Source of the DNA: Sulfolobus acidocaldarius SUSAZ
Lineage (GTDB): Archaea; Thermoproteota; Thermoprotei_A; Sulfolobales; Sulfolobaceae
Assembly: GCA_000508305.1 (NCBI GenBank)
Contig: CP006977.1
Location: 1,272,621 to 1,336,620, forward strand
Reading direction: 5' to 3'
Length of the DNA stretch: 64,000 bases
Below the pieces are notes generated by a model. That model searched no databases and had not been told where the DNA came from. It saw only the letters and a list, made by a program, of their open reading frames with translations. This document shows positions 1 to 64,000 of this stretch, one piece after another; positions within the stretch are counted from its first letter, which is position 1; each line of letters opens with the position of its first letter. Both the position numbers and the translations under genes were made by a program.

Positions 1-635
1 CAAACTATTGTGAGGCACTAAGAGAATTAAGCGCATCTAAAGAGGAAGTTCCTGGAAGAGGTGGATATCCAGGTTATATGTACACTGACCTAGCAGTAAC
101 CTATGAAAGAGCAGGAAAAGTCAGAGGTAAAAAGGGATCCATAACCCAGATGCCAATTTTGACTATGCCAAACGATGATATTACTCACCCTATACCTGAC
201 TTGACTGGCTATATAACTGAGGGTCAGATAGTTCTAGATAGGTCTTTGTTTAACAAGGGAATATACCCACCAATTAATGTATTAGCTAGTTTGTCAAGAT
301 TAATGAGAGACGGAATCGGAGAAGGTAAGACCAGAGATGATCATAAGGATCTTTCAAATCAGTTATTTGCAGCTTACGCAAGAGCACAGGATATAAGAGG
401 TTTAGCCGCAATAATTGGTGAGGACAGCTTATCTGATGTTGATAGGAAATACTTACTATTTGCTGAACAGTTCGAGAGGAAATTTATAAATCAGGGAATA
501 AATGAGAATAGAGATATAGAGACTACATTGGATATAGGTTGGGAAGTAATATCTATGTTACCAGAGTCAGAAATAAGCTTGATTAGAACTGAGTACATAA
601 AGAAGTATCATCCTAACTACAGGGTAAAGAAATGA
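1..635 (+). CDS. atpB: A-type ATP synthase subunit B, C-terminal part (partial)
   Basis: This is the non-catalytic nucleotide-binding subunit that alternates with subunit A in the soluble head of the membrane-bound archaeal ATP synthase. The gene enters from the left edge: the frame is open from base 3 ([12 protein letters not shown]...), so the ATG at 78 is internal and roughly 210 C-terminal residues are present. Family-typical segments are [25 protein letters not shown] and [18 protein letters not shown]. The stop overlaps the start of the next gene (subunit D) by four bases, so translation is probably coupled. Identity is secure; the N-terminal half and the P-loop-like region lie outside the window. 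Confidence 0.96.
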
Positions 636-1261
636 GCTCAAGGAAAGTCTTACCTACAAAGATTAACCTTATTAATTTACGAAGGCAAATAAGGTTAATT
701 AGGACTATTAAGAGGCTTTTGGAAAATAAGCGAGAAGTCTTGTTACTATACCTTAGGCAATATGCTGATGAGTATGAGAAAGTGTATAATGAAGTTAGTA
801 AGGTTCTAAGTGATGTTTATTCCACTTACTTGCAAGGTGTTGCCTCTGAGGGTTTGTCTACAATCCAGACCTATGCAGATTCTATTCCATCCTCATTAAA
901 TGTAAATATTAGTATTAAAGTTCTATTTGGTGTAAAGATACCTGTAGTGGATTTGGATGAGTCTACAATTCAGCAACAGCCTTTTGGTAATCTAGAGATC
1001 TCTCCATATATATTAAAGTCTAGAGAGCAAATGTCCTATGCATTCAAGAAGATATTAACACTAATAGAAATAGAGTCCAGTATTAGGGCTCTCAGCGGTG
1101 AATTAAGAAAAACACAGCGTTTAATTAATGCAATAGACACATCTATCTTGCCTTTCTATCAGTCTTCTTCAAAATACATAAAGTCTGTTCTAGATGATAG
1201 AACAAGAGAGGAGTTCACAAGACTTAAAATGGTTAGAAAATTACTTCAAAGAAGGAGGTAA
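632..1261 (+). CDS. atpD: A-type ATP synthase subunit D (central stalk)
   Basis: Subunit D forms the coiled-coil rotor shaft that passes through the A3B3 head and couples proton flow to ATP synthesis. The protein is 209 residues, the usual size. The N-terminus ([20 protein letters not shown]) matches the conserved helix of the family, and both ends are long and charged as expected for an antiparallel coiled coil, with a less helical middle. The ATG overlaps the subunit B stop. The sequence near its end (AAGGAGGTAATAAAATG) carries a strong ribosome binding site for the next small gene. Confidence 0.94.
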
Positions 1262-1265
1262 TAAA

Positions 1266-1427
1266 ATGGCTGAAGCTTACATTAATGAACTTAAGTCAAA
1301 ATTGGATGCCAGAAAGAAAGAGATTTTATCTCAATTGAATGAAGAATATAATAAAATTCTAAAGTCTCGATTCGAAGACCTTGAAAGTGTAAAGAGAAAT
1401 ATTTTAAAGGAAGTCCAAAACATATAA
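1266..1427 (+). CDS. Small ATP synthase subunit (Sulfolobus epsilon-type), 53 aa
   Basis: This 53-residue, highly charged, helix-forming protein ([17 protein letters not shown]...) sits between subunit D and the proteolipid. I recall a subunit of about 7 kDa, called epsilon, at this position of the Sulfolobus ATPase operon, and assign it on position and size. The frame is open further upstream from 1194, but the ATG at 1266 has a GGAGG motif a few bases before it and starts just after the subunit D stop. The sequence looks like a single coiled-coil helix with no recognisable domain. It should not be confused with the roughly 200-residue peripheral stalk subunit E of other archaea. Confidence 0.75.
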
Positions 1428-1440
1428 TGATGAGATTAGA

Positions 1441-1746
1441 ATGAAGAAGGCATTACTAATATCTTTAATACTTCCTATTTTAATAGGAGGTATAGTAGCA
1501 GCTGCTCAAGCTCCACAAGATACTCCACAAGGTTTTATGGGAATTAACATTGGTGCTGGGCTTGCGGTTGGATTAGCGGCAATTGGAGCTGGTGTAGCAG
1601 TAGGTACAGCTGCGGCAGCAGGTATCGGTGTCCTTACCGAGAAAAGAGAGATGTTCGGTACTGTTCTAATTTTCGTGGCAATCGGTGAAGGAATAGCTGT
1701 ATACGGTATAATATTTGCAGTATTAATGTTATTCGCAGGCATATAA
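1441..1746 (+). CDS. atpP: A-type ATP synthase proteolipid (c/K) subunit
   Basis: This subunit forms the membrane ring of the ATP synthase rotor. The 101-residue product has a hydrophobic leader (residues 3-22, probably cleaved near the AAAQA segment) followed by two transmembrane helices (about 33-63 and 73-99) rich in Gly and Ala, joined by a polar loop TEKRE. Glu83 in the second helix (IGEGIAVYG) is the expected ion-binding carboxylate. It is the last gene of the operon, followed by T-rich sequence. Confidence 0.95.
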
Positions 1747-1768
1747 ATGAGTCACAAAGATAATAATG

Positions 1769-1790
1769 TTTTTTAACTGCTCATCTTTTT
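1769..1790 (+). terminator. Probable T-tract terminator of the ATP synthase operon
   Basis: Two T-tracts (1769-1774 and 1786-1790) follow the proteolipid stop. Oligo-U transcripts without a hairpin are the usual archaeal termination signal. The first tract (TTTTTTAA) also lies at a suitable distance to serve as TATA element for proS at 1808, so the element may do both. Confidence 0.4.
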
Positions 1791-1807
1791 GATTCAGTAG
1801 TTTAGCT

Positions 1808-3259
1808 ATGAAGTTAACGAGAGAGAAGTGGGAAAATAATTTCTCAGAGTGGTTTGATTGGGTAATAAGAGAGGCAGAGATCTACGATTATGGCAGATAT
1901 CCTGTAAAAGGAATGGGTGTATGGCTTCCATATGGTTTTAAGATAAGGCAAGCTGCTGTAGACCTTATCAGAAAATTGTTAGACGCTAAGGGGCATGAAG
2001 AAGTTTTATTTCCATTGTTAGTTCCTGAGGATCTATTAAGGAGAGAAAGTGAACATATTAAAGGTTTTGAGTCTGAAGTGTTCTGGGTTACCAAAGGTGG
2101 AGAAGAGAATTTGGATATAAGGTTAGCATTAAGACCTACAAGTGAGACAGCAATAACTTACATGGAAACATACTGGGTTCAGAGTTATAAACAATTACCC
2201 AAGAAATATTATCAGATTGTTAGTGTGTTCAGATATGAGACAAAGGCTACCAGACCAATGATCAGGCTTAGAGAAGTATCAACATTTAAGGAAGCTCATA
2301 CACTCCATGAGACGTATGAAGATGCTGAAAGACAAGTAAAAGAGGCAATTGAAATATATAAGAACTTCTTCGAGGAATTGGGTATTCCATATATAATGTC
2401 CCAAAGACCAGAATGGGATAAGTTCGCAGGTGCAATATATACCATAGCCTTTGATACCATAATGCCAGATTCTAGAGTTCTACAAATAGGAACTGTACAT
2501 CATCTAGGTCAACATTTCACCAAGGCATTTGACCTAAAAGTGCAAAGAAAAGATGGAACATTAGATTATCCCCATCAAACTAGTTATGGTATTTCTGATA
2601 GGGTAATAGCAGTTGTTGTCTCGATAAATGGAGACGATCATGGTACCATACTTTCACCAGTGTTAGCACCAATTAAAGCTGTAATAATACCTATTCCAGC
2701 CAAAGATGAAAAGGAGACTGAAAAGATAATTGAGTATTCTGAAGATGTGGCAAAAATTTTGATGAGTAATGGAATTAACACTGTTATAGATAAAGATACA
2801 GAAAAAACACCTGGAGAGAAGTATTATATTTGGGAGATTAAGGGCGTACCCTTGAGAATTGAAATAGGTCCAAGAGAGCTATCCTCAAATAGTGTATTTA
2901 TAAAGAGAAGGGATACTCTTCAAGGGGTAAGTGTCAAGAAAGAGAATCTAGTTAGTGAAGTAGTAAAACTATTAGAAACACTTAGAAAGGATCTGAAGGA
3001 GAGGGCTTGGAACTTTTTGAGGAGTAAGATTAGATATACCGACAAACTCGAGGAGGCTAAGAATATGTTGGACAGCAAGGCGGGTATAGTAGAGGTTCCA
3101 TGGTGCGAATCTAATGAATGCGGTTTGAAAATTGAGGAAACTACAGGTGCAAGAGTTTTAGGTAAGCCTTATGATAGTCCAAGAGATGTTTCCAAATCTA
3201 CTTGCGTGGTTTGTAAAAAACCTGCTAAGACAACTCTAAGGCTAGCAAAAACTTATTAA
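1808..3259 (+). CDS. proS: Prolyl-tRNA synthetase
   Basis: This class II aminoacyl-tRNA synthetase charges tRNA-Pro in the cytoplasm. The 483-residue protein is the archaeal/eukaryotic form without the bacterial editing insertion. Motif 2 is [15 protein letters not shown], followed by STFKEAHT. The typical N-terminal segment [13 protein letters not shown] and the active-site region [13 protein letters not shown] are present. The C-terminal extension has the cysteine pairs CESNEC and CVVC, which form the zinc site of this class. No strong ribosome binding site precedes the ATG; a TATA-like T/A run about 30 bases upstream suggests a near-leaderless transcript. Confidence 0.97.
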
Positions 3260-3295
3260 AAATAATTGCGGTGAATAAAGTAGGGTGTTTGATTT

Positions 3296-3582
3296 TTGCC
3301 AAAGAAGAGGGAGAATAGAGGGAGAAGAAAGGGCGACAAAGGACACGTTGGTAGCATACACTGTGACCAATGTGGTGCAAGAATTCCTGAGGATAAGGCA
3401 ATCTGTGTGACTAAGCCTTATAGTCCTGTGGATCCAGCTCTAGCACAAGAGTTGGAGAAGAAAGGAGCAATAATTATGAGATATCCAGTGACCAAGTGTT
3501 ATTGTGTGAATTGTGCTGTATATTTAGGTGTAATAAAGATAAGACCAGAACAGGAGAGGAAACAGAAAGCCAAATTGTATTA

Positions 3583-3583
<1 letters not shown>
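3296..3583 (+). CDS. rps26e: Small ribosomal subunit protein S26e
   Basis: This is an archaeal/eukaryote-specific protein of the 30S subunit that sits near the mRNA exit. The 95 residues start with the basic stretch PKKRENRGRRKGDKGH, followed by a zinc-binding Cys pattern (CDQC near residue 24, CYCVNC near 68). The family sequence RYPVTKCYCVNCAVYLGVIKIRP is recognisable by segments. The start is TTG at 3296; no upstream ATG/GTG is in frame close by. It stands alone between proS and pdxS. Confidence 0.95.
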
Positions 3584-4625
<1,042 letters not shown>

Positions 4626-4626
4626 A

Positions 4627-5229
4627 GTGAAAGTTGGTGTTATAGCATATCAAGGAAGCTTTGAGGAACATGCAATACAACTAAAGAGAGCTATGAGTAA
4701 GCTTAATTTAACAGGAGAAGTTATAGCTGTAAAGAAACCTAAGGACGTTGATTTAATAGACGGTGTTATAATACCTGGAGGAGAAAGTACCACAATAGGA
4801 ATAATTGCTGAAAAGTTAGGTGTCTTAGACGAGATAAAAGCAAAAATCAATAGTGGGTTACCTGTCTTAGGTACATGCGCAGGTGCTATAATGTTAGCTA
4901 AAGATGTATCTGATGCAAAAGTGGGTAAGAAATCTCAGCCATTGATAGGAACTATGGACATTCAGGTAGTAAGAAACTATTATGGAAGACAGAGGGAGAG
5001 TTTTGAAACAGATCTAGATTTTCACGTAATAGGTGGCGGTAAAGCAAGAGTTGTGTTTATAAGGGCTCCGATCATAAAGAGGACGTGGAATGACGCAACT
5101 GCTTTAATTTCATTCGAGAACGGAATTGTAATGGCAGAGCAGAAGAATATGTTAGCTACAACGTTTCATCCTGAATTATCAGAGAGCACAATTATACATG
5201 AGTATTTCTTGAGCAAAATAAAGAAATAA
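4627..5229 (+). CDS. pdxT: PLP synthase glutaminase subunit PdxT
   Basis: PdxT is a class I glutamine amidotransferase that hydrolyses glutamine and channels ammonia to PdxS. The signatures are GGESTT, the nucleophile loop GTCAGA and a C-terminal His-x-Glu in TTFHPELS. I place the start at GTG 4627 (200 residues, MKVGVIAYQGS), because AGGGG ends eight bases before it and family members begin here; the frame is open to another GTG at 4618, inside pdxS. The gene is two-cistronic with pdxS. Confidence 0.95.
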   Translation: MKVGVIAYQGSFEEHAIQLKRAMSKLNLTGEVIAVKKPKDVDLIDGVIIPGGESTTIGIIAEKLGVLDEIKAKINSGLPVLGTCAGAIMLAKDVSDAKVGKKSQPLIGTMDIQVVRNYYGRQRESFETDLDFHVIGGGKARVVFIRAPIIKRTWNDATALISFENGIVMAEQKNMLATTFHPELSESTIIHEYFLSKIKK

Positions 5230-5275
5230 ATTTTTTAGTATGAAATAAAATCCTATTCAGAAGGGTATTTTAGTC

Positions 5276-6808
5276 TTGCCTGCAAGAGATTTACTTCCAG
5301 ATAAGTCTGCTCTTCTTCATGGTCTTTTGAAGTACATCGAGAACAGAACGATTTATGGTAATATCCTAATTCACAAGAGACTCTTAGAGGATTTAGAGAG
5401 AGAGGCAAAAGAAGGTTTAGTTACGGCTGAGATCGCGTTGGATGAGGTGAAGAGATTAAAGGAAATAAGTGAGAATTTACTTGTTAGTTTTGAAATAGTT
5501 AACAGTGAAAATTTGCACGGTTCATTAAATGGGGTTTTAAGAGACTACTGTTTATTCCGTAAATGTACAATAGTAACTACAGACGAAATACAGAAGAAAC
5601 TATCAGAGAGTTTGAATATTGATGTTGTCCTCCTTCAACCAAGTCAGACAGAGTTAGAAATCGAGAAAATGTTTGATGAAACCACTATGAGTGTGCATTT
5701 GAAGGAGGGCGTAACACCAAAAGCAAAGAAAGGTAAGCCAGGTTCATGGCAGTTTGTTGAACTATCAAGCAACCCTCTCACTAGCACTGATATTAAGAGA
5801 GTGGTTAATGAGATCCTTTCCTCGGTAAATTACGTTAAAGACTCTTTTATAGAAATTGAAAGGAAAGGTTCAACAATTGTTCAACTTGGTAACTATAGGG
5901 TAGTTATAATTAGACCGCCCTTGAGCGATGGTTGGGAAGTCACCATAACTAGACCTGTAGTGAAAAAGAAGCTTGAAGAGTATAATATGGACGAAAAATT
6001 ACTCAAAAGGTTAAGGGATAAGGCAGAAGGCATATTGATTGCTGGTTCTCCGGGAATGGGTAAAACTACTTTTGCTCAAGCCTTAGCTGAATTCTACACG
6101 AGGATGAATAAGGTTGTAAAAACAATTGAATCACCTAGAGATATGCATTTACCACCAGAGGTTACGCAGTATTCCAAAAATTACGCTGAAGTTGGAGAAC
6201 TTCATGATATTCTTCTGTTAAGTAGACCAGATTATACTGTATATGACGAAATGAGAAATGATGAGGATTTCAAGCTCTACATAGATCTTAGGTTAGCAGG
6301 AATTGGAATGATTGGCGTTGTTCATGCAACATCACCAATAGATGCAATACATAGGTTTATAAATAGAATCGATATTGGTACAATCCCTAACATTCTAGAC
6401 ACTGTGGTTTTCATTAATTCAGGAAACGTTGCAAAGGTTTACGGTCTTGATATAACGGTTAAAGTTCCGACAGGGTTAAAGGAAGCCGACCTAGCTAGAC
6501 CTGTCGTGGAGGTTAAGGATTTAATAAGTGATAAAGCTGAATACGAAATATATGTTTTTGGAGAACAAACGATGATAGTTCCTGTTAAAAACCTACAGAC
6601 AAATTCTACCCAGAGAAGATTGGAGAGTATGATCAACAATATTATACCCTCGGCTTCCATATCATTCGAAAATGGTGAGTATATAATAACAATACCTAGA
6701 GACGAAATAGGAATGTTTAACAAAAAAGTTGTTTCTAAGTTGAAAAAATATGAGAAAAAGTACAAGATAAAGATAAGAGTAAGGTTTCCTGATGAGGATA
6801 CTACATAA
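5276..6808 (+). CDS. PIN-domain / KH-domain ATPase (archaeal PINc-VirB11-like family)
   Basis: This 510-residue protein combines an N-terminal PIN nuclease-like domain (about 1-125, with DKSALL near the start, an acidic stretch around residue 52 and TTDE at 101-104), a secretion-ATPase-like P-loop domain (Walker A GSPGMGKTT at 257-265, acidic YDEMRND downstream, VVHATSP) and a C-terminal KH-like RNA-binding region (about 460-505). Archaeal members are widespread and little studied; a role in RNA processing or quality control is inferred from domains only. The start is TTG at 5276 and the gene is monocistronic. Its last eight bases overlap the end of hjc on the other strand. Confidence 0.85.
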   Translation: MPARDLLPDKSALLHGLLKYIENRTIYGNILIHKRLLEDLEREAKEGLVTAEIALDEVKRLKEISENLLVSFEIVNSENLHGSLNGVLRDYCLFRKCTIVTTDEIQKKLSESLNIDVVLLQPSQTELEIEKMFDETTMSVHLKEGVTPKAKKGKPGSWQFVELSSNPLTSTDIKRVVNEILSSVNYVKDSFIEIERKGSTIVQLGNYRVVIIRPPLSDGWEVTITRPVVKKKLEEYNMDEKLLKRLRDKAEGILIAGSPGMGKTTFAQALAEFYTRMNKVVKTIESPRDMHLPPEVTQYSKNYAEVGELHDILLLSRPDYTVYDEMRNDEDFKLYIDLRLAGIGMIGVVHATSPIDAIHRFINRIDIGTIPNILDTVVFINSGNVAKVYGLDITVKVPTGLKEADLARPVVEVKDLISDKAEYEIYVFGEQTMIVPVKNLQTNSTQRRLESMINNIIPSASISFENGEYIITIPRDEIGMFNKKVVSKLKKYEKKYKIKIRVRFPDEDTT

Positions 6809-7232
6809 AGGAATCTAATGTTTTACTTATTTTCCCCTCAACATATCTTACCAATTCATCGAAATCCATTCCTGACTTAATTGTCTCTAAATCCGCAACA
6901 TAATTTCCTGCTTCTGTCCTCCTCAATATATCAAATCTTAGAAATTTGAGATCTTTTGCAATCTTAGCTCCTAGAAAAAGTTCACCTCCACTTTTTTTCG
7001 CAAATTCTTTTATTCCCTCAGCCTGTTCTTTTTGAATGTATATTTTGTTTCCATTTTTCCTGCTTTTCATTTCTATAAGTATTATGACGCCAGACTTCAT
7101 CGCAATTACATCGGGAACGTGATCCTTTCTGTTAGACCCGCTTGCTGGTGCTCTTATAACTGCAAATCCTTTATCTCTAAGCCTTGAAACAAGATATCTC
7201 TCAACTGTACTGCCTTTAGTTTTATTACTCAC
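6801..7232 (-). CDS. hjc: Holliday junction resolvase Hjc
   Basis: Hjc is an archaeal endonuclease that cuts four-way DNA junctions in recombination and fork repair. The 143-residue protein shows the nuclease fold: Glu of the KGSTVER segment, the catalytic pair in VPDVIAM and IEMKSRK, and RDKGFAVIRAPASGS. I choose GTG at 7232 (MSNKTKG...) because Sulfolobus homologues begin with a short basic tail before KGSxVER. An ATG at 7250 would add six residues that look like AT-rich promoter-type sequence. It starts 18 bases after the ilvC stop and is probably the last gene of the ilv operon. Confidence 0.93.
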   Translation of the reverse strand: MSNKTKGSTVERYLVSRLRDKGFAVIRAPASGSNRKDHVPDVIAMKSGVIILIEMKSRKNGNKIYIQKEQAEGIKEFAKKSGGELFLGAKIAKDLKFLRFDILRRTEAGNYVADLETIKSGMDFDELVRYVEGKISKTLDSFM

Positions 7233-7250
7233 ATAATAAAATAAAAACAC

Positions 7251-8602
<1,352 letters not shown>

Positions 8603-8625
<23 letters not shown>

Positions 8626-10321
8626 GTACTATCACCTGTTTTAACTTTCCACCTGGAGGTAATGTGGGTAAAGCTAACTCCTCCTTATCTATAGGCAATC
8701 TAATTACAGAAGGAATATTCTCTTTTATAGCAATTTTTATGGATTTCTCCAATTCTTCATAAGTTGTAGCATTAAAACCAAGCGCTCCAAATGATTCAGC
8801 AAGCTTTATGAAGTCTGGTGAAGGTCCATAATCTACTCCTACTATCCTTCTTCCAAAGAATAGATCCTGAACTTGCCTTACTAAACCTAAGGTTCTGTTA
8901 TCAAATATTACGGATATTATGGGAATGTTTTCATCTACTGCAGTGGCTAAATTAGTTGCAGTCATTAGGAATGATCCATCTCCGTCTAGATCCACAACTA
9001 CTCTGTCTGGTTTTGCCAACTTTGCACCGATAGCTGCTGGCAGTCCAAATCCCATAGTTCCCATTCCTGTAGAGGAGAGAAAAGTTCTGGGTTCTAAAAC
9101 ATCCCAAAAAACTTCAGCCCACATCTGATGTTGCCCAACTCCTGTTGTTACTATTGAATTCCTAGGAATTGAGTTTCTTATAATCTTAAGAATTTTCCAA
9201 GGCTTTAGTTTATTGTTTTCCTCTACGTAGTAGAATTGTGAATAGTATTCCTGATATTCTTTTATTCTCTTTACCCACTCACTTTTATCGTTCTTTTTAC
9301 CTACCTCTACTACAGCTTTTATTAGTTCTCTCAACAACGTCTTTGCATTACCCACAAGGTTTATGTCTACTTTTAATCCTCTTTCTCCATCCGTAGGGTC
9401 AACATTTACCATTATGAACTTTTTCTTAGTCTCTTTCATCTCGTCGTAAGATGTGATTGTCCTATCACTTAGTCTAGCTCCAACAACCAACATTACGTCT
9501 GATTCTAAGGCAGCCATTGATGCTTCCGCTCTTCCATAATATCCCATAGGACCAAAGTATAGTGGATGATCATGAGGTATGGCACTTTTTCCAGGGAATG
9601 TCGATATTATAGGTGTATGCAATAGCTCTGCTAATTCAAGTATTTCCTCTGTAGCATTAGACCAGGTTGCCCCTGTTCCTGCTAATATTATGGGTTTCTC
9701 AGCATTTATTAACAGTTCTGCAGCTTTCTTAATTTTTTGTCTATCTATAATCGTGGGGAATTCTCTATAACCAGGAACTATAGGTTTTTCAGGCCATTTA
9801 ACATCTTCCATTTTTTCATTTAGTATATCTCTAGGTATGTCAACTACTACTGGTCCCGGTCTTCCAGTTCCCGCGATATAGAATGCATTCTTTATCATTT
9901 GTGGCAATTCTTCTATCTTTTTAACTTCTATCACGTACTTTGTTATATGCTCAAAAATACCTATAGTGTCCGCTTCTTGGAAAGCCATCTTTCCAATTGA
10001 CGGTCTCACTACTTGTCCTGCTATTGCAACTACAGGGGAAGAATCCCAGTAAGCAGATATTAAACCGGTTACTAGATTAGTAACTCCTGGTCCTGAGGTG
10101 GCGGTGCAAACTCCTGGAAATCCTGATACTCTAGCATAAGCGTCTGCGGCATGTGCTGCAGCTTGCTCGTGTCTCATTAGAACATGTCTTAGTTCACCAT
10201 TCTTTAGATCTTCTAGGAATGCATCGTATATGGGCATATTTGATAAACCTGGTATTCCAAAGATTACTTTTACTCCTTCTCTTTTTAGAGAATCTACAAC
10301 TATTCTAGCACCACTAGGCAT
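8603..10321 (-). CDS. ilvB: Acetolactate synthase large (catalytic) subunit
   Basis: This thiamine-diphosphate enzyme condenses two pyruvates (or pyruvate and 2-oxobutyrate), the first common step to branched-chain amino acids. Three domains are visible: N-terminal with the activating glutamate in RHEQAAAHAADAYAR, a central FAD-type domain, and a C-terminal ThDP/Mg motif DLDGDGSFLMTATN. I place the start at ATG 10321 (572 residues), because AGGTG ends six bases before it; GTG 10330 in the same frame would put this ribosome binding site inside the coding region. It is the first gene of ilvB-ilvN-ilvC-hjc and has a striking dyad upstream. Confidence 0.96.
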
Positions 10322-10370
10322 TATAAACACCTTCTAAGAATATATTCAAACATGGATCTTTCTGTGTTAA

Positions 10371-10393
10371 ATTCTTCTGGCTTATAGAAGAAT
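10371..10393 (-). promoter_or_regulatory. Perfect 8-bp dyad around the putative ilvB TATA box
   Basis: ATTCTTCT at 10371-10378 and AGAAGAAT at 10386-10393 are a perfect inverted repeat with a 7-base spacer. On the minus strand the spacer region reads TTCTATAAG, a good TATA candidate, which would place the transcript start near 10357 and leave a leader of about 35 bases carrying the AGGTG ribosome binding site. A repressor bound here would block TBP. An RNA hairpin is the alternative reading if transcription starts further upstream. Confidence 0.5.
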
Positions 10394-10418
10394 ATATGGG
10401 TACTATTATTAAATTTGG

Positions 10419-10434
10419 AGGGTATATTCACCCT
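10419..10434 (-). promoter_or_regulatory. Second small dyad (AGGGT-N6-ACCCT) upstream of ilvB
   Basis: A 5-bp inverted repeat lies about 100 bases upstream of the ilvB start and about 40 bases from the TATA-centred dyad. Its position fits a second regulator site, but a repeat this short can occur by chance. Confidence 0.25.
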
Positions 10435-10473
10435 TCATTTTTTTCACTTCGGCAATAATATCACTTTAAATTT

Positions 10474-11007
10474 TTAAGCATTATTGTATATCTTTTTACT
10501 TTCTTCCTTTAGTTTATAAATAGTTTTAATTTTTTCCAGTAGTTGGGTATAACTTGTCACATCAACCCACATTTCTAAACAATTCACCTTCCCCACATAT
10601 AGCCATATATTTCCGAAGTGAGATCTTCTATCATCAACAAATATAATTTCATCTGGTTTAATCTTAACATTCTTCAGGCTACTTAATTTATTTATTATTT
10701 CTATAATATAAAGAAATTTATAAGGATGTTCGTTAGATACTATGACATCAAAGTAATCTTTTAATTTAAGAGTAGATAAAACAAGTTCTGTCTTCTCAGG
10801 TATGTTCCACGTTGCCATGGCTGTAAACAATCCCATTTGTCTAATTTCAGACAATGTTTCCCTAACATTTTCAAATAATCTCAATTTGTTACCTATTGAG
10901 TCTTCAACACTATTTTCGTCAATTAATCTTATTGGAGGTCGAAAAATTGATATATTTGAATGGGTCCACAATGTCTTATCCGCATCGAAGACCACTAATT
11001 TTATCAT
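10474..11007 (-). CDS. HAD-superfamily phosphatase (magnesium-dependent phosphatase-1 type)
   Basis: This 177-residue protein has the HAD motif I nucleophile ([10 protein letters not shown]), a motif II Thr/Ser region (MATWN), a lysine in SNEHPYKF, and motif [12 protein letters not shown]. This pattern matches the MDP-1 family (protein-tyrosine or sugar-phosphate phosphatase). The substrate is unknown. The ATG overlaps the stop of the upstream GTPase (ATGA), so the two are co-translated. The his operon of this window lacks a histidinol-phosphate phosphatase and this is one candidate, but nothing else links it to histidine. Confidence 0.8.
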
Positions 11008-11783
11008 TTGTTAGCATTTTTAGGTAGTAAATAATAAATTATTTTGCCTTCATGATAATCCCTTATAAAAGCCTTGGCTGCTTCATCTATGTTAGGTTCA
11101 TGACTGGTCTTTAGAATCCATCCTCTCTTTAGTGCAAGTTTTTCTAAGAAATCCAAGTAATTAGAGTAATCTATTTTATACGTATTTCTAATAACACTTT
11201 TATCTATTCCTTCTATTCTTTCGATTAGCAATTTTGCTCCTCTCACTGGATCCTCTAGCTTGTCCACATTTACTCCTCTTATGATTCTTTCTAGCTCGTT
11301 GCCATCAGGGGGTATTATTCCTGGTGTATCCCATGCAAATAGTCTGTTATCTATTCTGAAAAGTTGAATACTTCTTGTATATCCATAGCTCATAGGGTGT
11401 TTAGAGGTAGTGGCTGAATGCCGTCCCTTTAAGGCGTTTATTATTGAAGACTTTCCAGTCTTTGGATAACCAATGAAAATTATTTTTCCTTCACCCTCTA
11501 TCAATTCCTTAATTTTCTCTCTGAGAACCTTTGTCCCTAGATGTCGTGTGGCTGATATGTATATTGTAGGTATACCTTCATTTTCCTCTATGAATTTTTT
11601 CCATTTCTCTAAAACTTCTACGGGGATCAAGTCTCCTTTGTTTAAGATTATGAGTAATTTCTTTTGATTCTCTATCACGTAGTTTTCTAGTCGCTTAGAT
11701 CTGGTGAGATCAGGTTCTCTTGCGTCCAATACCTCCACCACAAGGTCTGATTTCCTGATGTAAGCGAGAATCTGTTTAATCAT
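11004..11783 (-). CDS. Circularly permuted GTPase of the YlqF/YawG (RbgA-like) family
   Basis: This 259-residue GTPase has its motifs in permuted order: G4 NKGD near residue 49, then G5-like ISAT, then G1 GYPKTGKSS near 104, a G2 region and G3 DTPGIIP near 152. Such proteins act in large ribosomal subunit assembly in bacteria and eukaryotes, and the same role is inferred here. The C-terminal part ([16 protein letters not shown]) contains the small basic domain of the family. It is the first gene of a two-gene unit with the HAD phosphatase. Confidence 0.88.
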
Positions 11784-11818
11784 TTACTTTATTTTAGTTT
11801 AGTACCCTAATTAATAGT

Positions 11819-12769
11819 ATGCCAATAGGTAGTATAGTGCCTTTCGATAAAGGTGTTTTCGAGGGTACCATCGATTATGACTTTCTAGTAAGTCCTGTAA
11901 AATTAGGAAGCTCAGATAAGGAAGTAACATATTCCTTTAGTGTTGACTATAAGCCGCAAAAGGTTTACCTGGTAATTAATATTGAGAGAAATAAGGAAGT
12001 TAACCCACGATGGAGAGTTTGGCTTAATGATTTCTCACTTACAAAGGAGTTTAAGCCTAACATAGACGTAGAAGATTCAAATAAAAGGTTCTCAACTGTA
12101 ATCTTTGACGTTTCACCTCTAGTAAGACAAGGTAAAAATGATGTATCAGTAGTATACAAGGAACTTCAACAGATTAGTCTAATTAATATAGGACATATAG
12201 TATTTTATCCTGCTCAAGATTTCAAAACATATTATGAACTTATGGCTGGAACTATGCTAATAAAGCCACAAGAAGTGTTGAATCTAAATTGTAATGGAGA
12301 GTGTTATCTAATTGTCAGGAATTCAAATAAGGATGGAGTACTTCAGATAGAGGACAAGAAATTTGATAGTAGGGTAGATTTAATAGACCTTCTTGTTCAG
12401 AAGAAGGGAAATATAGCAGTTGGCTTTAGCTGTGGAAATAACGTAAAGGCAAGTGCACATTTGCTCACATTTTACAATCTTAATTACGTCATTCCTAAGA
12501 TTGTCCTTAACGTTCAGGCGGAAGTTGTTAACTATTCTTTAACAGTAAAATTACTAAATGAGGGCGATGTTGACTTAGATAAAGTAATTGTGAATGTTCT
12601 TCTGAACGGGGCGTCAATAAGTTTCAAATCATTTGAAAATGTTAAAAAAGGCGAACTCAGGACATTTACCTTGCCTTTACAGCCTAAAAAAGGTACAATC
12701 AACGTAAGAGTAGTAGGTATAAGAGCGGGGTATAGAAAATCGTTTGATAAAACCTTATCATATTCTTAA
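11819..12769 (+). CDS. Conserved hypothetical protein, beta-rich with C-terminal CARDB-like domain
   Basis: I do not recognise a named family over the full 316 residues. The sequence is rich in alternating hydrophobic and polar residues, suggesting beta-sandwich domains. The first 110 residues look like one carbohydrate-binding-like sandwich, and residues about 225-316 (VVNYSLTVKLLNEGDVDLDKVIVNVLL by segments) resemble CARDB/Ig-like domains. There is no signal peptide or membrane segment, so a cytoplasmic location is likely. Four cysteines are scattered. The gene is divergent from the GTPase with a 35-base gap and overlaps ubiA by 12 bases at its end. Confidence 0.75.
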   Translation: MPIGSIVPFDKGVFEGTIDYDFLVSPVKLGSSDKEVTYSFSVDYKPQKVYLVINIERNKEVNPRWRVWLNDFSLTKEFKPNIDVEDSNKRFSTVIFDVSPLVRQGKNDVSVVYKELQQISLINIGHIVFYPAQDFKTYYELMAGTMLIKPQEVLNLNCNGECYLIVRNSNKDGVLQIEDKKFDSRVDLIDLLVQKKGNIAVGFSCGNNVKASAHLLTFYNLNYVIPKIVLNVQAEVVNYSLTVKLLNEGDVDLDKVIVNVLLNGASISFKSFENVKKGELRTFTLPLQPKKGTINVRVVGIRAGYRKSFDKTLSYS

Positions 12770-13585
12770 ACTTCCCAATGTGAAGACGATTAGAGTTCCT
12801 ATAGCGTAAATTTTCATCAAGCTCCTAGCTTTTGTCGCACTTTCTATAGTGTTGTGGAGAATCAATATGTATATCAGGAGAACGTCTAGTGCTAAAATGC
12901 CTATGAGATATATTAGATTAAATCCAAGAAAATAGGGTAAGGGTGAGGTGAATATTAGGATTCCGAGAATAATTTTAGCTATTATCCAAGTACTTTTCTC
13001 CCCCAATTTTACTGCCAACGTATTTACCCCATTTCGTTTATCCCCTTCAATGTCCTCTATCCCCTTTACAAATTCTCTCGATAGGGTGAAGAAGAAGATG
13101 TAAATTGTGGGAATTATAAAGTTACCTAAAAGTGAACCACTTGCTAGTCCACCGTAATATGCAGAGAGTGCGCTGGTAAGGGATACAATAAAGTTTCCCA
13201 CTAAGCCTAGTTTCTTCAATGACCTTGCATATTCGTATAGTAGTATTATAGTTATGAGTGCAACGCCAAAAGGAATTAATCCTAAAGGAATTGAAATTAT
13301 TAGCCCAACAGCGAATAGAACAATGGAGAATCTTCTAGCTATGTTAACTTCAATTCTACCAGATGGCAAAGGTCTTTCTGGCTTATTTATTTTATCAACT
13401 TCTATATCATATATATCATTGATTACATAACCACCTGCTGCTATTAAGCTTACCACTAATAGCGGGAGAAAGAAAAGTGGTGTAAACTTCCATGTGGTTG
13501 CTATTACATACCCCATGAAGGCTGAAACTGCAGAACCTACTACGTTATGTACTCTAATCAGTTCCAAGTAAGCTTTAACACTCAT
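12758..13585 (-). CDS. ubiA: Digeranylgeranylglyceryl phosphate synthase (UbiA family)
   Basis: This membrane prenyltransferase adds the second geranylgeranyl chain to geranylgeranylglyceryl phosphate, making the archaeol backbone of ether lipids. The hydrophobic protein has about eight transmembrane helices and both Asp-rich motifs, NDIYDIEVDKIN in the first half and KGIEDIEGDKRNG in the second. The start is probably ATG 13585 (275 residues), with a TATA-like element about 26 bases upstream; a TTG at 13591 adds two residues. Other UbiA proteins are possible, but size and the lipid-enzyme neighbour support this call. Confidence 0.9.
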   Translation of the reverse strand: MSVKAYLELIRVHNVVGSAVSAFMGYVIATTWKFTPLFFLPLLVVSLIAAGGYVINDIYDIEVDKINKPERPLPSGRIEVNIARRFSIVLFAVGLIISIPLGLIPFGVALITIILLYEYARSLKKLGLVGNFIVSLTSALSAYYGGLASGSLLGNFIIPTIYIFFFTLSREFVKGIEDIEGDKRNGVNTLAVKLGEKSTWIIAKIILGILIFTSPLPYFLGFNLIYLIGILALDVLLIYILILHNTIESATKARSLMKIYAIGTLIVFTLGSLRI

Positions 13586-13628
13586 GTTCAATTATTATAT
13601 AATAATGGAATTTATAAGGTGAAGCTTA

Positions 13629-13841
13629 TTGCCAGAAGACGAATTAGAGAAGGCAAAGAAATATTTCCAGAACGTAGTTTCAGTAGGAGAGATTTTAGCG
13701 GTCAGGGAATTAAAGGCTCTTGGAATTAGTGATCCAGAGAAAGTTATTAATAAACTAATTGAGTTAGGATTCATAGAAAAAGGTGAGGGATGTTATAATT
13801 TAATCAGGGAGAGGTCTAAAGATTCTGCGAGGAATAAGTGA
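13629..13841 (+). CDS. Small winged-helix-like hypothetical protein, 70 aa
   Basis: This small charged protein ([20 protein letters not shown]...) has predicted helices followed by a strand-turn ([14 protein letters not shown]), like a minimal winged helix. The start is TTG at 13629, and a perfect GGTGA at 13618-13622 with a six-base spacer makes it convincing. Its function is unknown to me; DNA- or protein-binding is plausible. It is divergent from ubiA (37-base gap) and its 3' end overlaps the flavoprotein gene by 42 bases on the opposite strand. Confidence 0.75.
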
Positions 13842-14750
13842 ATGTAAATCAAATTCTGTATCTACATTTATAGTTCTCTCATTTAAAATATAAAAGAGAG
13901 ATCTTAGTGTAGTTCCCCACATTTTCTCTACAAGATTAAACAAGGTAAGTTGTCTGTTAATCTCCTTTTTTAACTGATTGAATTTTTCCATGTATAGTCT
14001 CTCATCATCCTCGTATACTATTTTTTTCAATCCTTCTAACATCTCAGATATGGAGAAAATTCCGCCACCTGTTGAAATTTTTATGAGACCCAGAACGTCT
14101 CCTATACCATTTCTTATGAAAGTAGGATGTGCTCTGGGAATTCCACCACCGTGGACATTTAAAACTCTGGCGTCCAGTTTAGGAATAAATTTTTTTGGGT
14201 CGTCATAACCTAATGCACCGACAAGGGTGCCATAAGGTAGAGGAACAATCCAACTAAATCCACCTACATTATGTCTGTTGAAGAACACGTGTATGTCCTC
14301 CATTTTTACTGGTTCTGTAAGGTACTCTATTGCCTTAACCCATTTTGATCTTCCCTTCCAACCACTTGCAATGATTACTTTATCTGCTGTTATTTTCTCG
14401 TTATGATTTGTGATTATTACTTCTTTTTCATTTTTTACTACAGCGTCTGTTTTTAGTTTTACATCTAGATCTTGTGCCAAACTTTGCTCTAATTTATATC
14501 TATTTAATCTAATTAGGTCAGCTCTAATTTGTATTTTTTTATTTTCATAGTGAAGAATTATAGATTTAAATTCTCTATCTATAAATTCTCTCGATATATC
14601 TAGCTTTTCAAAGGTCTTCCTGCTTATAATTCCAGTGCACTTCTTCCCCACAAAAGGTTTTCTATCAAATACGATTGGGTTCACATCAGAAATATGGTGA
14701 CCGACTATAAGACCTGCTATACCTCCTCCAGCTATTAAAACTCTGATGAT
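13800..14750 (-). CDS. Geranylgeranyl-reductase-like FAD oxidoreductase with apparent AUC start
   Basis: This flavoprotein resembles the geranylgeranyl reductase family, which saturates isoprenoid chains of archaeal lipids or quinones. The FAD-binding motif ([16 protein letters not shown]) is encoded at about 14691-14744, upstream of the first canonical start (GTG 14684), which would remove it. The frame is closed by TAG at 14751-14753, so only ATC ATC (14745-14750) precedes [12 protein letters not shown] ends seven bases before the first ATC. From there the protein is 316 residues. It includes [15 protein letters not shown] and VGALGYDD segments typical of the family. The gene overlaps the end of speD by 16 bases. 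A recent start-codon mutation is the alternative. Confidence 0.8.
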
Positions 14751-15103
14751 CTATCAGCCTCATTCATAGTATATCTCCTGGCCTTTAATTCTTTAACTAT
14801 GTATAGGAAGGCTTTTCTGGGATCTGTGTGTGATCCACAGGAATAAACATCTACAGTAGCAAAATTATACTCAGGCCAGGTGTGAATTGTAATGTGGCTC
14901 TCGAGAACTATAGCCACAATACTTACACCATCACCAATTTTCCAAGCTTTCACATCAAGGAGTGTCATATTACCCTCTTCTGCTGCTTTTCTGACTATCT
15001 GTTCTAATACCTTCTGTTCTCCTAGCACTGTTGTATCGCACTCATATAGTGAGCCGTATACTTGTTTGCCTATGACTCTAGGAAGACTAACAACCCCCAT
15101 CAT
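14735..15103 (-). CDS. speD: S-adenosylmethionine decarboxylase proenzyme
   Basis: This pyruvoyl enzyme makes decarboxylated AdoMet, the aminopropyl donor for spermidine and longer polyamines. The 122-residue proenzyme self-cleaves between Glu68 and Ser69 ([20 protein letters not shown]), turning Ser69 into the pyruvoyl group; His74 and Cys89 are the other processing and catalytic residues. Sulfolobales also have a close paralogue that is an arginine decarboxylase. I prefer AdoMet decarboxylase because the sequence and the ubiA/flavoprotein neighbourhood fit it, but the two cannot be fully separated by eye. Two adjacent ATGs (15103, 15100) are possible starts. Confidence 0.88.
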
Positions 15104-15107
15104 CCCA

Positions 15108-15148
15108 ACCCCCCATACTATTGATAGGGGGTATCATACTTATTTAAA
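15108..15148 (-). promoter_or_regulatory. speD promoter with C/G-rich dyad at the start site
   Basis: On the minus strand a TATA-like TTTAAATA (15141-15148) should set the transcript start near 15119. ACCCCC (15108-15113) and GGGGGT (15127-15132) form an inverted repeat around that point. Runs of five or six G/C are rare in this AT-rich sequence. The leader would be about 16 bases and G-rich. An operator or a leader structure is possible. Confidence 0.35.
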
Positions 15149-15332
15149 TTTTTAACTCGTACTTTACACATGTTTTAAAGGCATTTTTTCATATGAATAG
15201 TATGTTACATATCACAGAATTAACGTATATCCTTAATTAGCTCTTCTGAGTATTTTCCCTTTTCTCCATTAGATTGTTACTCTATTGATGTAATTTTATA
15301 TGGTATGGTTACCAATTATTTTTAGATTTGAA

Positions 15333-15614
15333 GTGGTTATTAGAAGACTGGTGCTTGACGTATTAAAACCTATAAGAGGTATTTCTATAGTAGAACTTGC
15401 AAACAAAATTTCCACTTTGGAAGGAGTGGATGGTGTTAATATAAGCGTAATAGACATGGACGTCGAAACTATGGGTCTTATGATAGTAATAGAGGGTAAT
15501 AATGTAGATTTCGAGGAGGTAAAGAAGACACTTGAAGAACAAGGATGTGCTATACACAGTATAGATGAAGTGGTGAGTGGGAATAAGTTAGTTGAGGGGA
15601 GAAAAGAGAAATGA
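15333..15614 (+). CDS. DUF211-family protein
   Basis: This small ferredoxin-fold protein of unknown function is common in archaea. The conserved core [31 protein letters not shown] and HSIDEVVSG is clear in segments. I choose GTG 15333 (93 residues, [13 protein letters not shown]) because relatives start here and because the earlier ATG at 15300 overlaps a TATA-like TTTATA (15295-15300) that would lie upstream of the transcript start. It overlaps the thiolase gene by four bases (ATGA), so the two are probably co-translated. Homologues form oligomers; the link to tRNA thiolation is only positional. Confidence 0.85.
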
Positions 15615-16573
15615 AGTGTAGTTTATGCGGAGTAAGAGATGCTGAGATATACCAAGCTCATAAAGGTAGGTCTCTCTGTAGGTATTGTTTTATCGAAGAT
15701 ATAAGGAATAGGGTGAAAAGGGAGATAGAAAGATTAGGTTTATCTAGAGCTAGTAAAATAGTACTTGCAGTATCTGGTGGTAAGGATAGTTATGTCCTGG
15801 CAGATACGTTAGCCTCTTTTATTGATCATGATAAGTTGGTCGCGTATAATATAATTGAAGGAATAAATGGATACAATAGAGTGGAACAGGTAATTCAGTT
15901 CAAGAACTTTCTAAATGAGTTAGGGATAGAGTTAATAGAGGACAGTTTTGAGAAAAGTGTAGGTTTCACCTTAGACCAAATGGTAGCTAATTCTAAGAAA
16001 AAAAATCTAAATGTGTCAGCTTGTACATTTTGTGGCGGATTTAGGAGAAAATTGATAAACACAGCAGGTCTTAAGTTAAATGGGGACTACGTTGCTACCG
16101 GTCATAATTTAGATGATGAAGTTCAGGCTATTATGTTGAATGTAATTAGAGGTGATCTAATTAGGCTGATAAGATTTGGTGATAAACCAATCAAACTTAG
16201 TTCCAGGTTTGTACTTAGAGTGAAACCACTAAGGAGGATATATGAATGGGAAACTACAATGTATGCATACTATAGAGGTTACAAGTTTCAGGAAGTTGAA
16301 TGCCCTTACATAGAGTTAAAACCCACACTGAGAGCAAAGGTAAGAGAGCTATTGTACGCGTTAGAAGAGAAAAGACCAGGTACTCTGTTACAGATATTGG
16401 ATACCTTCGATAGTATAGCAGAAAGAGTGAGGAGTGGTAGTAGTTTTAAAGATGAGCTACCCAGGTGTAAAATTTGTGGTGATCCTACCAGTTATGGTAG
16501 GGAAATATGTAAAAATTGTGAACTTTTGATTAACTCAGGATTGCTTAATTACCAAAATTTTCCTATATCGTAA
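15611..16573 (+). CDS. TtuA/Ncs6-family tRNA thiolation ATPase
   Basis: This PP-loop enzyme adenylates a tRNA uridine or cytidine for replacement of oxygen by sulfur. Domain order: N-terminal zinc finger (CSLC and CRYC within the first 26 residues), the PP-loop SGGKDS at 55-60, the catalytic/iron-sulfur CTFCGG in the middle, GHNLDDEVQ, and a C-terminal zinc finger (CKIC...CKNC). This arrangement is that of TtuA (2-thio at U54, thermostability) and of Ncs6/Ctu1 (wobble U34). Which position is modified cannot be told by eye. The 3' end overlaps pduO by 25 bases. Confidence 0.88.
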
Positions 16574-17082
16574 TACTTTTCTTGTACATTTTTCCTCTTA
16601 TTCGCAACCAACGCCATAGCAAATAGTAATGATGATAACCTATTCAGATAAACTATGTTTTGTTTGTTTAGTTCTTCTATTTCTTTAGAATATCTGACCA
16701 TATTTCTTTCAACTCTTCTACAGACTGTTCTGGTAATATGCAGTAAGGAAGCCTCCTCTGATCCTCCAGGTATCACAAATAGTTTTACAGGACCACTTTC
16801 TTTTCTGTAAGCTAAAGTTCTCTCCTCAATCCATTTCACGTAACTTTCATCAATTTTCTTTTTCTTACTATCACTAGCTATATCCTCTCCGACCTCAAAC
16901 AGGTGGACTTGAATTTTTTGGAGATCCTCTTTCATATCTTCCCATGATAGTCGTGTAATGGCGTAACCTATATGCGAGTTCAGCTCATCAATGTCACCTA
17001 AAAGTTCAACTACCGGCGAATCCTTGCCAACCTTTTTGTTAGCTATACTTGTTTTCCCATCATCACCTGATCTAGTAAACAT
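16549..17082 (-). CDS. Cob(I)alamin adenosyltransferase, PduO type
   Basis: The enzyme transfers adenosyl from ATP to cob(I)alamin, giving the coenzyme form of vitamin B12. The 177-residue protein starts with the ATP-binding [12 protein letters not shown], followed by the family segments [28 protein letters not shown] and [10 protein letters not shown]-like [11 protein letters not shown] and [13 protein letters not shown]. It is a short monocistronic gene, divergent from leuS by about 50 bases. The B12-binding radical SAM protein in this window (28797-30314) is a plausible user of cobalamin, although radical SAM enzymes may bind other forms. Confidence 0.93.
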
Positions 17083-17090
17083 GTTTAATG

Positions 17091-17136
17091 TTTTTATATT
17101 AAGTGATATATATACGTGTTTTGGTGAGCGTTTATT
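17091..17136 (+). promoter_or_regulatory. leuS promoter, GGTGA ribosome binding site and apparent AUU start
   Basis: TTTTTATATT at 17091-17100 is a good TATA box and predicts a transcript start near 17121. A perfect GGTGA follows at 17123-17127, then six bases, then ATT at 17134-17136 in the leuS frame. The last A of GGTGA also closes the in-frame TGA stop upstream, so no ATG/GTG/TTG is available before residue 31 of the extended protein. Confidence 0.55.
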
Positions 17137-19995
17137 TCGAATTATGGTCGCTTTGCTGAATTTCTAATTAAAATTTCAGAGAAATGGCAGAAAGAGTGGG
17201 AAAATAAAAGAGTATTCGATGCAATGCCAGATCCGAATAGGAAGAAATTCTTTACTACAATTGCTTTTCCTTATCCTAATTCACCATTTCATTTAGGTCA
17301 TGGAAGAACATATGTGACTGGCGATATATATGCGCGTTACATGAGGATGAGAGGTTACAATGTACTATTTCCTATGGCGTTTCATTACACTGGTACACCA
17401 ATAATAGCTATGGCTGATGATGTGGCTAAAGGAGATAAAGAACTGATAGATATTTTCAAAAGTATTTATGAAATTCCTGATGATGTAATCTCTAAATTAG
17501 TAGATCCTTTATTTATGGCTAATTACTTTAAAGAAGAAATAAAGCAAGCCATGAAGGAGATAGGACTAAGCATAGATTGGAAAAGAGAATTTACAACAAT
17601 AGACCCTGAGTTTTCATCATTTATAATATGGCAATTTAGGAAACTACAGGAAAAAGGTTTCATAGTGAGGGATACTCACCCTGTAGGTTGGTGTCCGGTT
17701 CATCATATCCCTGTGGGCATGCATGATACAAAGGGCGATATGGAACCAGAGATCGGAGAGTTCGTATTGATCTATTTTGATTCTGATATGGGAATTCTAC
17801 CAGTAGCAACTTTGAGACCAGAGACGGTTTTTGGAGCCATAGCAGTATGGGTTAATCCTCATGAGTCATACTCCATAGTTGAAATAGACGGAAAGAAATT
17901 TATTATGAGTGAAAAAGCTTCATCTAAGTTGTCTTTTCAAATAGATAATCTGAAAGTCATTGCAGTTGTAAAGGGAAGCGAGCTTGTTAAACATTCAGCG
18001 GTTAACCCCATAACTGGAAAAGAGGTTCCTATAATTGGTGCTAACTTTGTGGATCCTTTGACAGGGACTGGTGTTGTGATGTCTGTACCAGCACATGCAC
18101 CTTTTGATTACTTTTATCTTAAGAAGACTAAATCGGAGTTACCTATAATTTCTGTCATAAGAGTAGAGGGCATGGGAGAGACTTTAGCTAAGGATTTAGT
18201 AGAAAAATCTAATCCCCAAAACGATAATGACTTGAAAAAATTGACTGAGCAAGTTTACAGGATAGAGTATAACAAAGGAGTAATGATTGATATAACTAAG
18301 CTGGTTAAACCAGAATATGTTGAGGAACTAAAACCTTTAGTTAATCTTCCAGTTCCAACAGCAAGGCAAAAGATAACAGAATTCATTACTCAGAAGGGAT
18401 TAGGAAGGAAGATATATGAAATAATGAATAGACCTGTTTATTGCAGATGCGGTAACGAGGTTGTTGTGAAAATACTTAAGGACCAATGGTTCTTAGATTA
18501 TGGTAACCAGGAATGGAAAGATCTTGCAAGGAAATCTATTGAAAATATCAGATTCATCCCTCCTGAAATTAAGAAAGACTTTGAGTTTGTAGTAGATTGG
18601 TTACAAAAAAGGGCATGTGCTAGGACTAGAGGGCTAGGAACACCTCTCCCATGGGACAAGAAGTGGATCATTGAGAGTCTAAGTGACTCCACTATTTATA
18701 TGGCATTCTACACCATAGCACATAGACTCAAAGAGCATAAACTAAAACCTTCTCAGCTTACCTATGAATTCTGGGAATATGTAATGTTAGGTAATGGTAA
18801 TCCAGATGAGATATCGAAAATTACCGGAATCCCCGTTGATGTCATAACGGCAATGAGAAATGAGTTTCTGTATTGGTATCCATTAGATGTTAGACATAGT
18901 GGTAAGGATTTAGTACCTAATCATTTGTCATTCTTTATCTTTAATCATGCTGCTATATTTCCAAATCAACTTTGGCCTAAGGGGATAGCTGTTAATGGTT
19001 TTGTATTGTATGATGGTAAAAAGATGAGTAAATCCCTCAGGAATATAGTTCCGCTAAGGAAAGCAATTAGAATGTACAGTCCAGATGTGATAAGAATAGC
19101 CTTAACAACAAATGCTGATATAGGTTCGGACGTTAATTTCAGTGATAGCTATGCAAAATCCATTATTGATACTTTAAAGAACTATTATGATCTCTTAGAG
19201 AAGTTAAAAGAGTTTAAGGGTGAGGATGAAGGATTTCCTGAAAAGTGGTTAAAAAGTAAGTTCTATCAGATGGTAATTAATGTTACTCAGTACATGGACT
19301 CTTTAGATTTAAGGTCTTCATCAAATGAAATTTTATACAATTTCTCGTCATACATTAATGAATACTTCGAACTCGTTAGATCTGAGGGCAGAGAACCTAA
19401 TGGTAAACTCCTAAGCCAGATATTACAGATATGGATTAAACTACTTTCTCCATTTGCACCTCACTTTGCAGAGGAATTATGGCATAAAATAGGGAACAAT
19501 ACACTAGTGAGCTTAGAGAGTTGGCCAATAATAGATCAATCCAATGTGGACTTGTTTATTGACTTAACTCATATATATCACAGAAAATTATTAAACGACA
19601 TACAGGCTATATTGAGCGTATACAAAGATACCCCAAAGAGTATAAAGATATTTGTGGCTAATAAGGAATTCCTAAACGTCTTGAGGGATGCTATAAATAT
19701 AGTTCAAAAGGACGGTCAATTAAGACAGCTAATGGAGATATATAAACCTAAAGGCAAGCAAGATGCCAGGTTATATCAAAGAATCTATGAGGAAGCAAGA
19801 GAGATTGATGACGATATGAAGAAATTAGTCACTAACTTCGACTTTGACGAAAAAGATCTTTTGGATAAGGGAGTTAAATATCTATCTTACAAGCTGGGTA
19901 TAAAGGAAATAAGGATACTAGATGCATCAGAAATGGATAGAACCAAGTACAATAAGGACGCTCTACCTCTTAGACCAGCCATAATCATTGAGTGA
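17134..19995 (+). CDS. leuS: Leucyl-tRNA synthetase (apparent AUU start)
   Basis: This class I synthetase charges tRNA-Leu. Signatures are [10 protein letters not shown] (HIGH), KKMSKSLRN (KMSKS), the editing domain segment TLRPETVFG and [14 protein letters not shown]. The first ATG is at 17224 (923 residues), but the 30 codons before it encode a conserved archaeal LeuRS N-terminus ([17 protein letters not shown]), so the true protein is about 953 residues. The only suitable upstream start is ATT 17134 behind GGTGA. Sulfolobales carry a second LeuRS-like gene elsewhere; I cannot tell which copy this is. The 3' end overlaps the next gene by 33 bases. Confidence 0.93.
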
Positions 19996-20610
19996 CACTA
20001 TCCCTTCCTTTATTTCTACAGCCCCAATAGTTTTCAGGAAATATAGTTTATTTCTAACCTCCTCCCTACTCGAATTTGTTTTATGTGCTATTATTTGAAC
20101 TATCTCCCTCGTGCTCATTTGTTGGTACTCTCTTAGAAGTTTTAGTATCTCGTTCTCCACATCTCCTATTTGTTCCTCTTTTATTGTGTAATCATTAAGG
20201 ACTCTAAACAAATGTGTAACGTTATTATTTATTTTCATCTTGTAAAGATTTTCACCTAATTTGTCTATCTCTATCATTCTAACCCCTAGTTTTAATTTCT
20301 TTGATAATATAATAACTGTAAATTTCACAGGTACTTCTTTTTCGTCTTCAGCTTCATAAACAATGACTTCACTTCTTTCATTGCATACTGAATGAAAATC
20401 CGGTGGTAAAACGTCAGGTTTAATTTTCTCTAAGTTGGCAATACATATTTCTTTACCCATAGACCTTAAATGTTTAATTAAGTTGAGCAGAATCACTATT
20501 TTTACGTTGTTATAGTAACTAAATATTAATGAAGGCTCTTCTAATATTTCCTGTACTATATTAATCATGTCTGAAGGATTATCTGATATAAGGTAAAATT
20601 TATTTTTCAC
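19963..20610 (-). CDS. Winged-helix protein divergent from the histidine operon
   Basis: I do not recognise the family. The 215-residue protein has an alpha/beta N-terminal part (about 1-125) with no nucleotide-binding motif, and a C-terminal winged-helix domain (about 150-210; [20 protein letters not shown], then [20 protein letters not shown]). The GTG start at 20610 is six bases from the hisC start on the opposite strand, so both promoters must lie in each other's coding region. An ATG at 20568 is a possible later start. A regulator of the his operon is an attractive guess from position only. Confidence 0.7.
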
Positions 20611-20616
20611 TGTCTC

Positions 20617-21699
20617 GTGTGTTTAATAGGGTCATTTATTGCACCAACCGATGTTTCAAAGTTAATATATCCGTGGTTAATTGAAGCAGAAGATTACGCA
20701 TTTGATGATATAAAAGATGGTATAAGACTCCATCTTAATGAATCCCCATATCCACCTCCCTTACATATTATACAGGCTGTGGAAAAATATCTAATTAATG
20801 GAAACCGCTATCAGCACCCTGAACTTACAGAGAGGTTAAGACGTTTAGCTGCGGAGTACGCAAAAGTTGAACCAGAGAACATTTATCCTACGCCTGGTGG
20901 GGACGGTGCAATAAGATCTGTATTTTACAATCTCATCCAACCTGGAGATAAGGTTGTGTTCAACTATCCATCATATAGCATGTATAATATTTACGCTTCA
21001 GTACGCGGACTAAAGAAAGCTAAAATAAATTTAATTGAGGATGGAGACTGGTGGAAAGAAGATAATGAGAAATTACTAAATGAGAGTAAAGACGCTAGAC
21101 TTGTCGTCATAGATAATCCTAATAATCCCACCGGTTCTCCAATGTTATCTGAAGACGTGTTAAAGGAGTTACTTGAAACTGTAAAAGGCTTCGTTATGAT
21201 CGACGAGGCATACTTTGAATTTTATGGCAAGAGCTTCTCCAGGCACATCTACGATTATCCTAACTTGATGATAGTCAGGACGTTAAGCAAAGCGTTTTCG
21301 CTTGCTTCATTTAGAGTAGGCTATTTGATAGCAAATAAGGATGTTATTAAGGTATTAATGAAGCCTTCAACACCTTTTGATATCTCGCTTCCAGGCTTAA
21401 TAGCAGGGATAACTGCACTTGAGGATCCTTCTTATACAAAACATGTTGTGGCTGAAGTATCTAAAAATAGGGAATATCTATTGTCAGAATTAAGAAGATT
21501 AGGTCTAAAAGTGTATAACTCTTTCACAAACTTTGTTTTCGTAAAAGACAACAGGAACCTGTTAAGTTTTCTTATGGCTAAAAGGATAGCTATAAGGAAA
21601 CCAGCCTCAGGATATTACCGTATATCTGTAGGTAGTGAAAGTGATTGTGAAGCTTTAATAAAAGCATTAGGTGAGTTAGTTGAAACTGGCGATTCCTAA
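20617..21699 (+). CDS. hisC: Histidinol-phosphate aminotransferase
   Basis: This PLP enzyme transfers an amino group from glutamate to imidazole acetol phosphate. The 360-residue fold-type I protein shows [10 protein letters not shown], the PLP-contact segments [17 protein letters not shown] and MIDEAYFEF, and the Schiff-base lysine in [17 protein letters not shown]. It opens the operon hisC-G-A-B-F-D-E-H-I. The start is GTG 20617 without a ribosome binding site, consistent with a leaderless mRNA from a TATA-like GATATAAG at about 20584-20592. The end overlaps hisG by 20 bases. Confidence 0.95.
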
Positions 21700-22537
21700 T
21701 AAGGGAAGATTACAGCAACCAGTACTCCAATTTCTAAATTATGTAGGGATAAGACCTTTATCTTCAGACGAGAGAGCTCTGATAATACCCACTAATTGGG
21801 AAGGAATACAATTAGTAATGTTAAGGACAGAGGATATACCAAGTCTCGTAGAAGCTGGTGCTGCAGATATTGGAATTACCGGATATGATTACGTGTTAGA
21901 GTCAGGTGCAAACGTGGATGAGTTGATAAGGTTAGATTTCGGAAAAGCCAAGATAGTGTTAGCAGTACCGCTTTCCTGGGATTATAATTCTCCTGATCAA
22001 ATAAAACAAGAGATAAGGATAGCCACTAAATATTACAACTTAGCTAAAAAATATATAACAGAAAAAGGGATTCCTGCAAAGGTAGTCAAGATAAGTGGTG
22101 CTGCAGAGGTCATTCCATCATTAGGGGCAGCGGACGCAATTATAGACGTAATGAGTACCGGAACTACACTTAAATTACATGGTTTAAAACCACTAGATAC
22201 TGTTTTAGAAACTCAGGCAGTAGTTATTGGTAACAGATATTGGATGAAGAGTGATGAGGCTGACAAAATTAATCTAATGTTAACGATGATGAAAGGAGCT
22301 CTTTATGCTAGAAATAAGAAAATGATATTTATGAATGTACCAGACGGTAAATTAAACAATGTTATACAGTCATTACCAGCTATGCTATCACCAACTCTTT
22401 CTAAACTAGCTAAAGGCGATGCATGGGAAGTGATCACAGTAATAGACGGTGATAAATTACCAGAAATTATAGCAAAAGTTGTAGCTAACGGTGCCCGGGA
22501 CATAGTGGTAGTAGATATAGAAAAGGTGATAAAGTAA
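21680..22537 (+). CDS. hisG: ATP phosphoribosyltransferase, long form
   Basis: HisG catalyses the first, feedback-controlled step of histidine synthesis, joining ATP and PRPP. The 285-residue protein is the long form: catalytic domains with AIPNKGRL and the phosphate-binding [10 protein letters not shown]-like DVMSTGTTL, plus a C-terminal ACT-like regulatory domain of about 70 residues that normally binds histidine. The start is TTG 21680, five bases after GGTGA. It overlaps hisC upstream and shares one base with hisA downstream. Confidence 0.96.
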
Positions 22538-23217
22538 TGAAAGTGATGCCTAGCATAGATATTAGTAACAAAGTAGCTGTGAAAAGAATTCGCGGAAAGG
22601 GCGGTTCAGGGATTATATTGGGGGATCCATTGAAGATAACTAAAGAAATCATTTCAGAAGGGTATGACGCAATTCATATTGTGGATCTTGACTCAGCAGA
22701 GGGTCTAGGAGATAATAAAGATATTATCAAGCAGATATGCAGATTAGGTTTCTCGTGGACTCAAGTTGGAGGAGGAGTAAGAAAATTAGAGATTGCTAAA
22801 GATATTCTGGAATATTGTTCTTCAGTAGTTGTTTCTACTCTTCCCATAACTAACAGAAAAGAATATGATAAAATTATTTCAGCTGTTGGGGTTGATAAAG
22901 TATTTTTGTCGATTGACTATGACGATAATGGTTATGTGCTCATAAAAGGATGGAAAGAGAAAAGTGTCAAAGTAAGTGACCTATTAGATTTAGAGTCTGG
23001 AGGTGTAATATTTACTTACATACCCAATGAGGGTACAAAGGGAGGGATAGATAATAATGTGGTTGAATATGTGAAGAGTGTGAAGAAAATTAAAGAATAT
23101 GCTGGTGGTATTGGTAGTTTGGATGATCTTCTTAAACTAAAATCGTTTGGGTTCGATTATAGTATAATAGGAATGAGCTTTTATAATGGGACATTGAGAG
23201 GTATCAAATTTGTCTAG
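22537..23217 (+). CDS. hisA: ProFAR isomerase HisA
   Basis: HisA opens the ribose ring of 5'-ProFAR to give PRFAR. The 226-residue (beta/alpha)8 barrel has [18 protein letters not shown] at the N-terminus, [11 protein letters not shown], the phosphate-binding [10 protein letters not shown] and the C-terminal [11 protein letters not shown]. The general acid/base pair is the early Asp (SIDIS) and an Asp in the second half (LSIDYDDNG). It is shorter than bacterial HisA (about 240). The ATG overlaps the hisG stop (TAATG). Confidence 0.93.
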
Positions 23218-23791
23218 GAGTGTAAGTAAACTAAGGGAAACAAAGGAGACTAAGGTAGAGATATTCTTAGATATAGACAATAAGGGAGAAATAGAGGTCT
23301 CTACGCCTGTGAACTTCTTTAATCATATGCTTTACACGTTACTATATTACATGAACTCTACAGCCAAGGTGAATGTTGTGGATAGGCAGAGCTATGACGA
23401 TCATCATGTGGTTGAAGATACTGCTATAACATTGGGTCAAGCATTCAAGGAAGTTCTAGGCGATAAAAAGGGTATAAGGAGATTTGCAAATACTATTATA
23501 CCAATGGATGATGCGTTAGTATTAGTTGCAGTAGATATTTCAGGGAGAGGAGTTAGTAACGTTGAGTTTAGGTTGAAAAGAAACACTATAGGGGATTTAG
23601 CTATAGAGAATATATACCATTTCTTCTCTAGTTTCTCTTATCATTCTGGAGTTAACCTTCACGTGATTCAGTTGAGGGGAAAGAATACGCACCATATACT
23701 AGAGGCATCATTTAAAGGTTTGGGCATGTCATTATATGAGGCTAGTAGAATATTGTTCGAAGAAGTAAGGAGTCTCAAGGGAAGCCTATGA
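23210..23791 (+). CDS. hisB: Imidazoleglycerol-phosphate dehydratase
   Basis: This manganese-dependent dehydratase forms imidazole acetol phosphate. The 193-residue monofunctional protein has the duplicated metal-binding motifs [11 protein letters not shown] and the later YHSGVNLHV and [10 protein letters not shown]. It lacks the phosphatase domain found fused in enterobacterial HisB, so histidinol-phosphate phosphatase must be supplied by another gene. The start is TTG at 23210 within the end of hisA; the stop overlaps hisF by four bases. Confidence 0.95.
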
Positions 23792-24537
23792 CGTCCAAAA
23801 GGATTATTCCTTGTCTCGACGTGAAAGATGGAAGGGTAGTTAAAGGGGTAAATTTCCTTAATCTTGTGGATAAGGGAGATCCTGTTGAATTAGCTGCAAG
23901 GTACGAAGAGGAAGGGGCAGACGAAATTGTATTCTTAGATATTACAGCGACGATTGAGGGAAGAAAGACCATGATGAATGTTGTTAAAGATACTGCCAGT
24001 GTCATCTCAATACCTTTGACGGTTGGAGGCGGAATTAGGAGTTTAGATGATGTGTCGAAGATACTTGGAAACGGTGCCGACAAGGTTAGTATAAATACAG
24101 CAGCTGTGGAGAATAGGGATTTAGTGTCAATATCTTCAGCTGAATTTGGTTCACAGGCGATAGTTGTAGCTATAGACGTAAAAAGAATAGGTAAAGATTA
24201 TTATGTATTTACTAGGTCAGGTAAATACAATACGGGCATAAACGCCATAAATTGGGCTAAGGATGTGGAAAAGTTAGGGGCAGGAGAAATATTACTTACT
24301 AGTATTGATAGGGATGGAACTAGAGAAGGATATGACATAGAAATCACTGAGTTAATATCTAAATCCGTAAATATACCTATAATTGCCAGTGGCGGTGCTG
24401 GTAAAATTGACGATTTCCTAGGCATTCTGAAAGTTGCCGATGCAGCTCTTGCTGCGGGCGTTTTTCATGATGGTGTTATCAGAATTATGGATTTGAAAAA
24501 ATATTTGGGTAAAAATGGGGTAGAGGTGAGAATGTGA
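23788..24537 (+). CDS. hisF: Imidazole glycerol phosphate synthase cyclase subunit
   Basis: HisF uses ammonia from HisH to convert PRFAR into imidazole glycerol phosphate and AICAR, the latter feeding purine synthesis. The 249-residue barrel shows [19 protein letters not shown] with the catalytic Asp, [12 protein letters not shown], and the second catalytic Asp region [14 protein letters not shown]. It resembles HisA in fold. It overlaps hisB (ATGA type) and ends four bases inside hisD. Its partner hisH lies three genes downstream in the same operon. Confidence 0.97.
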
Positions 24538-25715
24538 TTAAATATGAGATACCAAAATCTAGACCAAACGAATTTAGTAAAGTACTCCCTTTAGTTGAAC
24601 AAATATTAAATAAAGTTAAGGAAAGAGGAGATAAAGCATTATTAGAGTTAGAGGAGAAGTACGATAAGGCTAAATTAGATTCCGTGGTTGAAGATAGAAT
24701 AGATGAACTGGCAAGTAAAATACCGGAAGAATATAAGGCAGCTATAGACAGAATTTATGATCAGCTTGTTGAATTTCATAAGACAACTTTACCATATATG
24801 GTAGGGGGAGGATATAACGGAATAGAATTTGGTATACTTTGGAGAGCAATTGAGAAAGTTGGTATATATGTACCTGGAGGATTGAAGTCTTATCCCTCTA
24901 CCTTGTTGATGGCTGCAATTCCTGCTAGAGTAGCAGGAGTTAGTGAAATTTATGTGGCAACCCCACCAAATAGAATAGACTCTGTAATTGCGTATATAGC
25001 TAAAAAACTAAAAATCAATGCGTTATATAGAATTGGTGGGGCTCAGGCAATAGCTGCACTAGCTTATGGAACTGAGAGTGTAAAAAAGGTGGATAAAATT
25101 GTAGGTCCAGGGAATATTTTTGTCCAAGCGTCGAAGTTTTTGGTCAGCAAAGATGTGGCAATTGATGGAATAGAGGGACCAACTGAACTAGTTGTTATAG
25201 CAGATAGCTCAGCAGATTATAGGCATGTTATATTGGATATGAGAGCGCAGGCAGAACATGGATCTACATCTTATATAATACTAGTTACCACTTCAGATTT
25301 CCTAATTGATAAGGTAAAAGAGGAATTAGATAAGGAGGAGTTTACGTATTATATTGTCAAGGTCAAGAGTATAGATGAAGCGATAAATGTAGCAAACGAT
25401 ATAGCGCCAGAACATTTGTCGTTGTTTGTAAAAGACCCTAAATCTTATTTACATAAGATTAAGAATGCTGGCGCAATAAGTCTAGGTAAAACACCGCCAG
25501 CACTGATAGACTATGCGGCTGGTCCTGATCACATACTTCCGACAAATGCTTGGTCCAGGGTAAGAGGAGGTTTAACTGTTTATGACTTCTTGAAGCCCAT
25601 TTCCTATGCCAATTCCGTAAATCCCGATAAGGAACTTGTAAATATGGCAAAGTTGATAGCTGAGTATGAGGGTTTCATATATCACTCTAAGAGCATAGGT
25701 GCTAGGTATGAGTGA
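24534..25715 (+). CDS. hisD: Histidinol dehydrogenase
   Basis: HisD is the zinc-dependent enzyme that oxidises histidinol to histidine in two NAD-linked steps. The 393-residue protein is shorter than bacterial enzymes (about 430). Recognisable segments are [35 protein letters not shown], the catalytic [10 protein letters not shown], and [11 protein letters not shown] with the active-site Glu-His. The start is GTG at 24534, three bases after GAGGTGAGAAT-type ribosome binding sequence. The end overlaps hisE by eight bases. Confidence 0.96.
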
Positions 25716-25995
25716 TGATGTTATAGATAAATTATATTCCATAATACTGGATCGTATGAAGACCATGAAGGAAGGTAGCTATACTGTTGAGCTAATTAAG
25801 AGGGGAAAGCATTACGTTGCCCAGAAAGTCGGAGAGGAGTCAACTGAGGCAATAATCGCTTCTCTAGTCGAGAGTCAGCAGAGGTTTGTGGAAGAGGTCT
25901 CAGACTTAATATATCATCTTTTGGTTCTTATGGCTCTAGAGAACGTTACGCCCCAAGATGTTTATAAAGAACTGGAGAGAAGGATGAAAAAATGA
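25708..25995 (+). CDS. hisE: Phosphoribosyl-ATP pyrophosphatase
   Basis: HisE removes pyrophosphate from phosphoribosyl-ATP, the second step of the pathway. The 95-residue all-helical protein carries the MazG-like metal site in KVGEESTEAIIAS and EEVSDLIYHLLVLM. I choose ATG 25708, because GGTG ends six bases upstream; a GTG at 25699 in the same frame would add three residues. It is separate from HisI here, whereas many bacteria fuse the two. It overlaps hisH by four bases. Confidence 0.95.
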   Translation: MSDDVIDKLYSIILDRMKTMKEGSYTVELIKRGKHYVAQKVGEESTEAIIASLVESQQRFVEEVSDLIYHLLVLMALENVTPQDVYKELERRMKK

Positions 25996-26591
25996 GGGCA
26001 GTATTAATCGATTATGGAGTCGGCAATTTATTTAGTATATATTCTGGGCTTAAGAGAGTAGGGTTTGAGGTGGAAATATCTAAAGAACCAAAGGGTAGTG
26101 AGGACTTAATTGTGTTTCCTGGAGTAGGTTCCTTTAGCGCGGTATCTAAATATCTTGTCGTTAGGAAGGAGAGATTTGAGGTGCTTAGAAGTAATGGAAC
26201 AGGGTTTTTGGGTATTTGCCTAGGCATGCAGATAATGTTTGAAGAAGGTACTGAAGGCGGTCTGAACAAAGGTTTGGGTTGGCTGAAAGGCAGAGTCGAT
26301 AAGATAAATCATCCAGGAGTCAAGATTCCACATATTGGTTGGGATAAGGTTAATGTGATTAGATATAATGAGCTAAGTGAGGGGATTAATGATCAATATG
26401 TGTACTATGCTCATAGTTATGTCGCTTATCCTACTGATAAAAATGTGATTTTAGGTACTACCTTGTACGGTGTAGATTATCCTGCCGTAGTAAATATCGG
26501 GAATATTGTTGGTACACAGTTTCATCCTGAAAAAAGCAGTCTAGTAGGAAGGAAGTTTTTAATGAATGTATACAGGTGGTTGAAAAAGTGA
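25992..26591 (+). CDS. hisH: Imidazole glycerol phosphate synthase glutaminase subunit
   Basis: HisH hydrolyses glutamine and passes ammonia to HisF. The 199-residue class I amidotransferase has the N-terminal IDYGVGNLFSIYSGL, the oxyanion region FPGVGSF, the nucleophile loop GICLGMQIMFE and the His/Glu pair in TQFHPEKS. The start ATG overlaps the hisE stop. It ends with TGA at 26589-26591, overlapping the hisI ATG by one base. Confidence 0.96.
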   Translation: MRAVLIDYGVGNLFSIYSGLKRVGFEVEISKEPKGSEDLIVFPGVGSFSAVSKYLVVRKERFEVLRSNGTGFLGICLGMQIMFEEGTEGGLNKGLGWLKGRVDKINHPGVKIPHIGWDKVNVIRYNELSEGINDQYVYYAHSYVAYPTDKNVILGTTLYGVDYPAVVNIGNIVGTQFHPEKSSLVGRKFLMNVYRWLKK

Positions 26592-26950
26592 TGAAGTTAA
26601 GTGAGGAACAAGCTAAAAAGATAGTTGATAAACTTTGGTTTAGACATACTGAATCCACAGTAATTGCCGTGCTTCAAGACGCTAATACCAAGGAAGTTTT
26701 GATGGTAGGTAGTATGAACAGGGATGCTGTAATAAAAACTTTGACTACAGGTTATGTGCATTTTTGGTCTTTAAGTAAGAAGACCCTTTGGTTGAAGGGA
26801 GAAACTAGTCATAATTATCAAATAGTGGAGGATGTGAAAGTGGATTGTGATGGAGATGCTTTAGTAGTCTTGGTTAATCCTCAAGGTCCAACATGCCATA
26901 CAGGAAATAGGAGCTGTTTTTATAGAGATTTATTAGAATTTGAGAGATAG
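26591..26950 (+). CDS. hisI: Phosphoribosyl-AMP cyclohydrolase
   Basis: HisI opens the adenine ring of phosphoribosyl-AMP using zinc. The 119-residue protein has MNRDAVIKTLTTGYVHFWS, the metal ligands in VKVDCDGDALVV, and the Cys pair of GPTCHTGNRSCF. The ATG at 26591 overlaps the hisH stop; GTG codons at 26576 and 26588 are in frame but lie inside hisH. It is the last gene of the operon. All steps except histidinol-phosphate dephosphorylation are encoded between 20617 and 26950. Confidence 0.95.
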   Translation: MKLSEEQAKKIVDKLWFRHTESTVIAVLQDANTKEVLMVGSMNRDAVIKTLTTGYVHFWSLSKKTLWLKGETSHNYQIVEDVKVDCDGDALVVLVNPQGPTCHTGNRSCFYRDLLEFER

Positions 26951-27000
26951 TAGAAAAGCGTTAATATTTGTTCATCGCATATTTTTAATTGGTTGAAGAT

Positions 27001-27405
27001 ATGAGCTCAATAAATAAAGAGGAATGGAAGGCTAAAATAATGGAGGCATTAACACAAGTTTATGATCCAGAAATTCCAGTGGATATAGTTAACTTAGGTT
27101 TGATTTATGAATTGAGAATTAATGATGACGGTGTGATTTATATTAGGCTTGGTCTTACAGCTCCTGGTTGCCCAGTTATTGATGACTTAATTTACACGGT
27201 AGAGCAAGTAGTGAAAGAAACTGTGCCTGCAAAGAGCGTGGAAGTTGATATTGATTTTGACACACAGTGGACTCCATTTAAGATGACAGCTGAAGGTAGA
27301 GAGAGGTTCAAAAAGCTATACGGTTATGATATTGTAGAAATGTGGATTCAAACTTATGGTTTACCTGACTCTCAGCAAGAGTCTCAACAAGAGCGGAATG
27401 CATAA
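27001..27405 (+). CDS. SufT/MIP18-family (DUF59) protein
   Basis: MIP18-family proteins help assemble or deliver iron-sulfur clusters. The 134-residue protein has the domain core EALTQVYDPEIPVDIVNLGLIYEL, the conserved Cys of LTAPGCPVID, and DFDTQWTPFKM. The C-terminal tail (about 30 residues, including a Gln-rich repeat DSQQESQQE) goes beyond the domain. The start may be ATG 27001 or, if the mRNA is leaderless, TTG 26989; the TATA-like region at about 26961-26970 favours a start close to 26990. It stands between the his operon and serS. Confidence 0.85.
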   Translation: MSSINKEEWKAKIMEALTQVYDPEIPVDIVNLGLIYELRINDDGVIYIRLGLTAPGCPVIDDLIYTVEQVVKETVPAKSVEVDIDFDTQWTPFKMTAEGRERFKKLYGYDIVEMWIQTYGLPDSQQESQQERNA

Positions 27406-27430
27406 ATCCTTTCTAATCATTTGATTAAAT

Positions 27431-28807
27431 GTGTCTTGGAGTATATTAGAGCTAATAAGAAATAATCCAGAAGCTTTAAAGGAAAATCTAAAGAAAAGAT
27501 TTATTGATACATCTACTGTTGATAAGGCAGTAGAACTTGATAAAAAATGGAGACAGACTCTTCAGGAAGTTGAGAGATTAAGACATGAACATAATCTAAT
27601 TAGTTCTCAAATTCCTAAGGCACCAAAAGAGCAAAAAAGTGAACTAATTAACAAGGCAAAAGAACTACTGAAGACCTTAGAGGATAAGGAAAAAGAATTG
27701 CAGAAGATAGAAGAGGAAAGGGAAAGTCTATTATTATCTCTTCCTAATCTTGTCCACGATTCTGTTCCAATAGGTCCAGATGAGAGTTATAGTCTTCCTA
27801 TAAGATTCTGGGGTAAGTTTAAAGTATACAAAGATGATGTTAATGAGTTCCTAAAACAGACAAATGGACATAAGGTGGACTACGAGATAATAAGTTGGAA
27901 ACCTGTAGGACATGCGGATATGTTAGAGAGTGTTTTACGATTAGGTGATACGAAGAAAGCAGGAGAGGTCGCTGCTTCGCGTTTCTATTATCTTTTTAAC
28001 GATATAGTATGGTTAGATATAGCCTTATTACTTTATGCTATTGATACGATAACTTCAAGGGGATATACACTTGTTTTACCACCTTACATGCTTAGAGGAG
28101 AGGTAATTAAAAGTGTTATAGATCTAGATACATTTAAGGATGCTATATATAAGATCGAGGGAGAAGATCTATATTTAATAGCCACAGCCGAACACTCCAT
28201 AGCAGCTTTATACTATAAGGAGGAGATACCAAGGGAAGAATTGCCCCTCAAGTTAGTTGGTGTGAGTCCTGCATTCAGGAAAGAGGCTGGTGCTGCAAAC
28301 AAGGATTTAAAAGGTATATTCAGAGTGCATCAATTTCATAAGGTTGAGCAATTTATCTTCTCCTCTCCCGAGGACAGCTGGAAATATCATGAAGAAATGA
28401 TTGAAAACGCAGAAGAGATATTCCGAGGTCTTGGTTTACCATATAGGGTAATAAATATAGCATCAGGTGATTTAGGTGCCCCTGCCGCTAAAAAATACGA
28501 TCTTGAGGTGTGGATGCCGGCACAAGCTAAGTTTAGAGAAATGGTTAGTTGTAGTAATTGTCTTGACTGGCAAGCTTATAGGATGAGAATCAGATATGTG
28601 GAAAAGAACAATAAGAAGGGATACCTGCATACTTTAAACAGTACAGCAATAGCTAGCACCAGGGCTATAACAGCTATACTTGAGAATTACCAAAAGGAAG
28701 ATGGTGTTGTAGAAGTACCAAAAATGTTGAGGAAATATTTAGAAACGTTTAGTAGTGCTCCAAAAGAATATATATATCCAAAGAAAAAGCCTAATACTAC
28801 TTCTTAA
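27431..28807 (+). CDS. serS: Seryl-tRNA synthetase
   Basis: This class II synthetase charges tRNA-Ser (and selenocysteine tRNA elsewhere). The 458-residue protein has the N-terminal two-helix coiled-coil arm (about 35-105, rich in Lys/Glu), motif 2 in [20 protein letters not shown], and motif 3 [20 protein letters not shown]. It is the common bacterial/eukaryotic-type SerRS. The start is GTG 27431 with a TATA-like sequence about 26 bases upstream (near 27404), suggesting a leaderless message. Its end overlaps grsA on the other strand by 11 bases. Confidence 0.96.
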
Positions 28808-30314
28808 GATATTTTCCTAGATTAGCTTCTATTTTTCTCATCTGTCTTTTTGCAACTCTCAAGAATAACTTAAGAGCCATCCTCACTGGGTAGTATAGTG
28901 GTCCCTTCATATAGAATCTATTCATAATATCTTCTCCCCAATATATATCGTGCCAAAAGACCTTTCTATACAACTCTATATGTGCCTCAGTTAGCTTTAT
29001 TCTAGTAAACCAGTCCTTATTTTTAAAATATCCCATTGGAACGAAGAACATTGGGACAAGTATGCTTCTATATGAACGCAAATTATCCACTAACTCTATG
29101 GTTTTGTAGACATCATCTTCAGTTTCTTCGGGTAAACCCACTATCATGGTACCAGCTGGTACAATTCTATTTTCATGCATAATTTTGAAAGCCTGTTCAA
29201 CAGTCTCAGGATATTCCTCTATTTTGAATGGAGCTGATTTTGCAGGCATTATTTCTTTAGCTAATCTTGACGAACCAGTCTCAATTCCGACCTCTACACC
29301 TAAATATTTCTGACTATCATTGTCATAAATAATCTCTGATAGTTTACTTATGAGACCATACTTCTCTTCTGAATATCTTATGGCTGCTAAGCTTGCGTGA
29401 CTCCATGCTATAGTTTTGTAGTATTTTTTCACTAGTTTATGCAATTTAATAAGTGGCTCGGGTCTAGGAAATATTCCCGTAGCCCCATAGAATAATACGT
29501 CATCACTGTGTATTACGCCATGCCTTACTCCGTTCCTAACATTAACCAGCAATTCTTTTTCTATTTTGTCTAAAGGATAATATCTAGTTGGTCTTAATGT
29601 TACCGAGCAGAACCTGCATGATCTCGCACATCCTCTCATTATCTCAATGAGCCCATTGACACTAGCTCCCTTAATTTCTGAAATTTCATCAACTGATGGT
29701 GCCTCATCTGCACCAATGTATACATATTTAGGTAGTGGTTCATTATCCATTATCATTTGAGCTAGTTTTACGATGAATCTATCAGCCTCGCCATCAACTA
29801 ATGTGTCTATTTGAACATCTTGTATCATATCTTCTCTCCACAGCCATTGCCATACTGAAGGTCCTCCAGCAATAATTTTCATTCCTCTTTCTTTTGCTTT
29901 CTTTATCTCAGGTCTTCTTATGAGTTCCTGGAAGCTCTTGTAATTGATTGGTTCTTTCTTTGTAATTCCCCACCATGTTGATGATGGCGGTCCGAAGGCA
30001 AAATAATCGTGGTGTGATACCATTAGTGCCTTTGCAGTTTCTAAATATTTATTCAGATAATCAGGATCTATAACTGCAGCTTTGAACCCTGCATCTATCA
30101 ACGAAGCCTCTACTTTTCTTAACCCATAGGGTGCCTGGACTGGTCTTCCTAAATCATCTGTTTTCATTTTTGGGCATGCTAACCACTTCCATACACTTTC
30201 TGGAACGCCTACTGCAGGTCCAGTACCTAGGAATCCTAGGAACTCTTTGCCATGATGGTTAGTCATTAGACACCGATCAGTGGTCAAAATAAAATCGTAC
30301 TTCTCTTCGGTCAA
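28797..30314 (-). CDS. grsA: B12-binding-domain radical SAM protein, probable GDGT ring synthase A
   Basis: This 505-residue protein has an N-terminal cobalamin-binding-like domain (about 60-220; [25 protein letters not shown]) and a radical SAM core with C229-x3-C233-x2-C236 (GCARSCRFC) and later [21 protein letters not shown] and [14 protein letters not shown]. Proteins of this type (GrsA and GrsB) add cyclopentane rings to the biphytanyl chains of tetraether lipids in S. acidocaldarius. The gene order around it agrees with my memory of grsA, so I assign it there rather than grsB or another B12 radical SAM enzyme. Such rings help the membrane resist heat and acid. Confidence 0.78.
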
Positions 30315-30362
30315 GAAATCACCTTAACTTAATTATATGTTCTTTTCATTTATAAAGATGAT

Positions 30363-30605
30363 TTAGATAAGGCTTAATATTTTACCTGTAATTTTTCTTA
30401 TATCTTGAGGTAAATCTTCTCTCTTTTCTACATTTTTAGCATCACTTGTATTTTCTTTCCATTCTTCATTATTAAGTAGCTTTGCACTAGTGAGACTCTG
30501 AAATATTATGATTTTTTCTCCTTTTTCATTTCTTGTTTCTTCTATAAGTAACTCTTGTCCTTTTACTTTCATGCTATATTTTGATTCAACGTTTGATATT
30601 TTCAT
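30363..30605 (-). CDS. Hypothetical protein, 80 aa
   Basis: I do not recognise this protein. It is charged, without Cys or membrane segments; the first half (MKISNVESKYSMKVKGQELL...) looks like beta strands and the end like a helix (PQDIRKITGKILSLI). The ATG lies in the sequence TAGCCATGAAA, and the heptamer ATGGCTA occurs twice on the plus strand (30604-30610 and 30620-30626) across its start and upstream region. It has its own short gap on both sides, so is probably monocistronic. Confidence 0.6.
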   Translation of the reverse strand: MKISNVESKYSMKVKGQELLIEETRNEKGEKIIIFQSLTSAKLLNNEEWKENTSDAKNVEKREDLPQDIRKITGKILSLI

Positions 30606-30738
30606 GGCTATTTAGTATAATGGCTAAAAGTAACCATTAAAGTTTTTTGTGGGAATTTACTAAGAAAACGTGTACATTACAAATCGTTCTACAAGAATAA
30701 TGATAATTGCATATAAATTTCAGGATTATAAATTAATT

Positions 30739-31038
30739 TTACTCCTCTTCCTGTGATTCTTCTAACTCTTCTCTCAGTAGATCTAATCCAACTTCCTTAT
30801 AGTATTCTTCTCTCTCATGGGCTAACTGATCTTCAGATAATTTGATCTCCCCCTTGTCGCTAACTAGAGATGTTGTGAGTACTTTGGTGGTCTTACCCTT
30901 ATTCTCCTTTACACTATATTGCTTCTTCTCCTTATCTGTCATTTCTCTCTCAAACTTACATTTGGTGCACCTTAGAATATCCTTGTTATCTTTCTTAGCT
31001 GGCACCATTAATCCGCCACATTTTGGACAGAATTGCAT
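30739..31038 (-). CDS. RPB9/TFS-like zinc-ribbon protein lacking the C-terminal TFIIS domain
   Basis: The N-terminal 30 residues form a zinc ribbon (C4, C7, C24, C27; [11 protein letters not shown] and LRCTKCKFE) as in archaeal transcript cleavage factor TFS and RNA polymerase subunit M. TFS proteins have a second ribbon with a catalytic Asp-Glu tip. Here the remaining 70 residues have no cysteine and end in an acidic helix ([12 protein letters not shown]), so transcript cleavage is not expected. It may bind RNA polymerase through the first ribbon or act as another zinc protein. The usual annotation would be RpoM/TFS-like. Confidence 0.75.
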
Positions 31039-31104
31039 TCAAAAATCACCATATATTGATGTAAAGCCTTAAAGATATATATAAGGGTTTTGCTTAATAA
31101 AAAC

Positions 31105-31572
31105 TTATATAATTTTTATTCTAGGATCTTCCTTTACCACATTTAATACTATACTGGTGTATGTCCTTTCTATCTTAGGATTTTTAAGAAGCGACTTAAT
31201 AAAGGTATCTAGATCTTCTATGCTCCTAAATTTAGCAATGAGCATAACATCATATTCGCCCACCACATCGTATACCGCTACTACATTATCTAGGTTAGAT
31301 ACCTCTTTTTCGAATTCGAGAATGTGTTTACCGTCTACCTTAATCATTAATATGCTTGTGACAGGATAACCTAACTTTGAATAATCTATTAATGCAGTGA
31401 ATCCTTTTACTACTCCTTCTTGGACTAGCCTCATAAGTCTATTATGTAGTGTTGCAGGGGATACGTTCATTTCTTCTGCTAATCTTCTGAGACTTATTCT
31501 AGAATCTTTAAGTAATTCTATTAAAAGTTTTTTATCTATTGCGTCTATTTCTATCTTTTTTCTATCTGACAT
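31105..31572 (-). CDS. Lrp/AsnC-family transcription regulator (probably Sa-Lrp)
   Basis: This 155-residue regulator has an N-terminal helix-turn-helix (about 10-60; [17 protein letters not shown], then [21 protein letters not shown]) and a C-terminal RAM/ACT-like ligand domain ([22 protein letters not shown]). It is the typical one-HTH, one-RAM architecture that forms octamers and wraps DNA. I recall a characterised S. acidocaldarius Lrp (Sa-Lrp, a glutamine-responsive architectural regulator) beside the pyrimidine cluster, and believe this is it. It has its own promoter gap on both sides. Confidence 0.88.
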
Positions 31573-31632
31573 ATATTTCTACATTATAAATATATGGACC
31601 TGTTAAAAAATTTTTATCTTAATAAGGATTCT

Positions 31633-32244
31633 TCATTTAAAGTTTAGTTGTGATATACCGGATAGTATAAGTTGAACGCCAAATGCTGCAATTATAATTG
31701 CGGTAAATCTTCCTGCCGCAACTGTACCAGTCTGTCCTAGGATTTTCACTAGATAAGGTCCACTCAATAACGAGAGATAGACTAATAGGGTCACTATTCC
31801 ACTACTTATTACTAATTCTAGCGGATTATAATCCACTGATAAACTTATGAGCGCAGTCATAGTACCGGGTCCAACTAATAGTGGAGTAGCTATTGGAGTT
31901 ACTATTGCCTCTCTGAGACTTCTTATGAATCTTAACTGCTGAAATCCACCCATGGTGTCAATTCCTAAATATACTAATAACACTCCTCCTGCAATTTGTA
32001 ATGCTTGTGCTGAAAGTCCCAAGAAGTCTAATAAGGGTCTACCGATCAAGGAAAACAATGTCAGTAGAATTAGGATTGCGATAGTAATCTTATTTATCAT
32101 GTAATTCCAAGACACTCTCTCCTGTGAGTCCCTATTTGCTTCTTCATATATTGCTAGTAGAAATGGAAGCACAGAAAAAGGATCTATAATAGCAAATAGT
32201 TTTACAACTATTGTTGCTATGGTTATAGCTAGGTTCTCACTCAT
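31633..32244 (-). CDS. MarC-family integral membrane protein
   Basis: The 203-residue protein has six predicted transmembrane helices and the family segments [16 protein letters not shown] at the N-terminus, [15 protein letters not shown] and [18 protein letters not shown]. MarC (UPF0056) proteins are widespread and of unknown transport function; the old link to antibiotic resistance is not supported in bacteria. The ATG overlaps the stop of the upstream 102-residue gene by four bases, placing it at the end of the long pyrB-leading operon. Confidence 0.85.
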
Positions 32245-32549
32245 TCTAATTGAGATAAAAGTTCTCTAAGGATTTTAATTCTTTGATCCTTATCTTCGGT
32301 AAATGTTGCAACTACAAGTTTACTAAGTATTGAATAGATACGGGAAATTTCCCCCTTACATTTTTCAGTATCGTCCTTTGTTTCATTTATCTTTATTTGT
32401 AACTGTTGTAGCGCTGATAAAATTTCGTCAAGCATGTGCTGATCTATATGTTCTCCATGTTCATCATGTTGATGTTCATCTTCTATTTCTCTTCTTATTG
32501 TGTCAAGGTCTTCCTCGCTCTTAGGAATCTTGTTTATTCTCAGTTTCAT
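32241..32549 (-). CDS. Hypothetical coiled-coil protein with His-rich segment, 102 aa
   Basis: I do not recognise a family. Residues 24-38 are dense in His, Asp and Glu ([15 protein letters not shown]), a possible metal-binding stretch. Residues about 40-100 are a continuous amphipathic helix or coiled coil ([31 protein letters not shown]). Its start lies 29 bases inside the upstream gene and its stop overlaps marC. It therefore belongs to the distal part of the pyrimidine operon. It may partner the MarC membrane protein, but this is positional inference. Confidence 0.65.
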
Positions 32550-32832
32550 CTTCTCCCTCTTCAGTATCTACATTTCTTATATTTTTAGTTTCGCCTTCCC
32601 GAATTATCATCTTATCTACTCCCATCCGTAAATAATGCTTGATTACAATACTTATCTTTCCTGCTGCTCTCACAGGTATACATTCAGTTTCGACCTCGTC
32701 GCCAGTAACAAGAGTTGCAACCACCTTAGCCTGTTTTTTAGCTTCATCGCAATACTCGACATTAACTGATTTAATCTTGCCCATATACAGCAAAGACTCC
32801 ATATCTCTGCCTTTCACTCCTATTCTACTCAT
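32521..32832 (-). CDS. Hypothetical protein of the pyrimidine operon, 103 aa
   Basis: The family is unknown to me. The first 80 residues alternate strands and a helix ([40 protein letters not shown]), compatible with a small alpha/beta nucleic-acid or protein-binding fold. The tail (about 82-103) is very acidic and likely disordered. The ATG overlaps the pyrD stop by four bases, and it overlaps the next gene by 29 bases, so it is made together with pyrD. Confidence 0.65.
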
Positions 32833-33704
32833 CTTTTCACTCCTATTCCTCTTATTTCCTCAACTTTTAATCCTTTCTCTTCTAGGTAAGTATCTATGCC
32901 CTCTCTTATCTCATGTATTACATCAAATCCTTTCTCTACCAGAACTGTACCTAATCCCACCAGTTTAGCACCGACCGAGATTAATTCTATTGCATCCCTC
33001 CAATCGAAGACTCCTCCTACTCCTATTATTTCAGGCTCATATTCCTTAAAAATGTCATGAATAACTCTTACAGCTAATGCATGTATACATTTCCCGGATA
33101 TTCCGCCTGTACCATAGCTCAGTATAGGCTTAAAATCTTCAACGTCAATCAGCATTCCTTTAAGTGTATTAATCAAAGTTAGTCCATCTGCTCCTGCGGA
33201 AAGAGCCCTACCAGCTATCTCTACTATATTATCCCAAGGACCTAACTTCACAAATACTGGTTTTTTCACTATTGACTTTACATTCTTAACTATTTCCTCC
33301 ACATAAGTTAAATTGGACTCGCCAAAACCCCTTCTATTTGGGCTACTCACATTAAGCTCAATTATAACGGGAATATCATTTATTTTAGACACAGCATCAA
33401 TGTATTCATTTACATTACTACCGCCTACGCTTATTATCAGTTTACATTTTATCTCACTAAGATCTCTCAGAATTTGAATCCCAGGATTCCCTAAACCTAT
33501 GGCGTTAAGATAGCAACTATCACTTATTTTCACAAAAGTAGGTGATCTATGAGGTTCTAATGGTGTACAAGTTAGAGTCTTACTGGTTATTGCTGAAGGC
33601 TCATACTTTTCACATACATTTTGCATATATTCTTTTGTTGGTGGTACAATACCTGACGCTATTACTATAGGATCTTTAAAATTAACTCCTGCTACTTGAA
33701 TCAA
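32829..33704 (-). CDS. pyrD: Dihydroorotate dehydrogenase, class 1B catalytic subunit
   Basis: This FMN enzyme oxidises dihydroorotate to orotate. The 291-residue barrel shows NPIVIASG-like [41 protein letters not shown] and the phosphate-binding [13 protein letters not shown]. Ser in the NVSSPN loop region and the adjacent FeS subunit gene (pyrK) fit class 1B, which passes electrons to NAD or another carrier through PyrK. The start is TTG 33704, overlapping pyrC by 23 bases. Confidence 0.94.
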
Positions 33705-34851
33705 ATATATTCACACCTCTTATAGGATAAACATTCTCTCCATCAAATGCTAATTTACCTTCAACTATCACGTTTGTGACTTTAGCATCTAAACTAAATC
33801 GATCCATTGGTGTCTCTGTGACTTTACTGAATTTTGTTGTGTACCTCCAGTTCTCTCTCTTTATTACAGTAAAATTAGCCCTATATCCTTCCTTTATCTT
33901 TCCAGTTGGAATATTTAGGATTCTAGAGGGATTGCTGGATAATAGAGATATCGCCCTATCTATACTGATTAAACCCTTGAACATTAATGAGTATATATAC
34001 GGTGTTGAGAAAGAGACACCTGCTATTCCTGGTGGGCAAAGATCAAAGTTCATTTTCTTCTCTTCTTTTGAATGTGGAGCATGGTCACTTGCAATACAAT
34101 CCACTTCAAATAACCCCTTTAAGAATAGTTTAAGTCTCGTAACATAATCCCTGATAGGTGGGTTAACTTTGCTTATACAGTCCCTTTCGCCATCTACAAC
34201 AAGGTGATGTGTTGTTATATCCGTGGTGAAGCCCATACTTTTAGCCAATTCCAGTGTTTCGAAGTTGGTTATATGGGTAATATGCACATTTCCTTTCACC
34301 AAATTGATGGAAGCAGTTTCCATCCAATAACTTCTTCTTAGACTCCTTTCGATCTTAGAGACAAAGGGCATCTCTGGGTGTAGTACTTTCAATTTTTTAC
34401 TTTTTTCTAAAACATGCCTTGTTTCTTCCTTTTCCAGGTCTTCAGGATATATTTTGTATCCTGCTATGGGTAATTTATCTATTTCTTCAACTTCTTTGCT
34501 TACACCACTATATATACCGTAGTCAGTTCTTGAATATAATTGAAATTCTCTTAATCTCTCCTTTATTCTATCTGTGGTATTAATGTAAGGAACAGTGTTT
34601 GGCATATCCACTATAACCCCAACACCGCCATACACTGCTTCACTTGTAGCTGTAGCTACAGTTTCTTTGTATGACAATTGTGCTCCTCTAACGTGGACAT
34701 GGAGATCAACTGATGCAGGCAGTATCAATTCTTCATTGGTAAAAGTCATATCAGGCTTGCAGTTTGCCCTAATTTCCTTTATTAATCTATCAAAATTTAT
34801 ACAGATTTCTTTTATTTCTCCTTCATAATACGCTTTCCCTTTTATCCACAA
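33682..34851 (-). CDS. pyrC: Dihydroorotase
   Basis: PyrC closes carbamoyl aspartate to dihydroorotate using two zinc ions. The 389-residue amidohydrolase carries the metal ligands in VDLHVHVRG, His residues in HPEMPF, THITNF and TTHHLV, and the Asp in [13 protein letters not shown]. The C-terminal part has the family [10 protein letters not shown] lysine at the expected carboxylated position (AGYKIYPED) is present. The start is GTG 34851, within pyrK; the end overlaps pyrD. Confidence 0.94.
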
Positions 34852-35446
34852 TCCTACTCACCTGTACGAATGGTCCCTCAACACAGGTCATAACGCCCTT
34901 ATATTCACACTCTCCGCAAACTCCTAATGTACAATTCATTTTAACCCATCTTAAATATACAAAAGAGTCAGATGGGAGCCTATGTAAGTCTTCCTTTGGA
35001 GCTGAAGATATTATCATATCGCCCTCAATTTTGTCTGTAATCTCGAATTCTATATCTTTACAGTTCTCGAGACAATAAACTTTTACTTCCATTCCAAGCC
35101 TTTTCCCTACTTTTAAGGGATAGAGAATGTCTAAGTAATTCTTCTTATCTTTAATTATGCCCAGGAGCCTTTTCCCCTTATAGTTTAAGGGTTTTCCTAA
35201 AGGTCCTTTTAGTAGAACTTTCTTCTTCTCCATAAATCTTTTCTGAAGAGTTGTAGAATCTATATACACTGTTAGTAAATTATTTTCATAATCTGCAACT
35301 GTCAGCGGTATTTCTCTTTCTGAGGGAAATATGACACTTATAAATTGTCCAGGCAAGGGATTAATGGCAGACTCTATTATCACTCTATAAGAATTGTAGT
35401 TATAGTCAGGCTCTACTTTTATAACCTTTGAATAGGTAAGGCTCAT
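34823..35446 (-). CDS. pyrK: Dihydroorotate dehydrogenase electron-transfer subunit (PyrK-like)
   Basis: This is the iron-sulfur flavoprotein partner of PyrD. The 207-residue protein is shorter than bacterial PyrK (about 260). The N-terminal part has a ferredoxin-reductase-like FAD segment ([21 protein letters not shown]), and the C-terminus has the 2Fe-2S ligands [17 protein letters not shown]. The middle pyridine-nucleotide domain looks reduced, so the electron acceptor may not be NAD. It overlaps pyrI by four bases and pyrC by 29. Confidence 0.87.
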
Positions 35447-35937
35447 TTATTATTTGCACCCAATATCTGACTCATTACCTCATTTTCGTCAATTATTGTC
35501 TCACAATACTCACATCTCATTTTTAATGGTTTTTCCGCTAATGTTTTGAAAGTGGGAATGGCTTCCACATCATTACTTGTTATGCAGTAAGGATTTGGGC
35601 ATTTCAGTATTCCCTTCACTACCTTAGGAACCTCTAGCTTAGTTTTCTTTATAACTTCATACTCCCTAACTATATTAATTGTAGCTGTTGGTGCTATTAG
35701 CGTAATAAGATTAGCTTCCGTGTCGCTTATTTCCTTATCTTCAATCTTTACGATATCCTTTTTACCCATTTTCTTGCTATCTACGTTTATAACTAACGCA
35801 ATTCTAAATCCTTCATGTCCCTTTATACCTAATACATTAAGTACTGCAAATGCTCTTCCTGCCGGTATGTGGTCTATGACTGTGCCGTTCTTTATTTTAC
35901 TTACCATTAGTTCCTTTCTATTATTCTGGATCTCCAT
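35443..35937 (-). CDS. pyrI: Aspartate carbamoyltransferase regulatory subunit
   Basis: PyrI binds nucleotides and gives allosteric control to the PyrB catalytic trimers. The 164-residue protein shows the allosteric-domain segment [21 protein letters not shown] and the four-cysteine zinc site (CPNPYC and CEYC) that binds PyrB. I choose ATG 35937 because GGTGA lies five bases upstream; ATG 35949 in frame is within the end of pyrB. It starts immediately after the pyrB stop. Confidence 0.96.
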
Positions 35938-35938
35938 T

Positions 35939-36838
35939 TCACTCACCATAAATCTTAGTAAGTATACTCATTCTTACGGGTACACCGTAAGAGGCTTGTT
36001 CAAAATACTTTGCCTTGGTGGTTTTGTCCACCCTTCTTTCAATTTCATTAACTCTAGGAAGTGGATGTAATATTATAGAATCTTTCTTCATTTTATTTGC
36101 TAAGTCCAGACTAACAATATAACTTCCTTTTATCTTTTCGTATTCCATTTCATCTACAAATCTTTCCTTTTGTATCCTGGTTACATATAAAACGTCAACT
36201 TCGTTTATTACTTCGAATGGGTTCTCTACTTCTTTAATGGGGTAATTTAACTCATCAAGTATCTCTTTTCGAGCTCTTAACAATTGAGGCGAAATTAGAT
36301 AAACTAACTTCGGTCTAAACCTTGTCAGTATACGAAGCAGACTATTTACTGTTCTAGCATATTTTAGGTCTCCTAGAAGTGCAAAAACTAACCCGTCAAT
36401 TGTATTAAAGTGTTTATTTATCGTGTAAATGTCTATTACAGCCTGGGTAGGATGCTCGTGCTTACCATCTCCTGCATTAATGACTGGTATATCTGATATT
36501 TCTGATGCAAATCTAGACGCACCATCATATTTATGTCTCATCACAATACCGTCCGAATAGTTATTCAACATTCTTATTGTATCAGCTAGATTCTCTCCTT
36601 TAGCGACTGAGGTTGATTCTTCTCCGCTGAACCCTATTACATCTCCTCCTAGATTGATTATTGCCTTTTGGAAACTTAGATATGTACGTGTACTGGGCTC
36701 AAAGAACGCTACTGATATTGTCTTACCATTAAGTATTTTTTTCGTATCGTTTAGATTTTTACTATACTTGTCTGTTAGGGCAAATATGTCCTCTAGTTCA
36801 TCACGAGAAAAATTATACGCCGAAATTATATGTTTCAA
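35939..36838 (-). CDS. pyrB: Aspartate carbamoyltransferase catalytic subunit
   Basis: PyrB joins carbamoyl phosphate and aspartate, the committed step of pyrimidine synthesis. The 299-residue protein has the carbamoyl-phosphate loop [19 protein letters not shown], the HRH-like MRHKYDGA, and HPLPRVNEI at the C-terminal side. The start is TTG 36838 ([10 protein letters not shown]). It leads the leftward pyrB-I-K-C-D operon and is divergent from pyrE, from which it is separated by 71 bases containing one TATA-like element. Confidence 0.96.
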
Positions 36839-36866
36839 TAACGCCCTTAAATAAGGTTAGTCTAAA

Positions 36867-36880
36867 ATTATATTTAAAGT
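36867..36880. promoter_or_regulatory. Shared TATA-like element of the divergent pyrBI and pyrEF operons
   Basis: TATATTTA at 36869-36876 reads as a TATA box on both strands (TAAATATA on the minus strand). A 26-base offset puts the transcript starts near 36898 rightwards and 36847 leftwards, about 10 bases from the pyrE ATG (36910) and the pyrB TTG (36838). A bidirectional promoter with one TBP site, or two overlapping sites, is inferred. A further TTTAAATA at 36894-36901 is too close to pyrE. Confidence 0.45.
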
Positions 36881-36909
36881 CTTTTGCCTTCAGTTTAAAT
36901 AGGGTTAAA

Positions 36910-37503
36910 ATGGATTTCGTGAAAGCTCTACTTGATAAAAAATTGCTTTTGATAGGAAATTTTATGTTAACATCAGGTAAAGTTAGTCCCTATTACCTAG
37001 ATTTAAGGAAACTCCCCAACCATCCTGACATATTTTCATTTGTCGTTAGCTCTGCAGTCGACATAGTAAAAGGTATTAATTTTGACATGATATTGGGAGT
37101 CGTTACTGGAGGCGTTCCATTTGCCTCATTTATTGCTTGTAGGTTGAATAAACCTATGGGATACATCAGAGCTGAGAAAAAGGGTCACGGGACTGAAAGA
37201 TTGTTGGAAGCTGATGTAGATGGTAAGAAGGTAATCGTTGTAGATGATGTAGCTACTACTGGTGGTTCAATTCTTAAAGCAGTGGAGGAGGTAAGGAAAG
37301 CTGGAGGTAAAGTTGAACATGCTCTAGTTATAGTCGATAGAGAAGAAGGGGCTTTTGAAAAATTAGAAAGTGTAGGTATAAGGTTATTGTCGGTATATAA
37401 GGTAAGCGAAATACTGAATTCTCTGATTAAGTCAAATCTTATAGCAGAGAGTGAAAAAAAGCTTATATCTGATTATATGGTGAAAAATATTGGAAAAAGC
37501 TAG
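36910..37503 (+). CDS. pyrE: Orotate phosphoribosyltransferase
   Basis: PyrE joins orotate and PRPP to orotidine monophosphate. The 197-residue protein has the family segments [45 protein letters not shown] and the PRPP-binding [14 protein letters not shown]. Loss of this gene gives uracil auxotrophy and 5-FOA resistance in Sulfolobus. The end overlaps pyrF by 14 bases. Confidence 0.97.
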
Positions 37504-38149
37504 AATAATTTTAGCTTTAGATAAGATTTTGCCCATAAACCTACTAAAGGATTTCACTACGTATATAAACAAAATAAAAATTAGCTATGTAACATTGCTA
37601 GAAGGTGGTCTTGGTTATCTTAAAGATATTAGGAAATTGAACTGGGATGAGATAATCTTTGATCTAAAGTTAGCTGATATAGATTCCACTATGATATCTA
37701 TTGTAAGAAATCTAGAGCAGTTCGCTGACTCCTATATTTCTCATTCATTTATAGGTTACGAGGGAGCTTTAGATAAATTGAAAAACTATCTTGACAGTAA
37801 GAACAAGGGATTATATCTAGTTCTTTCAATGTCCCATAAAGGATGGAATGACGATTATTATAAGTACTTGAAAAGCATAGTCAGTGTGACAAATCCTAAA
37901 GGAATAGTTGTAGGTGCCACTAAGCCTGTAATGCTCAAGTTAGCAAGATCAGATTTTCCAAACACGATAATTATTTCTCCTGGTGTTGGTGTCCAAGGTG
38001 CCAAAATAGGTGAAGCGATATGCAATGGTGCTGATTATGAGATAATTGGAAGGAGCATTTATGACTCTGGAGAGCCTTTAAAAACGCTAATAGAATTTAT
38101 TGATAATCAGAAGGTAACGATAAATGAGTGTAAAGTTCGGCAAACATGA
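37490..38149 (+). CDS. pyrF: Orotidine 5'-phosphate decarboxylase
   Basis: PyrF makes UMP, completing the pathway. The 219-residue (beta/alpha)8 protein has the start RIILALDKI, the catalytic Asp-Lys array in [13 protein letters not shown], and the C-terminal phosphate-binding SPGVGVQG and IIGRSIY. The start is TTG 37490, behind GGTGA, inside pyrE. The stop overlaps the next gene by 26 bases. Confidence 0.95.
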
Positions 38150-38780
38150 TAAGAATCAATTAAGCGAGGAACTAGCTAGGATATCTGAACTGATAGATAA
38201 GGCTGAAGAGATACATGAAGAGACCGGTGAAGTTCCTACAACAGATTTAGTTAATTTATACACCCTGTCAGGCTATTACGACTCTAAAGTAGGTAAAGGC
38301 AATTACACTTATTATCATCTTTATTCTGTATTTGCAGAGAAATATCTAAACTTCATTAGAACTACCATGAGTGAGCACGCAAGGTCTACTAAGGAGACTG
38401 AGATAGAGTATATCAATATATTACTGGATGATGGATACTTTCTGATTCTCGAGGGTGAAGAGGATAAGGTTGTTTTGCCACATCCCTCAGCTCTTGCCTC
38501 TACTCATACACATCCAGGCATCTGTTTCTTCTCTCATAAGGATTTAGAGACAGCAGATTTTCTATTTATGCGAAATTATCTAGCTGTAGGTGTGACTTCA
38601 AATGAATGTGCTTTAATCCTCTTTAGAAATGGTGTGTATACTTTAGAGGATAAGTCAGAACTTGAAACATTAAGCAGACAAGTTAAAAAAGTTAAAACAT
38701 TTCAGGAATTACTTAATGTTTACTCGAATTCCTCTAAAAAATTCACTAATCTTAAATTACTCTTCACTCAGTTTGCTTAG
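38124..38780 (+). CDS. JAMM-like (MPN) protein co-transcribed with pyrEF
   Basis: I do not recognise a named family. The first 90 residues are helical, and residues 91-165 resemble a JAB/MPN metalloprotease domain: H128-x-H130-P131 followed by S137-x2-D140 (STHTHPGICFFSHKDL), then an AVGVTS strand. Canonical JAMM has seven residues between the second His and the Ser, here six. A candidate catalytic Glu is E110 or E112-113 in LILEGEED. If active it may cleave isopeptide bonds of ubiquitin-like modifiers such as Urm1/SAMP. ATG 38124 is inside the pyrF end; the 3' end overlaps phoU by 17 bases. Confidence 0.6.
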   Translation: MSVKFGKHDKNQLSEELARISELIDKAEEIHEETGEVPTTDLVNLYTLSGYYDSKVGKGNYTYYHLYSVFAEKYLNFIRTTMSEHARSTKETEIEYINILLDDGYFLILEGEEDKVVLPHPSALASTHTHPGICFFSHKDLETADFLFMRNYLAVGVTSNECALILFRNGVYTLEDKSELETLSRQVKKVKTFQELLNVYSNSSKKFTNLKLLFTQFA

Positions 38781-39774
38781 CCAATAGATCTATAGTAGCC
38801 TCAGCAATATCCATTGAATATCTTGTTACTCTTCTTATTGAGTCTAACACTATTAACGTAGAACTATCGTCCTTTAAACTATGAAAATTCATAATAACGT
38901 TTTCTGAGAGTTTACTATTAGTATCTAGTGTCTCAAATCCCTTATTTATAACATCATGGGCTCTCTTGCGATCTCTATTAGAAAAAGCTGAAAATGACGT
39001 TTTGTAGAGTTCGATCACCGACATACCGTGGTTATATACGGTTTCGTTGTTTAACCTCTCTATGGATTGAGTCTGTTCAGCTATTCGTATTGCATGATCT
39101 GATACTCTCTCTATAGACTTAGCTATTGATGAGATATCAGTAAGCTGAGTGAGATTGAACTTCTCTTCATCAAGTATATCTGGATATTCAACTGATAACG
39201 AGAGTTGTCTTATGGTATAGAAGAAAAACCTATCCACATCGTCATCTCTATTTCTTATCTCCTTGGATAACTCTTTATCTCCTTTTTGTAACCCATTTAA
39301 TGCGTCTCTAAACATGTTATAGGATATGTTGAATGCTCTTCCTAATGATTTAGTTATGGATAAATCTTTTTCATTGACCAGGAATTGAATAGATATATTA
39401 TTTGAGCTTTCATCTATAACTTCAGCACCTAAAAGTCTATTTCTTACTAATTCTTTTATCTTCTCCTTCTCCATTGTATTAAACTTGTTACAATAAACGT
39501 CAACCAATGAGTATCCTGCCATGTAATACGCTATAATTTCCCTTACTAAGAACGAGATATCAGCTCCTTCACAATTCATGGTTATACTTCTCTCCTTCTT
39601 GTCTGTATCGTTCCCAGCTCTAGGAATAAGAATTAGTCTCATTTGCCTATCCTCAGTAATTTCGACTTCATCTCCTGGTTTAAGTGAATGTTGTTTGACC
39701 CATCCTTTAGGTAATGAGATGATATATGTTGACCCTCCTGTTAATTGAATCCTCCTAACTATAGGTTTACTCAT
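38764..39774 (-). CDS. PhoU-domain regulator with N-terminal AbrB/SpoVT domain
   Basis: The 336-residue archaeal protein has an AbrB-like swapped-hairpin domain at 1-50 (VRRIQLTGGSTYIISLPKGWV, GDEVEI), then two PhoU-like helical repeats (about 110-330; SIAKSIERVSDHAIRIAEQTQ and IRRVTRYSMDIAEATIDLL). PhoU proteins bind metal clusters and regulate phosphate uptake. The AbrB domain suggests DNA binding in these archaeal forms. It is followed downstream on the same strand by no operon partner, and upstream by cdvB3 with a 22-base gap, so the two may be co-transcribed. Confidence 0.85.
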   Translation of the reverse strand: MSKPIVRRIQLTGGSTYIISLPKGWVKQHSLKPGDEVEITEDRQMRLILIPRAGNDTDKKERSITMNCEGADISFLVREIIAYYMAGYSLVDVYCNKFNTMEKEKIKELVRNRLLGAEVIDESSNNISIQFLVNEKDLSITKSLGRAFNISYNMFRDALNGLQKGDKELSKEIRNRDDDVDRFFFYTIRQLSLSVEYPDILDEEKFNLTQLTDISSIAKSIERVSDHAIRIAEQTQSIERLNNETVYNHGMSVIELYKTSFSAFSNRDRKRAHDVINKGFETLDTNSKLSENVIMNFHSLKDDSSTLIVLDSIRRVTRYSMDIAEATIDLLAKQTE

Positions 39775-39796
39775 ACTCTATTTTCACTATATAGTT

Positions 39797-40306
39797 TTAA
39801 ATCTCAATTTTATAGTTTTCTTTAAGCTCCTTCTTAGCTACATCCTCAGCTTCTTTAAGTAGTTGTTTAGCTTCCTCTTTCACGTTAATTTGTGGACTCT
39901 GCTGAACAGTGTTGGGAGCTATATAGACTGTCCTTATAGTCTCAATAATTTCATCAATTATAGGGGAAAACTCTATAGATGCCCCTAATTGTCCCTTTAA
40001 CTCGTTCAATGCCTCTACCAGTGGAGATAGGTAGGTAACTACATTCCCTAAAATTATCAATGTTTCTAGTCTTATTTCAAGAATTTCTAATAAAATTTTT
40101 AGTTGAACCAAAGTTACTATGTATTTCCTCGTAAGCTCTGTTTCTTTAATGTATTCTTTACTGAGCAAAGGAAATCTACCTATGTTTGACAGCGACAATC
40201 TTTCTAGCGCTTTATTTCTATTCTCAGTTTTACTTATCCACATATCGATCTTATACTTAGCCATCCGAATGTCAGTGAGTAATTCAGCAATCGTCCTTTT
40301 CTTCAC
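39797..40306 (-). CDS. cdvB3: ESCRT-III-like protein CdvB3
   Basis: This 169-residue protein is a short ESCRT-III paralogue: a basic N-terminal helix pair (about 1-75), a long hydrophobic helix (IVTLVQLKILLEILEIRLETLIILG) and an acidic C-terminal helix. Sulfolobales use CdvB and paralogues B1-B3 in cytokinesis and in vesicle or virus release. It lacks the winged-helix C-terminus of CdvB and the MIM2-like motif expected for Vps4 (CdvC) binding is not obvious. Assignment to CdvB3 rests on length and on remembered gene order next to phoU and pyrEF. Confidence 0.78.
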   Translation of the reverse strand: MKKRTIAELLTDIRMAKYKIDMWISKTENRNKALERLSLSNIGRFPLLSKEYIKETELTRKYIVTLVQLKILLEILEIRLETLIILGNVVTYLSPLVEALNELKGQLGASIEFSPIIDEIIETIRTVYIAPNTVQQSPQINVKEEAKQLLKEAEDVAKKELKENYKIEI

Positions 40307-40960
40307 AAGTATCTTCTTTTAATCCCAGCATTTAAGAATATTTTGACCTCTAAAAATTGGTTTAGTAAACCTCATCAATATCTGCTCTTCATTAGTTCGA
40401 GTTAATATTGAGTTCCACGTCGTGAACTTATATCCGTTCATTAGAATAATGTTGTAATTTTCACTCTTGCCACGTCTCCACCTATGATTAGGATTGTTTT
40501 AGATAGTCTCAGTTAATTCACTGCAGACCAAAAAGGTTTACAACATGTTTTATATTAATAAGGAATCGGATATTGTAAGTATTTTAGGACTGGTGGAGAT
40601 ATTGTGAGCCGACCTGTGGTGTATGTATATCTTTTTCCACTTCAAACACTCTCTATCCTTCGATTTCTGGTCAACCTTTTACTACATAGATGCTGACTTT
40701 TTAAACAAATCTTGAAAATTATCCTTGACCTGATCCATATACTCACTGAGAATCTGATAGTATACATCTACTTCTCCAGAAAGTCATTTAGATCTAATGA
40801 ATTTTATCGACCATTTTGATATTCTCTATAAGTAGCTCTGAAGGAATATAGCCGGATTTATACATTCAAAAACTAGTTCTTCCTTTTCAATGGTGTAACT
40901 CTATTACCAAGCTGGGCTCTTCTTATTGCTTCCGTAATCCCTGCATCAACCCTTACAGCT
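40307..40960. other. Long gap with decayed-looking sequence
   Basis: This is the only gap over 300 bases in the window. It has no convincing intact gene. Several short open frames exist on the minus strand (see 40319-40498 and 40873-40971), plus stretches at about 40560-40675 open in both directions for 30-40 codons, with no start codon or ribosome binding site. T-runs and TATA-like TTTTATATTAATAA (about 40546-40560) are present. I see no tRNA fold, repeat array or inverted terminal repeat. Confidence 0.5.
40319..40498 (-). pseudogene. Possible remnant open frame (59 codons, no start)
   Basis: The minus-strand frame between stops at 40499-40501 and 40319-40321 encodes NNPNHRWRRGKSE and later ILMNGYKFTTWNSI, then KPIFRG. 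The content of Trp, Arg and Gly looks more like protein than random AT-rich sequence. It has no ATG at its beginning, and its end runs into the cdvB3 promoter. It may be the end of a decayed transposase-type or other gene; I cannot name a family. Confidence 0.25.
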
Positions 40961-40971
40961 TCACAGTTCAT
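40873..40971 (-). CDS. Possible 32-aa ORF downstream of the 134-aa gene
   Basis: An ATG at 40971, inside the last codons of the gene at 40961-41365, opens a frame of 32 residues (MNCEAVRVDAGITEAIRR..., ending RVTPLKRKN). The overlapping start is typical of operon coupling here, and the residue mix looks protein-like. It could be a truncated gene, the sequence after the stop being decayed, or chance. I recognise no family. Confidence 0.25.
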   Translation of the reverse strand: MNCEAVRVDAGITEAIRRAQLGNRVTPLKRKN

Positions 40972-41365
40972 TATTGTTTCTATTCTGTACGAAATTTTTA
41001 AGTTGTTGCAATATATGTATTACATCCTTATCTAATTCTTTAAATCTTTCTAAATCACATAGACTTAAGTACTCTAATTCAGTATAAACTCCTATCTTCT
41101 CCTTTATATCCTTCATCGAAATGGACAGATCTAGAAATAACTCAACTATGTACTCGCCTTTTTCACACTTTCTTAATATAAGGCTAAGAAGACCGAGATC
41201 TAGGAGTCTTTTCCTTTTGTTCTTCCCTGTTAATATAACTCTTACTCCTATAGGTATCTCTCTTCTTAAGTCGTCTATTTTTATTTCATTTTCATTAAGA
41301 TAAATTATTGCATTCTCTTCTTTAATGAAATTTATCGAGTATATCCATAAATAATTTATATGCAT
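40961..41365 (-). CDS. Hypothetical protein, 134 aa
   Basis: I do not recognise this protein. The first 20 residues are hydrophobic and aromatic and may be untranslated; the rest is a small alpha/beta pattern (AIIYLNENEIKIDDL, RREIPIGVRVILTGKNKRKRLLDLG) ending in helices. The ATG at 41365 is 20 bases from the taw3 ATG on the other strand. A TATA-like CTTTTTATCC lies only about 10 bases upstream, so the transcript may start inside the frame as written and the real protein may be shorter. No later ATG/GTG/TTG is present near residues 10-35. Confidence 0.6.
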   Translation of the reverse strand: MHINYLWIYSINFIKEENAIIYLNENEIKIDDLRREIPIGVRVILTGKNKRKRLLDLGLLSLILRKCEKGEYIVELFLDLSISMKDIKEKIGVYTELEYLSLCDLERFKELDKDVIHILQQLKNFVQNRNNNEL

Positions 41366-41385
41366 ATTGGATAAAAAGCGTAAGC

Positions 41386-42018
41386 ATGACTAGTTGGGAG
41401 GAATATAAGGCTAAAGCTTGGGAGAGGATAAACAGAGACAAGGAGATAGGTTATCTAGACCCTGATATATATGATATTTTAAAAGCGTTCTTCTCCAGGC
41501 AGAAGTCGTATACACAAAGCAGTTGCAGTGGTAGAATTAGTATAATAGATGCTAAATTACCTTGGGAAAGGAGGGACTCCACGGTAGTATTTAAAGACCA
41601 TTTGAAATTTACGGTAGAAGATCTATACGATGTTTTAGATAAGGGAATTGTACGAAGGCTTTGGCTTATTGTTCAGGGACCTATTATTCACGTTTACACC
41701 AAGGATATGGAGGAAGCATTAAATGTTCTAAAACTTGCTAGGGACGTTGGTTTTAAACACAGTGGGATTTTATCCTTTAACGATAAAGGAATTTTGGTGG
41801 AACTAAGGACAGGCGTAAAGATGGTTCATTTACTTAAGCCTAATCTTCCAGAAGAGGAAGCAAAACATTTGGTAGCAGTTTCTTTAGAAATCCTGAACAA
41901 GGGAAAGGAAAAATTAAACAATTTAAGGAATACGGTGGAATTATCTGTAGCTAATGATTCTATGAAGTTGGGGGAGGACTCTAAACTGGAGACCAAATTC
42001 CATTACAGAATCAGCTAA
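41386..42018 (+). CDS. taw3: tRNA wybutosine-synthesis methyltransferase Taw3 (TYW3 family)
   Basis: TYW3-family enzymes methylate the wyosine-type base at position 37 of tRNA-Phe. The 210-residue protein shows the family core QSSCSGRISIIDAKLPWE, LWLIVQGPIIHVY, VGFKHSGILSF and ELRTGVKMVHLL. A TATA-like TTTATA at 41355-41360 is about 28 bases upstream, suggesting a leaderless mRNA. The 3' end overlaps queE on the other strand by 78 bases, the longest overlap in the window. Confidence 0.92.
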   Translation: MTSWEEYKAKAWERINRDKEIGYLDPDIYDILKAFFSRQKSYTQSSCSGRISIIDAKLPWERRDSTVVFKDHLKFTVEDLYDVLDKGIVRRLWLIVQGPIIHVYTKDMEEALNVLKLARDVGFKHSGILSFNDKGILVELRTGVKMVHLLKPNLPEEEAKHLVAVSLEILNKGKEKLNNLRNTVELSVANDSMKLGEDSKLETKFHYRIS

Positions 42019-42576
42019 CTCCTTTAAGGCATTTACATAATCGTTCCTTCTTCCATCAGGCTGGAGTAAAACCTTTCTGTGATCTATCCTGTTTTCTTCT
42101 ACAAATTTTATTACTTCAGGTATATCGGTCTTGGGATTAACTATGACAAATTTATAATAGGTAGCCCAGTCGTCGTCCTTAAAGTTATACTTTAATCTAT
42201 AACCTGCATTACTTAACTTAGGGGATACAGAGAAAACATCTATTAGTTCTCTTAATTTTTGGTTAGGCTTTATAGTTCCACTAGTTTCTACTACTATCCT
42301 CTGTTCTAGTTTTTTTAACTCTTCAGCTAAAGGGATTATGTCTTGTAGAAGGGGCTCTCCACCTGTTATAGTCGTAGTCTTTACCGAGACGTTAATTTTC
42401 GAGATAATCTCCTGAATGCTTAACTCTTTACCATCATATTTATGCCAAGAGTACTTGGTATCACACCATACGCAACGCATATGACATCCTGCTAATCTAA
42501 CGAAGTTAGATGGTGTACCAATTACTTCTCCTTCTCCCTGAATCGATGTGAATATCTCAATTATCCAATACTTCAC
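41941..42576 (-). CDS. queE: 7-carboxy-7-deazaguanine synthase
   Basis: This radical SAM enzyme makes the deazaguanine core used for archaeosine in tRNA. The 211-residue protein has IQGEGEVIGTPSNFVRLAGC followed by the cluster ligands C-x3-C-x2-C in GCHMRCVWCDTKYSWH, and the SAM-binding TITGGEPLLQ. The end of the protein (VLPQLHRIISYR) is encoded opposite the taw3 end. Its start overlaps the GTPase gene by 20 bases; both belong to a leftward group with the tRNA-binding gene. Confidence 0.94.
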   Translation of the reverse strand: MKYWIIEIFTSIQGEGEVIGTPSNFVRLAGCHMRCVWCDTKYSWHKYDGKELSIQEIISKINVSVKTTTITGGEPLLQDIIPLAEELKKLEQRIVVETSGTIKPNQKLRELIDVFSVSPKLSNAGYRLKYNFKDDDWATYYKFVIVNPKTDIPEVIKFVEENRIDHRKVLLQPDGRRNDYVNALKELADSVMEFGLQFRVLPQLHRIISYR

Positions 42577-43546
42577 TCTGTTTCGATAATAGTTTAAGAG
42601 CGTAGTTTAAAAGTTCATTTATTCCAGCGTTCTTCTCTGCACTTATTTCAAAAATTTGTTCATTTTTTATTTCATTTTTTATAGCGTTATAAAGTTCCTC
42701 ATTCAGGTCATCAATCTTATTGATCACTGGAATGACCACTTTTCCTAAGCCGATTATTTCTCTATATAGATCAAGTTGTTCCTTATGAGTATACATTGAT
42801 GAGTTTGATGCGTCAAATAAGAACAGGATTATGCCATTTAAGTTCTTAATCGCATTAATAGCCTTTAACTCTACCACGTTTCTGTCTTTCATAGGTCTAT
42901 CTAATATCCCTGGCGTATCTATAACTTGGACAGTTAATATACCAGATGTTATATGTCCAACATGTATCTCCTTGGTGGTAAATGGGTATGATGCTATCTC
43001 AGGTTTAGCTGAGGATATTTTACTCACTAAGCTGCTTTTACCAACATTGGGTGGTCCTGCAACTATTATTGTAGGCAAATAGGGATCGATGGTCTGTAAT
43101 TTCTTTAATTCCTTAGAAATTCTAATTACTAAGTCAATACACTCCTTCCTCTTCCTTAGTACGGAGAAGACTCTTCCGACGTATTGTCTCATATATTTAT
43201 TTGGTCTATTTTGTGAATCCCTCTTTATGAGCGAGATATATTCATCTGAAAGTTTCTCAGCTAATAATACACTTTTCTTAATTGCAGATAGGCATCTTTG
43301 AAAATGTCCTATATCTCCTGAAGTTATTTCCAAAAGTTCTCTATAGAAGGGGTGAAGATTATCTATTTTTGGAAAAGTGTCTAAAAAAACACGATATTTC
43401 CTAACTTGTTCCACAACATATTTTATTCTCCTTATTTCTCTGTCCTTTGGAGTATTTCCATTGATTTTTGGAATTCTGTTAAGGATTGTTTTTATAACTG
43501 TTTCAGGATCATTTGGTATTGAAATTTTCTCAAAAGGATTCAACAT
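42557..43546 (-). CDS. Nog1-family GTPase
   Basis: Archaeal/eukaryotic Nog1 GTPases act in large-subunit ribosome assembly. The 329-residue protein has a helical N-terminal domain (about 1-155) and a GTPase domain with G1 [12 protein letters not shown]2 region [13 protein letters not shown]3 DTPGILD, G4 NKIDD and G5-like ISAEKN. The insert and C-terminal extension of eukaryotic Nog1 are absent, as is usual in archaea. It is co-directional with the MetRS-beta-like gene, overlapping it by seven bases. Confidence 0.92.
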
Positions 43547-43881
43547 ACTTTCGTTCCTGCGGGAGTCTCCCCGTCTACAGTTAATATCTTAGGTTTTATT
43601 CCTTTTGCTTCATCTTCTTTACATCCAGCAGCTAGTATCATTCCCTGACTTTCAAATCCCCTTATTTTTCTAGGCTTCAAATTTACTATGACAACAACCT
43701 TTTTACCCAATAGCTCCTGTGGTGTATAATACTCTGCGATTCCGCTTATTATCTGCCTAGTTTCAGTTCCTAGGTCTACAATTAACCTTAGTAATTTAGT
43801 TCCTTCTATCCTTTCAGCTTCTTTAACTATCCCCACTCGTAGATCCATTTTTGCGAAGTCGTCTATTGTTATCTCGCTCAT
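43540..43881 (-). CDS. tRNA-binding-domain protein (MetRS beta / Arc1p-type)
   Basis: This 113-residue OB-fold protein matches the tRNA-binding domain appended to bacterial methionyl-tRNA synthetase and freestanding in many archaea. Segments: [59 protein letters not shown]. It likely helps MetRS (encoded elsewhere) bind tRNA, or acts as a structure-specific tRNA chaperone. It is the first gene of the leftward group ending at queE. Confidence 0.92.
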
Positions 43882-43960
43882 AATATCTTCGTTTACACTC
43901 TGTCATAAAAAGAGTCATTTACTTAATAAAGTAAAAATACCATCACGTAAATAGGATAGT

Positions 43961-43992
43961 TTTTTATATTACTTGAGTATAAAATTTATATG
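43961..43992 (+). promoter_or_regulatory. Promoter of the purine operon
   Basis: TTTTTATATT at 43961-43970 is a good TATA box. Its centre is about 25 bases from the purC ATG at 43990, which predicts a leaderless transcript. No ribosome binding site is present at the usual spacing. Confidence 0.5.
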
Positions 43993-44697
43993 GAACCTAA
44001 GAGGGTCGCAGAGGGAAAAACAAAAATAGTTTATGAATTTGATCCTGAGCATTATCTTCTTAGATTTAAAGATAGTATAACAGCAGGGGACGGTGCTAGA
44101 AAAGATGAACTTCCGGGTAAAGGTATTTTAAATGCTCAAACTTCAGCGCTGTTCTTCAGATTATTAGAGAAGAACGATATCAGAACTCATTACGTTGGTA
44201 TGTATGACGAAAAAACGATGATAGTTACTAAATTGAAGATGATTCCAGTAGAGGTAGTTCTAAGAAACATCGCAACTGGAAGCATAGTAAAGAGATTACC
44301 TATAAAAGAGGGAGAGGTATTTGATCCTCCAATAGTGGAATTTTTCCTTAAAGACGATTTAAGGCATGACCCATTATTAAATTACTCTCACTTACAGTAC
44401 TTCAACTTGTTAACCAGGAAGGAAGCTGAAATAGTCGAGGAAGTGATAGTTAAGGTAAATGTTGTAATGAAAAACTTCCTTAAAGAGAGGGGTTTGGTCT
44501 TATACGATTTGAAGCTCGAGTTCGGAAAAGATAAAGATAACAATTTGATTGTTGGAGACGAGATAACGCTTGATTCAATGAGAGTTAGAGATGAAAAAAC
44601 AAACAAAATTTTAGATAAAGACTTGTACAGAAAAGGCGAGTCATTAGAGGTAGTAAAGAAAGCATACGAAGACTTCTTTAACTTGATATCAAGGTGA
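43990..44697 (+). CDS. purC: SAICAR synthetase
   Basis: PurC condenses CAIR with aspartate using ATP. The 235-residue protein has the start [39 protein letters not shown]-like [12 protein letters not shown] and LYDLKLEFG, with the Asp-rich [12 protein letters not shown]. It leads the operon purC-S-Q-L-F-F2-D-M. The stop overlaps the purS start. Confidence 0.96.
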
Positions 44698-44972
44698 TGA
44701 AGACGTTATATAACGTTGAGCTCATAATAATCAGTAAGGATGGTATAAGAGATCCTGAAGGAGAGACAATTCAACGTTATGTTGTACAGAAATCCACAAA
44801 TAAGGTAAGAGAAACTAGGGCTGGTAAGTATTTACTTTTCAGAATAGAAAGTAATTCTTCTGAAGAAGCTCAAGAGACAGTGAAGAGAATAGCTGAGGAA
44901 ATGAGACTATTCAACCCTATTGTTCATAAGATCATTATTAGGGTGTCAAGGAGTGAGGGTAGCGGTAATTAA
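44697..44972 (+). CDS. purS: FGAM synthase subunit PurS
   Basis: PurS is the small scaffold that joins PurL and PurQ in the three-protein phosphoribosylformylglycinamidine synthase. The 91-residue protein shows VELIIISKDGIRDPEGETIQRY and a C-terminal strand with ESNSSEEAQETVKRIAEEM. The ATG at 44697 shares a base with the purC stop; a GTG at 44694 is possible. The C-terminal 20 bases overlap purQ. Confidence 0.93.
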   Translation: MKTLYNVELIIISKDGIRDPEGETIQRYVVQKSTNKVRETRAGKYLLFRIESNSSEEAQETVKRIAEEMRLFNPIVHKIIIRVSRSEGSGN

Positions 44973-45633
44973 GTTCCCAGGAACCACTTGCGAGATTGAT
45001 GTCTACAAAGCTCTTAAAGAGGTAGGGGTAGAAAGCGAAATAGTTAGACATAAGGACTTTGATCCTGATAACTTTAAGGCAGTAATTATCCCAGGTGGAT
45101 TCAGCTTCGGAGATTATCTGAGAGCTGGGAGTATTGCTGCTAGTACAGAGACCATGAAAAAAATAAAAGAGATGGCAGATGCTGGAAAAGTAGTTATCGG
45201 AATCTGTAATGGTTTTCAGATCTTGGTGGAAAGTGGGATACTTCAGGGTGCATTATTACCTAACCTGAATTTACGTTTCTTGAGCAAATGGGTTTATCTG
45301 AAGGTAAATAGGTTTGATACTGTTCTCACCAGAGGTTTAACTAAAACTGTAGTTAGAGTACCCATAGCTCACGCTGAAGGGAGATATTACCATAATGACT
45401 CTGAGATGGCAAAAAGAATTGCAGTTTTTCTCTACTCTGATGAGAATGGTAACGTTGATGATAAAAATAATCCTAATGGCTCTATCTATAACATTGCAGG
45501 TATAGCCAATGAGAGTGGTAATGTTATAGGTATGATGCCTCATCCTGAAAGAGCCTCTTTCAATTTAACGTCTCCAGACGGGGAGACAGATGGTTTATTA
45601 CTATTAAGGGGGTTGAAAAGAATTGAGGCTTAG
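44953..45633 (+). CDS. purQ: FGAM synthase glutaminase subunit PurQ
   Basis: PurQ supplies ammonia to PurL. The 226-residue class I amidotransferase has VAVIKFPGTTCEIDVYKAL, GGFSFGDYLRAGSIA, the nucleophile loop GICNGFQILVE, and the His/Glu pair in GMMPHPERA. I choose GTG 44953 because GGGTG lies seven bases upstream and the family starts here; the frame is open 11 codons earlier inside purS. The stop overlaps purL by 11 bases. Confidence 0.95.
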   Translation: MRVAVIKFPGTTCEIDVYKALKEVGVESEIVRHKDFDPDNFKAVIIPGGFSFGDYLRAGSIAASTETMKKIKEMADAGKVVIGICNGFQILVESGILQGALLPNLNLRFLSKWVYLKVNRFDTVLTRGLTKTVVRVPIAHAEGRYYHNDSEMAKRIAVFLYSDENGNVDDKNNPNGSIYNIAGIANESGNVIGMMPHPERASFNLTSPDGETDGLLLLRGLKRIEA

Positions 45634-47755
45634 TTTATCCTCTCAGGAAATGGAGCTAGTGAGGAAGTTTTTAGGAAGGGAGCCGAAAGAGGAGGAATGG
45701 TTAGTTGTAGATGCCCTATGGTCAGAGCATTGTTCATATAAATCATCAAAAATATTCTTGAGGAGTTTTCCCAGTGAGGGCGAAAGAGTAATAATGGGTA
45801 TAGAGGATTGGCAAGACGCAGGGGCGTTAGACGTAGGGGACGGATGGGCTGTAGTCCTCAAACTGGAGAGCCATAATCATCCATCTGCCATTGATCCTTT
45901 TAACGGAGCAGCAACAGGAATTGGAGGAATAATACGAGATATAATCAGTAAAGGCGCTAGACCTATAGCCTTACTTGATATGATTAGGGTTGGTAATCTT
46001 AATAATTCAAGGAATAGATGGTTGTTAAAGAACATAATAGCAGGTATAGGATTTTATGGAAATAGTATAGGTGTTCCTGTAGTTGCAGGTGAACTAGCAT
46101 TTGACGAAACGTATAATGATAATCCATTAGTTGATGTAGCTGGACTAGGTGTTGTAAAGAAGGATAAGATCGTACCAAGTGTAGTAAAAGAGGCAGGGCT
46201 AAAGATTGTTCTTGTTGGTTTAACTGGTCTGGATGGACTTGGAGGTGCATCCTTTGCATCTAGGAAACTTAGCGGAGAAGATGAGATAGGTGCGGTTCAG
46301 ATTGCAGATCCCTTCGCTGGGAAAATAGTTTTAGATGTAACTATTCAAATCGCTGATAAGGTAGAGGCAATCAAGGACTTAGGTGGTGGTGGACTAGTTG
46401 TCGGAATCACTGAAATGGCTAACGGATTAGGTGTAGAGGTCGAACTGGACAAGATTCCCTTGCGTGTCAAGGATTTAACACCTGGAGAAATTCTAGTCTC
46501 CGAAACCCAGGAGAGAATGGTATTTGCTGTAAAACCAGAGAGAGTAAAGGAGGTTTGTGAAGCATTTGAGTATTATGAATATCCTTGCGCAGTTATTGGA
46601 GAGTTCACTAATGATACTAGTATTAGATTCTTATACAAGGGAAAAGAGGTTGTGAATTTACCCTCAAGTTTACTCTTGAATCCACCTAGATATAAGTGGG
46701 GTGTTAAAAAAACTAAGTACTCAATATACCATGAAAAACCTAATATAAACCTAGAAGTAGCTGTGAAGGAGATTCTATCTTATCCAGACCTTGTAAGCAA
46801 ATTCTGGGCATATTCCCAGTTTGATTATGAGGTAGGAACATCTACAGTGCTCAAACCCGGTGAGGCTGATGCAGGCTTAATATCTTTACCAAATGGTAAG
46901 CTATTAGCAATCAAGGGTGATGCTAACCCTGATTTATGCGCAGAAGATTCCTATGAGTGTGGTAGATATATTGTAGCAGAGGCATATAGAAATCTAGCCA
47001 CAGTGGGCGCTAAGGGGATAGGTGTTGTAGATCATTTACAGTTCGGAGATCCTAAGAAACCTGAAGTATACTATCAGTTTGTTGAGGCAGTAAGGGGTAT
47101 AGCAGAGGCTTCAAAGTATTTCGGTACCCCTATAGTTGGGGGTAAGGTATCATTTTACAACGAAAATAGGGAGGGGAAACCAATTAAGCCAACACCCTTG
47201 GTTGTCATGGCTGGATTAGTACAAGACAAGTTTTTGAGACCTAAGATTACTGAGGGCGCGTCAATAATTATGATTGGATTTACCAGGGAGGAGATGAGAG
47301 GTTCCTTATTAGGTAAAATATTTGGGAATTATGGAGACGTGCCTAAGACTAGGTTAAATGAGGAATTTCTGTCAAGCGAACTTGTGATTAAGGCAATAAA
47401 TGATGGGAAAATAATTTTCGCAAAAGACATTAGTAAAGGTGGTTTAGTAGGAGCGTTACTACCTATACTTGTAAGGGGATTTGGCGTCTCAATTGATACT
47501 AATTTAATACCTTCAGATAGCGATGACGTAATTTCCAAGCTATTTTCTGAGAATGGAGGAAGATTCATTGTTTTAAGTGAAAGAGAGGATGATATTAATT
47601 GGCTCGAAAGCCAAAGTAGAGGAATTTATGTATCTAAAATAGGAGAAGTCACTAGAGAACAATACGTAATGTGGCTAAGGGAAGGAAAGAAAATAGACCT
47701 GACTAGAGAAGTAAATAATTATTATAGATATCTAGAAGAGGTGACAAGTGATTAG
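45623..47755 (+). CDS. purL: FGAM synthase subunit PurL (small form)
   Basis: PurL is the ATP-dependent synthase that uses ammonia from PurQ. The 710-residue protein is the small form without a fused glutaminase. Segments: ALWSEHCSYKSSKIFL with the catalytic His, KLESHNHPSAIDPFNGAATGIGGI, LGGGGLVVGITEMANG, and the second half GVVDHLQFGDPKKPE and GTPIVGGKVSFYNE. The start is TTG 45623. It overlaps purF by eight bases. Confidence 0.97.
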   Translation: MRLSLSSQEMELVRKFLGREPKEEEWLVVDALWSEHCSYKSSKIFLRSFPSEGERVIMGIEDWQDAGALDVGDGWAVVLKLESHNHPSAIDPFNGAATGIGGIIRDIISKGARPIALLDMIRVGNLNNSRNRWLLKNIIAGIGFYGNSIGVPVVAGELAFDETYNDNPLVDVAGLGVVKKDKIVPSVVKEAGLKIVLVGLTGLDGLGGASFASRKLSGEDEIGAVQIADPFAGKIVLDVTIQIADKVEAIKDLGGGGLVVGITEMANGLGVEVELDKIPLRVKDLTPGEILVSETQERMVFAVKPERVKEVCEAFEYYEYPCAVIGEFTNDTSIRFLYKGKEVVNLPSSLLLNPPRYKWGVKKTKYSIYHEKPNINLEVAVKEILSYPDLVSKFWAYSQFDYEVGTSTVLKPGEADAGLISLPNGKLLAIKGDANPDLCAEDSYECGRYIVAEAYRNLATVGAKGIGVVDHLQFGDPKKPEVYYQFVEAVRGIAEASKYFGTPIVGGKVSFYNENREGKPIKPTPLVVMAGLVQDKFLRPKITEGASIIMIGFTREEMRGSLLGKIFGNYGDVPKTRLNEEFLSSELVIKAINDGKIIFAKDISKGGLVGALLPILVRGFGVSIDTNLIPSDSDDVISKLFSENGGRFIVLSEREDDINWLESQSRGIYVSKIGEVTREQYVMWLREGKKIDLTREVNNYYRYLEEVTSD

Positions 47756-49082
47756 CAAGATAAAGGAACATTGCGGAATAGTTGGAATTCATAATGTTCC
47801 CAATGCACCAAGAATTGTATATGAGACTTTGAAGTTTCTCCAACATAGAGGTCAGGAATCGGCTGGAATAACATTCCTCGATAAGGATCGACTTAGCACT
47901 GTTAAGGGACTAGGACTTGTGGAAGATGCATTAGACCCAATAATTCTTAAATCATCGAACTTCTCTATTGGTCACGTAAGATACTCAACTACAGGACGGG
48001 GAGTAATAGATGAAGCTCAACCTCTAAGCGACGGCAAAATCGCTCTAGCGTTTAATGGAACTATTCCAAATTATATTAATTATAACGTAAGAATTGATAC
48101 TGAATTCATTTATGAAGTACTGAAAAACCAAGAAGATATAAGACAAGGGATAAGAAAATTAGTAGACTTAGCAGATGGTGGTTATTCCTTAGTTGTCTTA
48201 ACCAATAAGGGTGAACTAATCGGTTTAAGAGATCCTAAAGGCTTTAGACCTTTGGTTTTAGGGAAATTAGGCTCAGGCTATATTATAGCGTCTGAAGATT
48301 CTGCAATAAGACAGTTGGGAGGAATAGTGGTTAGAGATGTTAAACCCGGTGAGATGATATACATCAAGAATGGTTCAATTGAAAGCGAGATTGTAGCTAG
48401 GGACGAAGTTCATTTTTGTTCCTTTGAGTATATTTACTTCTCTAGGGCTGACTCAATAATAGACGGAGTTTCAGTCTATAGGGCTAGAGTGAGGTTAGGT
48501 GAGATATTAGCTGAGAACCATTCAGTAAAAGTAGATATTGTGGTTCCTGTACCGGAGTCCTCAGTACCAATTGCCCTAGGATTTTCGAGAAAATCCGGGA
48601 TTCCTCTCGAATATGGATTAGTTAGAACATCAGTATCTAAGAGATCTTTTATAATGCCTTCCCAGGATAAGAGGGAAAGTATTGTTGAGGAGAAATTCGG
48701 AGTTGTTGGTGAGGTAGTAAGAAACAAGAAAATTGTATTAATAGATGATTCTATAGTTAGAGGTACAACAATGAAAAAATTAGTGAAACTAATTAGAGAA
48801 AATGGTGCAAGTGAGGTTCATGTGAGAATTGGTTCACCTATGATCAAGTATCCCTGCTATATGGGTATAGACTTTCCGAACAAGAAGGAATTAATCGCAA
48901 ATGATAAAAACGAGATGGAGATTGCAAAGTCCATTGGAGCAGATTCTGTTGAATACCTCTCTATAGATGAGATGATTAAGGCAATTGGTAGACAAGATTT
49001 ATGTCACGCATGTTTTTCAGGTATATATCCTCTTAAACATTCGTATGATTTTTCTAAACTCAGTGTAAGTATGAAAGGGTGA
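47748..49082 (+). CDS. purF: Glutamine PRPP amidotransferase (active copy)
   Basis: PurF makes phosphoribosylamine, the first step of purine synthesis. The 444-residue protein has an N-terminal Ntn-hydrolase domain with the catalytic Cys9 (KEHCGIVGI; the first eight residues would be removed), the family segments FLQHRGQESAGI and SIGHVRYSTTG, and a C-terminal PRPP-binding site KIVLIDDSIVRGTTMK. Four further cysteines (for example in DLCHACFSG) could hold an FeS cluster as in many homologues. The start is GTG 47748. A divergent copy follows directly. Confidence 0.96.
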   Translation: MISKIKEHCGIVGIHNVPNAPRIVYETLKFLQHRGQESAGITFLDKDRLSTVKGLGLVEDALDPIILKSSNFSIGHVRYSTTGRGVIDEAQPLSDGKIALAFNGTIPNYINYNVRIDTEFIYEVLKNQEDIRQGIRKLVDLADGGYSLVVLTNKGELIGLRDPKGFRPLVLGKLGSGYIIASEDSAIRQLGGIVVRDVKPGEMIYIKNGSIESEIVARDEVHFCSFEYIYFSRADSIIDGVSVYRARVRLGEILAENHSVKVDIVVPVPESSVPIALGFSRKSGIPLEYGLVRTSVSKRSFIMPSQDKRESIVEEKFGVVGEVVRNKKIVLIDDSIVRGTTMKKLVKLIRENGASEVHVRIGSPMIKYPCYMGIDFPNKKELIANDKNEMEIAKSIGADSVEYLSIDEMIKAIGRQDLCHACFSGIYPLKHSYDFSKLSVSMKG

Positions 49083-49087
49083 GTGTG

Positions 49088-50302
49088 ATGGCAGGTATAC
49101 TAGGTGTATATGCATTTGATAAAATCTGGAACATAAGTAAATTTTTGTACTATGGTATAATAGGCTTACAACATAGAGGCTATTCAAGAAGTGGTATCTC
49201 AACTTTAAGTGATAAAGGATTTTTTACTATCTCAGGAGACTCAGCACCTGAAGACTTAGAGCTTCCAGAGATTCAGGGATGGGCTGGCGTCGCATATACA
49301 GGATTAGAAAAGAAGTATCCTTATACTACAGATTATGGTGTTTTAGTGATAGATGGAGTAGTGAAGACTGATCTCAATGAACTCAGTAAAAAGCTATACA
49401 AGGATCCTGAGACTGCCCTAATGGAAGCTGACGGCGTCTTTTCTTTAGTCTTTCTATCAAAAGACGGAAGAATGATCGGTTATAGGGACGAACTTGGAGT
49501 AAAGCCACTGGAAATAGGCGGTTTCGGATTTGATCTAGCCATATTGTCTTCTGAAACACCAGGTATTTCAGTGATTGGTGGTGAGTTGAAAAGGGAAATA
49601 AAGCCAGGAGAGTTAGTTTATATAGACTCATATTCTGTGTCCTACAAGAGACTTAAGGAATTATCGTCCTCTAGATACTGCTCCATTGATATAATTTATC
49701 AGTCAAGGATAGACAGTTACGTTTTTGATGGTAATATCTACGATATAAGGGTTAGGATAGGTGAACAGCTAGCTGAAGAGAGGAAAATTGAAGGAGATGT
49801 AGTAATAGGAGTCCCAGACACTGCAATACCATACGCAATAGGCTATTCCCATAAATCCGGAATACCATTCTCTTTAGGCTTCACCAGGACAGGCAGTCCT
49901 ATAAGGACGATGTTAGCCTCGGATGATTTCCTCAAGGTTATTGGTGTTCAATTAAAGCTTAATCCCATAAAATCTGCTGTTAAGGGAAAAAGGGTAATAT
50001 TAATTGATGATTCTATGGTAACTGGGAGAACATTAAAGAACACCATCTTTAACTTAAGAGTATTAGGAGCCAAGGAAGTACATGTGCTAATTGGCAGTCC
50101 TAAGCTAATTGCCAAATGTCCCTATGGTATGCAAGTTCCTGAAGAAAAGGAGCTCATAGCAGCCAATCTTCCAGATAACGAAATAACTAAAGTTATGGGT
50201 GCAGACTCAATATATTGGCTAAGTCTTGAGGGACTTTACAGAGTAGTTGGTCATCGAAATTTATGCGTTGGTTGCATGACTAACCTCTTTCCTAGATGGT
50301 GA
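49088..50302 (+). CDS. PurF paralogue lacking the catalytic cysteine
   Basis: The 404-residue protein aligns along its length with the preceding PurF: LYYGIIGLQHRGYSRSGI, VYIDSYSV, GVPDTAIPYAIGYSHKSGIP and the PRPP loop RVILIDDSMVTGRTLK. The N-terminus is MAGILGVYAF, with Ala where PurF has the nucleophile Cys, so glutaminase activity is not expected. The YST/G loop of PurF is also altered (WAGVAYTG). The start ATG 49088 sits five bases after GGTGA. It may be a structural partner, an ammonia-using transferase or a regulator of PurF. It retains cysteines near the C-terminus (NLCVGC), like PurF. Confidence 0.88.
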   Translation: MAGILGVYAFDKIWNISKFLYYGIIGLQHRGYSRSGISTLSDKGFFTISGDSAPEDLELPEIQGWAGVAYTGLEKKYPYTTDYGVLVIDGVVKTDLNELSKKLYKDPETALMEADGVFSLVFLSKDGRMIGYRDELGVKPLEIGGFGFDLAILSSETPGISVIGGELKREIKPGELVYIDSYSVSYKRLKELSSSRYCSIDIIYQSRIDSYVFDGNIYDIRVRIGEQLAEERKIEGDVVIGVPDTAIPYAIGYSHKSGIPFSLGFTRTGSPIRTMLASDDFLKVIGVQLKLNPIKSAVKGKRVILIDDSMVTGRTLKNTIFNLRVLGAKEVHVLIGSPKLIAKCPYGMQVPEEKELIAANLPDNEITKVMGADSIYWLSLEGLYRVVGHRNLCVGCMTNLFPRW

Positions 50303-50307
50303 TGAGC

Positions 50308-51744
50308 ATGAAGAAAGTTCTCTTAATAGGTGAAGGAGCTAGAGAAAATGTATTAGCAGAAGCACTAGGAAGTTCAGAAGTGGGATATAGAGTCTTCGCT
50401 TTTTCAAGCTACAAAAATCCAGGAATAAATGAGATTGTTATAAAGACTAATGGTGAGTACTTAATAGGAAATATAAATTCGGTGGAGGAAGTAAGGAGAG
50501 CTATTAAACAAGTCAATCCAGATTTTGGTGTAATTGGTCCAGAGGAGCCTCTATTCCATGGTATAGCAGATGAGTTCAGAAGAGAAGGTATCCCAGTAGT
50601 TGGACCCAATGCAGATGGTGCAATGATCGAGAAATCTAAGGTTTGGATGAGAGAGTTAATGTGGAAATATGAAATTCCAGGAAGGCTCAGATTCAGATAT
50701 TTTAATAACATGCAGGAAGCTGCTAAATTTATTCTCGAATATGGCGGCTCAGTTGCAGTTAAACCTGCAGAACAAGTAGGTGGTAGAGGAGTTAAAGTGG
50801 TTGCAGATTTACAGGCTTATTTAAGTGAGGAAAAAAGAAGTGCTTTAAGTAAAGGTGTCGAGAACGTAGCTAGCTTGGTAAAGGGAGATGTGAAAATTCT
50901 CATCGAGGAGAAAGTAGATGGACCAGAATATACTCTTCACGTTCTAACCGATGGTAAAAGCTATTTGCCTCTGCCTTTAGCTCAAGATTACAAGAACGCA
51001 TATGAGGACGGAATAGGTCCGGAGACCGGTGGTATGGGGTCTATATCTGGACCAGACTATTTATTGCCGTTTATAAATAGGGAAGAATTTGATAAATCTT
51101 TTGAGATAGTTAGAAAAACTGCAGACGCAATTGCAAAGGAAGTGAATCAGGCTTATGTTGGTATACTGTCTGGTCAAATGATGTTAACTGCCATATGGGG
51201 ACCCACGATTATAGAGTATTATTCAAGATTAGGGGATCCTGAGACCTCTGCCATAATTCCTAGAATTACTAGTGATTTCGGAAGAACCTTAGAGTTGCTT
51301 GCAACCTCTCACTTGAATAAAGCTAAAATAGAAATTAATGAGAAGTCATCAATTGTTAAAGCCGTAGCACCTTTAGGTTATCCATTAGATAAGAATATGG
51401 CAACTGGGCATACAATTTGGTTAGATTTACCTAGAATGAGGGAGATAGGTTGTAATGTATATTTCGGTTCAATATCACAGGAAGGAGGAAAACTTATAAC
51501 AAAAGGTTCAAGAGCTCTTGAAATCACAGTAGTCGATGACTATGATAAGGCTGTAGAGAAACTGGATAGGTGTTTCTCCTTGGTTTCTTCGGATACAAAG
51601 TTGATATTTAGACACGATATTGGAAGGACTATCTCTCAGCAAGCGGAAAAAGCCGAAATAGTCAGATTTTCGTATAAGTCCCGTGAATCTAAGGGGATTT
51701 TGGGCGTAAGTGCAGATTGGTCACCAAATGGTGGTCTATGGTGA
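50308..51744 (+). CDS. purD: Phosphoribosylamine-glycine ligase
   Basis: PurD joins phosphoribosylamine and glycine using ATP. The 478-residue ATP-grasp protein is longer than bacterial PurD (about 425). It has KVLLIGEGARENVLAEAL, VIGPEEPLFHGIADEF, AVKPAEQVGGRGVKVV, and EYYSRLGDPETSAI, close to the family ARFGDPETQ. I choose ATG 50308, five bases after GGTGA (50298-50302). The extra length is mostly in the C-terminal third. It overlaps purM by seven bases. Confidence 0.94.
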   Translation: MKKVLLIGEGARENVLAEALGSSEVGYRVFAFSSYKNPGINEIVIKTNGEYLIGNINSVEEVRRAIKQVNPDFGVIGPEEPLFHGIADEFRREGIPVVGPNADGAMIEKSKVWMRELMWKYEIPGRLRFRYFNNMQEAAKFILEYGGSVAVKPAEQVGGRGVKVVADLQAYLSEEKRSALSKGVENVASLVKGDVKILIEEKVDGPEYTLHVLTDGKSYLPLPLAQDYKNAYEDGIGPETGGMGSISGPDYLLPFINREEFDKSFEIVRKTADAIAKEVNQAYVGILSGQMMLTAIWGPTIIEYYSRLGDPETSAIIPRITSDFGRTLELLATSHLNKAKIEINEKSSIVKAVAPLGYPLDKNMATGHTIWLDLPRMREIGCNVYFGSISQEGGKLITKGSRALEITVVDDYDKAVEKLDRCFSLVSSDTKLIFRHDIGRTISQQAEKAEIVRFSYKSRESKGILGVSADWSPNGGLW

Positions 51745-52703
51745 GTGAATACAGTAAATCTGGCGTAAATTTGGATAAACTTAAGCAGTACCATAATTTC
51801 ATAGCTAATTATTTGGGTTCAACCAAGCTTGAAGTGGGAATAGGACATTATGCTGGCGTGATAAAGTTTGATAATAAGTATTTGGCAATGCATGTGGATG
51901 GGGTAGGTACTAAGACTCTTTTAGCGCTAAAGACAGGTATCATTGAGCCCACGGGGGTTGACTGCATTGCTATGAACGTTAATGATATAGTTTGTGTGGG
52001 TGCAAGACCGATAGCTGTTGTTGATTATTTAGCTTTAGAAGGGGAAATGGATGACGTGATACAGAAAGTTATGAAGGGTTTGAAAGCAGGTGCTGAGGAG
52101 GCAGAGGTTAGTATTATAGGAGGTGAAACCGCAATAATGCCTGGTGTAATCAAAGGATATGATCTATCATGCTCTGCTATTGGAATTGCCGATACACTGA
52201 AAACTGGGGAGGATGTGAGACCTGGAGATGTGATTTTAGGCTTAGCTAGTAATGGGGTTCACTCTAACGGTTACTCTCTAATAAGGAAGTTGATAGATGA
52301 AGGAAAGTTAAGATTAGACGAATGGGCTGAAGAGTTAATGAAACCCACAAAAATCTATGTTAAATCAGTGTTGTCTGTTAAGGATAAAATTAAGGCTGTT
52401 GCCCATATAACTGGTGGTTCTTTTTCGAAGTTAAGAAGGATAACCAAGTTTGGAATATCTCTTAAAATGCCTGAGCCTTTGGATATATTTAAGACAATAG
52501 AGAGTGCGGGCGTTAGTCATGAGGAAATGTATAAGGTGTTCAATATGGGAGTTGGAATGGTGATTTTTGTGGATAAAAAATTGAAAGACGATGTTATTGA
52601 TATCTTAGCAAAGAGAAATGACGTGGTTTACGAATTGGGAATAGTAACAGAAGGCAACGGTATAAAGATTTCAACCTACAAAAATTCTATTGTATATTTG
52701 TAA
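51738..52703 (+). CDS. purM: AIR synthetase
   Basis: PurM closes the imidazole ring of FGAM to give AIR. The 321-residue protein has GVNLDKLKQYHNFI, MHVDGVGTKTLLAL, GVDCIAMNVNDIVCVGARP, IIGGETAIMPG and AHITGGSFSKLRRI. The start is ATG 51738, within the end of purD; a GTG three bases later is possible. It closes the operon, which lacks purN/T, purE/K, purB and purH genes. Confidence 0.96.
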   Translation: MVSEYSKSGVNLDKLKQYHNFIANYLGSTKLEVGIGHYAGVIKFDNKYLAMHVDGVGTKTLLALKTGIIEPTGVDCIAMNVNDIVCVGARPIAVVDYLALEGEMDDVIQKVMKGLKAGAEEAEVSIIGGETAIMPGVIKGYDLSCSAIGIADTLKTGEDVRPGDVILGLASNGVHSNGYSLIRKLIDEGKLRLDEWAEELMKPTKIYVKSVLSVKDKIKAVAHITGGSFSKLRRITKFGISLKMPEPLDIFKTIESAGVSHEEMYKVFNMGVGMVIFVDKKLKDDVIDILAKRNDVVYELGIVTEGNGIKISTYKNSIVYL

Positions 52704-52749
52704 TATATAATATAGTCCTTTTAAACTCTGAGTACAATATGGGTGTCTA

Positions 52750-53205
52750 GTGGTTAATATGAAACAAATGGATATAAAATCTTTAGTAAATTATGTCGCA
52801 CTAAAGATATTAGGTGGTAGCGACTATATTCTAGAAGCATTAGAAAAATACCTAGTAAAAGGAGAAGGTCCAGCTACAGTAGCGTATGAGTATCAAATAT
52901 CAAAGCATCAACTCAGAGGATATGCTCAAAGGATTATTGAAAAGAGCGGAAGCGAAGGAAGGGCTAAGAAGATTCTCCCGATTATTAAAGACATATCAAA
53001 GGACGTTAAACCGATAGTTAAAAGAACAGATGGAGATCTATATTATTGTACACTCTGTAATACATCAATTCCTAAGGAGGATACAGAAGAGCATGTGAGA
53101 AAATACCATAAGGAAATTCTTACATCGACAATAAAGACAATGTTGGAGAGATTAGAAGAATATAAGAAAGAAAAGCAAGCCATAATACTTACATCAGTAA
53201 GTTAA
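52750..53205 (+). CDS. Hypothetical protein with C-terminal C2H2-like zinc finger
   Basis: I do not recognise a family. Residues 8-70 are helical and resemble a helix-turn-helix (EGPATVAYEYQISKHQLRGYA). Residues 97-122 form a finger with Cys100, Cys103, His115 and His120 (YYCTLCNTSIPKEDTEEHV). The end is a helix rich in Lys and Glu. This is consistent with a nucleic-acid-binding regulator. The start GTG 52750 follows GGGTG by four bases; ATG 52759 is the alternative. It follows the purine operon by 46 bases, with its own TATA-like AATATATAATATA. Confidence 0.72.
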   Translation: MVNMKQMDIKSLVNYVALKILGGSDYILEALEKYLVKGEGPATVAYEYQISKHQLRGYAQRIIEKSGSEGRAKKILPIIKDISKDVKPIVKRTDGDLYYCTLCNTSIPKEDTEEHVRKYHKEILTSTIKTMLERLEEYKKEKQAIILTSVS

Positions 53206-53233
53206 TAAGTGAGATAATTTTTTGAGGTAATAC

Positions 53234-53264
53234 TCCTTTTAGTTAGTTGTCCTCTTTAAAAGGA
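53234..53264. promoter_or_regulatory. Inverted repeat upstream of the ribbon-helix-helix gene
   Basis: TCCTTTT (53234-53240) and AAAAGGA (53258-53264) are a 7-bp inverted repeat with a 17-base spacer, just upstream of the TATA-like element of the RHH gene. It may be an operator for that protein or part of the termination region of the zinc-finger gene. Confidence 0.3.
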
Positions 53265-53307
53265 AGACTTTTAATTTATTAAATTACTTTTTTCTATTTG
53301 AGAGAGA

Positions 53308-53466
53308 ATGAAAAAAGTTGTAAGCGTCAGACTCAGGGAAGACGTTGTAAACAAAATTGATTATTTTGTATCTGAAATGGGTTTAGAGAGCAGAACAGAT
53401 TTTCTAAAACAAGCATTGGACTACTATGTCAAGAGAAAGAGGTCAACGGCTAAAGGAGTCCTTTAA
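53308..53466 (+). CDS. Ribbon-helix-helix (CopG/Arc-type) DNA-binding protein, 52 aa
   Basis: The frame from ATG 53308 encodes 52 residues with the classical RHH pattern: a strand VVSVRLRED, a first helix (DVVNKIDYFVSEMG), the conserved turn SRTDFLKQALDYYV in the second helix, and a basic tail (KRKRSTAKGV). Such proteins bind DNA as dimers. A TATA-like TTTAATTTATTAAATTA lies upstream (about 53269-53286), giving a nearly leaderless message. It lies 77 bases before argG, so could regulate it or itself; this is inference. Confidence 0.82.
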   Translation: MKKVVSVRLREDVVNKIDYFVSEMGLESRTDFLKQALDYYVKRKRSTAKGVL

Positions 53467-53509
53467 CATTCTATATATCAAGAATAACGTATTTTTAATT
53501 ATCTCCTCA

Positions 53510-53545
53510 TCTTAAATACCATTTTTTGATTTTAATTTGCGGAAT
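53510..53545 (+). promoter_or_regulatory. Promoter of the argG-argH-carAB-argX operon
   Basis: TTAAATA at 53512-53518 is centred about 28 bases before the ATG at 53544, predicting a leaderless argG transcript. No ribosome binding site precedes the ATG. Confidence 0.45.
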
Positions 53546-54719
53546 GAAAATCGTACTTGCATACTCAGGAGGATTAGATACAACTGTAGCTATTAGATGG
53601 TTAAGGGAAACCTTCAACGCTGATGTTACAACAGTTACTGTGGATGTAGGTCAAAAAGATGATTTTTATCAAATAGAAAAAAGAGCTTATATAGCAGGTG
53701 CAATAAAACATTACACTATAGATGCAAAGAAAGATTTTGCAGAAAGATATATCTCATATGCAATAAAGATGAACGGTTTATATGAAGATATATACCCTCT
53801 TTCAACAGCCTTGGCAAGACCATTAATAGTTGAAAAGGTAGTTGAAATAGCCAAGAAAATAGGTGCAGAGGCAATCGCTCACGGCTCAACATCAAAAGGT
53901 AATGATCAGGTTAGATTTGATTTAGCGGTAAAGGCATTGTACCCTGAGGCAAAGATCATAGCACCTGCAAGAATATGGAATATGACAAGGGATAAGGAAA
54001 TCGAATATGCTAAATCGAAAGGAATTCCAATAAAGACAGAAAGTAGTAAGTATAGTATAGATGAAAATCTTTGGGGAAGAAGTATAGAAGGAGATATAAT
54101 TTCTGATCCATCAAAGGTGGTTCCAGAGGACGCATTTGAGTGGACTAAGAAGACAAAAGATGACAAACTTAAGATTTCCTTAACCTTTGATAAGGGTCTT
54201 CCTGTAGAAGTCAATGGAGAAAAAATGGATTTACTTAAGGTTATTCAAGTACTTAATGAGCTCGTTGGTTCAAGAGGTTTTGGAAGAGTTGAACATCTTG
54301 AAAACAGAGTAGTGGGCTTTAAGTCGAGGGAAGTCTATGAGGTACCTGCAGCACTAGTTTTAATTAGTGCTCATAAGGACTTAGAGAAATCAACTTACAC
54401 TCCATTAGAATTTAGATTTAAGAGATCTCTTGATGGTCAGTGGAGTGATCTGGTTTATCAGGGTCTGTGGTTTGAGCCTCTACGAGAAACTATCCAGTTA
54501 GCTGGAGATAATCTAAATAAATGGATCTCTGGGGAGGTATTCATTGAGATTGAAAATGGTAACATGAAAATCTTAGGCAGAAAAGGAAAGTTCTCTCCAT
54601 TTTCTGAGGAGATAGCAAGTTACAATAAGGGCTGGTATCCATCTGACGAGATGGCTAGAGGTTTCATAGAGATCTTTGGTATGCATTCATTGGTAGCCAG
54701 AAAATCGAGAGGGATATGA
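53544..54719 (+). CDS. argG: Argininosuccinate synthase
   Basis: ArgG joins citrulline and aspartate with ATP. The 391-residue protein has the ATP-binding VLAYSGGLDTTVAIRWL, the segment IAHGSTSKGNDQVRFD and SSKYSIDENLWGRSIEG. I choose ATG 53544 (MKIVLAYSGG); a TTG at 53526 in frame would add six residues and lies upstream of the likely transcript start. It leads the operon and is followed directly by argH. Confidence 0.97.
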   Translation: MKIVLAYSGGLDTTVAIRWLRETFNADVTTVTVDVGQKDDFYQIEKRAYIAGAIKHYTIDAKKDFAERYISYAIKMNGLYEDIYPLSTALARPLIVEKVVEIAKKIGAEAIAHGSTSKGNDQVRFDLAVKALYPEAKIIAPARIWNMTRDKEIEYAKSKGIPIKTESSKYSIDENLWGRSIEGDIISDPSKVVPEDAFEWTKKTKDDKLKISLTFDKGLPVEVNGEKMDLLKVIQVLNELVGSRGFGRVEHLENRVVGFKSREVYEVPAALVLISAHKDLEKSTYTPLEFRFKRSLDGQWSDLVYQGLWFEPLRETIQLAGDNLNKWISGEVFIEIENGNMKILGRKGKFSPFSEEIASYNKGWYPSDEMARGFIEIFGMHSLVARKSRGI

Positions 54720-56043
54720 ATGTTATATAGAAGATGGGGCTCAGATAAAGATTTTGTAATTTCGTACACTTCCTCTAGTGAATCTGATAAAGAGATTGTA
54801 GAAGAAGTTAAGCTTACTTTAAAGGCGCACAGTATAGAACTATACTTATCTAATTACATCTCTAAGGATACTGCAAAAAAGATCATTCGTACAATAAATT
54901 CTTTCAAAGATTATACTTCCTCAGGTTATGAAGACGTTCATGAAGCTTTAGAGGATTATATCATAAAGAATATAGGAGAAGAGGGAGGTTGGGTTGGACT
55001 TGGTCGCAGTAGAAATGATCATGTAGCTACAGCCCTGAGACTAAGAACTAGAGAATATATTTTTGACATCCTAGAAGAACTTTACTTACTTAGAAAGTCC
55101 TTAATTGACCAGGCCAAGAAAAACCTAAACACGATTATGCCATCTTATACTCATTTCCAGCCTGCTCAACCCACTACTTTGGCTCATTACTTCATGTATT
55201 TGGAAGAAGAGTTAAACACACCATGGGAGACTTTGTTTAACTCCCTGAAACTAATAAATAGAAGTCCATTAGGTAGTGGAGCAATAGTAGGTAGTAATGT
55301 TAAGATAGACAGGAAGAGAGAGGCTGAATTGTTAGGTTTTGATGATGTACTTTATAATACAATATCGTCAACGTCCTCAAGGATAGATTTCATTAGTGTC
55401 ATATCCTCTCTGGCATTACTAATGCTAGTGTTAGGAAGATTTGCCGAGGATATGATATTACTGTCTTCTATGTTTGTTAATATAATTAAACTTCCAGATA
55501 GTCATGTCAGTACTAGTAGCCTTATGCCCCAAAAAAGAAATAGTGTAACGATGGAGATCTTGAGAACAAAGGTGGGAGAATGTTATGGAGATTTATCGTC
55601 ATTAATAGTGATTTATAAAGGTTTACCTTCTGGGTATAATCTGGATCTGCAGGAGATGAATAAACATTATTGGAATTGCATCAAACATGTGATACCATCA
55701 ATACATATTACAAGAGACATAATTCAAAATATTCAAATCAAAAATTTTGGAGAAATACAAGGCTTAACAGCTACTGATTTAGCTGAAGAAATGGCTATTT
55801 CCGGCATTCCCTATCGAAAAGCTTATATAGATGTGGCAAACAAGATTAAAGCGGGCACTTTCGTAGCTGGAATTTCTTACACAAAATCCATAGAAAATAA
55901 AAAGGTAATTGGATCTCCCAATCCAAGTATATTGACGCAGGAAATTGAAATTAAAGAAAAGAGACTCGATAGTCAATATGAAAAATTTAAGCAATATAAG
56001 GAAAACGTTATAGAAAAAATGGGTCAATTAGGGGTGATAGAGG

Positions 56044-56060
<17 letters not shown>
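54720..56060 (+). CDS. argH: Argininosuccinate lyase
   Basis: ArgH splits argininosuccinate into arginine and fumarate. The 446-residue helical protein has EDVHEALEDYI, GRSRNDHVATALRL, TPSYTHFQ-like MPSYTHFQPAQPTTLAHY, the signature SSLMPQKRNSVTME and a C-terminal extension. The ATG follows the argG stop without a gap. The end overlaps carA by 17 bases. Confidence 0.96.
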
Positions 56061-57151
<1,091 letters not shown>

Positions 57152-57159
<8 letters not shown>

Positions 57160-60100
57160 GAACGTAAAAAGAGTTTTAGTCATAGGTTCAGGTCCAATAA
57201 AAATAGCTGAGGCAGCAGAATTCGATTACTCAGGAAGTCAAGCACTAAAGGCTCTGAAAGAAGAAGGGATAGAAACAATATTAGTAAACTCTAACGTGGC
57301 GACAGTTCAGACGAGTAGAAAGTTTGCAGATAAACTCTACATGATTCCCGTCACCTGGTGGACTGTAGAGAAAGTGATAGAGAAGGAGAGACCAGATGCA
57401 ATAATGATAGGTTTTGGTGGACAAACGGCACTGAATGTAGGTGTAGATTTATACAAGAAGGAGATACTGAAAAAATATGGCGTAAAAGTTCTAGGTACAC
57501 CTGTAGAAGGTATAGAAAGAGCCCTAAGTAGGGAGAAATTCAGGGAAACAATGATTAACGTTAACCTACCTGTACCTCCTAGCCTTTCTGCAAGATCAGA
57601 AGAGGAGGCACTTGAGAAAGCAAGACAGATAGGCTATCCTGTAATGGTCAGGGTGAGCTTTAACTTAGGTGGAAGAGGCTCCACGGTGGCATGGAGTGAA
57701 GAAGATCTGAAAAGAGATATTGGTAGGGCATTAAGCCAGAGTTATATTCATGAAGTCCTCATAGAGAAGTACTTGCACCATTGGATTGAACTTGAGTATG
57801 AGGTAATGAGAGATAAACATGGAAATTCAGCAGTCATAGCGTGTATAGAGAATCTAGATCCAATGGGAGTTCACACCGGTGAGTCAACAGTTATCGCGCC
57901 ATGCCAAACTTTGGATAATAAGGAGTTCCAAGACATGAGGAGTATGTCAATTGATGTGGCTAAATCTATTGATCTAGTAGGTGAATGCAATGTTCAATTC
58001 GCACTGAATCCTATAGCTTATGAGTATTATATAATAGAGACTAATCCAAGAATGTCGAGATCTAGTGCTTTGGCTAGCAAAGCAACAGGTTATCCTCTAG
58101 CCTATGTGTCAGCCAAACTAGCTTTAGGGTATGACCTGTATGAGGTCTTAAACAAAGTTTCTGGATCAACTTGTGCATGTTTTGAGCCCAGTTTAGATTA
58201 TGTGGTAATAAAGATACCTAGATGGGATCTTGATAAGTTCGAGAATGTCGAGCACTCTTTAGCAACTGAAATGAAGAGTGTAGGAGAGGTAATGAGTATA
58301 GGTAGGTCATTTGAAGAGGCTCTTCAGAAAGCCGTTAGAATGTTAGACTTAGGAGAGCCTGGAATAATCGGCGGAAAAGTGTATAATTCGAAGATGTCTA
58401 AAATTGACTCATTAAGAATGTTAAAGGAAAGAAGACCATATTGGTTCCTTTATGCTTCAAAGGCTTTTAAAGAGGGTGCAACTATTGACGAAGTTTATGA
58501 AGTGACTGGTATTAATAAGTTCTTCCTCAACAAAATAAAGAATTTAGTAGATTTCTATGAAAGCATAAAGAACAATAAGGGATTAGACCAGAAGACGCTG
58601 TCAATTGCTAAACGTTTAGGCTTTAGTGATTATCAGATAGCTAACGCAGTAGGTCTAAGTGAGAAGGATATCAGGGAACTGAGGCAAAAGTATGGAATTG
58701 AGCCTAAGGTTAAGCAAATAGATACTCTAGCTGGCGAATGGCCTGCAGTTACAAACTACCTGTACGTGACTTATAACGGAACTGAGGACGACATTGAATT
58801 TTCCAACGGTATAAGAAAATTGCTTATTGTCGGCGCAGGTGGTTTTAGAATAGGTGTATCAGTAGAGTTTGATTGGGGTGTAGTTTCTCTACTAGACTCT
58901 GCCTCAAAGTATTTTAATGAAGTTACAATAATTAATTATAATCCTGAAACAGTCTCAACTGATTGGGATATCGCCAGGAAATTGTACTTTGATGAAATAT
59001 CGGTGGAAAGGATTTTAGATCTTGTAAAGAAGGAGAAGTTTAACTATGTTGCGACATTCGCTGGAGGTCAGATAGGGAATACAATATCGAAGAAACTTGA
59101 AGAGAATAGTGTCAAATTACTGGGTACCTCTGGACACAGTGTGGATATAGCTGAGGATAGAGAAAAGTTTTCGAGACTACTTGATAAGCTAGGCATAAAG
59201 CAGCCTGAATGGATATCTGCGAGATCAATAGAGGAGGTAAGGAAATTTGTAGATATGGTTGGTTATCCAGTTTTGGTCAGACCAAGCTATGTCCTTAGCG
59301 GTTCAGCAATGAGAATAGTTTACAATGACACAGAACTAGTATCTTATATAAAGAAAGCCACAGAGATCTCTTCAGAACATCCTGTGGTAGTATCTAAATA
59401 TATTGATAATGCAATAGAAGCTGAGATAGATGGTGCTTCTGATGGAAGAGGTGTTTATGGTGTTGTACTTGAGCATGTAGAGGAGGCAGGAGTGCATAGC
59501 GGCGATGCAACCATTAGTATACCATTTAAGAAGCTAAGTCCTGAAACAGTTCATAAAATGAAGGAGTCAATTCACTCAATTTCTCGTGAACTGAATATTA
59601 AGGGTCCATTTAATGTTCAATTCGTAGTTAAGAACGGAACTCCTTACATTATTGAAATGAACCTTAGAGCTAGTAGATCTATGCCATTCAGTAGTAAGGT
59701 AGTTGGGAAGAACATAATTGACCTCGCTCTTACAGGCGTGATAAAGGGATTTGACTTTGATGAGTTTGTTGAACTTAAGGCAAAATCATGGGGAGTCAAA
59801 TCAGCTCAATTCTCATGGGCGCAGTTGAAGGGCACATATCCCTTCTTAGGTCCTGAGATGAGAAGCACTGGAGAAGCTGCATCGTTAGGTGTAGATTTCT
59901 ATGATGCTTTACTGAAGAGCTGGCTGTCTTCGTCTCCAAATAGATTACCTGATCAAAAAGGTATTGCCTTAGTTTATGGAAGATCTAATCTGGAGTACTT
60001 ACAAGCGTCTGCAAGAAACCTATCTGAATACGGTATGACGGTCTATACTCTCTCTGATGCTCCTATCTATGGTTATGAAGTTACAAGTAGTGGTAAAAGC

Positions 60101-60310
60101 GTAGAACTAATTAAAGACAGAAAAGTTGAAATAGTTGTAACCGATGGATATCTTAAAAGCTTAGATTATGAGGTGAGGCGTATTGCCGTTGATTATAACG
60201 TACCTATAATATTAAGTGGTAGGTTAGGTGAGGAGTTGACAAAGGCATTCTTATTAAGAAAAAGTGACATGACTTTCTATGAAATAAGCGAGTATGGGGC
60301 AGGTATATGA
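57152..60310 (+). CDS. carB: Carbamoyl-phosphate synthase large subunit
   Basis: CarB makes carbamoyl phosphate from bicarbonate, ammonia and two ATP. The 1052-residue protein is full length with two homologous ATP-grasp halves: [21 protein letters not shown] and [16 protein letters not shown] in the first, [19 protein letters not shown] and [18 protein letters not shown] in the second, and a C-terminal allosteric domain. The second half starts with [11 protein letters not shown], where many homologues have LGSGPNRIG. The stop overlaps argX by four bases. Confidence 0.97.
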
Positions 60311-61155
60311 GAGTAGCGCTTGTCGTTGATATAGTAAGACAAGAGGAAAAACTAATTGCTAAAGCACTAGAAAAATTTCAATTACAGTATGATGTAATTA
60401 ATGTGGCGCAAGAGCCCTTACCTTTTAACAAAGCCTTAGGCAGGTATGATGTGGCAATCATAAGACCTATAAGTATGTATAGGGCGCTCTACGCATCAGC
60501 AGTTTTGGAATCAGCTGGTGTTCACACCATAAACTCAAGTGATACCATTAGTTTATGTGGAGATAAGATTTTAACATACTCAAAGTTGTATAGAGAGGGC
60601 ATACCAATACCTGACTCTATAATTGCCATGTCATCAGATGCTGCATTAAAAGCCTATGAACAAAAAGGATTTCCACTGATAGATAAACCACCCATAGGTA
60701 GCTGGGGAAGACTAGTATCTCTCATAAGGGACATTTTCGAAGGCAAAACCATAATCGAACATAGAGAGTTAATGGGCAACTCTGCTCTTAAAGTTCACAT
60801 AATTCAGGAGTACATTAATTACAAAAGCAGAGACATAAGGTGTATTGTGATAGGTAGTCAGCTTCTAGGTTGTTATGCTAGGAATATACCTTCTAACGAA
60901 TGGAGAGCAAATATTGCTTTAGGTGGTTATCCATCGCAGATAGAGGTAGACCATAGACTAAGAGAGACTGTATTAAAGGCTACGAGTATTATAGGTGGAG
61001 AGTTCGTATCCATAGATATAATGGAGCATCAATCTAAAAATTACGTTATAAACGAGTTTAATGACGTTCCAGAGTTCAAAGGATTTATGTTGGCCACCAA
61101 CATTGATGTAGCGGAAGAGCTAGTGAGCTATGTGAGAAATAATTACCTAAGGTAA
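60307..61155 (+). CDS. argX: Glutamate-LysW ligase ArgX (ATP-grasp)
   Basis: ArgX attaches glutamate to the C-terminus of the carrier protein LysW, starting the LysW-dependent ornithine/arginine route of Sulfolobales; the homologous LysX does the same with 2-aminoadipate for lysine. The 282-residue ATP-grasp/RimK-like protein has [16 protein letters not shown], the ATP-binding [18 protein letters not shown] and [11 protein letters not shown]-like [14 protein letters not shown] choose ArgX over LysX because it is the last gene of the argGH-carAB operon. No LysW gene is in the window. Confidence 0.85.
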
Positions 61156-61730
61156 GCTAAAAATATATCATGGTGTGTTTCTTCTAAGACTCTTCTCATT
61201 GCATCTATTTTTTGCCTCAAATTAGGAACAAGAGCTTTAGGATATTCCAACTCCCATAACAACTCATATAATTCCTCCATCATTTGGTAAGTCTTTTCTG
61301 CTTCTTCTAACTCTTTCTTCCTTAGATGCTCTAGTGTTTTTCTTCTTAGTTCTCCTATAGCATCAGCTATACCTAGGATGTAGAAAGCGTCAGGTATTCC
61401 CAAATCTGTGGCTATTAGCAAATTTTGATTGAAATATATTGATATGACAATTGTTGCCTCTGCAACTTCCTGGAACGCAGTTGCTATTTCACCATAGAGT
61501 AATTCAGGGTATTTTTCTATTAGCTTTTTCAAATTGTCCAGTTTTTCTAGTGCTAGTTTGTACTTGTTTAACGCCTCATCTTTTCGGAATCTGTGTGATA
61601 AAGATATTGCCTCTCCTGCGTATCTAATGATCTCCCTTGATATTGAAAATGCTTTTTCCCTTGCATCAAATCTATCTTGTAACTTAGGTACGACAGTTGA
61701 TATGTAAGTCTTTAAGGTTTCTGTTACCAT
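61143..61730 (-). CDS. Translin-family protein
   Basis: Translin proteins are all-helical and bind RNA or single-stranded DNA; with TRAX they form the C3PO nuclease. The 195-residue protein shows [21 protein letters not shown], the LHEREEL-like [11 protein letters not shown] and the typical [18 protein letters not shown]. The acidic catalytic residues of TRAX are not obvious. Archaeal homologues have not been well studied. It is divergent from the dehydrogenase and its 3' end overlaps argX by 13 bases. Confidence 0.85.
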
Positions 61731-61795
61731 AAGATTAAAATGTAAATAATAGTATATATAGTGAATGAGACGTTTTATTTGTAATCCAAAAAATA

Positions 61796-61826
61796 CTTAT
61801 ACTTTTTATACTTTTAAAGTAATATG
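61796..61826 (+). promoter_or_regulatory. Putative promoter of the dehydrogenase gene
   Basis: CTTATACT at 61796-61803 is centred about 25 bases before the ATG at 61824, consistent with a leaderless message. The wider 93-base divergent gap serves the translin gene on the other strand. Confidence 0.35.
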
Positions 61827-62786
61827 AAACAAGTAAATGTAGTTTCTATTGTGGGAGCAGGAATTATTGGAGCAGGTTGGAGTACCTTATTAGCTGTACA
61901 TGGGTATAGAAATATCTTTTACACAGAGAAGAAGGAGACCCTGGATAAAGGATTACTTAAAATTAAAAGTTATCTTCAAGTTATGCATGAATATAAGCTA
62001 GTGGATAAGAGCCCAGAAGAGTACATGCAATTCATAACTCCCACGACAGATTTTAATGACGTTATGAAGGGGGATTTCATAATCGAGGCAGTTATTGAAG
62101 ATTATGGAGTTAAGAAGAAAGTTTTCGGTGAATTGGATGAGAGGCTTGACAAAGATGTAATCATAGCCAGTAGCACCTCAGGGTTATTAATCTCAGAAAT
62201 CCAAAAGTCCATGTCAAGGCATCCAGAAAGAGCTATTATTGCACATCCTTGGAACCCTCCCCATCTTCTCCCTCTTGTAGAAATAGTGCCTGGTGAAAAG
62301 ACTTCAGAGGAAGTAATACAATCTACAAGAGAATTGATGGAGGACAAACTGAATAGGGTAGTTGTTGTTCTTAAAAAAGAAGTTCCTGGATTTATAGGAA
62401 ATAGGCTTGCATTTGCTCTATTTAGAGAAGCTGTGCATCTTATTGACGAGGGAGTCGCAACTGTAGAGGACATCGATAAAGTTGTAACTGCTGCTATAGG
62501 GCTTAGATGGGTATTCATGGGACCCTTCCTAACATATCATTTAGGTGGAGGAGAGGGTGGGTTGGAGTACTTTTTCAGTAGAGGCTTCGGATATGGTGCG
62601 AATGAATGGATGTATACCCTTGCAAAATATGATAAGTTCCCGTACACAGGTGTTATAAAAGCTGTAAATCAAATGAAAGAGTACCAGTTCATAAAAGGCA
62701 AAAGTTTTCAGGAACTATCAAAATGGAGAGATGAAAACTTAATAAATGTCTTAAGATTCTTAAAGGAGAAAGGAGCAAAAAAATAG
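61824..62786 (+). CDS. 3-Hydroxyacyl-CoA-dehydrogenase-superfamily protein
   Basis: The 320-residue NAD(P)-dependent dehydrogenase has the Rossmann motif [31 protein letters not shown], the catalytic region [11 protein letters not shown] and [19 protein letters not shown] with the active-site His, and [17 protein letters not shown]. The [12 protein letters not shown] pattern resembles L-gulonate 3-dehydrogenase and carnitine dehydrogenase as well as 3-hydroxybutyryl-CoA dehydrogenase, so the substrate is open. There is a 57-base gap to the cupin gene that converges on it. Confidence 0.85.
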
Positions 62787-62843
62787 AATAATACAGAAAT
62801 TTCTTAATATATATGAATTTTTATCTAAGGAATTGGCTGTGGA

Positions 62844-63410
62844 TTACGTGTTATTTTCGCTCTCTTCTCTGAACTCTAATATACCTAAACTCTCTAATAA
62901 TCCTGAGTCTGTTACATCAAATAATATTGACTCGGTATCTGATGTATTGACATGGTAATGAGGTAGGTTTGCTGGTACTACAAATACATCTCCATTTTCC
63001 CATTCTACCTTCTTTCCACCTATTATACTGTAACCTTTTCCTCTCACCACCAAATAAATTGACGCCATATTGTGTGAATGCGGTTGTGTTTTTGAACCTG
63101 GTTTTAGATACTGAAATCCTGCCATCATTGTTGGAGTTAATCCTTTTGCCCTCCCAGTGGTAGGGGATTGGAACATAACTTTTGCTACACCTTTTTCTAT
63201 CGGATTATCATCAGCCAGTAGTCTTAGTAGTTCAAGAACTTTATGAAACTTTATTATTTTGGGTTTAATAGTTTCTGGTGGGCTCGTATGTTCCATAAAG
63301 GCGACTACTTTAAGATCCTCATCACTTTGTTCTATTTCCCTTATTACATTCTTAATCTTATCAGTTATAATTTCAGACTGTTTATCGATTCGTTGCATAT
63401 CTTTAGTCAT
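62844..63410 (-). CDS. Cupin-domain protein (gentisate dioxygenase-like fold)
   Basis: The 188-residue protein has one cupin barrel (about 95-160). The metal ligands are in [20 protein letters not shown] (two His and Glu/Tyr variant) and the second motif [12 protein letters not shown]. The N-terminal half (about 1-70) is helical and of unknown fold. Similarity to the N-terminal half of gentisate 1,2-dioxygenase is visible in the order of segments, but the substrate is not assignable. It is divergent from the Cys-rich miniprotein; a TATA-like TTTTTAAAC lies about 26 bases upstream on its strand. Confidence 0.78.
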
Positions 63411-63450
63411 ATGCTTATATTGTATAAATAGTTTAAAAAGGTGACTATAA

Positions 63451-63636
63451 GTGGATTGTTACATATATTACGAAAATAGGAAGTGTGTGGAAATTTGCGG
63501 TAAGGTTGTTTGCGATAAAGCTACAGTAGAAGATTACGGGGCTATTTGTGAAAAGTGTGCGAATGGGGACAAGAAGAGTTGTATAGAGTTATATAATAGA
63601 TTTGGTTGTTGGAGCATAACAGGTTGGTGGCTTTAG
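63451..63636 (+). CDS. Cysteine-rich miniprotein, 61 aa
   Basis: The GTG at 63451 follows a perfect GGTGA (63440-63444) by six bases, so translation is likely. The 61 residues contain eight cysteines (3, 12, 16, 21, 33, 36, 44, 53) spaced as pairs ([10 protein letters not shown] and CEKC) with no hydrophobic leader, which suggests a zinc or FeS site, or disulfides, in a cytoplasmic protein. The end is aromatic ([11 protein letters not shown]). I know no family. It ends four bases inside the membrane-protein gene on the other strand. Confidence 0.68.
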
Positions 63637-64000
63637 TGGACTGGAGATCCCAAAGTTTTTGTTAGAAGTATGGAAAGTGCTGCAGTTACTAAACCTGCGA
63701 TTAGCATTATTATTGCAGTGTTTATTCTTTCCTTAATTTCTCCGCTGTAAATGGATCCTAAAATGGATAAAATTAGAGAAGACAGAAATATGGTTACCCA
63801 CATATTCTCAGAGAAGTAGTAAAATACTATTATTACGACACCGATGAAAGGAGATAAACCATGTACTAATGTGTTCAGAAATATACCTATTTTTTGCGAA
63901 TAATCTATAATAGTTCCCTTAAGGCTTTTCAGTATTTGTCTCTCTAGGTTTCTCAGCTCTAATTCTTTCTCCTTGATTTCTACAACTAAGGTATTGCATA
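63633..64000 (-). CDS. Membrane protein, C-terminal part (partial), VIT1/CCC1-like
   Basis: An open frame on the minus strand runs off the right edge of the window; the stop is TAA at 63633-63635 and about 122 codons are present. It has a charged helix (EIKEKELELRNLERQILK), then three hydrophobic segments (SPFIGVVIIVFYYF, WVTIFLSSLILSILG and INTAIIMLIAGLVTAALSILL). The last two, joined by SIYSGEIKER, resemble the C-terminal helices of VIT1/CCC1 iron or manganese transporters. Only the end is visible. Confidence 0.65.
   Translation of the reverse strand, partial: CNTLVVEIKEKELELRNLERQILKSLKGTIIDYSQKIGIFLNTLVHGLSPFIGVVIIVFYYFSENMWVTIFLSSLILSILGSIYSGEIKERINTAIIMLIAGLVTAALSILLTKTLGSPVH

Follow-up and report, generated by a model that had tools for sequence, protein, structure and literature searches.

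Two PurF-like proteins are encoded in a row in the purine cluster of Sulfolobus acidocaldarius SUSAZ, and the second carries alanine at the position of the catalytic cysteine, which raises the question of what such a protein contributes beside a complete PurF. The genome is a single contig of 2.06 Mb, from which a stretch of 64,000 nucleotides, here called the window, was analyzed; coordinates are positions within the window, and all genes discussed lie on its forward strand. The cluster purC-purS-purQ-purL-purF-purF'-purD-purM (43990 to 52703) is in close, overlapping order. The upstream gene, purF (47748 to 49082), encodes an amidophosphoribosyltransferase with an 8-residue leader followed by the nucleophile Cys9 (MISKIKEHC) and a complete glutaminase site. 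The downstream gene, purF' (49088 to 50302), encodes a protein of 404 amino acids that begins MAGILG and is 34% identical to PurF, and the initial annotation of a tandem paralogue with alanine in place of the catalytic cysteine (Ala2; codon at 49091 to 49093) was confirmed.

An incorrectly assigned start codon could in principle hide a cysteine. Translation of purF' likely starts at the ATG at 49088, because a Shine-Dalgarno-like GGTGA (49078 to 49082), read directly from the sequence, sits 5 nucleotides ahead of it; an in-frame GTG at 49079 is a less likely start. Moreover, several relatives (L035, L036, L044, and L222) have an in-frame stop immediately 5' of M-A-G, such that an upstream start is ruled out in these genomes, and no cysteine codon is found near the start in the window. 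The idea of a hidden cysteine was therefore rejected. The GGTGA also overlaps the TGA stop codon of purF, in agreement with the earlier suggestion that expression of the two genes is coupled, and PurF is taken to be the co-translated partner.

A class of cysteine-less PurF proteins was already known. In a genomic survey, Brown, Hoopes, White and Sarisky found in 2011 that PurF of the Crenarchaeota falls into two clusters, one with the cysteine and one without, and named the latter PurF'; many PurF' proteins had alanine or valine for cysteine, clustering of the genes was noted, and an ammonia-dependent enzyme was suggested as a possibility in need of a test (PMC3261824). The window gene is the same thing: a second PurF-like gene, one per genome, that lies near purF and other purine genes (purL-purF-purF'-purD-purM), belongs to a separate clade, and lacks the N-terminal cysteine (Ala2). 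Methanocorpusculum labreanum likewise has a second PurF-like protein without the cysteine, Mlab_0150, but it has serine instead and is described as a recent duplicate of that organism's own PurF, outside the ancient PurF' clade (PMC3261824). We found no experiments on PurF' following the survey of Brown et al. in the open literature. Brown et al. considered the Crenarchaeota and the cysteine only, whereas the present analysis extends to other TACK archaea, Asgard archaea, Theionarchaea, and Methanofastidiosia and to the whole glutamine site. New here are the count of losses over the entire glutamine site against an invariant PRPP site, the wider spread of PurF', and the Asgard intermediates described below.

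Residues of the window PurF' were compared by alignment with those of characterized enzymes. Simulations based on the crystal structure of E. coli PurF indicate that Arg73, Thr76, and Gly102 hold a glutamine analogue, that Lys349, Arg342, and Thr374 hold a PRPP analogue, and that Tyr74 and Ile335 form a wall of the ammonia channel (PMC7953260). In the window PurF', Gly72-Leu73 (49301 to 49306) replaces the glutamine-binding Arg73 and the channel Tyr74, Thr76 is deleted, and Asp89-Gly90 (49352 to 49357) replaces Asn101-Gly102 of the glutaminase site. Thus, of the residues that define PurF, Cys1, Arg73, and Asn101 are Ala, Gly, and Asp, respectively. The loss of the cysteine stands as originally noted, but its reading as a single lost residue does not, since Arg73, Tyr74, Thr76, and Asn101 are also gone. 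By contrast, the PRPP site was said to be intact, and it is: the PRPP-binding motif VILIDDSMVTGRTL (49991 to 50032; Asp307, Asp308, Ser309, Gly313, and Thr315) is present, and the flexible loop of the phosphoribosyltransferase (PRTase) domain, RTMLASDDFLKVIGVQLKLN (49904 to 49963), has Arg273, Lys283, and Lys290 at the positions of E. coli Arg332, Arg342, and Lys349, giving 9 of 9 PRPP-site residues when Arg and Lys are counted alike at position 342. Within the same loop, Met275 replaces Phe334. A degenerate PRTase loop in the neighboring PurF was also considered and dropped, as that protein has the Lys349 equivalent and lacks none of the PRPP residues scored.

Profile searches and structure prediction gave a similar picture. 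No Pfam glutaminase domain was matched in PurF', and the type I PRTase domain PF00156 was matched at 28.3 bits (cutoff, 26.3). The NCBIfam purF equivalog TIGR01134 (cutoff, 350 bits) scored PurF' at 204 bits, with the profile matched from position 130 only, and the neighboring PurF at 408 bits. An AlphaFold2 model of the window PurF', built with 54 PurF' sequences, had a mean pLDDT of 90.6 and a pTM of 0.89, the weakest part being the flexible loop region (56-63), and the PurF model was equally confident (90.3). The best PDB match of the PurF' model was the B. subtilis glutamine PRPP amidotransferase (GPATase) 1ao0, with a TM score of 0.88 and 30% identity, and the whole two-domain fold is predicted to be kept. 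Like the Bacillus-type Fe-S GPATases (1ao0 and 1gph), PurF' has the GPATase fold, the PRTase domain, the flexible loop, and the four Fe-S cluster cysteines (Cys198, Cys344, Cys393, and Cys396; codons at 49679, 50117, 50264, and 50273, spanning 49679 to 50275). Unlike them, it lacks the nucleophile, the glutamine-binding Arg, the channel Tyr, and the loop Phe334, and its glutaminase domain is shortened. We conclude that PurF' is without the nucleophile and the glutamine-binding residues and, as judged from alignment and model, still has the GPATase fold, the cluster cysteines, and every residue scored in the PRPP site.

To follow loss and retention across the family, PurF and PurF' genes were gathered from genomes of the order Sulfolobales, of other Thermoproteota, and of other archaea and were aligned with B. 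subtilis and E. coli PurF. The sets comprised 150 distinct PurF' proteins, 137 PurF proteins from loci or genomes with PurF' (paired), and 34 from genomes without it (unpaired); residues carry E. coli numbers, pairing status came from the genome search, and a few alignment columns were gapped. All eight glutaminase residues were present in none of 148 PurF' sequences (maximum, 5), in 131 of 133 paired PurF proteins, and in 34/34 unpaired ones. The two paired exceptions are most likely explained by a frame broken in the draft (L166) and by masking of part of the sequence (L048). L166 is from Vulcanisaeta sp. JCM 14467, where the reading frame of PurF is in two pieces and that of PurF' is short, which could be draft-sequence error or decay. 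Individually, PurF' retained Cys1 in 7/148, Arg73 in 0/148, Tyr74 in 0/143, Asn101 in 10/141, and Phe334 in 0/150. Arg332 and Lys349 were retained in 150/150, Asp366, Asp367, and Gly372 in 149/149, and the Fe-S cysteines in 146 to 149 sequences. The PRPP site is held more strictly in PurF' than in PurF, because all nine PRPP residues were present in 146/148 PurF' proteins versus 90/133 paired and 15/34 unpaired PurF proteins. The initial description of a glutaminase-dead copy with an intact PRPP site is well supported, and more strongly than the window alone could show.

That PurF has a looser PRPP site does not indicate lost activity, because unpaired PurF shows the same: changes at Lys349 and Asp366 occur there too. 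Strict mutual decay, with loss of PRTase activity from paired PurF, was therefore not supported. In PurF proteins of the Methanomethylicia type (e.g., L208, L210, and L225 to L230), the PRPP motif has Glu in place of its first Asp (EDSRGT), and the adjoining PurF' keeps Asp-Asp. Other positions also stood out in PurF'. The Phe334 position, which we take to be a wall of the ammonia channel, was Ala in 110/150 and Met in 36/150 and never Phe; the Pro300 position was Gly in 98% of 73 sequences; and the loop positions of B. subtilis Lys305 and Arg307, presumably part of the nucleotide-inhibitor site, were not conserved. The dead N-terminal domain is not simply drifting, because it has PurF'-specific, near-invariant Phe10, Trp14, and Phe148 (window numbering).

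Purifying selection on PurF' is strong. In a comparison of the window genome with its nearest relative, dN/dS was 0.052 for PurF' and 0.062 for PurF, and the PurF' frame was conserved in 16/16 Sulfolobaceae genomes searched. Mean Kimura distances over 119 distinct gene pairs were 0.86 (PurF') and 0.91 (PurF) for the PRTase domain and 1.55 and 1.32, respectively, for the N-terminal domain, a descriptive comparison in which row pairs are not independent.

In a tree rooted on E. coli PurF, PurF' formed one clade separate from PurF (SH-aLRT, 100); B. subtilis PurF was placed as sister of that clade, a placement that we treat as unreliable. Named records place PurF' beyond the Crenarchaeota in Bathyarchaeota, Nezhaarchaeota, Methanomethylicota, Brockarchaeota, and Nitrososphaeria, in the Asgard Jord-, Njord-, Sigyn-, Frey-, and Baldrarchaeota, and in Theionarchaea and Methanofastidiosia. 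Among 300 Thermoproteota genomes, counted by hand, about 94 had both genes, about 103 had PurF only, 2 had PurF' only (at contig edges), and 101 had neither at the search threshold. PurF' was found in 13 of 99 genomes of the Jordarchaeum phylum and in 6 of 101 of the euryarchaeal Theionarchaea phylum, with PurF adjoining in all 13 and all 6. Across these three genome searches, PurF' without PurF was seen only at contig edges. PurF lay directly upstream on the same strand in 118 of the 150 distinct PurF' loci, with a median gap of 4 nucleotides; it was outside the fetched stretch in 25 and on the opposite strand in 5. Opposite strands, unlike the arrangement in nearly all lineages, were seen in L242 and L243 (family f20) and in L140 to L142 (family f29), and the PurF flexible loop is without the usual Lys349 in family f20 and part of f29.

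The alanine could be a local loss if orthologues kept the cysteine. Within the Sulfolobaceae the residue is mostly Ala but is not uniformly kept: it is Gly in 2/16 and Thr in L162, and it is never Cys. Cysteine-keeping orthologues do exist, in seven sequences that are all Asgard (L171, L172, L183, L184, L186, L187, and L189; Jord, Sigyn, and Frey). They do not make the alanine a local loss, because all seven also lack Arg73 and Tyr74, as well as Phe334, and the four placed in the tree form the first branch of PurF'. The branching suggests that glutamine binding and the channel were likely lost first and the nucleophile later. We conclude, from alignment and tree, that the alanine of Sulfolobales is a derived, fixed stage.

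Two further observations concern Asgard genomes. Two of the cysteine-keeping PurF' proteins, L171 and L184, exceed the TIGR01134 cutoff and would be annotated as ordinary PurF. Separately, five loci of the Jordarchaeum phylum, probably Lokiarchaeia (L282 to L286), encode another PurF-like paralogue (MGGLFGV..., about 466 to 493 amino acids) that adjoins PurF in 4/5 loci. It is without Cys1, Arg26, and Arg73, keeps Lys349 and the Fe-S cysteines, and has Glu-Asp in the PRPP motif; as it scores higher with the PurF than with the PurF' profile, it looks like an independent glutaminase-dead class.

What might PurF' do? The initial annotation had offered a partner, a regulator, and an ammonia-dependent enzyme, and a partner role is favored because of the strict co-occurrence and the translational coupling. 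We give about even chances to the reading that PurF' is an old, fixed paralogue that serves PurF as a partner subunit, binds PRPP, and is probably competent for catalysis. PurF' itself would be unable to use glutamine, and the two proteins would form a mixed GPATase whose glutaminase resides in PurF alone. The phosphoribosyltransferase sites contributed by PurF' would take ammonia either from PurF or from solvent, and binding of PRPP or nucleotides at PurF' may also tune the mixed complex. Consistent with a partner subunit, the invariant PRPP site of PurF' and the kept glutaminase of PurF look like mirror images, the PRTase domain has diverged no more in PurF' than in PurF whereas the dead domain evolves faster, and Phe10, Trp14, and Phe148 are kept there as a retained interface would be. 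The gene right after purF, the joint occurrence, the low dN/dS, and the confident model with its match to 1ao0 point in the same direction. Against a partner subunit, changes at Lys349 and Asp366 are also seen in unpaired PurF and so do not demonstrate a loss of PRTase activity from the paired form, PurF alone serves many archaea (about 103 of the 300 Thermoproteota genomes), some lineages have the two genes far apart or on opposite strands, and co-occurrence would suit two separate enzymes of one pathway as well. A paralogue that became a complex subunit has a parallel in Pcc1/Pcc2 of archaeal KEOPS, though those proteins are unrelated and belong to another pathway (PMC9889334). A purine enzyme repurposed as a ribosome dimerization factor (PMC12605026) was set aside, as that enzyme is PurH and is irrelevant to PurF'.

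One way in which PurF' could act without a complex is as a free-standing ammonia-dependent PRPP aminotransferase that converts PRPP and NH3 to phosphoribosylamine when ammonia is plentiful, as raised by Brown et al. E. coli PurF with Cys1 replaced loses glutamine but not ammonia activity (cited in PMC3261824), the PRPP site of PurF' is invariant, and the residues that would couple it to its own glutaminase, Tyr74 and Phe334, are gone. However, an enzyme working on its own could stand in for PurF where ammonia is abundant, and PurF' is never without PurF outside contig edges; moreover, the dead N-terminal domain is kept in all lineages with its PurF'-specific residues, and we regard this possibility as unlikely. 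Alternatively, PurF' could be a regulatory subunit without catalysis of its own that adjusts the activity of PurF by sensing PRPP or purine nucleotides. A full PRPP site in a protein without glutaminase and the strict pairing with PurF would suit a sensor, and human PPAT is controlled by a nonglutaminase partner that tunes the first purine enzyme, NUDT5, although NUDT5 is unrelated to PurF and is an inhibitor with bound AMP (PMC13421311). Invariance of Arg332 and Lys349 in 150/150 sequences seems to exceed what is required for binding alone, and the Lys305 and Arg307 positions, with their presumed inhibitor-site role, are not conserved; a purely regulatory subunit thus seems quite unlikely. 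Because the residues of the flexible loop are invariant, catalysis at PurF' is somewhat more probable than pure sensing.

An acceptor other than ammonia appears highly improbable. The absence of Phe at position 334, the near-universal Gly at position 300, and the fixed PRPP residues could mean a phosphoribosyltransferase whose site has opened to a larger nucleophile, but Phe334 lies in a loop next to the ammonia path, so lost coupling explains the change equally well. Moreover, the gene keeps a constant place in the purine cluster beside purF, and nothing points to another acceptor or to a pathway step that lacks its enzyme. Finally, loss of the catalytic cysteine and of the glutaminase signature could be read as decay of a functionless duplicate after a local loss. 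The chance of decay is negligible, and a pseudogene was rejected on the dN/dS of 0.052, the single ancient and fully supported clade, the complete PRPP site in 146/148 sequences, and the frame kept in 16/16 Sulfolobaceae.

A broader proposal, tentative and in our view rather unlikely, is the following: the first purine step in many archaea may be carried out by a hetero-oligomeric GPATase of divided labor, with PurF as the obligatory glutaminase and PurF', its PRPP site stricter than that of PurF, as a dedicated ammonia-accepting phosphoribosyltransferase, an arrangement that would predate diversification of the TACK archaea. The residue table turns a purF duplication flagged in Crenarchaeota in 2011 into sharp predictions: PurF' should not accept glutamine as a substrate, PRPP should bind to it, and it should either require PurF or work jointly with it. 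PurF and PurF' have been retained as a pair in a wide range of archaea. If a mixed enzyme is confirmed, it would be an uncommon solution for a pathway step under tight regulation, and one old enough to be common to TACK and some Asgard archaea.
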